DNA of 64,000 bases from NCBI GenBank assembly GCA_947172415.1, contig OX359199.1:6959884-7023883 (forward strand), read 5' to 3'. The position numbers were made by a program, and so were the translations under genes. The DNA comes from Chondrosia reniformis (Eukaryota; Porifera; Demospongiae; Chondrillida; Chondrillidae). Below the pieces are notes generated by a model, which worked only from the letters and a program-made list of their open reading frames with translations, was not told the DNA's origin and did no database searches. The first letter of the stretch is position 1; every line of letters starts with the position of its first letter. Positions 1 to 64,000 of the stretch are shown here, one piece after another.

Positions 1-9
1 CTCTTTTAG

Positions 10-1817
10 GCTGTCAGCTCCTTCAATTGAAGCTTTTTGCCAGGACAACATTGCTGTGTCAGCATCCCTCCAGAGACCTGATCTTGTGCAGGCATTCTCA
101 TTGGCTGCTCTTGTGGCATCTGTCAATACCATTCCCCCTCCCCCCACCCCAGAGGATGGAAGACCGTGGGCTTTCCATCCATTTGCCAGACCACTTATTG
201 TATCATTGTGAGTCAACTTTTATATACAGCTTAGTGTAGCACAGTTGAGTACAGTAGGTATTGCATCATTGCTCACCTGTAATGTGATGGACACCTTTGC
301 CTAATAGCTGACCGGGTTATCTCTTTGAGACATTGAATATATAGAAGAATGTCTAAAGCAACAATTCCTATCACGGCTATCACAATCGGTTCTACTCCCA
401 TAGATACAATCATTTGTCATTGTCCACTCTTGTCCACTCTTGTCCACTCTGTCTGCTCTTGTCCACTCTGTCTGCTCTGTCCACTCTTATCCATTTTGTC
501 TGCTTCGTCCACTCTTGTCCATTCACCTGATTGTGTCTGCTGTTGTCAATGGGTCATTGCCTTGTTCTTTGCTTTAGACTAGACTATTACTGGAAGCAGT
601 CTGATGTGCAGTCGGTGGCAGTGCTGTCCTGTGTCTTTGAGATGTATGACAAGTTGATCAGGAGCCATTTTGATGCTCAACCGTTGCTCACCATACTGCC
701 TGCAAGAAGCCTCACCCAAGGAAGCCGTAGCAGTGCCAATAGCGTAGGTTGTTTGGTAGCAATTCCGTCAAGGAATCAGTTTAAGTATCAAATGTTGTTT
801 ATTTTAGAGTTCAGCATCATCACTTATTGTGTCTCCTTCGTATGAGCGTTTTCACCCATGGAGAAACAGCTGGAACATCACTCAGGAATACACCTTTCCT
901 GTCAACGAAGCCGAGGAAGACGAAAGTCAGCTTCATGTACAAAACTGCATGTAAGTTTGTCCCTCTAGTTGTCTGGTTTCCTATTTGCATTATGTTAGTA
1001 TCCCCTTGCCTCAGGTTGCTAGGAGACTCCCTCTCACAGAGGTGCTATGCTGCCAGAAGTTGCTATGGAAACATATTGAACCGTTGGCAGCTGATGATCC
1101 AGAGGGCGGAGCTCCTCAATATTCAGTCAGTTAAGGAGCCTGACCATTATGGAATAGGTGTGTCCTGTTATCTTTAGCACCTTGTTAGACAGTGTCTTTG
1201 GAGGAGGGCACTGGTTTGTTAGTTTAAGTAATTTCTGTCACATTTTGAGTAATGACAGGAATTATGAATCTTATAGCACATGACGGGATAATATTTGACC
1301 TGAATGTGTGTTATTCCCAATCTCTTTCTCCTCTGGTTAATATATAGTATACAACAATTGGTATATGCTTTACACAAAATGCTTTGAACCAACTGTCTCA
1401 CCTTTCGCTGTAGAATTTGGTAATATCTGTCAACATTGCAACTCAAGTGTGAGAGGACCCAAATGTCATTGTCTCCGTTTGACGATGAAGTGTCAAGTCT
1501 GTCACACAGCCGTGAAAGGTAAAGCCCCTAACTGTATAATCCTCCCACAAATATGCTTCTCACATTAACATCTTGATGAACAAAATTCCTTCACCGAGCA
1601 GCTTTGCTGTTTGTATTTCTGGGAATCCTTTTTCTGTGGTCTCCTGAAACTCACTGAAAATGTATTTGTATTTCTCTTGTTAGGTTTATCCAATTTTTGC
1701 CTGTCGTGTGGTCACGGTGGTCATTCAGTTCATCTTCGGGAATGGTTTCAGAATCACGACTCCTGTCCAGCTGGGTGTGGTTGTAATTGTTTGGAGAACT
1801 GTCTAAAGACTGTTTAA
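10..1817 (+). CDS. WDR59: WDR59 homologue, 3' part (GATOR2 complex subunit)
   Basis: This is the C-terminal part of a WDR59-like protein; the WD40 half lies upstream of the window. WDR59 is a GATOR2 subunit acting at the lysosome in amino-acid signalling to mTORC1. Visible exons run from an acceptor at 8-9 to a donor at 208, then from 578, then through several short exons to a TAA at 1815-1817. The first exon carries a WAFHPFARPLI segment like the WDR59 middle region. The end encodes a Cys/His-rich RING-like domain with CQHC, CQVCHTAVKG, NFCLSCGHGGHSVHLREWF and CPAGCGCNC, which matches the WDR59 C-terminus almost motif by motif. The stretch 412-530 inside the first intron is a degenerate TCCACTCT/GTCTGCTC repeat. 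The family call is strong because of the last 60 residues; exact small-exon borders are inferred. Confidence 0.85.
412..530. repeat. Degenerate pyrimidine-rich repeat in WDR59 intron
   Basis: Short, imperfect direct repeats of TTGTCCACTC and TGTCTGCTC type fill about 120 bp of the intron between the exons ending at 207 and starting at 578. The strand shown is pyrimidine-rich. No coding potential is seen and it does not include a splice site. Confidence 0.6.
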
Positions 1818-1957
1818 TTCATTTGTAATATTTTATACAAGATGTATTCATAAGTATGTTATGTGGTAAGGCAGTTAGAAATTAGTGGATGTAGTTAGAA
1901 TCATATGAGGCCGACATTTTGGTCACGTGACTATCAGTTGTTCTCTGTGTGTAAAAT

Positions 1958-3229
1958 ATGGAAGGAGAAAACAAGGCAATTCCTCTTGAAGGTCTGTGTG
2001 CTTGGAAGATTTGAAGAAGAAATTCAATCTTTATTCAAGTGTTTGTGTTTATTATGAATAATTTAATGAAACATTATCGCGTACGTAGATTCATGGGTAA
2101 CAGTTCAGGGCGTCGAGAAGAGAGAGTCTGAAGAAAGGACAGAGGATGACGATGATATGGAAAGACTGATAGCTGAGGCGTCTGGAGGAGAGAGTGACAC
2201 GCAGTAAGCTTTTCTCCTCTTGGCTTTCTGAAATGTTGTACGCTCTTTGGAAGTAAGATTGACTTTGTGTGATAGAGTTGCTTTGTGTTGCGGTTTTGTA
2301 GATTGACCCCAAGTGTATCAAGCAAGGAACTGCAATTCTTACAAAAGCCTTCAGTAGAGGAGTCACAGATGGTTAGTCAAAAACTACATTCTGGGATAGG
2401 AATGAATGCTATTCTGATAAGTTAAAGACCTCACTTAGGAATGTTAAACGTGCTTTATTTCCCAAACATGTATAGTCGTCCCATCAGTCCTCCCGCGCTA
2501 CCTCGCCTCCAAGGGAGTTTGAAGTGATGAAGGACAGCTCAGCAAGTCGCAGTCATGATCGAGTGACAGAAGGCCATCACCGTCCCTTCTTAAGGTAGCC
2601 TCTTATTATCTTTGTATTCCTCTGACAAATGTACTTCAGAAGAGATGAATATGTCATGTTTTAGTGCCATGTTGTATACAAAAATTATTTATGTGTAGAC
2701 TGAAGAATGTGTTAAAAGTAACTGATCTGCCACAATTCAACTCTTGACAATTACAATTACTTAAAATTCATTTATTGATGATTCTATCTGTTAAATATCA
2801 GTTTGTACTTCTCTGTTCTCCCTTTGTAGCTCTTTGTGTGTGATTGTTCCACTTATGGTGTGTTCACATTTGGCGTTCTTTGCACTTGGGTAAGGGAATA
2901 CAGGCTAGCTATGCACTATGAGGGTGGTCGCCTTATAATAACAATAGTGACTAAGAATAATAAGACTTTAGGTAATTCACAAAGGTTTAGCATACACGTG
3001 ACAAAATACGTACTTTTAAGAGCATTTTTTCTTATCAATTTCTTTTTCGTCTAACATTACATACAAGTTATTAGCTAATCACACGAGATCCTATAAACAA
3101 TGTGCTCTCTATTGTAAGTACGCATTGTATGTATTACATGGCTCTTCATGTAGTGCTTCCTTTGTTAGGTACTTTATTGGCGTTCGGAGCAGTTCTAGGC
3201 CAACCAGTGTTTCTGTTAGTCCATTTTGA
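1958..3229 (+). CDS. BNIP3: BNIP3/BNIP3L-type mitophagy receptor
   Basis: Six exons join in phase: 1958-1991, 2089-2203, 2302-2371, 2476-2594, 2830-2889 and 3169-3229, giving about 152 residues, shorter than human BNIP3 (194). Near the N-terminus is DSWVTVQ, in the place of the LC3-interacting region (SWVEL) of BNIP3. It is followed by an acidic DDDDMERLIAEA block like DMEKILLDA, then SSHQSSRATSPPREFE like the conserved WSSRPENIPPKEF element. The C-terminus is a single membrane anchor, CSHLAFFALGYFIG, that keeps the Ser-His pair and the G...G spacing needed for BNIP3 transmembrane dimerisation. The family is a tail-anchored outer mitochondrial membrane protein that recruits autophagosomes under hypoxia. 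All splice sites are GT-AG. It lies 140 bp after the WDR59 stop. Confidence 0.85.
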
Positions 3230-3620
3230 AACGTTTCTCTTCAAACAGCACAAGTTTTACTTTCACTGGACTGAATCAACTGCAATCAAATCTTCAAATA
3301 ACTTTTTAGTTAAACCATATGGTTAAACTTAATTGTCATTTACTTCACTGTGATGTGTCTATCTCGACTTGATTTCATAATCACCAGAGTAGTAGATGGA
3401 TATCATTAACTCCACTTACTTTCTATTTTTAAGCTGAGCGGAGTTCAAAGTCCTTCTGAATTGGAATTTATAATAAATAAGACATATAATCCATAAGTAA
3501 TTTAAATAACATGTTACTCAAATTAGATAAAACAATGCTGATGGTTTTTAAAAAAATAGAATAATTCAAAGAGCAATGTAATAATTTAAATTGTACACAT
3601 CTGGGGGATAGTAGACGTAG
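3230..3620. other. AT-rich intergenic stretch, no feature seen
   Basis: This lies between the convergent ends of BNIP3 (+) and B4GALT7 (-). It is AT-rich and only the expected 3' ends are likely here. I see no open frame with family resemblance, RNA gene or repeat. Confidence 0.5.
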
Positions 3621-5117
3621 TTATTCGGGTATGCTGCAGTATGGGGTAATGTTTTTGTCGCAGTGCAGCTCCACATTGACTACATGAACCATGGCTCCCT
3701 CAATAGATATCTGATACCTCTTGACCTCTTGGTACTTGAGAGATCGATAACCAGTAGATCTATCCCTCCTTGTAGTCATCTACACACACACAATAACTTG
3801 GTTTTCACACACTGCATAGATGTAGATCAGATGTACTATATAGACCTACTTACTAGTTTTGTTTGGGGATTAATTACTTACATACATATGCCACTTTGTA
3901 TTGATTGCAGTAGGAGCTTACTTTATATTGATTGCAGTAGGAGCTTACTTTATATTGATTGCAGTAGGAGCTTACTTTATATTGATTGCAGTAGGAGCTT
4001 ACTTTGTATTGATTGTAGTAAGAGCTTACTTTATATTGATTGTAGTATAGTTTAGTGTCTCTTTTCCGCTTTTCCTTGTCATGTAAGTGAAGGAAGGTGT
4101 CTGTAGTTCCAGTGGTTATTCCCTGGGGTCGATAGATCTAGTGGCACATGAGAATAAAGAGAGATCTTGGCAATTCTATCTTTGGACTTCACTGATTGGC
4201 AAACTCCAACGGAAGATGAAATATTAAAGGATGGCAGTGGATGCCTTTGATGGGACAGTACAGTACTCACTGTTAGATTGGCTTCCTTCATTCTTACATA
4301 GAGTTCATCATCCTCACGACCCCACCCCCAAAAGAGATTGGTCAGTCCATTTATCTAAAGCACAGTACATAAAATGATACATTACTGTGATATTTTATGC
4401 ATTATCTGATATATATGACTGTGCTATGGCAGACTAATATTTGCAATACCAGTTGTCTACACTTTTGTGAATACAAAAGTTAAGTCTATATTTTAGAAAA
4501 TTAGGACAAATTACTACGGCAGAGTCCATTACCTTTTCAAACTGCTCTCCAGTCATTAAAAGTATTCCACCTACAAATTTCTTATAGTGGTACAGTGGAT
4601 GTAGCCCAGGTCCCGATACGTGAAATGGACCTTTTGAGGGGTAGGAATAGCTTAGGTTGTCGTTTAGTGGCATCAGATCCACGTCGTGCATGGCAATGTA
4701 GTCGCAGCTATCTCTCGATACAAGAAACCCAATGTTGAGGAGCGAGGCCCTGTTGAATCGATAACTGTCAACTTGATTAATTATCCAGAATTGGTGCCGA
4801 ACCTTTTGCTTATTCAGAAAAGAATGCATATACGGTGCGAATTCTAAAAGCTCTTCGAACCTGTCCCTAAATGGTACGATAATAGCTAAACGATGGTCTC
4901 CCCAAGATGGATGATCGTCTTCGTCTTCTGGAGTGACTCGCTGCTCCACGCGTGGCTGGTTGGTCTTTCGGCCGTGTATTGAGGTTTCAGGGTTTCGCAT
5001 CTGAGCACAACCTTCCTGTCTCGCGTCTTTGTTAAAGGATAACAATATGTATATTGACACTAGCGACCAAATTATTATGATAGTTACCATAAAACGCCCA
5101 GACTTAGAGCATATCAT
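3621..5117 (-). CDS. B4GALT7: Xylosylprotein beta-1,4-galactosyltransferase 7
   Basis: Four exons on the minus strand, 4533-5117, 4271-4354, 4030-4137 and 3621-3779, join in phase 0 to give about 311 residues (human 327). The start ATG at 5117 precedes a type II signal anchor ([16 protein letters not shown]). The catalytic part has [19 protein letters not shown], the metal-binding [24 protein letters not shown], then [19 protein letters not shown], and ends in [10 protein letters not shown]. These are the B4GALT7 hallmarks. The enzyme adds galactose to xylose in the tetrasaccharide linker of proteoglycans, in the Golgi. The donor after exon 3 (at 4029) is embedded in a 27-bp tandem repeat that copies the exon end and the donor, so alternative use of downstream donors is possible (see findings). 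The start codon is head-to-head with MTRF1L. Confidence 0.93.
3890..4050 (-). repeat. 27-bp tandem repeat copying the B4GALT7 exon-3 5' splice site
   Basis: About six copies of a 27-bp unit. Read on the minus strand each unit encodes YCNQYKVSS (or YYNQYKVSS) and contains AAAGTAAGC, a good 5' splice donor. The first unit is the actual end of exon 3 (LYYNQYK, then GTAAGC at 4029). The copies continue in frame without a stop until a TAA shortly after the array. The last unit has GTGGCA instead of GTAAGC. Units near the exon carry TAC-TAC while distal units carry TAC-TGC, so the array has homogenised internally. Confidence 0.9.
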
Positions 5118-5243
5118 CTTTAACAGCTCACGAACCGTCTTATATATACATATATCAATCTCCTCGAACTTTAATGCCTTCTTTTACGGTCTGTCATTTT
5201 CCATCTCTTAGACGGCCATTTTCAATGTTGCGCAATAACATCA
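5118..5243. promoter_or_regulatory. Shared head-to-head promoter interval, B4GALT7 / MTRF1L
   Basis: Only 126 bp separate the two divergent start codons (5117 minus, 5244 plus), so both core promoters and 5' UTRs must lie here or overlap the neighbouring gene. No clear TATA box positioned for either gene is evident. The assignment as a bidirectional promoter is inference from spacing. Confidence 0.55.
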
Positions 5244-7796
5244 ATGTCGTCCAAATGTCTTACTCAGTTCCATCTCAGGTTTTGCAGACTACAAATAAGA
5301 GTCATTCATAGTAGGTATTAGGTTTGGATACATTTGATTTTAAATTTTATTTCTTTTCACCTGGTCGGTTTAGCTAGTGCAATTCGGAGATCTCCCAAAG
5401 TTAATTTCAACAATGGACTTAGGAAGCACCTTCAAAGAGTGTTAGCTGACCACAAGACACTTGTCGATGCTTTATCGTCACAAGAAGTAATCTTACAAGA
5501 TGTCCCGTGGGGAGTATGGCAAAACAGAGCACTTTAGCTTGATTAAATGTCTATATTTAGGTTTGCAAGATGTCCTCAGTAGAACACAGAAAGCTGACCA
5601 GAGCGGTGACCAGTCTTCAGCCACTCGCCAATCTGGCACTACAGCACGAGAGGAAGGAAAAGGTAGCAATGAATATCGTTAATAGACCATATATGGTGTG
5701 TACATGTTGTACCTATACACCATGTGTTCCTGTGTGGCCTACATGTGAATCACGTAGGTGGCATCAAGCCGGCAGCTACATAATGACTCATTAATACTAT
5801 GTCCTATGCGTATGTGTGTGTAGGAGTTGAATGAACTGAACTTGCTTACTTCTTCAACCTCTGATGCTGATCTTAAGAAGATGGCCAGGGAGGATATCAC
5901 TCAATGTATACAGGAAATTGAAAGACTGCAAGTAAGTTCCTATGAAGGAGCTTGCACTTCAAAATGTTGTTCCATTGAGTGTCAGTGAAGCAGGAGTTTG
6001 ATGTCTAGTAATGTCCTGTTTGAGTATTATAGTCTTAGTACACTCAATGACTGAATTTGACTGTTCCATCGTTGACACCTAACAATAGTGTCATCTGTGA
6101 TTCATATATTAACTGTTATGTGGCTAAGTGATGTATTAATTCACAATCATAGTGTTGACAGTTAACCTTACAATTGCTGTGTACTGTACAGAATGCTATG
6201 GTGTCTGCCCTGGTGCCCAAGGATCCGAGTGATGACTCCAATGTCGTGTTGGAAGTGAGATGTGGGGCAGGTGGTGACGAAGCAGCTCTGTTTACTGGAG
6301 AGATATTTCACATGTACCAAAGGTGTGTGTCCATGGCTTGGGACCAGTAGCACTGGAGAAGAAGTGTCTTTGTTGTGCTGCAGGTTTGCCAGTCACAAGG
6401 GTTGGGAGTTTGAACCTCTTAGTTGTCATAGAAACGGCATAGGTGGTTTAAAAGTGAGTCCTACCTCCCCAGCTGCATTGCACCTTTCTGAATGTGTGTT
6501 TCCTCTTCTTGTGCTGCACCTCTTTACCAGGAAGCTACAGCTAGTATCATAGGAGAAGAGGTGTACAAGGTTTTAAAGGTAAGTTCAGTCTATTATAAAG
6601 TGCGTCCCGACTGCTTCATATTATGTTTGTTTGTTAGCATGAGAAAGGTGTACATCGCATCCAAAGAGTTCCACTGACAGAGTCTCTTGGAAGGGTCCAT
6701 ACTAGTACTATGAGTGTTGTAGTATTACCTCAACCTGAAGAGGTTAGTTGAGCTGACACTTGCATCCCTCTACTCTTCCTCCTTGATTGCAGGAGAGATA
6801 TCTGTGATAAATGCCTCTACTTGATTGTACATAATCCCTATATTGTACAATTGTAGTCACCTCTAGAGTGTCACTGCTTGTCAATAATTTGTTGATTTCC
6901 CATTTTCCTATCACTTAATATACAATTGTAGTATAACTGTGTATGTTAATGTATAACTAATATTGTTAGTACATGGTAGGTTATGTATAATATAACTGTA
7001 CGTATGTACATATGTTTAGATTGAAGTTGAAATAGACCAAAAGGATCTGAGAATAGAAACAATGCGAGCATCTGGGTAGGAGAATGTTTTGAACATTAAG
7101 GGATTATATTTACATATTTCCCCATTCTCTCAGAGCTGGAGGACAATATGTCAATACAACAGACAGTGCGGTGCGAATGACTCACATACCCACCGGTATA
7201 TCGGTTCATATTCAAGATGAACGCTCACAACACAAGGTGCACACTGTACAGTGAAGCCTGCCTTATAGACCATCAGTAAAATGTGGCCTGAAGTCTTTGT
7301 GTGTGTTTAGTGTTGCCAGACATTGTTTAGATAGGTATCATAGATTTGAGTGTTGATTATATTACACCACAAACTCTTTTTGGGAAGTACACTTTTAAAA
7401 TATGATTGTTTTCATAGAACAAGTCTAAAGCACTGAAGCTTGTAAAAGCTAAGCTGTATGACATCCAGTTGAGGAAGGTACAAGAGGAGAGATCTACAGA
7501 GCGCAGACAGCAGATAGGCACAGCTGAAAGGTCAGAAAGAATAAGAACATACAATTTTCCTCAAGTTAGTTCTGCAGTAATGTCTCTCACATGTGTATAT
7601 GTACACGCAATGTATGCTATAGACTACATATGGTGTGATTGTATAGGATAGAGTAACGGATCATAGGTTGGGCATTACAGTTCACGGAATAGAAGACTTT
7701 ATGACAGGTTCTGATTCGCTGGACAATATGATTGAGAATCTCATCAAAATGGAGGAAGAGAACCATTTAGAGGAACTTGTAAGGCAAAACAGATGA
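5244..7796 (+). CDS. MTRF1L: Mitochondrial class I peptide chain release factor (MTRF1L / mtRF1a)
   Basis: Twelve in-phase exons (5244-5310, 5374-5486, 5561-5662, 5824-5931, 6192-6322, 6384-6453, 6531-6578, 6638-6742, 7020-7075, 7134-7236, 7418-7564, 7647-7796) give about 399 residues (human 380). The start at 5244 gives an Arg-rich, acid-poor leader ([19 protein letters not shown]) suited to mitochondrial import. The release-factor core is clear: [19 protein letters not shown], the RF1-type codon-recognition tripeptide PLT in [14 protein letters not shown], the catalytic GGQ in [18 protein letters not shown], and [12 protein letters not shown] followed by DRVTDHR. It hydrolyses peptidyl-tRNA at UAA/UAG in mitochondrial ribosomes. 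There is no insertion in the recognition loop like that of vertebrate MTRF1, so it is MTRF1L-like. The alpha-catenin start follows 97 bp after the stop. Confidence 0.93.
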
Positions 7797-7893
7797 TAGT
7801 TTACCCATTCAAACCACATGTGTTATCTTACTGATAATCAAAATATGGCGACTAGTGAGATCATTGGAGTGTTAGATTTAAACAGTAAACGAT

Positions 7894-10800
7894 ATGGCTG
7901 AAAGACGTTCTACTCCGAACAAACCTGAAAGCGACCCCGATGAGTCCTTTTGGGTAGATTTAGACGTCAAAACGAAGTCTGTTGAAGCTTCTTTGGCGCC
8001 ATTAATTAAGCAAGTAAGCTTGCGTTATTAGTGCTACTCCAAGACCTCCCGTGGATGTTCTCTGACACAAGACGACAATTATCTTATAGGTGACTACACT
8101 CGCTAGACACGACCCATCTGTGAAACGGGGTCAAGGCTACAGTGCCTATAGACTGGCGCAGGCGGTAGACAAGGCGGTCGAGCAGTTTATACTGATTGGA
8201 GAGGAAATAGCACGCGAAAACTCCGAGATGGAGGAGACCCTTTTGGAGTCGTGCGAAAGTGTATTTGCAGCTGGGAGGGCGATGCACACGAAGTCAAGGG
8301 AATTCGTCGCCCAGTCGTGGTCCTCTGAACGTCGCTCAGACATGATCGTGGCGGCTAGAGCACTCTTAACAGCCATTACCAAGTTACTAGTAGCTGCTGA
8401 TGTAGCGGACATGAGGCAGCTGCTGAAGACATCGCATCGAGTTAGCACTAGTAACTTGTAGTGGTGCTACCTGTTGACATTGTGTCTATCACATGCTATA
8501 GATTGAAGATCATTTGAGGAAGCTGCAAAAAGCCGAGAATATGACCGAACTGATGCATTCTTGGAAAGCCTTTGCTCCTGAAATAATCACTTTAATGAAT
8601 CTAGCTGCGCAGAGGCAAGAGGTGGGGCACATAGAGTAGAGGGGTGGGGCACATAGAGTAGAGGGGTGGGGCACATAGAGTAGAGGGGTGGGGCACATTG
8701 AGTAGAGGGGTGGGGCACATTGAGTAGAGGGGTGGGGCATATAGAGTAGAGGGGTGGGGCACATAGAGTAGAGGGGTGGGGCACACGCAGGGAGGTGAGG
8801 TATATAGAACTGTGATACATGTGTTAGTAGATTGGTTAGCCATTGCAACAGTATCTAAGAGATCAATGAAATAAATTTAAAATTATATAACCTCTTTCCC
8901 AACCACATTTCCTGTGGTACGTGTGTAGGATGTTAAAGATGAGTGGACACAAGAGCAGCTGGCAGCCAGTAGAGCTCTGTTTGATAAAGCAAGTAAACTG
9001 TTTCTCACAACAGCTGAGGTGAGAGATTGTTACGGGTGCATGCAGTAGTGAGTCTTTATATCCATTCTCTGTTCACCTCTTTACCAGGCCCATCTGGATC
9101 ACAAGGAGATTAATTCAGCATTAGAGAATAAAACATTCATTCTTGGGCAAATGGGCATGGCATTAAAGACCATAGCCCTTGTGGCTGAGGGGAGAGAACT
9201 GGGCGAGACAGCCAGTGAGGAGGTAATAGAGATTCCAGCGGCTATGGAAGGTGAATTAGAGCGGACCTTCCATCACCTATTGGTAAGTGGAGATGTAATG
9301 CACACTGCCCTAAATTGGCACTTGACTCATTTAACAAACATAAACTGTAAAATTTTGTTAATTATCAGATATGCTTTGACACCTTACTCCTGCTATAGCA
9401 CTTGGTTGAAGAAGCTAACAAGAGAGACCTCACTGCTGAAGAGAAGGGAGAAATGGAAGGCAGAATTTCAGTTATTTCAAGAGCAGCAGAATTTCTTTCA
9501 CAGTCTGAATATACCAGAGATTACAGACAAGACAAGATCATATGTTGCTGTAAGGCAGTGAAGGAGAGTTTTAAACATCTAGTAGACACTGTCAACTCTA
9601 AGGAAGCTTGGAGAGAGAGGAGAATGGAGGAGATACTTCTGTCAATGGGCAGCAATACAGTTGAGCTACGAAGAGAGGTAAGTGGGAGGAGATTACTCAA
9701 GCCCATGTTAGTTTCCATAGTTACCAGTTATCTCTGGCAAATCTATGTGCTACATTTGTTCTCAAAATCACTTTTGTATACATATACAATTTTCCTATCA
9801 AGCTATATACACACATGTACATATTTGTATATTTTATTGTTGTCAGCTGAGACACGCTATGCTAGACCATGTGTCGGACATCTTTGTGGATACCAGCCAT
9901 CCAGTGCAAGAACTATTGCAGGCAGCAGAAGGAGGTCAAATTGGAGATTTTGAGGATAAAATGACAAAGTTTTTGCATCATGCAAGAGACTTAGAGAAGG
10001 TACGTACATGTCCGGACTAGTCCAGCCTTTCACCAGTGATAGTATAGTTACATGTGTATTATAGGGTCAAATCCAAATGACCCTGGTTGTATTGCGTGGG
10101 TCAGCTGTGTGCCTGAGTGTATAAGGATTTGACCTTTGACCTCATTGTTGCAGGTTGCCACGCTGGCATGCTCTCTCTCCAGTGATGGTCAAGGTGTGAA
10201 ACTGACCAAGTACATCACAAAGAGGGTGATGATTCTAGCACCTCAGGTTGTCAATGCCGCTGACACACTGGTTGGCAATACAAAGAGCAAGTCTGCCCAA
10301 AGAAATATGGCTGCCTTCGAGGGCTTTTGGAAGGAGACTGTTCATGCACTAGTGGAATCTATTGACACTATTATTCCAGTGCAAGACTTTTTAGCCGTAT
10401 CAGGTACTTGTACATTAATTTGAGACTAGAGAAATACAGCCTTTATTTTCTGTTGTCATGTGTAGAATTATAAACAATGTATACATATGTGAACATTTTT
10501 TTTCACATTTCTGTAGATGTCCATATTAGGGAAGAGGTAGACAAGTGTCTGAGGGCTGCAGCAAAAGGAGCCTTCAACAGCATTCATCTCCATGCCAGCT
10601 TTACAAGAGGAAGATGCACTAGAATGATGAGGGTCATCCAGTCGGATATTGAGGAGAACCCTGCTCGTTTCACTAAGGACCATGAAACCAAAATTCTGAC
10701 AGCTGCTGTGGGGCTGAGAGAGAAAGGTACACACAATATATAGGAGAAACATTAATGTCTTTTAAAATATACATACGTATGTAGCTTTACCAAGATTCTC

Positions 10801-12811
10801 TGATGAAGCAGAAAGAGCTGTCAATATTCTCAAAGCCACTCATGACTCAAGATTGGTTGAAATGAGCACATTGCACAAGACCTCACAGACTGTAAGCACG
10901 GGGTCAAGGTAGAAATGGGCACTGTGCTGTGTATGCATGGATGTGTTAAATTTAATAATGTGAATATTTTAGGTTTTAGATTGTGTGAACAGTCTACGAA
11001 TACGTTACCTTCAAGCTCTTACAAAAAGTGAACTTGAGGAAGACCCTGAATCTTTAGGATTGGTCCATCCCACTCTCCCCAGCAATCCAAGCTTGTCCTC
11101 CAAAGATGCTCCCTTGCTGCCTCCACCTCCTCCGAATCACCCACCCACCGACAACATAGTGACCTCTCCTACTGGACTATTGGGAGCAGGAACTGGCACT
11201 TTCCAAAGGTCAAAGAGACCAAGCGACAGTAACCTTTTGAAGGATAAAGTTGTTGCCAAAGTTAGTATGATACCTACCCATACACTATGTTGTTGTTAGA
11301 GTTGTTGCATAACCAACCAATGTAAGGTATTCCACCATTTTGTATATTTGTGTATGTAATTTACCCTATCTCTCACCATACAATAAGATCGTATGTCAGA
11401 ATTTAATGTACATTTAGGGCTGTAACTCTATCAAATGGAAAGATGTGAAGCTAATACTTAGTGTCAGCATTGTCAAGTATCTATAAAAGCATACCCAATA
11501 AGTTTTAAAAATTTTGAAGCATGTTAATATTTGCCCTGTAGAGTATTATGGCTGACCTACCAGAGACCGAGCAGATTCAGCTATCAGAGGCATCCCTTAG
11601 CCTTAAGGAGAAGCATGCTGAGCTGGAGACACAAGCCAGTCAGTGGGGTGAGGATGGAGGAGAGAATGATCTTGTAGCGCTGGCCAAGGAGATGTGTATA
11701 ATGATGTTGGATATGTCAGATTTTACACAGTAAGTACCCTGGTGTGGGGTGGTAACACACACCTATCTCTCTTAGTTGCCACGATAACACACACTATCTC
11801 TTGGTTGCCATGGTAACACACACTATCTCTTGGTTGCCATGGTCCACAAGCACCTTTCTACTTACCCACCTACTGTTTCCCTAGAGGGGCGGGGCCTCTG
11901 CAAACTACTGCTGATGTCATAGTAACAGCCAAGGACATAGCCAGAGCTGGCGGACAGCTCAACGTTATTGCACAAGAAATAGCCAATGAAGTGAGTGCAA
12001 TAGCAACACTGTGGACTAATGTATGTACTATCAGTGTGAGCTAACATTGTACGTCTGTGTCATGTGTAGTGTCCTGATCAGAGTTGCAAGAGAGATATAT
12101 TGGCCTACCTGGATCAAGTGCAACTGTGTAGTCATCAGCTGAAGATTACCAGCGCTGTCAAAGCTGACCTCAATGCTTCGGTACGAGAGACAGTGGAAAG
12201 TGCCAGCGCTCTGATAATGGCAGCTAAGAACTTGATGACCTCTGTCGTGCTGCTGGTGAAGCTCTGCTACATTGCCTCTAGAGCTGTGAGTGTTCTAAGT
12301 AGTAGCTAAGAGAGGAGTGTAAGCCAACTTGTGTGCATGAGAGCGGATCAAGCTATAGATTGGTCATCACCTCTCTTGTACAATCTTCCCATTCATTCAT
12401 GATGTATGCCAGTGACTTAAAGATGTACCTACCATTGGCCTTAAAACATCATGTACATTGTGCTAATTTGGTTCACTGTTGAAGTGATAATTGTACATCT
12501 CTCTCTCTCTTTCTCCATAGATTGCTAAAGTGAAGGGAAGTTTGCCAGTAAGTTTGACATATTGGAATGTGTTAAGAAGTTCTAACTCTCTCCCCCCTAA
12601 TAACTCTTTACAGAGTGCATGGAGAAGATGGGAGATGAACACACCAAGGAAGAAGGACTTGGTTAGCATGGGTTCTAGTGTGGGCAGCCATTCTCCTAAA
12701 CAAGGAGAAAGGGCCACATTCAATCGAAATAATTCTACTCTTAATCCACTCAAAGAACTCTGTGAATTCAGGGGAACAGGAACAACAACAATACAATCAA
12801 CTTGTGTTTAA
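7894..12811 (+). CDS. CTNNA: Alpha-catenin
   Basis: Sixteen in-phase exons (from 7894-8013 and 8090-8440 to 12521-12547 and 12614-12811) encode about 965 residues, slightly longer than vertebrate alpha-catenins (~906). The protein links cadherin/beta-catenin to actin at adherens junctions. Recognisable segments are VTTLARHDPSVKRG and MIVAARALLTAITKLLVAADVAD (N-terminal vinculin-homology domain), LRHAMLDHVSDIF and VATLACSLSSDGQGVKL (middle domain), LAKEMCIMMLDMSDFTQG, CKRDILAYLDQV and ALIMAAKNLMTSVV (actin-binding C-terminal domain), ending in NPLKELCEF like the vertebrate NPVQALSEF tail. It is alpha-catenin rather than vinculin by these motifs. Oddities: a Pro-rich stretch (LLPPPPPNHPPT) in exon 11, a minisatellite starting at the exon-3 donor (8622), and a lone satellite monomer in the intron before exon 12. 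Confidence 0.93.
8600..8800. repeat. 22-bp G-rich minisatellite starting at an alpha-catenin splice donor
   Basis: Eight copies of a 22-bp unit (GTGGGGCACATAGAGTAGAG plus GG) with GTGGGG beginning at 8622, 8644, 8666, 8688, 8710, 8732, 8754 and 8776. The first GTGGGG is the intron donor after exon 3 (CAAGAG then GTGGGG). The array therefore repeats the exon-intron boundary. The unit contains an in-frame TAG right after the true exon end and is not a multiple of three, so use of later donors would truncate the protein. Confidence 0.92.
11359..11521 (+). repeat. Solitary copy of the 169-bp satellite monomer in an alpha-catenin intron
   Basis: This intronic stretch matches the satellite that fills 52.7-64 kb, in the same order and orientation: CCCTATCTCTCACCATACA, CAGAATTTAATGTACAT, CTGTAACTCTATCAAATGGA, GTGTCAGCATT and a T/A-rich end. 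It is about one monomer long. The CTGTAACTCTATCAAATGGAA form is shared with the diverged monomer at the edge of the 1-kb modules rather than with the main array. Confidence 0.88.
11735..11850. repeat. Short tandem repeat in alpha-catenin intron
   Basis: About three copies of a ~33-bp unit containing GTTGCCATGGTAACACACAC followed by TATCTCTTG lie between exons 12 and 13. The GTTGCCATGGTAAC core is palindromic (Rfx/X-box-like in appearance), but no functional claim is supported. Confidence 0.65.
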
Positions 12812-12986
12812 TTTTTAATGAGTTTGATGCTATTACCATAGCTGTTACACACTGTGTATATACACGTGTACATTTTTCTAGAGACATTTTTAAAAATGTT
12901 GATTGCGCACGTGAGGTTATCATTAAATAGACCAATCGCTTTTCAGAGCGGTATTTCAAAATTACGCACCAAGTCTCTTGACAAAG

Positions 12987-15633
12987 ATGGTTGAATCGTA
13001 AGTAAATGAAGTTTTGCTCTGCACTTAACTGCTAGCATTCCGTTGTACATTATTTAGAGTTCGAGAAACAAGAGTATTTGAAGAAATTGAAGCGATTCAA
13101 GCTTCTTTGGGACAGATTTTAGGATCCGAGATCATAGACAGATTTTCCCAAGTATGGTACGATATCGGTTTGGAGGAAGATAAGAAGTCGGAAAGACGAG
13201 AGGCAATGAAGGAACATATGTTGAAAATGTTAGCAGAAATGGCCGAAGAGGAAGAGAATTTAAAGCAAAAACTTAAAGAAAGCGCTCACAACTGTTTGGC
13301 CGAAGTAGAAAAGTTATGCAAAGAGTTAGGAAAAATACCAGATTCAGTAAGTTGGAATATTTGTTGATATTGGCAAGGCCTTTTGAGTGAAATTACTTCA
13401 TACGTAGATCGACCCCAAGGAAACATTGTTGAATCGCGAGAGGAAATTAAGAGCATCACTAGACAAGCTGAACAAAGAAAAACACGAACGACTAAAGAGA
13501 TTGAAGCGTTTAACTGAAGTTGAAACGGCATTATGCACCTCCTTAGGAAGAAAGACCCGCCTTATGGCCATTCTCAAAGGTCAAACTGTCCCAACAGAGG
13601 AAGAATTGCAAAACTATCGCAAAGACATTGAAGAATTGGAGAATATCAAAGTACGTGAAATAGACTGAATAGTCTGGTCTGGAATAGAAATGAGTGTCAT
13701 GATTTATACTCTCTGGCCTCCTAGTCTAACAGACAAGCAACCTTCTTTACAACTCGAGAGGCCATTCTGGTGTTGTGGGAGGCCCTTGGCTACACTCCAG
13801 AGGATAGCTTTGAAGAGACAGTGTTAGCTGGAGACTCGAAAAGTTTCCCTTTCACAGAAGAAAACATAGACAAGTTGATTCATTTGAAAGAAAAGGTATT
13901 TAACAAGCACTAACAATTTTCAAAATTAGATGAAAGGAATTTCTTCTAAATTTTCAGAATGTCACTGCCAGTTTTGTTTGTATGTTGTATTATAGTATGA
14001 AGGATACGATAAAGAGGTCAGCAAACAGATGCGGCTTTGTAGAGAGCAGATAGAATCATTGTGGTTGAGGTTGGAGATAACGTCACAGGAGCAGCAGACA
14101 TTTTGGGATGCCTGTACAGGCACCAAATACGAGCTTCTTGAGAAGGTACCTGATTGAGTGTGTTTCATAGCAAAAGTGATGTTTCAATACAGTTCATATA
14201 GTGTTGTGGAAGATGACGGAATAGTGATCATAATGTGAAAATTAATCATTGTATGATTGTAGATGGAATTTGAATTGCAACGTTTGGAGGAATTGAAGAG
14301 AGCAAATATGAGAAAATTCATTGAATCAACAAGAAGTGACTTAGTGAAAGTGTGGGACCAATGTTTATTTGGGGCACACCAGAGAAAACAGTTTGATCTG
14401 TTTAATGAAGGTACAGAGGATAGAAATAGGAGATGGTAAAACAGGTTAAATACATATTTCAATTGTATTGCAGAGGAGTATACAGAAGACACTTTGAGTG
14501 CACATGAGAGTGAATTGGACAAATGGAGGGGTTTCTACGCCGACCATGTGGAACTGTTTAAGCTAATTGCTAAGAGAGAAGAGTTGTTTGCTAAAATGGT
14601 TGACTTTGACTACAAGGCCTCCGATCCCTCTCGCTTTAACAACAGGGGAGGGCAGCTACTGAAGGAGGAGAGGGCAAGAAAGAAAATTAATAAGGAACTT
14701 CCAAAGATTGAGCAGGATTTGAAAAGGGTGCTAATTCAATGGGAGGATGATTATGAAAAGCCCTTCCTTGTCAACGATTGTAGATACTTAGAAACAATTG
14801 ATAGACAATGGAAGAACTTTCAGGAGGAGAAGGAGCATCAAAAGGAAATACGGGTAAGATTATCCTGATGTGTGACCATTAATAGTGTTTAGTGTATTGT
14901 TTCTGCTTGTAGCACAAAGCAAAAGCAGAGATTACAGCAATTGAGATGACATACGGAAGTGTTCCGGCATCACCCACCAAGAGAAAGGCTCCAATTACAC
15001 CTAACAAAGTACCTAGCAAAGTTAGAAAGGTACTAAACAGTACCCCCTTAATGCTATTTATGCATAGTGTACTGTAATAATGAGTCAGCTTATCAGTGTA
15101 AGTTGTAGTGTATATCTTCACTGGTTTGATTTGCACTCATAATTGGCAGGTTACCGCATCTCCTCTGCTCAAGTCTACACAAAGCACTTCTGGAGGTGTT
15201 GTTACTAGACAGGGACTGAGACCAAAGACAGCTACCGGCTGCCCCATCACCAAAATGGCCGCCAAACCTCCTAAGGTTTGTATCTTTTCTACTCAATTTC
15301 CTGTGTGACAAGTCTTCACTATATGCAACTATTGCTGCAGACACCAAAGAAACTGGTTAAAAATCCTGCTCCAAGAAAGATTCTTGTAGAATACAATGGA
15401 TCTCCTTCACACACCTTCTTGGTAGGAAATGAAGATACTTCCTTAGCATCCACTATCTCTACCTACTCTGAATTCCAGGTAATGTCATTCTTAAGAGTTA
15501 ATGTATGTAATAATGATTTTAATTATATATTCTATTATTACAGAAAGGTTTAAAGATGGGTTTGAATGAAGACAAAAATGCAAGAAGTAGTTGTATTCCA
15601 AAGAGTTCATCAACTCAGTCATTAGATTTATAA
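12987..15633 (+). CDS. PRC1: Protein regulator of cytokinesis 1 (PRC1/Ase1/MAP65 family)
   Basis: The gene starts at ATG 12987 with a tiny first exon (to 12997) and runs through short exons to TAA at 15631-15633. The product is a long coiled-coil protein. Order of recognisable parts: an N-terminal dimerisation region (VWYDIGLEEDKKSERREAM, EEEENLKQKLKES), then EEELQNYRKDIEELENIK, DPSRFNNRGGQLLKEERA (the diagnostic microtubule-binding spectrin-fold motif; human RFTNRGGNLLKEEK), then ASPTKRKAPITPNK-like basic, Ser/Pro-rich tail segments with possible CDK sites. The family cross-links antiparallel microtubules in the central spindle and recruits kinesin-4. The start lies 175 bp after the alpha-catenin stop, and EXOC8 follows 161 bp downstream on the same strand. 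Confidence 0.92.
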
Positions 15634-15794
15634 AGCATTTACCATTTCAACCTAAACACCATTACTAAATCATTTAGACACTGACACTGTACATTACATT
15701 GATTTGTATTTGTAAATAAGAATTTGTAGTATACGCGTGTATGCCACTAAAAAGGTATTTTGCGTCAGTTTGCGTTACATTCTTAGAGTTTAAA

Positions 15795-17985
15795 ATGGAT
15801 GAATTTTTGACCAAGGCCAGAGACAGACAATACACTTCACTGGAAGACCGGCTCAGCGATGCTGCGTATGAAGAAGACAGATATATAAAAGCTATAGCCT
15901 CGAGATTGAATGATGAAATTTTAAATGAATTTCAGAAGGAAAAGAGAGAGATTCTCAACGTATCAGAACAAACCTCCCAAAAACTGAAACAAAATGTGTA
16001 CAAGAATTATACGAGGTCCGTAAGGTTTGCTTTTTGGTATTTTATACCGTGCTATAGTATTATGAGAGATAAGTATGTCACCTCATTGTTATGATTGTAT
16101 TCTTAGGTTTATTGAGACCTCTAGAGAAGTATCATCACTAGAAGCGGAAATGTACCATCTAAGTCATCTGTTGCACGAAAACGAGTCGCTCACCCAAAGT
16201 CTGGGAAAGGTGACAATACTAGAATCCTTTACAGACCAGGATGAGAATGTCAGCAGTAGCAATGAGAGGCGAAGCCTGGCATCCATTTTGGAGACTGTCG
16301 AGGGTAGTTCTTCAGTTACAGCAGTACCAGGACGATATCTGGTATACTCAGGGCCCTTGACTGAGCTGGACCCTGAGAGCAGTGAGGACATTCAGGACAT
16401 GTATGCCTTCCTACTCAACGACAGTCTCATGTTGACAACTTTGAACAAGAAACGGAAAGGACCCATTCGCTACAAATACCACACGCTGATGGAACTGGAC
16501 AATATGGCAGTTCTAAGTGTTCTTGATACCGATTTTCGTAAAAACACATTTCGTATTTTACTTTTTCCTGTTAGTCGCACTTTCCGTGCGGCCTCAGGAG
16601 CAGCTAAGAGCCAATGGATCCACCAACTGACTTCCACCAAGCAGCAACACAAGCTCTCTCTCACAGCACCCAAGAAGGCCGAGGAGAGTGTTAAGCAGAA
16701 GAAGGAGAGTTTACCGGTGTTTGAGCACCACAGGGAGACCAAGAAGGCCGGAGAGACTGGTGAGGGTGCCAATGCTGAGTGGGTCAAGAATGTTCCTGAG
16801 AATTTAGATGTGTTTCTAGCTCAAAGAGAATTTGAAAAGGCAGTTGATCTTGTTGAAAAGACAAGAGGTTTCCTGAAGGATTGTTCTGATTCTCATGCCC
16901 ACAGGGACATCAGAGCAAAGCTAGGAAACAGAATAATAGTTTTGTGTGACCTTCTCATGAAGGAACTGGAGGCCTCGCCAAATGGGTCCTTGAGAGGAGG
17001 GCCTAGGGCGGCACGCAAAGCCATAGACAACCTGCTTAGATTAGGAAGAGCTGCTCAGGCTTGTGAGCTGTTTTTGAAGAACCACAGCTCCTTAATCCGT
17101 CATGAGAGCAAGCAGATCAGATTGGAAGGAACTACCAGCTTGTACATTTCGAAACTTTCTAAAGTATTTTTTGAAGCTTTGGGCAATGCTGCAGTGGAGT
17201 TTGAAAGAGCCTTTACGACTAACCATGGTAGCTACTCTGCCTTTGTTATCTGGTGCATGGAAGAACTAAAGGAATATTGCGAAACATTCTGTGAAATTGT
17301 CTTCAAGCACAGCACAACTTCCTTGTCTACAGTGGCTGAGTGTATAGTAGCAGCTTGTGGGGCCTGTGAGACCTTGGAGAGCCAGGGACTCAGTCTGAAG
17401 TACGCTCTGATGAACCACCTGAAGGCTCCACTTGCTCTGGCATTGAAAGATGCAACTTCTGAGGTCATCAGGGCATGCACTGGTAAAGCAACTGCTGAGA
17501 AATGGGAGCCAATGGATTTCCGATATAATTCCGCTCAAATCAGTGCTCTGGTGCTAGAGATGGAGAATATGGGCATCATGGATTTCAAGAATCTGGTCAT
17601 TGCTGGAGGGATTATTGATCTCAGTGAGACTACAGTGCAGTTTTGTAGACTGGCCTGCAACTATGTCACTGATGTACTAAAGTTTTACATCCCTGAGCTG
17701 TATGAACCATTCATTGGCAACTTTTGTGTATTTTCACTTCACATTGTGAAGGTATATCAGGATGCGTTAAGCAAGGAACAGTTTCTGGCCTCCCACGACT
17801 TCATCCAGCGTAATACCACATTCACCATCAACACAGTGATTCCCTCCATTGGACTGAAGATAGAAAAGTTGCTAGAAATTCATATTCCTGAAATTGTTGA
17901 CTTGATTCAAGAATTGCAGTTATCCATGCAAAAGTTTGAGGAGTCTCTGAAGGCAGCACCAGTAGCTGATGATGACATTGTGTAG
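15795..17985 (+). CDS. EXOC8: Exocyst complex component 8 (Exo84)
   Basis: Two exons (15795-16015 and 16107-17985) give about 699 residues (human 725). The junction restores VYKNYTRFIETSREVSSLE, which corresponds to the conserved VYRNYAQFIETAREI of EXOC8; the donor used (AG then GTCCGT) is weak. Domains: an N-terminal helical region (about 30-110), a PH domain from about residue 148 (GRYLVYSGPL, MYAFLLNDSLMLT) to 260, and a C-terminal helical-bundle Exo84 region. Exo84 is a Ral/phosphoinositide-binding subunit of the exocyst that tethers secretory vesicles to the plasma membrane. The large single 1.9-kb exon is unusual among its neighbours. The stop is tail-to-tail, 100 bp from the stop of the next gene. 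Confidence 0.93.
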
Positions 17986-18084
17986 TATCTTAAATTGCTT
18001 TTAGCATTATGACAATGTATCAATCATTTTGTGTAGTTAACTTTATATAGATGTGTTATTAGAATATCAAAACATTTATTGTAA

Positions 18085-19920
18085 TTAATGAATGGCTTTT
18101 TCAATGTTACTTAATCTAACAAAATGTGTTTCCTGACTAGATTGAATTTTGGTTTCCACATGCTCTTTCAACTTCTCAAGTGATGTATCAACAATCCTGG
18201 TTAGTGTTGTCTGCACTTCTTCAGGAGTGAAGTCATTTGGTGGTAAATCTTTGTTCTCTAAAATTCAGAAAATGCATCTGTCATGTTTTAGTGATGGAAA
18301 GTGTGTTAACTGCTACTTGTACGTGTGTGTATGTTGTGAAATCAAAATACATGTAATTAATTGAGGTACGTATTTAATGATTAATGCATGTTTTGATAAA
18401 ATAACAAATTTGAAGAAATGAATATATCTTAGTGGGTCGGGGATACCAGAGTACGTATATGGGTGCTCCATCAATAGACAGCAGAGATACAATATAGCAG
18501 TAACTGTCAGAAGGAGGTGTGATTACCTGAAATAGCTCTAACTTCATCTGATACATTTTCATCTTTATTTCCACCTAACTGCAGCTCTTCACCGTTATTG
18601 TCCTACAGCAAGCAGGAGATCACGTAAATGTGTAACTATAAGAATTGCACAACAGTTTATCCAATTACAACAGTCAAAAGAAATACCAGGTTAAGAAGGA
18701 TCATGCATAGATTATACAGAACACAGATGTTAACTTGAAGCTGTACCCACCGGTCTATCAAGGGATATGTATTTACGGTAAAATTCCTCAGGCACTGCTT
18801 CCTCTAAGGGGGGAGGGTTTAGCGTTGCTGGATCAGGGAGGAGGGGCACATCAACCTGCCAATTTACAGAATGCATGAACATAACACTTTACTGCATTAC
18901 CTACAGAGCTCACTTCAAGTGACACTTGCACTTCAGATTGTTCTTCTGTAAACAAATATTCAAACAGTCTATAATGTTGAAATATACTACCAAGGAAGGA
19001 AGAGAGTTCTGAAAGACTCTTTCTAACATCATAGTACTTCTGTATATTGGTACGTACCTTGTTATGAGGTACTGTAGGATAGAGGTGGCTTGAGTGGATG
19101 TGAACCTTCCCATTGGGCACTTGTCAGTGACACCAATTCCCTTCATCTTCTCCTTCAGAGCAAGCAAGTTCTGGCTGGCAGACAATCCAGCTATACCAGA
19201 GATTACAATATATCTAATAACCCTTTGACAGGTCAGTTATGTACCTTTACAGTTCTGTACAAGAATGTGCATCACGGAGAGAAAGGAAGAGGTCTGAATG
19301 AGAGAGAAGCCTTCTTCAACTGCAAATGTGGATCTTGTTAAGGAGACAATTCACACTTAGCACTAACATAGCACTCAATCAAGGAAACATAATTTAGATA
19401 GGTTTGTAGATCAGGGAATTTCCCCTCTAGAAGTATATTAATAAATATAGGTCTTGAAGATATGAATATGCTATCAAGTAGCAGTCCACTAGAGATGCCT
19501 CTTTCATATCTTCTTGGAACTTTAGCAAGTTCAGTGTGTCTGCTACTGTCCTGTATATTAGATGTAAATACACACATGTTGTAAGCAAAGGGGATTATTA
19601 TTGCGCCACTTCGCCACTTTCAGTGGGTGTTACGTAAGAGCTAACCGTGCTTGCTCAACCAATGTCATAGAGCTCATGGTCTGCAGTGTTTCTCTGGAGA
19701 ACACTTTCCATGCTTGGTAATCCACCGCTTCTTGCCTCTGTTCGTCTCCTGGTAATACCTACAGATTGAGGTTTGCCTTGACCCGATCAATCACATATAA
19801 TACGCGCAAAATATTCCTCTCAAGTACCTTTCCTAACGAGTTAGCGCTGTCCTTGTTAGCTTGTTTTCCCACTTTCTTAGAAATGCTAGACTTTGAAGCA
19901 GAAGGCAATCTGGTTGACAT
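18085..19920 (-). CDS. CLAMP / flagellar C1a-32-like protein (CABCOCO1/C10orf107-like), tentative
   Basis: A minus-strand gene starting at ATG 19920 (MSTRLPSASKSSISKKVGK) with small exons ending at TAA 18085-18087. Exon pieces in order: VLPGDEQRQEAVDYQAWKVF, ADTLNLLKFQEDMKEASLVD, FAVEEGFSLIQTSSFLSVMH, GLSASQNLLALKEKMKGIGV then FTSTQATSILQYLITRLFEY, LPDPATLNPPPLEEAVPEEF and a C-terminal coiled-coil with ENKDLPPNDFTPEEVQTTLT. The layout (helix, QTSxxxS, a later helix ending in a tail resembling YKYVFT) resembles the C1a-32/CLAMP family, which includes a ciliary central-pair component and vertebrate C10orf107. I recognise this from memory of family pattern only. Domain identity is moderate; exon borders near 19,230-19,600 are inferred. 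Confidence 0.5.
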
Positions 19921-20294
19921 CCCGATCTAATTTATCCAGACCTTCTAAATGGAATCCATTTTCTATCCTGTTGTCAAGGCAATATCGATGGTCGATAATC
20001 GGATAGAAATAAATTTAAAAATCGTACAACGGGTTTATAACATAATACACGTATAAATATATAACGACTGATTTTGCTCCTCCAGGAGGACATGAAGATG
20101 TGGATTCAGTTTCGTAAAGAGGTAATCCTCTCATCACTGAGTACATTGACATTGTGGAGCTCTGCCAGACGCTGATTGACAGTCCATTGTGAAATCAATC
20201 AGTAAGTCCTGAATCTTGGATATCTAAAGAATTGGATGAAATTATGATTTGATGAATGGTTGGTTCTCAGGTAATTCAGCCTAAACAGTTTCTA

Positions 20295-21841
20295 TTAGAT
20301 TGTGCCTACATCATCTCTTGTTTCTGAAATGCTCAGTTTAGTGGCCAAATCATGTAAGTGCTCCATATCATGTTCGTGTTTTTCCTGACGTTGATAGTAG
20401 ACCTGCAACATGTGTAGTATCTACGAGATCAAAGGAACATACAGAGTATTGTACAAGATATTAATACATGATTAGTTGATAGACAATTCTTCACCTCCAT
20501 CACTTTAGTCTTAAGCATGCTACTATTGCTTTCAAACTCTCCAACAATCTTCAGTCTTGAGTTTGCCAAGTTTATAGGATTCTTTCCAAAATTATTTTCT
20601 AGATTTAAATTGGTTCCTGCAAAATTATCACCAAAAGGGAAGATTGAATGTACATAGTTTGAATGGCCTAACTTACACATGCTCACCTGCTTTCAATAGC
20701 AATGTCACTATCTGAATATGACTGCTGCACACAGCTAAATCAATAGACAACATTACTCTGGAGAGACATCTGTAAATAAACCTTTTTATGTTTCATAAAC
20801 CCATATTGACTGCCATTCTGCATATGTAGCGCAACTGTTTTGTACATTTAAGTGTACACATATACCATCACCACCAGTCACTTACCTAAGTGAAGTGGTG
20901 TGTTGCCTAGGAAGTCCATACTGTTGACATCAGCTCCATTGCTTAATAGGAACTCCACTAACAGAAATATATGTAGGGATAGCACAAGTTGTGATATTGA
21001 TTAAGGGTGAGGGGGACAGGAGAGGGAGGGGAGAGGAGGTGAGGGGGACAGGAGAGGGAGGGGAGAGGAGGTGAGGGGACAGGAGAGGGAGGGGAGAGGA
21101 GGTGAGGGGGACAGGAGAGGGAGGGGGAGGAGGTGAGGGGACAGGAGAGGGAGGGGAGAGGAGGTGAGGGGACAGGAGAGGGAGGGGAGAGGAGGTGAGG
21201 GGGACAGGAGAGGGAGGGGAGAGGAGGTGAGGGGGACAGGAGAGGGAAGGAAGAGGAGGTGAGGGGGACAGGAGAGGGAGGGGACAGGAGAGGAGGTGAG
21301 GGGACAGGAGGGGAAGGGGGAGGAGGTGAGGGGACAGGAGAGGGAGGGGAGAGGAGGTGAGGGGGACAGGAGAGGGAAGGAAGAGGAGGTGAGGGGACAG
21401 GAGAGGAGGTGAGGGGAATCCTTACCCACGCAAAGTGTTAGCTTACCCAATTCACTACTCCCTGAGGTAACTGCAAAATGAAGCGCTGTTCTTCCTTTTC
21501 TGTCCGGAGCAGATATATCAACACCTTCTTGCATCAGTTGGTGTACTGCAAAGACATGAGGTACGATGTACCACTGCTCGAGGGTATAAATATTGTACAT
21601 ATAACTCACGTTTAGGAACGTCATTAGCAAGTACAGCCGTATGTAGGGCCTTCCTTTCTAGAACACAAACATGTTCGCGAATCTACCAAATAACTTACAA
21701 ATACAAAAACAGATTCCTACCAATATATTGCTTTCCTGTAAAGTCATCTAAAACGGTCTTGTGCATCCCGTGGATACCGACGAAATGCTTCTGTCGGTTG
21801 CTTTTTCTGGAGTTTGCCTTTCTAGTCCTGTTGGCAGCCAT
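20295..21841 (-). CDS. ANKRD54: Ankyrin repeat protein, ANKRD54-like
   Basis: The minus-strand gene starts at ATG 21841 (MAANRTRKANSRKSNRQKHF, strongly basic and nuclear-signal-like) and ends with TAA at 20295-20297. Ankyrin repeats are visible over successive exons: VHQLMQEGVDISAPDRKGRT then ALHFAVTSGSSEL; VEFLLSNGADVNSMDFLGNT then PLHL; IVTLLLKAGTNLNLENNFGK then NPINLANSRLKIV. The last matches ANKRD54, where the final repeat runs into LAKSKLNILQE. A C-terminal coiled segment (YYQRQEKHEHDMEHLHDLAT) matches the [20 protein letters not shown] region of that protein. ANKRD54 is a nucleocytoplasmic shuttling adaptor. The C-terminus is shorter than in vertebrates. One intron carries a 0.4-kb G-rich minisatellite. 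Confidence 0.82.
21005..21420. repeat. Purine-rich minisatellite in an ANKRD54 intron
   Basis: About ten imperfect repeats built from GAGGTGAGGGG, GACAGGAGAGG and GAGGGGAGAG blocks. The plus strand is almost pure purine for more than 400 bp, with only isolated C and T. The minus-strand open frame across it (Pro/Ser/Leu repeats) is a repeat artefact. G-runs of 3-5 spaced by a few bases fit G-quadruplex or triplex potential on the strand opposite to ANKRD54 transcription. Confidence 0.92.
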
Positions 21842-22051
21842 CTTTCTAAGGATTGCCTAATTATTACGTACGGATAAATGTTACTAAATATAACACGATG
21901 CCACGTCAACTGTACAATCGTGGAATGGATGTGTTCAACTAACAATGAGTAATAGTAGTTGACCTCAAAAGGCCAGTAGTATAAAAAGAGGAGCCAGCGA
22001 TGAAGAACAGTCAAGACATTTGTAAAAATTAAAAGGTGCAAAGTAATCAAG
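21842..22051. promoter_or_regulatory. Divergent promoter interval with TATA box for the ARF gene
   Basis: A 210-bp gap separates the ANKRD54 start (minus) from the ARF-like start (plus). A canonical TATAAAAAG lies at 21980-21988, about 65-70 bp before the ARF ATG at 22052. That leaves room for a start site near 22,010 and a 40-nt leader. No matching TATA box is apparent for ANKRD54. The core-promoter role is inferred from motif and spacing. Confidence 0.6.
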
Positions 22052-22627
22052 ATGGGTCAATTGTGGTCACATTTGAAAAGCTTGTATGATTCATTGGGCA
22101 GAACAGAAGCTCGCATTTTGATGCTCGGTTTGGATGCAGCTGGAAAAACGACAATACTCTACAAGTTGAAACTCAATGAAAGCATTACAACACTTCCAAC
22201 AATTGGATTCAATGTAGAAAAAGTGTCTCCAACAAGCAATATTACTTTTACTGTCTGGGATGTGGGAGGTCAAGAGAGCATTAGAAAACTCTGGCATCAC
22301 TACTTCTATGGAAGTGAGGGACTTATCTATGTAGTAGACAGTGCAGACTCAATGAGGTTTGAGGAAGCAAAGTCAGAGCTTGATTGGATCCTGAACGAAG
22401 ATGAGATGAGGGGAGTTCCCTTAGTCATATTAGCTAATAAACAGGACTTGCCTAATGCTACTAAACCTTCAGAATTGGCAGAAAAACTTGGACTACATCA
22501 GTTAAAGAACAGACAATGGTACATACAAGGATCCTGTGCCGTTAATGGAGATGGAATATATGAAGGACTTGATAAATTAACAGGTTTAGTCAAAAAGTTC
22601 CAAAAAGAAAAAGATAACTATACATGA
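22052..22627 (+). CDS. ARF-family small GTPase, ARF6-like, intronless
   Basis: A single 191-codon exon. It starts MGQLWS, so Gly2 can be N-myristoylated, and has [10 protein letters not shown] (P-loop), PTIGFN (switch 1 threonine), WDVGGQE (switch 2), NKQDLP and SCAVNGDG (nucleotide base contacts). The ...[20 protein letters not shown] and [11 protein letters not shown] stretches look more like ARF6 than ARF1, but [14 protein letters not shown] is divergent and the charged C-terminal tail is longer than usual. ARFs cycle GTP/GDP to recruit coats and lipid-modifying enzymes to membranes. The lack of introns in an intron-dense region suggests an old retrocopy that acquired a TATA promoter. The frame and all G-motifs are intact, so it is probably functional. 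Confidence 0.92.
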
Positions 22628-22787
22628 ATAGACATTTGGTTATTAATATTTTATTTATTCTACCACTGTACAAAGCTAAGAACTGGTTCACTCCTCCAGA
22701 TATACACAATTGCACAATTATCTAAATGTATTATTCAAATTACAAATTCAAATATACAAACCAATTTCTTGTTAAAATACCTAAATA

Positions 22788-23826
22788 TTAAGTGTGTGAT
22801 GCAATTGCTCTTTCTATATCTTCAACCTGGGACATCAGCATCTTGACATCTTTATCATTTAGCTCAAAATGTACAACATCTGATGCCTGTTAAAGAAAAA
22901 CAAAGAATTATCTAATAATAATAATAATAGTTTATTAACATGACACATGCAGAGGGTTGCATACCAAGCTGGGCCCATGAGTCATCATTCACATGTACAT
23001 TTCATTCCCCAACTCATTACACCAATATCAACATTAAAAACCCCATATCATATCATATGTCATATATTCACAAGCTTAAGACAATTACACAATGATGACC
23101 AAACTAGCCTTCTTGTCTGGAGGGCCAAGTTGAATCTCCACTATGGCTGATGTCTGGTTTAGCTCCGATATGTGTCTGGCCTTGCTGCAGGCATCGACTC
23201 TCCAACTAAGTGATTTCAGTTCATTGTCCCAGGTTGTTAGGGCAACCAGCTTTTCATGTATCTATATGCATATCCAAAGCTGTCAAACCTCACAAACGTA
23301 ACTCATATTGATTTATAGATGGCTTACCCCTTAAGTGCTCATATACACAGCCCCTCCCCCTTAGTAACATGCAGAGGTATAAGGGTGTTCACCTTATTCT
23401 TCTGCAACTTCCAGAATTTTGTCAATGTTGCTGCATCGCTACTACTGAGATATCCCTGGAAGCACAAAGATATATTCGGTAGACCTGACAGGTGAATGAG
23501 GTGTGTCACGTGCACCAAATCTTACATCTTTCTTTTTCATTTGAGATTGTAAAAAGATATCAAGCTGGTTAAAGTCCATATCTGAAGTAACTATACTATT
23601 AATCAGCTTTTCAAACTTGCTCACTAGCGCAGAATACTCTACATACACAAAAACCTCCAATTTGCACTGACACTACGCATTATTTAAGTTGTTTACCATC
23701 TCTATCCATTCCATCTAGGACCTGATCGCGAAGCATTTCATCAGAAATTTCTTCGTCAAAGTATTTTCTCTTTGCAATTCCATTTAGGAAGGCTAGTAAC
23801 TTTTTGTTAACAGTTGCTCCTTCCAT
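22788..23826 (-). CDS. COMMD1: COMM domain-containing protein 1
   Basis: The minus-strand gene starts at ATG 23826 (MEGATVNKKLLAFLNGIAKR) and ends with TAA at 22788-22790. The N-terminal helical domain has SIVTSDMDFNQLDIFLQSQM followed by KKKDGYLSSSDAATLTKFWK, nearly the same order as human COMMD1 (SIASADMDFNQLEAFLTAQT). The C-terminal COMM domain reads LKSLSWRVDACSKARHIS, then SAIVEIQLG, then VVHFELNDKDVKMLMSQVED. COMMD1 is part of the Commander/CCC complex in endosomal recycling, copper handling and NF-kB control. The intron 22890-23099 is mostly occupied by a SINE-like element. It is head-to-head with PSMD4. Confidence 0.93.
22913..23090 (-). mobile_element. SINE/LINE-3'-end-like insertion in a COMMD1 intron
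   Basis: Read on the minus strand this ends in GCATGTGTCATGTTAATAAA and then an (ATT)n tail (22915-22932). The element at 58128-58360 ends in GCATGTGGCACGTTAAATAA and an (AAT)n tail. The shared 3' end plus microsatellite tail is typical of retroposons that use one LINE machinery. The upstream limit is not clear; I see no coding sequence. Confidence 0.55.
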
Positions 23827-23898
23827 ATCTTACCAATTGAGGGAAACCCTACTATTATCTTGGGCTGTATTATCTATATAGCTACAGTCAGCAATAAA
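23827..23898. promoter_or_regulatory. 72-bp bidirectional promoter interval, COMMD1 / PSMD4
   Basis: The start codons of COMMD1 (23826, minus) and PSMD4 (23899, plus) are only 72 bp apart. Both promoters must share this interval or overlap the first exons. No motif is asserted. Confidence 0.6.
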
Positions 23899-26800
23899 AT
23901 GGCGCAAGAAGCAACGCTTGTCTGGTGAGTATTTGTTGAACATATTACGATATCAGCCTATCATTGTGTGTTGATTATGAATTGTATGTTGGTTTAGGAA
24001 TTATTGTACCATTCTCTAAGTTAAGGCTGACTGTTTTTGTATCTTATGTAGCCTTGACAACAGCGATTGGATGCGAAACGGAGATTTCATCCCGACTAGG
24101 CTGGACTCGCAGACGGACGCTGTGAACCTGGTATGCAGATCCAAATTGAGACAGAATCCTGAAAACACTGTAGGAATAATGACCTTGGCCGAGTATGTCA
24201 TTTCTGGGGACACTGATGTGTTTAATTGTCATGCTACCCATTGTCCCTTTCCTCCAGTACCCAAGTGTTATCTACCCTCACTACTGACGTGAATAACGTG
24301 TTGAACAAGATGAGGCATGTTCAGCCGGAGGGTACAGTCAAGTTTCTTAGTGGCGTGCGAATAGCTCATGTACGTACGTATGTATGTACGTATGTATGTA
24401 CGTATGTATGTATGTTGGATGGTTGTTTGACATGTAGTTTGATTAGTATATAGTTCCATGTTTGTTGAATAAATTACGTAGATCTTTGCTACATTTTTGA
24501 GTACTAGTGTGAATACCAGCATAATTGGGGTTGTTACTCTAGAGGCAGAGAGTATCTCGTGTTCCAGATGACTTGATGATTCTTCTGTAAAGTGTTCATG
24601 TTCTGTTTTTGTTTAGCTTGTTTTGAAACATCGACAAAATAAATTGCAGAAAATGAGATTAATTATATTCATAGCCAGTCCCCTTGAAAACAGCAGTAAA
24701 GAGGTAAGCAAGAAGTTCACCACTCCTCTAGACATGCATTGCTATTCAATTAATAAATATTTAATGGATTTATCTTTAAACTTTACATGAAAAACTAAGT
24801 AAATTGATTTTTTATATCTTCAGTTGGAACAATTGGGAAAGAAGCTAAAGAAAGAGAAGGTAAACGTTGATGTGGTAGTCTTTGGTGAGCACGAACAAAA
24901 CGAACCTCTGTTGACTGGTTTCATTGAAGCACTCAATGGGAAGGAAGGGAAAAAGTTAGTTTGGTGACTGCAATATACGCCAATGGATGCAGATTTCTAT
25001 TAGCAGATGTTTATTCAAAGGGGTATTTGTCTCATTAGAGAGAGGCCTCTTTCCATTTGGTCATTTTTGACCTGGCATCAATGTTGAGCCCGGCTTCTAT
25101 AAATGTTTGTTTTGACATTTCTACTGCAGTAGAAACGTCACAATTAGTTACACTTCAACCCAGTATGTTGGTTTGCGAGAAACTTCCTTATTTAAGAATA
25201 GCCAAGCTGACCCTAGGCTCTACACACAGTACATATATAGTCAGTAATCTTGAGGAGAGCTATGACTAGAATATTTTTGTTTGTCTGCACCTGAAGTTCA
25301 CACCTAATAGCTATCCAACCCGGAGGTCCCATGTTGTCCGATGCCCTCTCCACGTCACCCATCTTGAGAGCTGAAGATGGTACCTCACTAGCACCGGCTG
25401 GATCAGGCTTTGAGTATGGAATTGATCCATCAGAAGATCCTGAACTAGCCATGGTAAGGGACTGTCTGTGTCCATCGGGAGGCAATAAGAGATTTAGTGT
25501 ATATTAGCAGCCATCAGAAATGCCCCCACTGCCACAGATATATAAATTTACATAGTTTTGATCATTTTCAGAATACTTGCATGCAGATATGGAAGTTGGT
25601 CAAGAGGTCACCTTTTAGTGGGTTGGTGAGAATGCCTTCACTAGAGTATCCTCTCATTGGAATTTGTACCATTCTGAATGCATTTTACAGCTGTTTCCTC
25701 CATATCTCAATCAAGCTGCATATTTGTACTTATAATCAGACATACACAGCTTGTTGACTTGACTTGCTACATGTGGTAACAATGTAATGTCATATAAGGC
25801 CTCATTGGTTAGATAACCTCATAACCCAAAGGGGATTGTTCATGATAAGGGTGAGACCCTAGGCTTGAAGGTCAAATGTTTCAATCCTGTGGATCTTCTT
25901 TAGTGACTGGTCACATGACTCAAGAAGAATCAACTGCATCTCCAAAATGCTCTTCAAGCCTAGGTTCCCATCCTTATCATCATTTGATGAAGACAGCCAT
26001 AGTTTACAACTTTGTATTATTATTAAATAACTTATTTAGCCTTTTCTGCAAAAGAATCATGATAGTGTAATGTCATATAAGCTGTTTCCATGACAACAGG
26101 CTATCCGTGTGTCACTAGAAGAACAGAGGCAGAGACAAGAGGACGAGGCAAAGAGGGTACAGGTCACTTCCTTGAGTGAAGGGCAGCCAGAGCCGGTGGG
26201 GATGGACGTTGGGGAGTCAACCCTGGCCTCAGCCCTGGGACAGTCCCTCCCAACAGCTGAAGTGGTGGCTGCTACAGATGGACCTCCAGTTAGTAGGAAT
26301 TTATTTACTTTGACCTTGAAACCTTGGAACAGAGGGCAGCATTTTGTAGATTTCATCATATAGTGTATCTGTCCTGAGAAACTACATACGTATTTAGTAC
26401 AGCAATGTCGTGCAGTATTGTCCTGACCTACGTATCTATAAAAGGGTGTTTTATCTTAAGTTTGTTATTTACAGATCATAAGTGCTTTATTTACAGATCA
26501 TAAGTGTTATATTTATGGATCATTAGGATTTCTCAGCTATGACAGAGGAGGAGCAGATGGCTTATGCCATCCAAATGTCTATGCAGGGAGGTGAAGATCA
26601 AGGTAAGTCTAAAGAGATGACACAACTTGTCCTTTTCTGCTGATAATGAAACAGGTCAGATTGTGTACATATTCCCATTCCCATTCCCATTCCCATTTGT
26701 AATAGGAATGGAAATGGAAGAGGGTGAATCTACACAGGAGAGGGAAAGCAGTGGTAAGTACATACGTAGGTCAGGAAAGAGTTGCATTTCTTGTCTTTGT

Positions 26801-27039
26801 TTGGAAATTGGAAGTTTGTTGTCAAATTCTGAGAAATAAAATATTTAACTTTCCTAGTTGAAGCAGACATGGATGAGTTGTTACAAGATAAAGATTTTCT
26901 ACAAAGCACGTTTGCAGCATTGCCAGGAGTGAACCCAGACGAGGTGTTACAAATGATGCAAGAAGAACAAGACCAGCAGATGGAAGGAAATGATGACGAC
27001 GAAAGCAAGAAGAACAAGGACGTGCAGAAGGGCAAATAG
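23899..27039 (+). CDS. PSMD4: 26S proteasome subunit Rpn10 (PSMD4)
   Basis: The gene starts at 23899 ([20 protein letters not shown] across the first intron) and ends with TAG at 27037-27039. The N-terminal VWA domain follows Rpn10 closely: [82 protein letters not shown]. Then [12 protein letters not shown] leads into [17 protein letters not shown] (ubiquitin-interacting motif 1) and [18 protein letters not shown] (motif 2), and a charged Lys-rich tail. It is a ubiquitin receptor at the base/lid junction of the 26S proteasome. An exon ending at 26290 has extra sequence between the two motifs relative to vertebrates. A partial copy lies at 30.7-32.6 kb. Confidence 0.95.
24370..24416. repeat. 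(GTACGTAT)n microsatellite at a PSMD4 splice donor
   Basis: Tandem GTACGTAT/GTATGTAC units start at the intron donor after the exon ending RIAH (donor GTACGT at 24370). The first unit supplies the donor and several further GTACGT/GTATGT donor-like hexamers follow. Confidence 0.8.
25783..26081 (+). mobile_element. SINE-like insertion with 16-bp target-site duplications in a PSMD4 intron
   Basis: The element (25799-26065, 267 bp) is flanked by perfect 16-bp direct repeats, TGTAATGTCATATAAG, at 25783-25798 and 26066-26081. The duplicated locus at about 31784-31805 has one copy of this site and no insertion, so the borders are defined by comparison inside the window. The 5' part resembles a tRNA-derived head: TGGTTAGATAACC as an A-box-like element and GTTTCAATCC (25878-25887) as a B-box-like element. 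The 3' part ends AT-rich without a long poly-A. No ORF is present. Confidence 0.8.
26667..26698. repeat. (CCCATT)n microsatellite in PSMD4 intron
   Basis: About five tandem CCCATT units followed by GTAATAGGAATGG, which is partly self-complementary to the array (ATGGGAAT/AATGGAAATGG). The same array is kept in the pseudogene copy at 32270-32296. Confidence 0.8.
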
Positions 27040-27239
27040 ACTTTGGCTATTACCATTACTTGTAACTGTGATTATTATAGCATTGATGAAATAATAATTG
27101 TTGTTAATAGTGTTGAAATATTGAATGTCACCCCTTAAGTATCATCATTACAAAAGAATATTTATTATTACCTGTAAATGATAATAAACATCTTTTGTGA
27201 ATTGTTTTCATTGAAAAGAATACTCTAAAACACCTTAAT

Positions 27240-27957
27240 TGTCTTCAGTAGCTAGTCGGATGTCTTCAGTAACTAGTATATAACTATATAGTCAATTATC
27301 TTTAGTAACTAGTCTGATGTTATAGTCTCCTTAGACCAGTAAGTCTTATATATATCTATATGTGTATGGATGCATTTAGAGGTTCAAAGTATAATTGAAG
27401 TGATATGAAATCACAACAATTATCAAACGTCATGAAGGGGGAAAACGTGAAAGAAGCAATAGTTGGGAATTTGCCAGTACAGCTGCTTATGACCACCAGT
27501 GCTCTGTCACTGACCTAAATTGCTAGAGTCATTAATCTTTCTGATCCCAACCTGCCCAATATCTGCCAGCTGACACACAAGGATGTACATACTATCCTTC
27601 TAGTTATGAACTATGAATATAATTAATTACAGAATATGAACCAGCAAATATATATATTTATGGGAGTGAACTACGAAAATGATAAAATATGAATATGAGT
27701 GTTTGCTGATGTGATGAACCATGAATATCATTAGGTGCTTTAGCTTGTTACAAAGTCCTGAATGCCAACAAATACAAAGCACATTGGCTGTTGTAAAACA
27801 AAAGCTGAAGCTTCAACATGGTGAGCACTTTGAATCCCAATTAAATGACCAGGATAAAAGGTCACTGAAAACTGCAGAGGTGAGTTTTAGCTTCCTATCC
27901 AATAATCTCTCAGGGACACCCTACCTGACTGACACTGGCAAATCCAAGAAAATCTAG
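27240..27957 (+). pseudogene. Broken copy of the 5' part of the IP3 receptor-like gene
   Basis: Three blocks match the downstream receptor gene in order: 27240-27400 (like 34255-34365), 27401-27560 (like 34370-34640, with most of the ICVWPAGLSQTDPNLPN exon deleted) and 27700-27957 (like 34870-35090). In the last block the exon reading LNANKYKA...LAVVKQKLKLQ has a 5-bp insertion near its start and a 9-bp deletion compared with the intact exon at 34908-35042. There is no counterpart here of the receptor's first exon and promoter (33.7 kb). It is the left product of a tandem duplication and cannot encode the N-terminal domain. Confidence 0.85.
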
Positions 27958-29140
27958 TATAGCAAACACAACTTATATGATACAGAGAGCCTGTTGAGCA
28001 TGTATCACACATCTCTCCCAGTAGCTAGGAGGTATAGCTACTAGGGATTGGTAGACATGCTAAATCTAGTAGTCCCTTTGAACAGATGTAATAATGTAGG
28101 TCCTTTATAGTTGTTTAAGTTTTACTCACTGCTAATTCCATACATTTTTTTCCCTTAATCCAATACTTTCTTTCAATCTATTTTCCCTCTTGAATGGGTT
28201 AAGCCAATAACTCTAATGATTGATCTCTACCACTCAGTCCTTCTTCTTTCTTAATTGGACATGTTGCTAGGTAACTGATATTTGATTTACATTTCTTCTG
28301 TAATACAGCAAATGAATACACAATAAGCTATATACTTGTGTAATCAAATATCAGTTTCTATAAATTAAACTTAAAGTACAAATTACATTTTGAACAGTCT
28401 CACAAGAAGTCTAAGTATTCTTACATGATGATTCAAATGCTATTCATTTACTTAAAGGGAAAACAAACGTCATAGCCTTCATTCTAAACAAGATAACCTA
28501 CCAATCAGCATAGTTTAGGGCATGTACAACGCCAATATTCCTCAATTGAGCTTCAGTAATAACGGCCATTTTGGATTCACAAATTGATCGAGAGTTAAGC
28601 ATGAATAATGTAATACACCATTCCTTCCTACATGCTTTGCTCCACTGGGCCAGACAGCTGTTTCTAGGAATACCACCCTTCATCAGAGACTCTTAAAGTC
28701 TTTCTGAAAGTTCTTCGATTTATTAAATAAGAAACTCAATAGATGCTAGGCCTATACCTCGCGATTCTCATATTTAAATTTTTAATTAGAGAAGGTGCAA
28801 TGTGCATATAAAGATATGTACGATATAATTATAAATCTTATCTGTGATTCTTGTTAACGACTACATCTTTATCCTTGATTCTCCTGAGTTGTGTATGAAA
28901 CATGCTGCTTGATATCATGTCAATTCATGCACTATCAAAAGCTTGTACATGCATATGTTACTTCTTAAGCAATTAGAGGTTCATTGAGATTGATAACTTG
29001 TTTTTTAATTAAGCACTTCTATACATGGGGATCACTGTACATCTTATGATTTGCTTCGCTGAATAGTCATGATTGATTTCTAGTCGAAACTCAATAACAA
29101 TAACAGCTTGCTGAATAGGCCGGGTTATGTTCTGCATGTT
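27958..29140. other. AT-rich intergenic stretch, no gene recognised
   Basis: Low-complexity AT-rich DNA. Small open frames (for example minus 28498-28683) show no family resemblance and no consistent splice context. I see no RNA gene or repeat array. Confidence 0.4.
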
Positions 29141-29149
29141 GTCTATTGT

Positions 29150-29960
29150 ACTTGAACATGACCTCGAAAACAATAAGCAAAATTTTCGTTCCACGATTTT
29201 CCGCCAAGTTCACGATGTTTCCCGCCGACAATTTCTAATAAATAGGCAAGGAAATTTTTAGTCTTTGGCCTCCGGGCTATCAACTCTGGAGGTCTACTTT
29301 GGTGTGGATCGATGCGAAAACCGTGGTAGGAGCACGACCATGGTACCATGCGACAAAGGGTCATCGGTGTTCGTATAGTGGGGTGGTCTCTCTACCTATG
29401 GGTTAGTGCCTGGAGATGTATCTCACTATTAATCCTGCTTGTGTGTTAAATTGGCACTTGCGGATTCTTGCTATACGACCCGTACCTGGAGGAGCGTGGG
29501 TCCAGTGCCACTACGTAGTCGGTCAGGAAGCTATTGTAGGCTGCCGCATCAGGTTGGTTTTGAAGACATTTAAAATTTGCATTACAATTGCAATTTCACA
29601 TGGTATTCTCTAATTCTTTTCTTATAGTTCATCGATGGGTCCCTACTCTAAAGCAACCTGGCCGATCCCAATGAGCTAAAGTCTGTGTACAGTGCTCTCA
29701 AGCTGCGTTGTGTGCACATGATGATTCTCATTGGTGGGAGTTTGTGGTCCGCCAGGGTCGGGCTTGTTCTGTCCGTAGCGTGAGGCAGTGCAGGACTAGT
29801 AACTGGTCACAGGTCGGTCAGGTACGCCGGACCGTTCCCGAGCAGCTTCTCTTACGACGCAAGTAGTGGAAGTGTCAAACAGAGTTGAGAAATCGGAGGC
29901 CTTTTGGGGCACGAAGTACTTCTACCTCCTCGTGGTGTGCCCTGGGATCGCCTTTACACT
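29150..29960. other. GC-richer island, possible decayed gene or mobile fragment
   Basis: Base composition changes sharply from the AT-rich flanks to a balanced, CG-containing segment. Frames on both strands are open for 50-70 codons and then broken by stops. A plus-strand frame after an acceptor-like TTTTCTTATAG near 29630 reads AKVCVQCSQAACAHDDSHWW and VVRQGRACSVRSVRQCRT, which looks protein-like but matches no family I recognise. It has no counterpart in the other duplicated copy. Confidence 0.35.
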
Positions 29961-30720
29961 CAGTAAAGTGATGCGAAAAGAAGTACTACATGCAGCACCG
30001 TTCCAGTAACATTCAAGAGAGCATGGTCTCTTTACAACCAAGAAGAACTTGTTTAAGAACTACACTGTTTTAGCATATATTTTTTTAAATGTATGTACAT
30101 GTATATTTCAGAATTGTCAAACAAAAATCATTGTTCAGTGGTTGTTGATAATGATGAATTCATAATGATATTGGTATAGATATATACATTAAAATATAAC
30201 CCAGCTCATTGCAAATGCATACATCTATGTAAGCATTCAGTATACTCTTGTAAATTATTGCATAACAAGTATTATAAGAAGTATCTATTGATGGTTTTAA
30301 GTATGACTGATTTTTTTCTGATCATAAAAATAATTATGCATGCTGTCCAAGAAATCACTAATTAATCATCGGCTGAGGCCAGAAAGTGGGCATGGGCATT
30401 AATCTAACCATATGTATGTTAATATGGTTTCCTCTGATTTATACATGAGATAAAATGTTGAATTTGTGAGTATTGATTAGTGTGTGGCTTAATAGTTAAT
30501 TCCATCTATGAATCAATGTGGAGTACTGAAAAGGATCAGTCAAACTACTTGCTATAGCCATGGCATGTCACATGTCCTGCACATACCAAGTTCTCTAAGT
30601 GATATTTACAGTGTTTGACTCAGCCTCTTAGTGTTACATATGGGTCTAACACTTGCTGGACACAAATGAAAAGTGAAAAGTGAAACTACAGTAGTTGTAC
30701 ACACTGCGATGCTTACATGA
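29961..30720. other. AT-rich intergenic stretch, nothing recognised
   Basis: AT-rich DNA with no extended open frame, no array and no RNA-like fold that I can point to. It ends where similarity to the PSMD4 intron begins. Confidence 0.4.
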
Positions 30721-32606
30721 AAAACTAGGTAAATTGATTTTTTTGTATATCTTCAGTTGGGAAAGAAGCTAAAGAAAGAGAAGGTAAATGTTGATGTGTT
30801 AGTCTTTGGTGATCAAAATGAACCTCTGTTGACTGGTTGCATTGAAGCACTCAATGGAAAAGAAGGGGAAAAGTAAGGAATTCCTTGCAATTGGTTACTC
30901 TGTATTCTGGGAAAGAGGCCATGGTTAGTTAGACAACAGATTTCTAAACTGTATATTACTTGAGACTTTTATGTTCCTTTGAAAATTCCAAGATATGATA
31001 AGCATTATTATTTAGGAAAGAAGCAAAAGAAAGAGAAGGTAAATGTTAATGTGTTAGTCTTTGGTAATCAAAACAAACCTCTGTTGACTGGTTTCATTGA
31101 AGCACTCAATGGAAAAGAAGGGAAAAGTAAGGAATTCATTGGTTACTCTGTATTCTGGGAAAGAGGCCATGGTTAGACAATAGATTTCTAAACTACTTCC
31201 TAGAACATTACTGTGGTAGGACTGGATGGGAGTAGAGGCAGTATGCATCTTGACCCAGTGTGTTGGTTTGAGAGATCCCATTTCTATATAAGAATAGCCT
31301 AACTGACCCCAATTCTATCCAACCCGGAGGTCCCATGTTGTCCGATGCCCTCTCCACGTCACCCATCTTGAGAGCTGAAGATGGTACCTCACTAGCACCG
31401 GCTGGATCAGGCTTTGAGTATGGAATTGATCCATCAGAAGATCCTGAACTAGCCATGGTAAGGGACTGTCTGTGTCCATCGGGAGGCAATAAGAGATTTA
31501 GTGTATATTAGCAGCCATCAGAAATGCCCCCACTGCCACAGATGTATAAATTTACATAGTTTTGATCATTTTCAGAATACTTGCATGCAGATATGGAAGT
31601 TGGTCAAGAGGTCACCTTTTAGTGGGTTGGTGAGAATGCCTTCACTAGAGTATCCTCTCATTGGAATTTGTACCATTCTGAATGCATTTTACAGCTGTTT
31701 CCTTCATATCTCAATCAAGCTGTATATTTGTACTTATAATCAGACATACACAGCTTGTTGACTTGACTTGCTACATGTGGTAACAATGTAATGTCATATA
31801 CATAAGCTGTTTCCATGACAACAGGCTATCCGTGTGTCACTAGAAGAACAGAGGCAGAGACAAGAGGACGAGGCAAAGAGGGTACAGGTCACTTCCTTGA
31901 GTGAAGGGCAGCCAGAGCCGGTGGGGATGGACATTGAGGAGTAGATTTGTAGATTTCATCATATAGTGTATCTGTCCTGAGAAACTACATATTTAGTACA
32001 GCAATGTCATGCAGTATTGTCCTGACCTATATATCTATAAAGTATATTTTCTTAAGTTTGTTATTTATGGATCATAAGTGCTTTATTTACAGATCATTAG
32101 TGTTATATTTATGGATCATTAGGATTTCTCAGCTATGACAGAGGAGGAGCAGATGGCTTATGCCATCCAAATGTCTATGCAGGGAGGTGAAGATCAAGGT
32201 AAGTCTAAAGAGATGACGTATACTTGTCCTTTTCTGCTGATAATGAAACAGGTCAGATTGTGTACATATTCCCATTCCCATTCCCATTCCCATTTGTAAT
32301 TGGAATGGAAATGGAAAAGGGTGAATCTACACAGGAGAGGGAAAGCAGTGGTAAGTACATACTAAGTTTAATCATTTTGTTGTCAAATCCTGAGAAACTA
32401 TTTAACCTGTTGTAACTTTCCTAGTTGAAGCAGACATGGATGAGTTGTTACAAGATAAAGATTTTCTACAAAGCACGTTTGCAGCATTGCCAGGAGTGAA
32501 CCCAGACGAGGTGTTACAAATGATGCAAGAAGAACAAGACCAGCAGATGGAAGGAAATGATGACGACGAAAGCAAGAAGAACAAGGACGTGCAGAAGGGC
32601 AAATAG
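30720..32606 (+). pseudogene. Truncated duplicate of PSMD4 (3' half only)
   Basis: This repeats PSMD4 from the intron before the [12 protein letters not shown] exon to the stop (TAG at 32604-32606). The first exons encoding most of the VWA domain are missing. The [13 protein letters not shown] exon is present twice (about 30760 and 31014, offset ~254 bp), each followed by a stop or shift instead of a proper donor. The UIM1 exon ends prematurely: VGMDIEE then TAG (31941-31943), with the remainder of that exon deleted. The UIM2 exon and the last exon ([20 protein letters not shown]) are almost unchanged. It lacks the SINE-like insertion of the parent. A spliced RNA could exist but no normal Rpn10 can be made. 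Confidence 0.9.
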
Positions 32607-33744
32607 ACTTTGGCTATTGCCATTACTTGTAACTGTGATTATTATAGCATTGATGAAATAATAATTGTTAATAGTGTTGAAATATTGAATGTCACCCCTG
32701 AAGTATCATCATTAAAGCAACAAAATCTCCACATATGCATAGATTATTTGAATTACTATAAAGTGCCATTTTTATCTCAAGAATATTATTATCTGTAACA
32801 ATAGACTTCTATTGTAAATTGTTTTGGTTGTAAAAGAATAATCTAAACATTTCCTAATGACATGGCTGACACAACTGAGGTTAAGAAATTTTACAGAATA
32901 TAGGCTGTTTTCCCCGGACTTAGGACTTACACATGACTGAAGTGAAAAAGTACTGCTAGAGACAGCAAGTCTATTTGTGGTTCAGTGGACACATTGTACA
33001 TAAAAATTATACTCTAAGGGCAAATGGTTTCATTCAATTTGTTCTCATAAGGGCAAAATAGTTTCAACTTGTTCTTGTCAAGCAAAGGATGTCCATTCAT
33101 TATCCAATGTGACCTTTCTTATTCTCTGCATTCTTATAAAATGGGTTGAGCCTTCATAATTACCCTTCAATGTTTTGACTGGGCCGAAGTGTTAAGACAT
33201 TCCATCTTCCATTTAAGGGATAATTATTGCAGTGTATTCATACATAATGGGAATTTCCTAAGGTAGTTAAGGACCTTTCTCAGTTTTGACCGTAAAAATA
33301 CCAAATAACCTCACTACATGAATGATGTATCATCCCCATTATCATAAATACTTCTAGAGTTTCTGAAAATTAAAGGCTTTATACTAGTGAGGATATTTCC
33401 CTTATGCATGTCAGAGATTGAGTTGTATTAGACTAATGTGGAGTTAGGATGCAGAGTAACAAGCGGGTGTAATACAGTCACAGCCTTCTATAAGAAGTCT
33501 TTAACCTACAAAAGTACCTAGGGCCGGATTGCATTACCAGGAGCATCAACTTAAAGGATATACCTCTATTTTGTAAGAATCCAGGAAGCTAGGTAGATCA
33601 GCTAGAGCTGCTGGATGAAGCCATCCATTATGACGTCACACATCCGGCCACATTGCCGAAACGTAATAAAACGGTTCTGTTCTGCAATAGGTCTACATTT
33701 TCTGAAGGCAAGACAGCACGCTCAACCCATTGAGGTAGGCTAGG
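32607..33744. other. Upstream region of the IP3 receptor-like gene
   Basis: The first 200 bp still match the PSMD4 downstream region; the rest, to the receptor ATG at 33745, is single-copy in this window and should contain its promoter and 5' UTR. No TATA box is obvious. The segment about 32,880-34,240 is absent from the left copy of the duplication. Confidence 0.5.
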
Positions 33745-36700
33745 ATGTCAGTGCCTTCCAATTCGAGTTTTGATCGAGGATCACGACCGCCTTCTGTTAA
33801 TGCTACCAAGCGCGGCAATTCCATTCAGGTGCCGGGGGTCGTAGGAGGAGGATCTGCCGACAAGCAAGCTACAGTAAAGAATGACCCTTTGCACATCGGA
33901 GATACTATTCTGCTCTTCTCGCAAGAGGGAAATGGATATGTATACGCAAACATTTCATGGTTAGAGAGAACAAATGCTTTACATTTCTGCTTTTACTGGA
34001 ATAAGGCATGGCAGTTAAATATATTTTTATTAATCTTTCCTATCATGTCAGCATTGAATCCATCCTTGTTAGTGGTAGATCTAAACATTAGTCTGTTCCA
34101 TGAATCCATCCTTGCATGCTTTGATAGCCCATACCTTAGTAGTGGTTCTCTTGCGGCTTAGTGAACTGGTCTGTTAGACATTAGGATATTTATCTGCACT
34201 GTATTACGAAGTAATTTGAACATTGTAATGCCTTCATAAGTCTAATGTCTTCATTTCTGATGTCTTCCGTAACTAGTCTGATGACTATATAGTCTGATGT
34301 TACAGTCTCCTCTGACCAGGAAGTCTTGCGTATGTATTCCTGCAAGTGTGTATGGATGCATTTAGAGGTTCAAAGTATAATCATTATCCAAAGTGACATG
34401 AAATCACAACCATTAGGGGAAAACATGAAAGAAGCAATAGTTGGGAATTTGCCAGTACAGATGGTTTTGACCACCAGTGCTCTGTCACTGACCTAAATTG
34501 CTAGAGTCATTAATGTATCTTTTACTTGAATTGACTGACTTTGTTAATGTTGACTATTTTTGTCGTTTAGCAACAGAATTCAGAATATCTGTGTTTGGCC
34601 GGCCGGTCTATCTCAAACTGATCCCAACCTGCCCAATATCCACTGTGAGCTGTCACACAAGCATACACACATTAGAATGTCCTATATATGAACTATGATG
34701 AACTATGAATATAATTAAGTACTTTTTTTTAGAAGACTATGAACATACCCGTGTATATGGGAGTGAACTATGAATATAATTAAGTGCTTTTATATAATAT
34801 GAACATATGGGAGTGAACTATGAATATATATGACTGAATGCTTGCTATAATATGAATATGATTAAGTGTTTTGTTAATGAATCATGAATATCATTAGGTG
34901 CTTGTTACAAAGTCCTGAATGCCAACAAATACAAAGCACAGAACAGATTGGCTGTTGTAAAACAAAAGCTGAAACTTCAACATGGTGAGCACTTTGAATC
35001 CCAATTAAATGACCAGGATAAAAGGTCACTGAAAACTGCAGAGGTGAGTTTTAGCTTCCTATCCAATAATCCCAAACCCTACCTGACTGACACTGGCAAA
35101 TCCCATAATCCCAAAATAATTTTGTATAAAAAATACAATGTTTGAATTGTTATAGAAAAATGCAGAAACGGAAGTGAAAGAGAATGCCTCAGATCAAGAG
35201 AGATTTGAGGGACAATCTGTACTGTATGGAGCTCACATTCAGCTGCAACATGTCTTTACCAGAAAGTATCTCAGTGTGAATTCTTCCTTCACCTCCCTTC
35301 TGGAGAGCACCAATCTGAGGGTGAGACGTTATGCCGGCAGACCCAGCCACACTCCAGCACACAACTATACACATTAGTTTATATCAGCATTTATGCAGCA
35401 GTTCCAGATGTTACAGAATTTGTAGTATTTGAAATTAAAACTTGAAAGTATATCTTTAAAAGGATCATCTTTCAACTTTTAGAGCATCTAAAGATGCAGT
35501 TTTGTAGTCTTTCTTGATCATCATTGATTGACGCTCAAGAGAGACAACAAAACTGCATCTGTAGATGCTCGAAAAGTCGAAAGATGATCATTTCAAAAGA
35601 TAAGTTTGACACAGTTAGAAGAAATCCTTATTCTATTATGAAAGTATCTTTGTAGCATTTCATCGCTGAATTGTAACTGGCCTTTGTCACTTTCTATTTA
35701 GTTGTACTCTATAATATACCATACATTCATTGTTAATTTACATTTTAGATTTAATTGTCAACTGTATTCTATTACTGCTCATTCAATAACAAAGCATATG
35801 AAATATTTTCTTCATTTGAAGATTTAGATTCAATTTTGATGTGTCATGTAGATTGATTTGACTGAAAGCAATTCCCAAAATTGTATCTTTAAGATCCTTC
35901 CAAGATACAGGATTCGCTCTGTTGGAGATGAAGTAAGGATTTGACTTGTCCATTGTGCCGTGTGCCTCTCTCTGTGTAATGGCATTGGTTAATGTGTACG
36001 TAGGTCCGAATGAATGATCAAGTGAAATTTGAAAGCTACAAAACTGAAGGACAGTTTTTGCATACTAGTGTCAGAAAATTCTCTGACATTGATCAATCAC
36101 TGAATGGCCACTGGTATGTCTACTTACAAGCCTGGCCAATGAGATGTTCATCTCATTTCTTATTCTCTCTTCACTCTCCACTTCAGTCTTGAACTGAATC
36201 TCTCCGCCAGTGAGTCGGCCTTCACCATCATCCCCCACTTCAGACCTCGCAGAGACAATAAACACAAGTCACTGCTAAAGGTTTGTGTGCCGTAATACTC
36301 TGTTGGGTCCACACACACTCTCTCTGAAACTACCTTATTAGGACTCCTTGGAACTTGACATGCAGTCCAATCGGGCTCTATAGACTAGATCTTATATTGC
36401 GCAATAATGCAACTTACGTAAAGGCTGCACAATATTACTACTTAAAGGCGTGGAAGTGTGTTGTTAATACTATGTTGTTGTGTATTTAGGCTAACAGCAT
36501 AGTACGTTTGTTTCATCGTGAGATGGAGTGTTATCTGGTGGCAGAAGGTTCCTTTGCTGAGGAAGCTGACAGTGTAGTTGTGGAAAATGTTCATCTCAGG
36601 AGGAGGAAAACTATCCAGAGAAAACTGAAGGAACCATCCACGTCTGCCATTACATACTGGATGATTGAGAAGAGGTCAGGTACAAGAAGTGGTGAAGACA

Positions 36701-39700
36701 GTAGAAGTGGAGAACCCTTTGATTGGGGGGCGAGAGTCCGTTTTAAACATCTGCTGACTCAGCAATATCTCAGTGTTGAGAAGCAATTGGGCCAGGCTGT
36801 CTTGACCCTCGTAGAAAAAAGAGCAACTCCTGATTTTGACAGAGATACCACTTTTAAACTGTTACCAGTAATTACGGGTGAAGATGAGATCAACTATGAA
36901 ACGTATGCCAGAATATATCACCCAATTACCAAAACATGGCTTCACGCTGACAAGGGGGAAAATGGAAAACGTAAGCACATACCGTATTTGTCCCAATAGA
37001 GGCCCGAGCCTCTATATCGTTGCGGTCATTTTGACCTGGCCTCTATTAGAACCCGACTTCTATACGGACAAGTATGGTACCTATTGGATAGGCTCACTGA
37101 TTAGATTTTGTATTTAGATTTATTAACAACTGCTTTTACTGTATATATTTGCAGATAAAACACATGCTTTCCATGCATATATATACAACATGTAGGTGCA
37201 GTATTCTTCTTACAAGTGTTACATATATTTATCTATGTATCAATTTAGCCTGCCCATATGAACGTGTCTCAAGGAAGCCTGAGTCTGGAGCTTCAGGACT
37301 GTCTGACCTAGCCTGGGACGGTGCTGAGGTCTATACCGCCTCTGGCAGTACAATGATGGCTTATGATGATGCATTCACCTTAATGCAGGCATGTTAACAA
37401 TTGTCATGCAAATGACCATAAAATGGTTTTGTTTCAAAGATACCCATCAGGTTTTGATAGAAATCTTCTGTGTTCCACAGGTCAGTGATGAGTTGGTACA
37501 CAAGTTCAATTATGTATCAGGGATTGTGCCAATCCTAAAGGCTTACTTACGTGATGTAAGTTGTGTTTCCTCAATGAAACCTCCTTCAACCTAAGCGTGT
37601 TACCTTCTCCTCGTTCTGTGCACAGAGAAGAGATGGAAAGCATCTTTCTGTTCCCAAGGCTAAGGCTGTATCTGAAGTATGTGCAGTGTCACCTGAAGAG
37701 GTCAAGTGCTCAACGTGTTCTTTCTCTGCTATAGGCTTTGAAGGAGCTCTCCATGTTCACAGAAGACCCTGACACTAGGCAGAAGGATAGCCAGAAGCTC
37801 ATTAGGAATCTTAGAGTAAGTATTACTAGCACCATGCAGCAGTAATAAGAGTGACTATAAAGATACGTATATTTAAGGAGCAATACTAGTGCAGAATGAT
37901 GTATGTACAGTATATCATATTGATAGTTCATACAGGATTGAAATTAGGGGTATAAATCATATTTGGGGACTTGTGGAGTTGATACAACCGTTCCTTAAAG
38001 AAACTAACTTTAGGGGGAAACCCCAGATTCTCTTAGCTTCTTCACGTGTACCTTTGTTGCTGGTGTTTCCTTAATGTAGATTTTGGAACTTCTTGTGGCT
38101 ATACTGAAGCTGTATAAACCGGATGCTACAGATATGAGGTACCCTCCAAAGCTCCTTTGTAAGTCAAGTGTTGACATGTCTAGTACCTTCTGCTTCAGGG
38201 CTCAAAAGCTAGTCTGCTGTAACTGCTACAAAGTCATTGAAGTCTTTCTGCAAGGAGACAGTAGAAAAAATGAATTGTATGTCTCCAGATTTGTTCCATT
38301 CTTTGAAGAACAAGTAAGTTAGACTGTCCTTTTAGCTATCTAACTTTTATATGTGTGTTAATTATGATATGTCACCATGGAAACATTATAGATGAGACTT
38401 GAGCTGAATGCTGAAGACATGTTGATTGAACTTGTGAGGGATAATCCGTAAGTGAAGCACAGCCTGTGTACGTATGGCTTCCTTAGAGTTGTCTAGTTGA
38501 CATGTATCGCTCTATTGGACTTTAGAAATATTGTTTCAAGATTCAGCCATGCACAGATTGACAAAATCATTGGTCAGCTTTTGGAAATGAGTAATGCTGG
38601 AGCAAAGGTAAGGCTTGTCTCGTAATGGTACGTATGTGAATCTCTTACAGTCAGTGCGCTTAATAAAAATGAAAATGGCAGTACAAGCAATTGATTATAT
38701 ATACCAGTTGTGTTGTATTACGAGCACTGGCTGCAGAGAGTAAGTATGTACTAGTTTGCTTTGCTCTGCAGGACTGCAGGTTTTTGGACTACCTAGGAGT
38801 AGCTTGTGTATGTGAGACCAAGGCAGCTGTATCTAGTCAAAGTTAGCCCAAGCCTTGATGACTGGCAGGTTGCGTAATGAAATGTAACTTAAATTATACT
38901 TTTGCCTTTAGACTACATTGTCACACAGCTTCTGGAGAAGCATGGAAAGGTTGGTCTGAGATAGCTTAACACTGAATAGACCTTCACGTATTCTGTCTTC
39001 TGGTTTCCTGAAAGGATCTCTTTTTTGAGACCAGTACAAGGGTGGATCACACTCTCCCTGAGCAACCAAAGAAGGTGTTCTACCTGGACAGGTCAAAGGA
39101 ATGGAAGTCTCTTGCTGAAGTAGCTCCTTCCTCTCTGGAGCCGCATCTTATGAAGCAAACCACTTCCACTTTGAGGTGGTTGCAGTCCCAACTTGATCTC
39201 TTTGGGAAACTAGCAAATGTACGTACGTGTGTTTTGTGTTTATTGATCTCTCAGACTTGTAAAGATTGAGGAATGACATGTCGATACTTGTGTATCAATA
39301 CTTGTGTACGTATATTGGTGCAATCATGTTCTGTCATCTCCTTAAATTAGGGAAATAATGAAAATGCTATTGAGACCATCACCAAGGTAACCTGGTACAC
39401 CTAGTTCTATACACAGTACATAGCTAACCCTTTCACTAGTATGTGACTGAACATTTTGATCCTGTTCAATGCAGAATTTTATAAATTTTGAAGAGGCCTT
39501 ACTTGGAGCAAATGACAATGATCTTCATCCATTCATTAGATCAAAATATGTGGAGCTCATCCGAGGTACGTAGCATCTCACATACTTTTTATTTGCACTC
39601 CAATGTGTTGAATATTCTTATAAATATGAACATGAAATACAAAGATAGGTGTCCTGTAAGACATTCAATGTGAGACATTCAATGTGAATGAGAAAGCTTT

Positions 39701-42700
39701 CTCCTTCTAGTGCTCTTTGTGGATGTTGGAAATAACAGGCCTTTTCTTGAAAATCTCCCAAATTCTTTTGTAAGTAAAGTAAATGTTTTACTTTTAGGTA
39801 CAGGAAGACATCATATGAAGAGAGTTATTCTCTTTTTATATGAAAAATATCGACATTAATAGCTATGTAGTTTTTGGTTTTACTAGCTGAAATTTCACAT
39901 TTATATTTTTTACTTGTTGTATATTTTAAGGTTTATAATGAGGTAAAAGAGAATCCATTTGCTGACACTGAGGGAGATGATGATACAGCACTGACTGGTG
40001 AAAAGAACATTCATTTTGAGAAACTTAGAGAATGGATCTTCAAGGTGGTATCCATGAATCAGACACTGCATTGCTCTGATGATAAGATAGGAGAAAACCA
40101 GGTCCTCGCTCAAGTAAGCCCTTAGCACACAAATCTATTATTCACTGACAGTGAGGCACCCATGAATCCATATTTACTATTGTACTATTGTACTATTTTC
40201 AACATCGCCACACAAATGCATTGTGTACATGGATTATGTAACATACGGCAGTCTAGGATTGATGTACGTATGTGTGTACTAATAATTAGATTTTGGGCAT
40301 TTTGGAGCTCTTGGTGAAGTATGGTTACTATGATGACCCAAAAGACATAAAAGCAATTCTGAAACCTCTCATCTCCATGCTGGATGGAAGGAATGATGTC
40401 CTTTCTTCTGGTGAGTGACTCCTTCTTGATTTGTCATTGCTGCTTTTCTGGTGTGGCTATTCACGTGATGTGCATGGCTTCTTAGAGAGTGATGTAAAGA
40501 TGTTCCAATCCGAAGGAAGGTTTAAGAACACAAATGCAAACAGAGCTGTCTTTGCTGTCAAAGAAAAGTAAGAAAAAACAATTTATATATGTGCAGTCTT
40601 TTAACTGCCAAACATCCTAAAGTATACGTATGTTGCAGTGATATTTTATCATTTTCCATCAATACTGCATTATAGGATAATGGCCATCTGTGATCTTTTC
40701 TTCAACTATCGCTTTTACTTGCGGCTACAGGTAGGTGTGGCACACTGACTTACAGATTGTTGTTGCTGATAGAATATTTGTGATAATATGGGTGTTCATA
40801 CTCATTATCTACTACTTCCTTATCTGTAGAGGTTTGTCTATGATTACCGCTGTCTGAAAGGTGAAGTTGCTGTAGTCAGGGAAAGAAGCCTAAAGAGGGA
40901 CCCAGCTGGACAAGTTGCTGTCAACGTAGAGTCTGTTGCCTTCAGTAAGGAAGGGCTGGACATGCCCTTTGTTGAAGAAGGCATTGAACTTCAGCCTCAA
41001 TATCAGAAGAAATCCGTTAGAAGGTTGAGACTGCCCAAGTTTATTTCAGTAGGTCTGCATTCTTAATGTGCTGTTCTTGCCTTTGTTTCAGAAATAACAG
41101 TTCTTACACTTAATATTTACATTTGTACATATCATGTTATATGCTTTTGGAGCCATTCCTATTCACAAGATGTATTGGTTTATATAGCAAAGTGATGGAC
41201 CACCGTCTCAGCTAAGTCACCTGGAAGTACAAGGAATGAAAGTATTTGATGATGAATTGTAAGATATGTGATGGCATATGGTGATATATGTATGTGATCG
41301 GATGTATTCAGTGTCATCTTTTTGTTTTAAGTCTTATGTCAACTGCCAGAGAAAGACTGAATCACATTTTTGAGCCAACTGCCTTCTTTGAAGATAGAGA
41401 TTCTAATGTCAGAAACCACAACTTTGTGAAGATTTTGCTTGTAAGAGTGTTCTGGGCAAATTTATGCAGTGTCTCAGTGCTGAGTAATCACTTTTTGAAA
41501 TTTGTATTCTTCAGGATATTGCTGGATATCAAGACAATAACCTGGTGACTTGGGGTCTCCACTTGTTAAACAGATACTTTTCATCTGAAGCAGACATCTT
41601 TGAGAAGGCAATTGAGTCTCAGGTACAGTGTGCACTTGTAATTAATTGAGTGAATTGAAGCAATTGTTACTTTAGATTTTCATTTCCACCCCCTCTTATA
41701 GCTCTTAATCAGTCCACACTCAAAATCTACCAGAGAACTGGTTGAAAGAAACATTACTGATTTTAGAAAGATTATACTGCATGACCTTGATGTTCCTCAC
41801 ATGAGACAGTTGCTGGTAATCCTGGAACAGCTGACCAAGTAATCAGCTACTTTATGCAGCATATATACATAGTTTCAATTTCACCAGTCAGCCCCTTCCT
41901 TCCTCTCCTTCTTCCGCTTCAATTAAAAGGTTGTGCATTTTGGACCAAGACTTGGAGGAGCCCCATGCTCAGAATCAGAAGATACTCATAAATTATAGTG
42001 AGAAAGAATTTCAACTTCTCCAGAAATTCACATGTATACTTGCATGTTCATCAGCCCCTCCTAATCCCTGCAGATGTGCTTTCAGATGTGCTTATACTCA
42101 TCTTTGATCGCCTGGCAACCAGTGGTTCCCTGAGTACTGCTAGTGAAGAGACCAGTGAAGAAGGGATAAAGGAAGTGAAGGAGGCACTCCTTGGCAAGTG
42201 TTTTCAGTTTTTAGTTGCCTTTGCAAGGTCAGATATTTTTAGACCTTTTGAAGCTGTTGAAATATTTTAAGATATTTCTTTTCTCTTCTCTCAACAGAGG
42301 TAACAGAGTAGTGCAGGAACATTTATTCAACAGAATGGATGACTTACTAGCAATTGATGTGGCAGTTGCAGACATGGCCAAAGTCTTAAATGAGGTGAGT
42401 GTACCAATCTGTGTATGAGGTCTTATTCCCAATGAAACAGTACATAAACAGAATGCCATGTTATTGATCAATACCCAGGTTGTACATGTGTTGATGTATT
42501 CCATTCAAGGCATTGCATCTCCTTCTAATTGTGCAGGTTTTCAATAACTACCAGGAGGTCTGCCTGAGAGTGCAAGAGAGCCAAATTGAAAAGGTGTTTC
42601 GCATCATCACTCGTACTACTAATAGTGTAGCACAAATGGAACTTCTTCAAATGCTTCGGGCTCTCACACACAGCAAGGTTAGTAACTATGGTAACCTATT

Positions 42701-45700
42701 CTCTTAGATTCAAGCCAACGTTTAACTACGTATATTACATGTGTATATATTGACTGCTAATCTATATAGTGTAGTGGTGTTATATTATATGAACATATCT
42801 CTCTAGGTGGATGAGTTCCACCTGCCCTTAAAGAGAAACCAAGCCTTTATTGTGAAGTATTACAGTAAAAATAGAGACTTCTTTGAGCAAGTCCTCGGTC
42901 ATGAAGAAGGAAAACAAGAGAAAAGGTGAGGGAGTTTGTCACAGAGTACAGCTCTACTGCCTGTATCACTGAACATGGTCATGTCTTCAGAATGGAACTG
43001 CTGACGACTGCTCCAGATCAGAATGATCTCCTTATTCTCTTGGTCAACATTACCGATCTGCTTGTCTCCTGCTGTGAGGGGAAGAACCCGTTCATCGAGT
43101 CCATCTGCCAGACCATTTTCTCTCAGGAGGAACTTTTGAAAGTATGTCTACAGCTTGTGGACATTCTTGATCTACTACTTATTGTAACTCGTGTGTTTTG
43201 ATCCACTTAGTATCTGACCAGTAGTGACATTGGACCTGAAAGAAAGCGACCATTTTGTCGTTTTCTAGTCTGGGTATATCTTAATTCAGAAACAACTCAG
43301 GCGACACTCTACACAAAGTAAGTCATTTCCAGTAGATGAAAACCTCCAGGTCAATATATATTGTTGCTAATTGTTTTGCTAAAGCTGAATAAAAATGTCC
43401 AAATCCTCCTTAATATGTTCTTCCTTGTATTGCTTGTGAAGGGATTCAAGAATGTTTGGTTATTTAGAGGACACCAGATCTCTGATCAAAGGTCTCTGTT
43501 CTGCTCTGAGGGGAATCCCAATACATCACAGAACATCAGTCAGAAGACAGTTGAGGAGAAAGAGGAGTGACAGTCAGGAACCCAAAGGTGTAATGAGGTT
43601 TGTGTGGATAGAGATAACCATGCACACTAGTGGTAGTACATACGTACCTTATTTAACTTTTGGCGCCAAAATAGTGTATATAAGGTCCCTAGATTTAGCA
43701 TAGAGAGCCAAAGACTCGCAGAAGATCAAGATAAAGACAGAGACTCCCAGGATCACTGATGAAGGGTGGAATTCCCAGAAACAGCTGTCTGACCCAGTGG
43801 AGAAGAAGATGAAAGAAAGGAAAAGAAGAAAGAAAAGACTCCTGTATCTTCATCCAAAGCTCTCTTCAGGTTTAGTTCCCCTATAGGCTTTTTTACAGAA
43901 TAGGCAAACATAGGAAAATGATTTTTCACGTGTACATATATACTGTAACTGTTGATGTATAATTTTTAGGCTGTCAAACGTAGTCATGTTTATGTGTGTA
44001 TTCTGTAGACCAAGGCTGAAAAGTAGTGTTGTTGACGTTGCTGGAATCACAAAGGCCAGTGGAGAGTTTGAAAGAGGTGTCTTCCCATACTTTATGGATG
44101 GTGTGCTTCCTATGCTAACAGTTAGTCTATTCTGTGGATATAGTTGTACCTATAGATACTTGTATCTTCTTTGCTTCAGGCTTACTATAGAAAGTTTTCA
44201 AAGATGCATAGAATGGATACCACAAAAGACATCTACATCCTTCTTGGAGACATTACGTCTGCTTTATTGGTACATTCATTTATATAACCATACATATATA
44301 CATATATATATTGTATACACATATATACATAATAAATATATATATAGTGTAAATAAAATTATATATGTATTATAGCTACGTACGTACGTACATACTGTAT
44401 ATGTGTATAGTGCATAAATTATATTGTGTTGTGTGCGTTATTTCATTTCCCACAAAGCTCTTTTTGTACACATTTAGCAACTTCAGCTAACCTCTCCAGT
44501 ACAAAGCTTGCTGTATATATGTATACATACGTGTTCTGTTCACTTTAGGAGCTGATTCCAGGAATCCACCCTTTCTTTAGCAGTTCCGATCAAGCAGTGA
44601 CCTTGAGAGATACAATCTTTATTTTATATTCATTGCCTGAAGTGGATACCTATCTACATGTTAATGAAGAAGTAAGATATTATCCGTCTTTACAGTCTTA
44701 TTCTTGTTCATAAAGTCTTCTTGTACTTTATAGACCAGAAGAATCTGTGATGTTTTTGTTCATGAAGCCAAAAGTATCAGGAGTGATTTTATGAAGGTAT
44801 AGTTACTTAATTGCTAGCCATACATTTATTTTCTTATTATTTGTGTATAATGATAGTTATACATGAGCATGCCGCCTGAACCAAAATTGATAATGCTAAA
44901 CACATTAACTGTTGAAGGAAGATGCAAACAGAATTTAATAAAATGACAACTACCAAGGATGATATATTGCTGAAAAATGTTTCAGCTATATTAATGCACA
45001 TGAAGACAAAATGCAATGATTATTTGTAACATTTCACCCACATTTGAACATACATGAATTTACAATAGTGGTTACGCGCTCTGTAAATTGATTACAGGAA
45101 TATGAAGAACAGTTCGGTCAGGAGTTGGAGCTGAATGCTAGTTTTAATTCATATGTCAGGTCCTATGAACTTGCCTTCAACGGACCAAACACCATTCGAT
45201 ACCAGTTAGGTGTTCATGACCCAAGCTTTGATGAAGAAGGTAAATTAAGTAGAGCTCCATAGCTACTAGTGAGTGCAGTAGTGTTAACATCACCCCTTCC
45301 TTCCCTGCTTACAGAATATAGTGAATTTCTTGATGATGAGATGATGGTGAAAGGAGATGAATACTTGCCACTTGGTCGAAGTTTCCAGAACTTTGTGTCC
45401 TGCTTCATTGTGTAAGCCTAAACATCTGATGTGGAAACCTCTTGTACGGTATTGCTCAATTGTTCCCTGTCCATTCTGATTGTAGCACAGGGCGTAGCAC
45501 AGGGCACTCCACCGTCCAAGTGCTGAAGAAGGAGACTAGTCACCTGATCAGATTATTAGAGTAAGGATGTCATTGGATTGGATTGTCTATACATACATAA
45601 ATATTACTTTAGATACAATCAGAAATCATGTTTATTTTATATGTCATTACTCTATGGTGTTTTGTGTATGTATTGTTTTCATTATAGCCTTTGTACAGGT

Positions 45701-48700
45701 GTAGTGCAATTAACTCCCTATAATTAATTTAATTTTTGTGTCTCTTTAAAACCTTATTGTGTTCTGTAGTGTGACCTTTAATGAAACTTCTGACTTAACA
45801 GAAGCACAGAGAGTGAGATTGGAGCTTCTAAGTATAAAATGTCTTCAGCTCCTCCGAGCAATGATTTACAATGAAATCAAAAAGATTGACCCGGAAGCCA
45901 AGGAGAACACTCCAGTAAAGTACAGAAAGTAAGGCCATTGAATGTAAGAACTCACGTAGCATGTAGTACATGACCCAGCGGAGCTGAAGCATAAAGAGAA
46001 GACTCTCGTAAATGGTATTATGGTAGCTCCATGTTTGGAAAGGAAATAGATTAATAATGTAATAGAGCATGTTCCCTGTGCAGTAGTATATACACCACTA
46101 TACACGTGGTATACTGTGATATACATATTATTGGGATATATTGTATGCTGTTGATATAGATTGGCTAAGAATATTGAAAGCGTACAGTGTGATATTCAGA
46201 GTCCAGAAGCAGATGAAAATACGATTGCAAAGGTCAGGACATTCATTGACAAGTAGCTCCTGCATGTATTTACTTTCAAAAAAGTGTTTCTTTATTTTTT
46301 AGATTGTTCCAATGTTGGCTCATACAAATGATAATATTGCTGCTGAAGTACTTGCTTTTCTTTCTGTCTTCCTTTTTGATGGCAATACAGACGTTCAGGT
46401 GTGCACAAGCATTGCTTGGTATCCACTGAAATAACTTTGCATTAGCTGGTCCATACTACTGGAATGTTGTCAATAAGAGCTAGGAGTAGATGTATTCTAT
46501 TTGACACCCACCACAATATTTCTCTCTTTAGGCTGGTTTTGCATTTCTGACAACCACAAGGGAGGAACGTTTCTTCATCAACATACGGAAGAGACTTATG
46601 CATGCTGTTGCTATTGACAGGGAAAAGTTAGTCATATTGGTCACCACTTCCTGTTTAGCTTAATTGTTGCTGTTTGGTTGACTTTAGGAGAGCCCTTCAA
46701 GCACAACTTCAGGAGAAACAAAGTGAAATTGAAACTCTAGTAAGTAACTCACTATTGAATCCTCCAGATTCTTCAATTGGTAACTGTTTATTTGTGATTT
46801 TCTTTACAAATGCTCCCCTATATTATTTACAGAAATTAGGTTTTAATGTCAACAAAATGGTGGACGCTTGGGGTGGCTTTTGCTTTTAGCTTTCTCTTCC
46901 TTTACGTCAAGCATTGAACCAATGAATAGGATTTAGAAACCACCTTTACTAATACTATGCAATGTAAAGCCTGCGCAAAAGGTTTTCTATGAGATATGGC
47001 CTTGAAATTGATGGCATTCAAGTGCCGACCAGAATTGGTGAACTGAGCATCTAAGAACCAGCAATTAGTTCAAGTTTAAATACTTGTTATTTACACTTTA
47101 CTTTGCTTGTTTTGATGTAGCAATCCAGTTACAACTCAAAAACACCAACTAGAACTTTGAAGGTATACTCCTGCATAAATTACATTTATAAACACAGTTG
47201 GCATACTATCTATATACTCTATGTACTCGGTGATAGATATTTACTATCTGTTTTTTTCACTCAGGGGGGGGGGGCTATGTACTTTAACTACACAATAGTT
47301 GATTGTATTTGATTGTTTTACCTGAATCAATCATAGATTCTGTGTTTGTGATTCTTTTATAATTACGTATGTAGCGTCTTAGAGGGCTGTCACTTGATGG
47401 TGATCTAAGCATTCTACCTGAAGAAGAACAATACATGCAAGATATGGAAGGTGACACAACTCAATATGACCTTGAACCTGGTGAAGGTCCACCGAGGACC
47501 AACTCCATTGGTGCCTTGGTAACTAGAGATGTTACTCAAAAGAAGCGTCTCACTCTTACAAGGCAAAAGTGGGTTTCCCTTGAGGAGGATATTCATTCTG
47601 GTGTTCCTCCAACACACTGGATGTTGTCAGACATTTTCATTCAGAAACTTCAGGAGGCTAAAGTATGTCTTTGCTCAATTCATGGCAGCATGAGGTTCAA
47701 GATCATCCATGTCCTGTTTGTGTTTAGGCAAAGCAGGAAGAGAAAGAGAAAAAAGAAAACTCTGGAAATGAACTTGGATTCCAAGATTCCACTTTTGTGG
47801 AACTGGCTTTGAGGGTCCTAGGACTAATGTGTGATGGACAAAACAGAACTTTGCAGGTAAATTGCAAGAAGAAATTAAGTACCATACTTACTATTGTTAT
47901 GAAACAAGTGGGGATTTCTGAGCTGATACTTGCGTAATATCAGTTCCATTCATGTACTTCAAACTGGTATATGATAACTCTTAATGATCAAGACAGAGAT
48001 GATGTCATCTGTGTACTATTGTGAATCATTTGGTTGGAATCGAGTGAATTATCTTGACAACTCTTAATTTGTTGTTGCTGTTTGTGTGTTTGGTCCTATT
48101 ATTCCATTCTTGCTTGATCTACTGGTGTGTTATGATTTTGTTTATAGAACTACCTCAGAGAACAACCAGATAACATTAACAATATCAATTTGGTAGGAGA
48201 AGTGGCACTCTTTCTGCAACACTTTTACAGTGACATTAACAAGGATAATATTGAACTGGTCAACCGTATTCTGCAAACACTAGTTGAGATGTGTGTGGTG
48301 AGTTGTTGGTTGAGATGTGTGTGGTAAATTATAATAGTAATAATGTAACTGGAAAGCTTATGTAAAAAAAACAGTGGGCCTCACTCCTATGACAACATAA
48401 CTATTATCTTTCATCTGATTTTCTTTGTATCATAGGGAAATTATTACAATCAAGAAGTGATTTTTGATCGTCAAATTGTAGACATTATCAATCGAATCCT
48501 TCAAACTTCTGTTTTTGATGGATGCAAGCTTCAAGATGTATGTTTTACAAGTGCTATTGTTGCTATGACATTTCAAAAGTTACAGATTATATACATACAC
48601 TCATGTAATGTAATCAATATACTGTCAGTATACAAGTACAATGTGTATGTACATATGTCAATTGTTGGTTGTCCCGTTTCTTATGTATTGTATATTCCCT

Positions 48701-51700
48701 GTAAACAGCTAGCAAGGTAATGTTGATATCTCTACTTCTGTTTTCTATCTTCAGGTGATGCAATTGAAAGCCTCAGCAATAGAGCTCTTGGAAGCTATGA
48801 TGGAAGAGACACACAAAAAGACTCCAAAACTTGTCGAAGTGTGTTGACTCTCTTTTGTAGTATTCACAATTTTATCGTGTAATACAACTGTAGATTGAAC
48901 ATATAAATGTGTATGTAGGTTTAAGATTATTATTATTCCCATGCTTATAGAATGTACATGCAGCCATGGACCTAGATGCAATCTTTAATGTGCTGGTCTT
49001 CTTTTACCATTTGAAGGATGATGTTTATCTGGTAAGTAGGTAGCGTTGAAAAGACCAATTCCTCTTATCAGTAAATTAGTGAAGGAGATTAGTGTGATTA
49101 CCTGTTCAACTTCTCTTTTGAATTTAGCATCATTTAAAGAAAGATGATGATGCAGCTAGAGCCTTGTTCAGGACCTTTCACATCCTCAGACGTCTTCCAG
49201 ATTTTGATATTACTGACAGTACAGGTACTAATGAGATTTGTAGGAAATGTAGGTTACTTAGCAGTCAAAGAATTTTCTTGTGCGTTCACTCCTCAGAACC
49301 CACGAAGCCAAAGGGAAAGGGATCAGAGAAGCAACGGGAGGAGGACATTTGGGATGCATGGAAGTATTGCTTAGATAGGTCCAAATCTGTGGAAATCCTG
49401 TACAAAAATATGGAGGGAGAGAAGATCCTCTCTAAAGTGCATTTTCATTATAGCCCTGATGTGAGTACTGTAATACGCACCTCCTTAATTGTGTGGTTGG
49501 ATGTTCAGGTTGTGTTAAGTGGGAGGGGTAGTGGGTGTGGTGTTTCTTAGTGCTCCTCTAAACGCTAGCCACCTACCTTCCTAGGATGAACTTCCAGATG
49601 AACTTATTGAAAAGGTGAAGTGGAAAGTCAACAGAGACTCAGCTGAAGACAAAGTCAGGGATTTCATCCACTGGATGAAAGCTGTTAAACGTGAAGTTAG
49701 ACATGTGGTAAGCTATTACGTACTCACTTCTAAAAAGTAAAAATCTCATTATTACTTCTTCCATTTTAACTTTTATTTTGTAGAATTATTTGAGAGATCA
49801 CTGGTACACTCATTTCTTCATCTTTCAAACGTGAGTGTTAGACAACTCCAATTATTTTAGTCCTTTCTTCGTGCAATAATTATAAGCTTTGATTTTTCTT
49901 TTGGTGACAAACTAGAAAATATCAGTACTGGTCTCTCATTTTTCTGACACTGTTGCTGAATGTATTGGTATTGGCATCGTGGGCTAGTAGAGAGGACTTG
50001 AACTCGGGGTTAGTCTTCATGGCAGCTTTAACCCTTTCTCTATTTTGTATACAGTATTACGTACATGTGTATAATTCACTGCAGCCACTGGCATTAGATT
50101 GGATTGAATCAGAGATTTAAATCTCTGTATATGCAATAGACTTTCCAAGTGTTTGTCCTTTAAATGATGTACTTTATTATATTCTAATTATTGCTCTCCT
50201 TTCTATATTTGTTATGACAGTAAACTGAATTCAGATAAACATACAGAGTCTAAATTACTCTCTGATATGGCTCTCTCTATTAGGCACTGCTACACTCAGC
50301 GGACACTGTTACTCAACTCCACCGTCCAAGCAGCCAACCGCCTGCCCACCATTCCGCTGGTTCAGTGTTGGTTTGGCTACATAGCTCTGTTTGTGTTGGG
50401 TGTCATACACCTGGTAATGACTTTGGTTCAGGTTATTTCTTACTTTCTTGTGAACTATCCAAACTTCTATCTTCCCTCCTTCTATTACAAATATATCAAG
50501 TAAGAAATCAACTTGTCATGCCACAGATTGTAATAAAGCAGAAACGCACACAAATTACAAATTGGCCAGTTTTAGTTTTGTCTGAATTTTTTTTCTTGAA
50601 AATTTCAGTTTCACTCATTATAGCTCTCCTCAAGTGGCATGCATGGGTGGGGTAAACCCAGAGTCTAATAGCTTGACATGTTATTTACATTGCAATGTAA
50701 TATACAATTCACAAGGGGCCAGCTTGGCCATCAAATATTGCTGCAAATATTGTTCTAAATATCTCTACAATCTACTCACAGGAGGAAGAAAAGGGACTCC
50801 ACCTATTCTGACATTCCTCTCTTTGGACTGAAGACACTCTACTATCTTGTAAGATTTGTGATACTCTAAGCTTGCTTGATAAACTGTAGAACAAGGATCT
50901 ACTGTTTATCTGATTATTTACATTACTTTAGATCATTCTGGCCTGTTCCGGCCTCTCTCTGGCCTTTTGGGGTTACTTCTATTCCATCTGTCTGGTGCAT
51001 ATAGTTGTGAACAATGATATACTCCAAAGAGTGTTGAGATCTGTGACTAAGAATGGTAATACATTGAACATTTTAATGCCCGCCTATTAAGAATCAGTCT
51101 AGCTGATACACATATGTTTCCCTTTAAACATTTCTATGAAACTGTTGTGGTTTCGTTATCACAATAAGTGTTCATGGACTATTTGAGTGTGCATGTGGTC
51201 CTGTATTATATGTGCATACAGCAATCCCCTGCTTATGTTGAACCATCAACTGTTGTCCCTTCTACAGGAAGGTCCTTGCTTTGGGTTGGAGCACTGGGTT
51301 TCGTTGTTTTGTACATTTATGCTGTAATTGCTTATGCTGGTTACCAAAATTACTTTGAAAATCCTGATAGCAGTGGACACTGCAGGACACTCTTTCAGTG
51401 TAGTGTGTCTGTGATCAGGCTTGGATTACTGGGAGGAGCACTGCTAACTGTAAGATTAGTAGTGTTACATACATACCATATTCACCAAGTTAATTTAACC
51501 TGCACAACTGTAGAACGATGATGGCTTGCGTCTAGATGGGAACTTTGGATATTACATCCCTCGTACAGTGTTTGATGTATCCTTCTTCATTATTGTAACA
51601 ACTGTCGGTTTGAACATCATTTTTGGTATCATTGTGGACACTTTCTCTGAGTTGAGGGACGAAAGGGTGAGTATTACTTTGTAGTCATGACAACTAAGTA

Positions 51701-52442
51701 TTAAATTGTTCACTCTTCTTCTGTAGTACAAAACGGAAGCTGATAAGAAAGGTTATTGCTTCATCTGTAATTTTCCTGCTTATGAATTTGAGAGGCGTGC
51801 TGATGTAAGTTGGTAGTCTATATAGTATATTGTATGGTCTGCTAATATGTGGATGGATTGATATACATATGCTGTGTTCTGTCTAGAGCTTCAAGCGCCA
51901 TGTTAAATATGAACATAACATGTGGGACTATATCTACTTATCACTGGAGCTAGATAGGGTAGACAGTAGTGATCAAAATGCCATCCAACAATACGTATAT
52001 GATCAGGTAAGACCAGTAGAGTCTGAAATTTTTACAGGTCTCTAACTGAACAACATGTAGTAACTTTGCCAAGAGATTGTGTAATGAAATGTGCCAGAGT
52101 ATGTGAATTTCTTTATAGATTCAAAGTGGAGACACTGATTTCTTTCCCATTTTGAGAGCTCGTTGTCTAAAAGATGATATGGACAGTACAAAAGAAGAGA
52201 TAGAAGAACTTAAATCTATGATGGAAGATATTCTCAACCGTTTCAAAGCCAGTGTACGTCTTTTATGACTGTATTTCAATTAAACTTCTGATACTGATAT
52301 TCGGCATTCTCTACTTTTGAATGCTAACAATTTATCTTTTCCTCATTTTTTCTAGGACAAAGCTGCCAAGTTCTCAGACATTGACGAAGAAGAAGAGTGG
52401 GAGACCGCCTCTTATACCAGAGATGATACAGCCACCCCATAA
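33745..52442 (+). CDS. ITPR: Divergent inositol 1,4,5-trisphosphate receptor-like calcium channel
   Basis: A gene of more than 40 small exons and well over 2,000 residues. The N-terminus (ATG 33745) has a ~48-residue extension, then LHIGDTILLF of the suppressor trefoil domain. Later exons give YKVLNANKYKAQNRL, QLQHVFTRKYLSVN, IVRLFHREMECYLVAEGSF and RVRFKHLLTQQYLSVEK (MIR/trefoil), RQKDSQKLIRNLRILELLV and GDSRKNELYVSRFVPFFEEQ (IP3-binding armadillo part), FLDYLGVACVCE (RIH), and long RIH/RIH-associated regions. The membrane domain spans about 49,790-51,660. The end has DVSFFIIVTTVGLNIIFGII (last helix), the CFICN...FKRHVKYEHNMW finger and a coiled coil; TAA is at 52440-52442. Lys508- and Arg511-equivalents and the Arg568-Lys569 pair of the IP3 site are kept; the pore loop is unusual. 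RyR is excluded by size and lack of SPRY/RyR repeats. The second exon junction near 33,940 is unresolved. Confidence 0.88.
35451..35602. mobile_element. MITE-like hairpin element in an IP3 receptor intron
   Basis: Two inverted arms of about 68 bp (35451-35518 and 35535-35602) with roughly 85-90% complementarity surround a loop of about 16 bp. The ends are TATCTTT and AAAGATA, so a TA target duplication of the Tc1/mariner type fits (GTA-TCTTT...AAAGA-TAAG). Non-coding. It sits between the exon ending STNLR (35319) and the exon starting IDLTESN (about 35853). Confidence 0.8.
44280..44400. repeat. AT-rich and TACG microsatellite in receptor intron
   Basis: Alternating TATATACA runs followed by TACGTACGTACGTAC. 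It is simple-sequence DNA inside an intron, with no splice site copied. Confidence 0.75.
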
Positions 52443-52564
52443 CTTGTGTAGCAGTAATCAAATAATGTCATAGGCTTGTTATAGATGCTTTAGTTAACAT
52501 ATTTTATGAGTATAGTTTTAATTTTGAGTTGGTCAATGATTTTGTTAATAGTATCAATTTGAAG

Positions 52565-52684
52565 AAACTACAAATAAATACAACTGATCATAAACACTTA
52601 CAAATAAATACAACTGATCATAAACACTTATAAATAAATACAACTGATCATAAACACTAACAAATAAATACAGCTGATCATAAA
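52565..52684. repeat. 30-bp tandem repeat downstream of the receptor stop
   Basis: Four copies of a 30-bp unit, ACAAATAAATACAACTGATC plus ATAAACACTT, with small changes. Each unit contains AATAAA, so the array offers several polyadenylation signals about 130-240 bp after the receptor stop. It directly precedes the satellite domain. Confidence 0.85.
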
Positions 52685-52815
52685 ATTTGCCCTATCTCTC
52701 ACCATACATTAACTTTGTATACCAGAATTTAATGTACATTGAGGGCTGTCACTCTATCAAATGGAGGTAGAGATATGAAGCTAAATCTTTGTGTAAGCAT
52801 TCACAGACATCTAAT
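52685..52815 (+). repeat. First (border) satellite monomer
   Basis: A monomer of the 169-bp satellite that ends abruptly in the module at about 52816. It carries the border form GAGGGCTGTCACTCTATC and AAATGGAGGTAGAGATATG (4 extra bases, GTAG), seen also at the left edge of the other two modules (57053-57128, 62791-62866). Confidence 0.88.
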
Positions 52816-53845
52816 TAAAACCGGCCTAGTTGAAATATCGATCATAGACATTAATATCGTACAGGCGATAAATATCGGACCTCGCACAATCTCTAGTTTT
52901 CTGTATCATGAAAAGTCGCTCTCCTCCCTCCACCAAGACACAAAATGGCTTTTATACATTTGCCACAGTTTTGAGATGTATTGAAAATACTGCGTGTGTG
53001 CGTAAAATTACTTGGAACCATTCACTGGTCTGGAAATAAAGTGGAATAAATTGACGATTTCTCGAAAATAATTGGGATCAGAAAAGTCGTTCTCCTCGGC
53101 CCATCAAGACACTTACAGGATTTATTCGCTTTTCCCAGTTTTCAGGTGAACCACTAATACTGCCTATGTCTTTAAACTTGCTTGAAACAATTCACTGATC
53201 TGGAAATAACGAGAAATACATAAAAAAAGTCCCAACCACAACCGTTTTCTTTGGACAAAACTTCATATAAATAGAAGCGAAAAACCTTATATAGTAGGCC
53301 TACCTGGACACATCTCTATGGTGGTTGCGGTTCCCATAGAGGTTGGTAGCGCTTAGACTCTGAAGCTGTCTCCTAATCGGTTGGTGCCATAGAGACGTGC
53401 TCACCAATAATCCGGATTTCGGGGGGGTTCCACGTAATGTGGGATTGGCATCTGATATCTTAGGATTCATATGAGTCGGCCATATCGAGAAGAACTGGTT
53501 CTTCTCACGCAAGTGACACCCAAAGCTCAACTCGGCAGAGCGTTACCACCGATCCCGGCCTATGAGCGTCGTGGATGGTAGCGTTCGGTATGGTCCAACT
53601 TTTTTTCTTTGGAGTTTCGTTGGCTGTCGATTGACGAAATTTCACTTTAACGAGATCCATATAAAAATATACTTTCCAATTTTTATACATAGGGATATGC
53701 ACTGTGTAGTAGTTGATTGTTATTGAAGTACTATCGATCTATATATTTCTAGATTTTCAGATATAGCATGGAATTTTGTCTTTATTATATACCTTCTAAT
53801 GGTCGGCCATATATAGTATTACGCAATTTTCTCTAACAAAACAGT
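52816..53845. repeat. Satellite-associated 1.03-kb module, copy 1
   Basis: Non-satellite sequence inserted at the same point of a monomer in all three copies. It has two diverged ~171-bp tandem halves starting GAAAAGTCGCTCTCCTC (52910) and GAAAAGTCGTTCTCCTC (53081), a tRNA-Gln-like stretch (53329-53390), a perfect 9-bp-arm palindrome (53487-53506), a T7 run (53600-53606) and an AT-rich end. Minus-strand open frames of 65 and 76 codons are conserved only because the copies are near identical; no family match. The first copy differs from the others by a few bases at its left edge. Confidence 0.9.
53329..53390 (+). other. tRNA-Gln-like segment within the module
   Basis: GGTTCCCATAGAGGTTGG and GTAGCGCTTAGACTCTGAAG follow the order of a eukaryotic tRNA-Gln (GGTCCCATGG..., ...GGTTAGCACTCTGGACTCTG) including the CTCTGAA anticodon loop. 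The acceptor end and T-arm do not pair well, so it is at best a tRNA-derived relic or SINE head. The same sequence is at about 57642-57703 and 63380-63441. Confidence 0.4.
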
Positions 53846-56800
53846 ACATTAACTGTAGTTCTGTAACTCTATCAAATGGAAATATATGAAGCTGTGACTT
53901 GGTGTCAATATTCACAGATATTTATTAAGCATGATCAATGAGTTTTTGAAATTTTGATGAAACTTAAAATTTGCTCTATATCTCACCATACATTAACTTT
54001 GTATACAAGAATTTTAAGTACATTGAGGGATGTCACTCTATCAAATGGAGAGATATGAAGCTAAATCTTTGTGTCAGCATTCACAGACATCTATAGAACA
54101 TGTCTAATAGGTTTTTGAAATTTTGATGAAACAAAATTTGCTCTATCTCTCACTATACATTAACTTTGTATACCAGAATTTAATGTACATTGAGGGATGT
54201 CACTCTATCAAATGGAGAGATATGAAACTAAATCTTTGTGTCAGCATTCACAGGCCACTATGGAACATGTACAACGGGTTTTTAAAATTTTAATGAAATA
54301 TAAAATTTGCCCTATCTCTCACCATACATTAACTTTGTATGCAAGAATTTTAAGTACATTGAGGAATGTCATTCTATCAAATGGAGAGATATGAAGCTAA
54401 ATCTTTGTGTCAGCATTCACAGACATCTATGGAACATGTCTAATGGGTTTTTGAAATTTTGATGAAACTTAAAATTTGCCCTATCTCTCACAATACATTA
54501 ATTTTGTATAACAGAATTTTAAGTACATTGAGGGATGTCACTCTATCAAATGGAGAGATATGAAGCTTAATCTTTGTGTCAGCATTCACAGACCTCTATG
54601 GAACATGTACAATGGGTTTTTGAAATTTTGATGAAACTTAAAATTTGCTCTATCTCTCACTATACATTAACTTTGTATAACAGAATTTAATGTACATTGA
54701 GGGATGTCACTCTATCAAATGGGGAGATATGAAGCTAAATCTTTGTGTCAGCATTAACAGATTACTATGGAACATGTACAATGGGTTTTTGAAATTTTGA
54801 TGAAACTTAAAATTTGCTCTATCTCTCACAATACATTAACTTTGTATACAAGAATTTTAAGTACATTGAAGGCCGTCACTCTATCAAATGGAGAGATATG
54901 AAGCTTAATCTTTGTGTCAGCATTCACAGACATCTATGGAACATGTCTAATGGGTTTTTGAAATTTTGATGAAACTTAAAATTTGCCCTATCTCTCACAA
55001 TACATTAACTTTGTATAACAGAATTTTAAGTACATTGAGGGATGTCACTCTATCAAATGGAGAGATATGAAGCTTAATCTTTGTGTCAGCATTCACAGAC
55101 CTCTATGGAACATGTACAATGGGTTTTTGAAATTTTGATGAAACTTAAAATTTGCCCTATCTCTCACAATACATTAACTTTGTATAACAGAATTTTCAGT
55201 ACATTGAGGGATGTCACTCTATCAAATGGAGAGATATGAAGCTTAATCTTTGTGTCAGCATTAACAGACCTCTATGGAACATGTACAATGGGTTTTTGAA
55301 ATTTTGATGAAACTTAAAATTTGCCTTATCTCTCACAATACATTAACTTTGTATAACAGAATTTTAAGTACATTGAGGGATGTCACTCTATCAAATGGAG
55401 AGATATGAAGCTTAATCTTTGTGTCAGCATTAACAGACCTCTATGGAACATGTACAATGGGTTTTTGAAATTTTGATGAAACTTAAAATTTGCTCTATCT
55501 CTCACTATACATTAACTTTGTATAACAGAATTTTAAGTACATTGAGGGATGTCACTCTATCAAATGTAGAGATATGAAACTAACTCTTTGTGTCAGCATT
55601 CACAGGCCACTATGGAACATGTACAACGGGTTTTTAAAATTTTAATGAAATATAAAATTTGCCCTATCTCTCACAATACATAAACTTTATATACAAGAAT
55701 TTTAAGTACATTGAGGGATGTCACTCTATCAAATGGAGAGATATGAAGCTTAATCTTTGTGTCAGCTTTCACAGACATCTATAGAACATGTACAATGGGT
55801 TTTTGAAATTTTGATGAAACAAAATTTGCCCTATCTCTCACAATACATTAACTTTGTATACAAGAATTTTAAGTACATTGAGGAATGTCATTCTATCAAA
55901 TGGAGAGATATGAAGCTAAATCTTTGTGTCAGCATTCATAGACATCTATAGAACATGTCTAATGGGTTTTTGAAATTTTGATGAAACAAAATTTGCCCTA
56001 TCTCTCACAATACATTAACTTTGTATACCAGAATTTTAAGTACATTGAGGAATGTCATTCTATCAAATGGAGAGATATGAAGCTAAATCTTTGTGTCAGC
56101 ATTCATAGACCACTATGGAACATGTACAATGGGTTTTTGAAATTTTGATGAAACAAAATTTGCCCTATCTCTCACAATACATTAACTTTGTATACCAGAA
56201 TTTTAAGTACATTGAGGAATGTCATTCTATCAAATGGAGAGATATGAAGCTAAATCTTTGTGTCAGCATTCATAGACCACTATGGAACATGTACAATGGG
56301 TTTTTGAAATTTTGATGAAACTTAAAATTTGCTCTATCTCTCACTATACATTAACTTTGTATACCAGAATTTAATGTACATTGAGGGATGTCACTCTATG
56401 AAATGGAGAGATATGAAGCTTAATCTTTGTGTCAGCATTCACAGACATCTATGGAACATGTCTAATGGGTTTTTGAAATTTTGATGAAACTTAAAATTTG
56501 CCCTATCTCTCACAATACATTAACTTTGTATAACAGAATTTTAAGTACATTGAGGGATGTCACTCTATCAAATGGAGAGATATGAAGCTTAATCTTTGTG
56601 TCAGCATTCACAGACCTCTATGGAACATGTCTAATGGGTTTTTAAAAATTTTGATGAAACTTAAAATTTGCCCTATCTCTCACAATACATTAACTTTGTA
56701 TAACAGAATTTTAAGTACATTGAGGGATGTCACTCTATCAAATGGAGAGATATGAAGCTTAATCTTTGTGTCAGCATTAACAGACCTCTATGGAACATGT

Positions 56801-57052
56801 ACAATGGGTTTTTGAAATTTTGATGAAACTTAAAATTTGCTCTATCTCTCACTATACATTAACTTTGTATACCAGAATTTAATGTACATTGAGGGATGTC
56901 ACTCTATCAAATGGAGAGATATGAAGCTTAATCTTTGTGTCAGCATTCACAGACCACTATGGAACATGTACAACGGGTTTTTGAAATTTTGATGAAACTT
57001 TTGTCCTATCTCTCACCATACATTAACTTTGTATACCAGAATTTAATGTACA
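53846..57052 (+). repeat. 169-bp satellite array, block 1
   Basis: About 19 head-to-tail monomers, mostly 165-171 bp (measured spacing 54471 to 54640 = 169). Consensus landmarks in order: CTATCTCTCACAATACATTA, ACTTTGTATAACAGAATTTT, AGTACATTGAGGGATGTCAC, TCTATCAAATGGAGAGATAT, GAAGCTTAATCTTTGTGTCA, GCATTCACAGAC, TATGGAACATGTACAATGGG and TTTTTGAAATTTTGATGAAA. The first monomer (next to module 1) is the most diverged. Variants include a short form (ATGAAACAAAATTTG) and a GGCCACTATGG form (54250, 55605). Confidence 0.95.
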
Positions 57053-57128
57053 TTGAGGGCTGTCACTCTATCAAATGGAGGTAGAGATATGAAGCTAAAT
57101 CTTTGTGTAAACATTCACAGACACCTAA

Positions 57129-58388
57129 TAAAACCGACCTAGTTGAAATATCGATCATAGACATTAATATCGTACAGGCGATAAATATCGGACCTCGCAC
57201 AATCTCTAGTTTTCTGTATCATGAAAAGTCGCTCTCCTCCCTCCACCAAGACACAAAATGGCTTTTATACATTTGCCACAGTTTTGAGATGTATTGAAAA
57301 TACTGCGTGTGTGCGTAAAATTACTTGGAACCATTCACTGGTCTGGAAATAAAGTGGAATAAATTGACGATTTCTCGAAAATAATTGGGATCAGAAAAGT
57401 CGTTCTCCTCGGCCCATCAAGACACTTACAGGATTTATTCGCTTTTCCCAGTTTTCAGGTGAACCACTAATACTGCCTATGTCTTTAAACTTGCTTGAAA
57501 CAATTCACTGATCTGGAAATAACGAGAAATACATAAAAAAAGTCCCAACCACAACCGTTTTCTTTGGACAAAACTTCATATAAATAGAAGCGAAAAACCT
57601 TATATAGTAGGCCTACCTGGACACATCTCTATGGTGGTTGCGGTTCCCATAGAGGTTGGTAGCGCTTAGACTCTGAAGCTGTCTCCTAATCGGTTGGTGC
57701 CATAGAGACGTGCTCACCAATAATCCGGATTTCGGGGGGGTTCCACGTAATGTGGGATTGGCATCTGATATCTTAGGATTCATATGAGTCGGCCATATCG
57801 AGAAGAACTGGTTCTTCTCACGCAAGTGACACCCAAAGCTCAACTCGGCAGAGCGTTACCACCGATCCCGGCCTATGAGCGTCGTGGATGGTAGCGTTCG
57901 GTATGGTCCAACTTTTTTTCTTTGGAGTTTCGTTGGCTGTCGATTGACGAAATTTCACTTTAACGAGATCCATATAAAAATATACTTTCCAATTTTTATA
58001 CATAGGGATATGCACTGTGTAGTAGTTGATTGTTATTGAAGTACTATCGATCTATATATTTCTAGATTTTCAGATATAGCATGGAATTTTGTCTTTATTA
58101 TATACCTTCTAATGGTCGGCCATATATGACTGATGATGATAAACTATTTGCCATTCTGGATCAAGGATGCAAGCATCACTCAATCCTTAAGATTATTTTG
58201 AAGATGTGGACTGCTAGATTTAGTTGACCTTTTTGATTGATGACTTGATGTTTTCTTGAACTGATTTATTTGTCATGATGTATTGGTGTGTGCCTCATAG
58301 GACAGTCTGTCCTAGTGCTATGCATGTGGCACGTTAAATAAAATAATAATAATAATAATAATATAGTATTACGCAATTTTCTCTAACA
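57129..58388. repeat. Satellite-associated module, copy 2, with insertion
   Basis: Same sequence as copy 1, offset 4313 bp, and as far as I can read essentially identical. It is interrupted at 58128-58360 by a 233-bp element. The left edge reads ACACCTAATAAAACCGACC, as in copy 3, so copies 2 and 3 are the closest relatives. Confidence 0.92.
58124..58364 (+). mobile_element. SINE/LINE-3'-end-like insertion in module copy 2
   Basis: The 233-bp element (58128-58360) is present only in copy 2. Copies 1 and 3 show the uninterrupted site GGCCATATATAGTATTACG. It is flanked by a 4-bp ATAT direct repeat and ends in GCATGTGGCACGTTAAATAA followed by an (AAT)n tail, the same kind of 3' end as the element in the COMMD1 intron. 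No ORF. Confidence 0.75.
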
Positions 58389-61300
58389 AAACAGTACATT
58401 AACTGTAGTTCTGTAACTCTATCAAATGGAAATATATGAAGCTGTGACTTGGTGTCAATATTCACAGACATTTATTAAGCATGATCAATGAGTTTTTGAA
58501 ATTTTGATGAAACTTAAAATTTGCCCTATCTCTCACAATACATTAACTTTGTATAACAGAATTTTAAGTACATTGAGGGATGTCACTCTATCAAATGGAG
58601 AGATATGAAGCTTAATCTTTGTGTCAGCATTCACAGACCTCTATGGAACATGTCTAATGGGTTTTTGAAATTTTGATGAAACTTAAAATTTGCCCTATCT
58701 CTCACAATACATTAACTTTGTATACCAGAATTTTAAGTACATTGAGGGATGTCACTCTATCAAATGGAGAGATATGAAGCTTAATCTTTGTGTCAGCATT
58801 CACAGACCTCTATGGAACATGTACAATGGGTTTCTAAAATTTTGATGAAACTTAAAATTTGCCCTATCTCTCACAATACATTAACTTTGTATAACAGAAT
58901 TTTAAGTACATTGAGGGATGTTACTCTATCAAATGTAGAGATATGAAGCTTAATCTTTGTGTCAGCATTCACAGACATCTATGGAACATGTCTAATGGGT
59001 TTTTGAAATTTTGATGAAACTTAAAATTTGCCCTATCTCTCACAATACATTAACTTTGTATAACAGAATTTTAAGTACATTGAGGGATGTCACTCTATCA
59101 AATGGAGAGATATGAAGCTTAATCTTTGTGTCAGCATTAACAGACCTCTATGGAACATGTACAATGGGTTTTTGAAATTTTGATGAAACTTAAAATTTGC
59201 TCAATCTCTCACTATACATTAACTTTGTATAACAGAATTTTAAGTACATTGAGGGATGTCACTCTATCAAATGGAGAGATATGAAGCTTAATCTTTGTGT
59301 CAGCATTCACAGACATCTATGGAACATGTCTAATGGGTTTTTGAAATTTTGATGAAACTTAAAATTTGCTCTATCTCTCACTATACATTAACTTTGTATA
59401 ACAGAATTTTAAGTACATTGAGGGATGTCACTCTATCAAATGGAGAGATATGAAGCTTAATCTTTGTGTCAGCATTAACAGACCTCTATGGAACATGTAC
59501 AATGGGTTTTTGAAATTTTGATGAAACTTAAAATTTGCTCTATCTCTCACTATACATTAACTTTGTATAACAGAATTTTAAGTACATTGAGGGATGTCAT
59601 TCTATCAAATGGAGAGATATGAAGCTAAATCTTTGTGTCAGCATTCATAGACCACTATGGAACATGTACAATGGGTTTTTGAAATTTTGATGAAACTTAA
59701 AATTTGCCCTATCTCTCACTATACATTAACTTTGTATAACAGAATTTTAAGTACATTGAGGGATGTCACTCTATCAAATGGGGAGATATGAAGCTAAATC
59801 TTTGTGTCAGCATTAACAGATTACTATGGAACATGTACAATGGGTTTTTGAAATTTTGATGAAACTTAAAATTTGCTCTATCTCTCACAATACATTAACT
59901 TTGTATAACAGAATTTTAAGTACATTGAGGGATGTCACTCTATCAAATGTAGAGATATGAAACTTAATCTTTGTGTCAGCATTCACAGACATCTATGGAA
60001 CATGTCTAATGGGTTTTTGAAATTTTGATGAAACTTAAAATTTGCCCTATCTCTCACCATACATTAACTTTGTAAAACAGAATTTTAAGTACATTGAGGG
60101 ATGTCACTCTATCAAATGGAGAGATATGAAGCTTAATCTTTGTGTCAGCATTAACAGACCTCTATGGAACATGTACAATGGGTTTTTGAAATTTTGATGA
60201 AACTTAAAATTTGCTCTATCTCTCACTATACATTAACTTTGTATAACAGAATTTTAAGTACATTGAGGGATGTCACTCTATCAAATGGAGAGATATGAAG
60301 CTTAATCTTTGTGTCAGCATTAACAGACCTCTATGGAACATGTACAATGGGTTTTTGAAATTTTGATGAAACTTAAAATTTGCTCTATCTCTCACTATAC
60401 ATTAACTTTGTATAACAGAATTTTAAGTACATTGAGGGATGTCACTCTATCAAATGGAGAGATATGAAGCTTAATCTTTGTGTCAGCATTAACAGACCTC
60501 TATGGAACATGTACAATGGGTTTTTGAAATTTTGATGAAACTTAAAATTTGCTCTATCTCTCACTATACATTAACTTTGTATAACAGAATTTTAAGTACA
60601 TTGAGGGATGTCACTCTATCAAATGGAGAGATATGAAGCTTAATCTTTGTGTCAGCATTCACAGACCTCTATGGAACATGTACAATGGGTTTTTGAAATT
60701 TTGATGAAACTTAAAATTTGCCTTATCTCTCACAATACATTAACTTTGTATAACAGAATTTTAAGTACATTGAGGGATGTCACTCTATCAAATGGAGAGA
60801 TATGAAGCTAAATCTTTGTGTCAGCATTCACAGACATCTATGGAACATGTACAACTGGTTTTTTAAATTTTGATGAAACAAAATTTGCCCTATCTCTCAC
60901 AATACATTAACTTTGTATACAAGAATTTTAAGTACATTGAAGGCCGTCACTCTATCAAATGGAGAGATATGAAGCTTAATCTTTGTGTCAGCATTCACAG
61001 ACATCTATGGAACATGTCTAATGGGTTTTTGAAATTTTGATGAAACTTAAAATTTGCCCTATCTCTCACAATACATTAACTTTGTATACAAGAATTTTAA
61101 GTACATTGAAGGCCGTCACTCTATCAAATGGAGAGATATGAAGCTTAATCTTTGTGTCAGCATTCACAGACATCTATGGAACATGTACAATGGGTTTTTT
61201 TGAAATTTTGATGAAACTTAAAATTTGCCTTATCTCTCACAATACATTAACTTTGTATAACAGAATTTTAAGTACATTGAGGGATGTCACTCTATCAAAT

Positions 61301-62790
61301 GGAGAGATATGAAGCTTAATCTTTGTGTCAGCATTCACAGACCTCTATGGAACATGTACAATGGGTTTTTGAAATTTTGATGAAACTTAAAATTTGCTCT
61401 ATCTCTCACTATACATTAACTTTGTATAACAGAATTTTAAGTACATTGAGGGATGTCACTCTATCAAATGGAGAGATATGAAGCTAAATCTTTGTGTCAG
61501 CATTCACAGACATCTATGGAACATGTACAACTGGTTTTTTAAATTTTGATGAAACAAAATTTGCCCTATCTCTCACAATACATTAACTTTGTATACAAGA
61601 ATTTTAAGTACATTGAAGGCCGTCACTCTATCAAATGGAGAGATATGAAGCTTAATCTTTGTGTCAGCATTCACAGACATCTATGGAACATGTCTAATGG
61701 GTTTTTGAAATTTTGATGAAACTTAAAATTTGCCCTATCTCTCACAATACATTAACTTTGTATACAAGAATTTTAAGTACATTGAAGGCCGTCACTCTAT
61801 CAAATGGAGAGATATGAAGCTTAATCTTTGTGTCAGCATTCACAGACATCTATGGAACATGTACAATGGGTTTTTGAAATTTTGATGAAACTTAAAATTT
61901 GCCTTATCTCTCACAATACATTAACTTTGTATTACAGAATTTTAAGTACATTGAGGGATGTCACTCTATCAAATGGAGAGATATGAAGCTTAATCTTTGT
62001 GTCAGCATTCACAGACCTCTATGGAACATGTACAATGGGTTTTTGAAATTTTGATGAAACTTAAAATTTGCTCTATCTCTCACTATACATTAACTTTGTA
62101 TACCAGAATTTAATGTACATTGAGGGATGTCACTCTATGAAATGGGGAGATATGAAGTTTAATCTTTGTGTCAGCATTCACAGACATCTATGGAACATGT
62201 CTAATGGGTTTTTGAAATTTTGATGAAACTTAAAATTTGCCCTATCTCTCACCATACATTAACTTTGTATAACAGAATTTTAAGTACATTGAGGGATGTC
62301 ACTCTATCAAATGGAGAGATATGAAGCTTAATCTTTGTGTCAGCATTCACAGGCCACTATGGAACATGTACAACGGGTTTTTAAAATTTTAATGAAATAT
62401 AAAATTTGCCCTATCTCTCACAATACATAAACTTTATATACAAGAATTTTAAGTACATTGAGGGATGTCACTCTATCAAATGGAGAGATATGAAGCTTAA
62501 TCTTTGTGTCAGCATTCACAGACCTCTATGGAACATGTACAATGGGTTTTTGAAATTTTGATGAAACTTAAAATTTGCTCTATCTCTCACTATACATTAA
62601 CTTTGTATACCAGAATTTAATGTACATTGAGGGATGTCACTCTATCAAATGGAGAGATATGAAGCTTAATCTTTGTGTCAGCATTCACAGACCACTATGG
62701 AACATGTACAACGGGTTTTTGAAATTTTGATGAAACTTTTGTCCTATCTCTCACCATACATTAACTTTGTATACCAGAATTTAATGTACA
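58389..62790 (+). repeat. 169-bp satellite array, block 2
   Basis: About 26 further monomers in the same orientation as block 1. Higher-order structure is visible: an ACAACTGGTTTTTT variant at 60851 recurs at 61527 (676 bp, four monomers) together with its AAGGCCGTCAC neighbours. A GGCCACTATGG / ACATAAACTTTATATACAAG pair near 62350 repeats that at 55605. The monomers are AT-rich with phased A/T runs. Confidence 0.95.
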
Positions 62791-64000
62791 TTGAGGGCTG
62801 TCACTCTATCAAATGGAGGTAGAGATATGAAGCTAAATCTTTGTGTAAACATTCACAGACACCTAATAAAACCGACCTAGTTGAAATATCGATCATAGAC
62901 ATTAATATCGTACAGGCGATAAATATCGGACCTCGCACAATCTCTAGTTTTCTGTATCATGAAAAGTCGCTCTCCTCCCTCCACCAAGACACAAAATGGC
63001 TTTTATACATTTGCCACAGTTTTGAGATGTATTGAAAATACTGCGTGTGTGCGTAAAATTACTTGGAACCATTCACTGGTCTGGAAATAAAGTGGAATAA
63101 ATTGACGATTTCTCGAAAATAATTGGGATCAGAAAAGTCGTTCTCCTCGGCCCATCAAGACACTTACAGGATTTATTCGCTTTTCCCAGTTTTCAGGTGA
63201 ACCACTAATACTGCCTATGTCTTTAAACTTGCTTGAAACAATTCACTGATCTGGAAATAACGAGAAATACATAAAAAAAGTCCCAACCACAACCGTTTTC
63301 TTTGGACAAAACTTCATATAAATAGAAGCGAAAAACCTTATATAGTAGGCCTACCTGGACACATCTCTATGGTGGTTGCGGTTCCCATAGAGGTTGGTAG
63401 CGCTTAGACTCTGAAGCTGTCTCCTAATCGGTTGGTGCCATAGAGACGTGCTCACCAATAATCCGGATTTCGGGGGGGTTCCACGTAATGTGGGATTGGC
63501 ATCTGATATCTTAGGATTCATATGAGTCGGCCATATCGAGAAGAACTGGTTCTTCTCACGCAAGTGACACCCAAAGCTCAACTCGGCAGAGCGTTACCAC
63601 CGATCCCGGCCTATGAGCGTCGTGGATGGTAGCGTTCGGTATGGTCCAACTTTTTTTCTTTGGAGTTTCGTTGGCTGTCGATTGACGAAATTTCACTTTA
63701 ACGAGATCCATATAAAAATATACTTTCCAATTTTTATACATAGGGATATGCACTGTGTAGTAGTTGATTGTTATTGAAGTACTATCGATCTATATATTTC
63801 TAGATTTTCAGATATAGCATGGAATTTTGTCTTTATTATATACCTTCTAATGGTCGGCCATATATAGTATTACGCAATTTTCTCTAACAAAACAGTACAT
63901 TAACTGTAGTTCTGTAACTCTATCAAATGGAAATATATGAAGCTGTGACTTGGTGTCAATATTCACAGACATTTATTAAGCATGATCAATGAGTTTTTGA
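62791..64000. repeat. Border monomer, module copy 3 and next array start
   Basis: The border monomer (62791-62866) is followed by module copy 3 (about 62867-63892, offset 5738 bp from copy 2) without the 233-bp insertion. The diverged right-edge monomer follows, and the window ends inside it. The satellite domain therefore continues beyond the window. Confidence 0.92.

Follow-up and report, generated by a model that had tools for sequence, protein, structure and literature searches.

The question raised by this locus is what a long array of ~169-bp monomers, interrupted at intervals by near-identical modules of about 1 kb, represents in the genome of the sponge Chondrosia reniformis. The first-pass annotation of the window (C11:6959884-7023883, the whole stretch of 64,000 nucleotides that was analysed, from whose first letter positions are counted below unless a contig is named) read the array as a propagating compound unit made of a satellite and a conserved spacer, and thought of a centromeric or subtelomeric location or of a mobile element that bears tandem repeats. 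The genome that we searched totals 117,379,552 bp in 15 contigs; the published assembly is described in the text of its genome paper as 14 chromosomes and a mitochondrial genome of together 117.37 Mb, and the strings 'satellite' and 'centromer' each have 0 occurrences in that paper's main text (PMC12181767). The element is not described in the titles or abstracts of the literature searched, and the accessible portion of PMC11482795 contains nothing on sponges.

The compound array and its modules

The array occupies 52681-64000 on the forward strand; its left edge falls at 52681-52685 and its right edge lies outside the window, with monomers extending ~0.5 kb further, to C11 ~7024398. TRF placed an array with a period of 169 bp at 53862-62860 (53.3 copies, 83% matches, score 10813), a span that includes the second module, and a BLAST search of the window with one monomer as query recovered 45 full-length monomers (at least 150 bp, identity 85.9-100%) and 7 partial matches, two of which make up an isolated fragment that lies apart from the array, at 11358-11471. 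The head-to-tail repeat of which the first-pass annotation had counted more than 45 monomers is thereby confirmed. The three near-identical modules that it described are also present: modules 1 (1041 bp, 52830-53870) and 3 (62881-63921) are identical at 1041 of 1041 bp, and module 2 (57143-58420) departs from both by a single 237-bp insertion at 58127-58363, which bears an (AAT)n-like tail. All three lie on the forward strand at start-to-start distances of 4313 and 5738 bp, exactly as first given, and each begins after monomer position 58-63, in agreement with the earlier remark that they share one position in the monomer. They are linked by forward-strand 169-bp monomers at 53862-57122 (modules 1 and 2) and 58412-62860 (modules 2 and 3).

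Module 1 contains two further features: 1) a ~172-bp repeat in two diverged copies (74%) on the forward strand at 52905-53209, which lies 5' of the candidate promoter discussed below and is possibly a distal regulatory region; 2) an 80-bp segment at 53669-53748, given without strand, whose orientation in the window modules is opposite to that in the copies at other loci. The window also encodes proteins, including an Exo84-like and an Arf-like one.

The near-invariant block, its flanking islands and the candidate RNA

An alignment of 31 copies, the 3 of the window and 28 from elsewhere, set apart one block of the module in which the mean pairwise difference is 0 to ~0.7% per 50 columns; the 5' part of the module differs by ~1-6% and the right-hand monomers by ~7-18%. 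Twenty further sites on C1 and C2, chosen by exact matches to segments of the block, contributed 17 more copies (n=48), the other three (L071, L080 and L085) not being alignable over the block in one piece. Good matches are over-represented among these 48, as 28 of them came from whole-module similarity and 17 from exact gene-segment matches; the genome-wide counts of 871 and 270 given below are free of that selection. Over the 48 copies conservation begins at ~53293 and ends at a T-run at 53600, which delimits a putative ncRNA gene body at 53293-53599 (~307 bp, forward strand) in module 1. It contains two common polymorphisms, namely TA inserted after 53461 (13 copies) and A replaced by C at 53562 (18 copies), together with a few rare changes. 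There are 15 haplotypes, the commonest of which accounts for 18 of the 48 copies; with the indels found in some copies, gene lengths range from 302 to 328. The second and third copies in the window, gene body and T-run together, are located on the forward strand at 57606-57919 and 63344-63657, and a 351-bp query of the block aligns with them at full length and self-hit score (C11:7017461-7017811 and C11:7023199-7023549).

The DNA upstream of the block is conserved in two islands: AACCACAA..GTTT, near -62, and a TATA box near -29. In copy 1 the first is a candidate PSE, AACCACAACCGTTTTCT, at 53232-53248 (57545-57561 and 63283-63299 in copies 2 and 3), and the second a candidate TATA box at 53266-53274, all on the forward strand; the core pattern of the PSE occurs in 48 of 48 copies. 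A comparison with RNA genes of the same genome showed that: 1) At -66 the RNase P RNA gene carries AACCACAACTATTTCCT, which agrees with the element of the block, at -62, in 14 of 17 positions, a level reached by 1 of 103,966 positions in window 1-52000 on both strands. 2) The distance from the start of this element to that of ATAAATA is exactly 33 bp in the RNase P gene and in the block alike, and the two also agree in the offset of a TATATA further on. 3) The five strong U2 genes carry a similar element at -56 to -58, with 12-14 of 17 positions shared (the genome has one more, weak U2 copy, and the comparison covers the upstream DNA of the five strong ones). 4) The U6 and MRP genes have no clear match to the PSE, the best reaching 10 of 17. 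At the opposite end of the block the T-run (T7 at 53600-53606 on the forward strand in copy 1), a Pol III-type terminator by sequence, sits exactly where conservation stops, and at least four T were matched in 47 of the 48 copies.

SNAPc-dependent Pol III genes are known to be laid out with a PSE, a TATA box and a T-run terminator, and the succession of conserved, variable and conserved segments within 70 bp fits promoter function. The available part of PMC4287351 describes typical Pol III signals in the RNase P RNA gene of a sponge. As judged from these signals the block is most likely a Pol III type-3 (snRNA-type) gene, whose promoter class and limits the sequence supports well, with a predicted transcript start at ~53296 in copy 1. 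The strand of the RNA is assigned from the promoter and the T-run and not from its fold.

We then asked which RNA this might be. Rfam gave no match in the array (E<=5) or in the whole window (gathering cut-offs), and a search with the block by itself (E<=10) turned up nothing beyond a chance match to mir-981, at 15.1 bits against a cut-off of 51. Several candidates were rejected: RNase P, MRP, SRP, U6 and U2 RNA, to none of which the block has an Rfam match and for which above-cut-off genes were located elsewhere in the genome (one locus each for RNase P, MRP and SRP); tRNA, of which ARAGORN detected none; a protein-coding sequence, the block having no long ORF; and telomerase RNA, six CCCTAA/CCTAA-type 7-mers being absent from both strands under the assumption of a TTAGGG-type template, which may not be the sponge's. 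An exact 30-mer of the gene had 0 matches in IMG/VR contigs and 0 in GTDB contigs.

A special case of the type-3 gene would be the sponge 7SK RNA, diverged beyond recognition by Rfam and amplified in this lineage. Both the length class and the promoter type are right for 7SK, and the Rfam 7SK model found none elsewhere in the genome, in a search whose control also matched in no genome. Against this, the block does not match that model even at E<=10, hundreds of copies would be odd for 7SK, and the gene has one GATC only, as opposed to the repeated GAUC motif of the HEXIM site (the HEXIM contact in 7SK is given as a GAUC stem in the accessible text of PMC8406779). We regard this identification as unlikely.

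The predicted fold of the block is only mildly better than that of shuffled sequences (z -1.7, and -1.4 in another run), and its reverse strand folds slightly better (z -2.0, and -2.2 in another run), so that the sequence proves neither a structured RNA nor, by itself, its strand. Among RNAs of the same genome the corresponding values are -1.6 for MRP, -1.3 for U6, -4.4 for RNase P, -4.6 for SRP and -5.5 for U2. A closing stem joining the ends of the RNA, which costs ~7 kcal/mol when forced, is not claimed. Pairing of the RNA with the monomer was likewise dropped, as the antisense similarity is weak (shuffles were as good in 39 of 1000 trials for the window monomer and 83 of 500 for the monomer of another array) and duplex energies are no better than those of shuffles; on the same strand, shuffles did as well in 460 of 1000 and 464 of 500 trials.

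Genome-wide distribution and probable exchange among copies

A 50-mer of the gene has 871 matches in the genome at up to 3 mismatches (432 forward and 439 reverse; reversed-pattern control 0), a number that counts 50-mer matches and not complete genes, and a 50-mer directly past the T-run has 270 (117 and 153; control 0). Most of the 871 are probably exact, since this is true of 100 out of 100 among the matches listed, which cover C1 and part of C2, and the matches of the downstream 50-mer are ordered by mismatches. A 158-mer of the gene recurs in 458 exact copies; the module query found full-length counterparts, 90-100% identical, in at least 40 places on ten contigs; and the 351-bp query reached its self-hit score over all 351 bp in 33 of its best 40 places, on seven contigs, with the remaining 7 one score step lower. 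The repeat is hence not limited to this locus, copies being found on many contigs, and in view of the 871 matches the first-pass notion of a propagating compound unit, a satellite with a conserved element, was right.

These copies are organized in small groups. The 100 listed matches form 32 clusters (gaps below 15 kb), the last of which is possibly incomplete, with a median step of 3.6 kb, a single orientation in 30 of the 32 and runs of equal steps such as 2466/2466 and 3195/3195. C1 has at least 24 clusters among the matches listed, in the ranges 0.07-1.88 Mb and 5.7-10.3 Mb of its 10.4 Mb. When the exact occurrences of the downstream 50-mer were grouped genome-wide (gaps below 50 kb; 86 of 87 matches used), 27 of 36 clusters fell in the outer chromosome quarters (binomial p 0.004). 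A centromeric or pericentromeric higher-order satellite, as proposed earlier, would account for a monomer length close to 170 bp and for the local higher-order homogenisation seen in the equal steps, but one main site per chromosome would be expected of it in place of many small dispersed clusters, and the bias towards outer quarters and the protein genes in the same window also speak against it; we consider a centromere highly improbable. The term subtelomeric does not hold as such either, the clusters listed for C1 also occupying the range 5.7-10.3 Mb on this 10.4-Mb contig. The satellite has more the look of spacer DNA belonging to an RNA gene in many copies than that of a centromere. This reverses the first-pass view of the module as a conserved spacer: the module appears to carry the gene, and the monomers behave as its spacer.

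The module could also be the core of a foldback- or Helentron-like element, a non-autonomous transposon that has tandem repeats in its interior. Copies on many contigs are in line with this, and so is locus L040, where monomers and module end are inverted to the left of the core and direct to its right, in resemblance to a foldback element. However, no constant terminus was found among the 10 ends of 6 arrays inspected, which lie at varied monomer phase; monomers have the same orientation on both flanks of most of the type A copies fetched (see below); and the regions best spared from change are the promoter islands and the gene. We accordingly assign a transposon a low probability.

The 48 copies fall into two context types, A (n=42) and B (n=6), the latter having a different upstream region and monomers that run opposite to the gene in four cases (L072, L081, L082 and L084), in mixed directions in L078 and in the same direction in L086. 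On average, A and B differ by 62% in the upstream region, by 10% in the PSE and 11% in the TATA box, by 49% in the spacer separating these two and by 20% in the one that follows the TATA box; the gene differs by 1.1%, the T-run by 7% and the DNA beyond it by 11%. Three lines of evidence point to exchange across these contexts: 1) the gene difference between A and B (1.1%) is like that within type A (1.2%); 2) the 307-bp haplotype of L082, of type B, recurs unchanged in five copies of type A, of which two belong to a single array; 3) all four combinations of the two common polymorphisms are present in type A. Exchange between copies of different contexts is thus very likely, and selection probably acts alongside it, because the promoter islands are spared whereas the spacers between them are not. 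Such selection would be compatible with use of the RNA by the host or with the unit's own spread.

The latter prospect corresponds to a selfish composite that arose by uptake of a Pol III gene into a satellite, or by invasion of a satellite by a Pol III element, and that spreads without benefit to the host, for example by extrachromosomal circles or conversion. The high copy number, the scattered arrays with inspected ends at varied phase and the differing satellite contexts and orientations would all suit such a unit, as would the broken copies among the C1 and C2 sites (L071, L080 and L085). On C1, 3 of 18 exact downstream matches (~5.678, 7.875 and 9.245 Mb) lie more than 1 kb from any exact gene 50-mer, which suggests that some copies have lost or altered the gene. 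Nevertheless, a purely passive passenger should decay along with its spacer, and a uniform gene with promoter islands kept in diverged contexts needs continual selection or conversion. A selfish origin is therefore a real but minor possibility, and we lean towards a host function.

Taken together, the copy number, the islands of conservation, the promoter match to RNase P and U2, the T-run and the sharing of haplotypes across spacer types support the reading that each module carries a SNAPc/PSE-type Pol III gene for a ~305-nt RNA and that the array belongs to a multi-copy gene family with satellite spacers. We consider this reading probable; the 7SK and selfish readings overlap with it, and the likelihoods attached to the three do not add up to a whole. 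Counting against a gene are the lack of an Rfam family, the mild fold, the absence of a clear PSE from U6 and MRP, the broken copies and the biased sample; counting against the type-3 class in particular, hundreds of copies are odd, RNase P, MRP and SRP being single loci here. In the model that we favor, a PSE, a TATA box, a ~305-nt RNA and a T-run terminator would make up the module, the gene would be present in roughly 870 places (50-mer matches) in small scattered tandem clusters, and 169-bp satellite subrepeats in variable number would form the intergenic spacer. Pol III would transcribe the block, unequal crossover in the satellite spacers would alter copy number, conversion together with selection on the RNA would maintain the uniformity of the gene, and high copy number would translate into a high dose of RNA. 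Such a system would most likely work as 5S rDNA or snRNA arrays do, with many copies supplying an abundant structural RNA.

Comparison with known RNA genes and repeats

To our knowledge, only a small number of type-3 Pol III RNAs have been described, most of them low-copy. If the gene reading is true, the small genome of this sponge contains hundreds of gene copies for a new abundant RNA of an early-branching animal, and offers a clean case in which the gene, the promoter islands and the spacer of a single repeat evolve at measurably different rates, by which selection and gene conversion become separable. It would also mean that satellite arrays masked as junk can conceal genes. A broader proposal, which we put forward only tentatively from the sequence comparisons, is that the block represents an undescribed class of animal snRNA-type Pol III RNA, kept near-invariant across hundreds of scattered copies by gene-limited exchange between satellite arrays, with the satellite family serving both as spacer and as spreading vehicle of an essential or selfish gene.

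In its PSE near -60, its TATA box near -30, its T-run and its non-coding nature the block resembles the type-3 (SNAPc/PSE) genes for U6, 7SK, RNase P RNA and MRP RNA, and it shares its promoter, including the 33-bp step from PSE to TATA box, with the RNase P RNA gene of the same genome. Unlike the known type-3 genes, its RNA is in no Rfam family, and in contrast to RNase P, MRP and SRP, each at one locus here, its 50-mer is found in 871 places.

Foldback and Helentron-type elements carry internal tandem repeats, and the tandem monomers around a core, with one inverted arrangement (L040), are reminiscent of them; the sponge unit differs in the absence of constant termini from the inspected ends and in that its conserved unit is a promoter with a gene. 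Human snaR RNAs are Alu-derived. A candidate Pol III ncRNA in multi-gene clusters, as predicted here from sequence, has a parallel in snaR-A, which the available text of PMC9151912 presents as a human Pol III ncRNA in gene clusters; the snaR clusters are on chromosome 19, whereas the sponge gene occurs genome-wide in hundreds of places behind a PSE/TATA promoter.

There is also a likeness to tandem 5S rRNA or snRNA gene arrays, in which near-identical genes are separated by repetitive, diverging spacers. The sponge unit departs from these in its external promoter, its many dispersed small clusters and its ~169-bp satellite spacer, but it has in common with them near-identical genes set among diverging spacers and, as we infer, a copy number that changes by unequal exchange.

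Orientation and surroundings of the putative gene

In module 1 of the satellite array, an 80-bp segment lying 3' of the putative ncRNA gene (53669-53748) has its orientation flipped relative to the copies at other loci in which this segment could be aligned, and the equivalent segments of modules 2 and 3 are inverted likewise. At another locus of the same genome (L040:3971-5749), the satellite monomers and the module end to the left of the core lie in inverted orientation, forming a foldback-like arrangement. The six copies with the type B context (L072, L078, L081, L082, L084 and L086) have a different upstream region and the same gene body; relative to the gene, their monomers run in the opposite direction in 4 of the 6, in mixed directions in L078 and in the same direction in L086.

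Genomic distribution and comparison with U6 and MRP genes

Among the matches listed for contig C1, none of the 66 exact matches to the gene 50-mer falls in a 3.8-Mb interior stretch (1876598-5685768), and contig C2 is also devoid of exact 158-mers from ~2.27 to 7.50 Mb among the matches listed. The proximal sequence element common to U2, RNase P and the gene block had no clear match in the regions upstream of the U6 and MRP genes (L065 and L088). A second, weaker U6 match (C8:5459986-5460088, L066; 52 bits vs 119 for the main gene) is probably a pseudogene.

Repeats and insertions in the window

A minisatellite with a 30-bp unit (52569-52684, 3.9 copies) adjoins the left end of the array, and a lone piece of satellite monomer lies distant from it at 11358-11471. 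Elsewhere, a G-rich minisatellite comprises 13 copies of a 32-bp unit (21006-21417). Two small repeats, one of 22 bp and one of ATTCCC, stand together at 26465-26697 and again 5.6 kb away at 32062-32294, which suggests a local duplication. Of the three window modules, only module 2 carries a 237-bp insertion (58127-58363), whose target site is TATA-rich DNA and which has (AAT)n-like repeats at its end; by its appearance, it looks like a short insertion of the non-LTR/SINE type.
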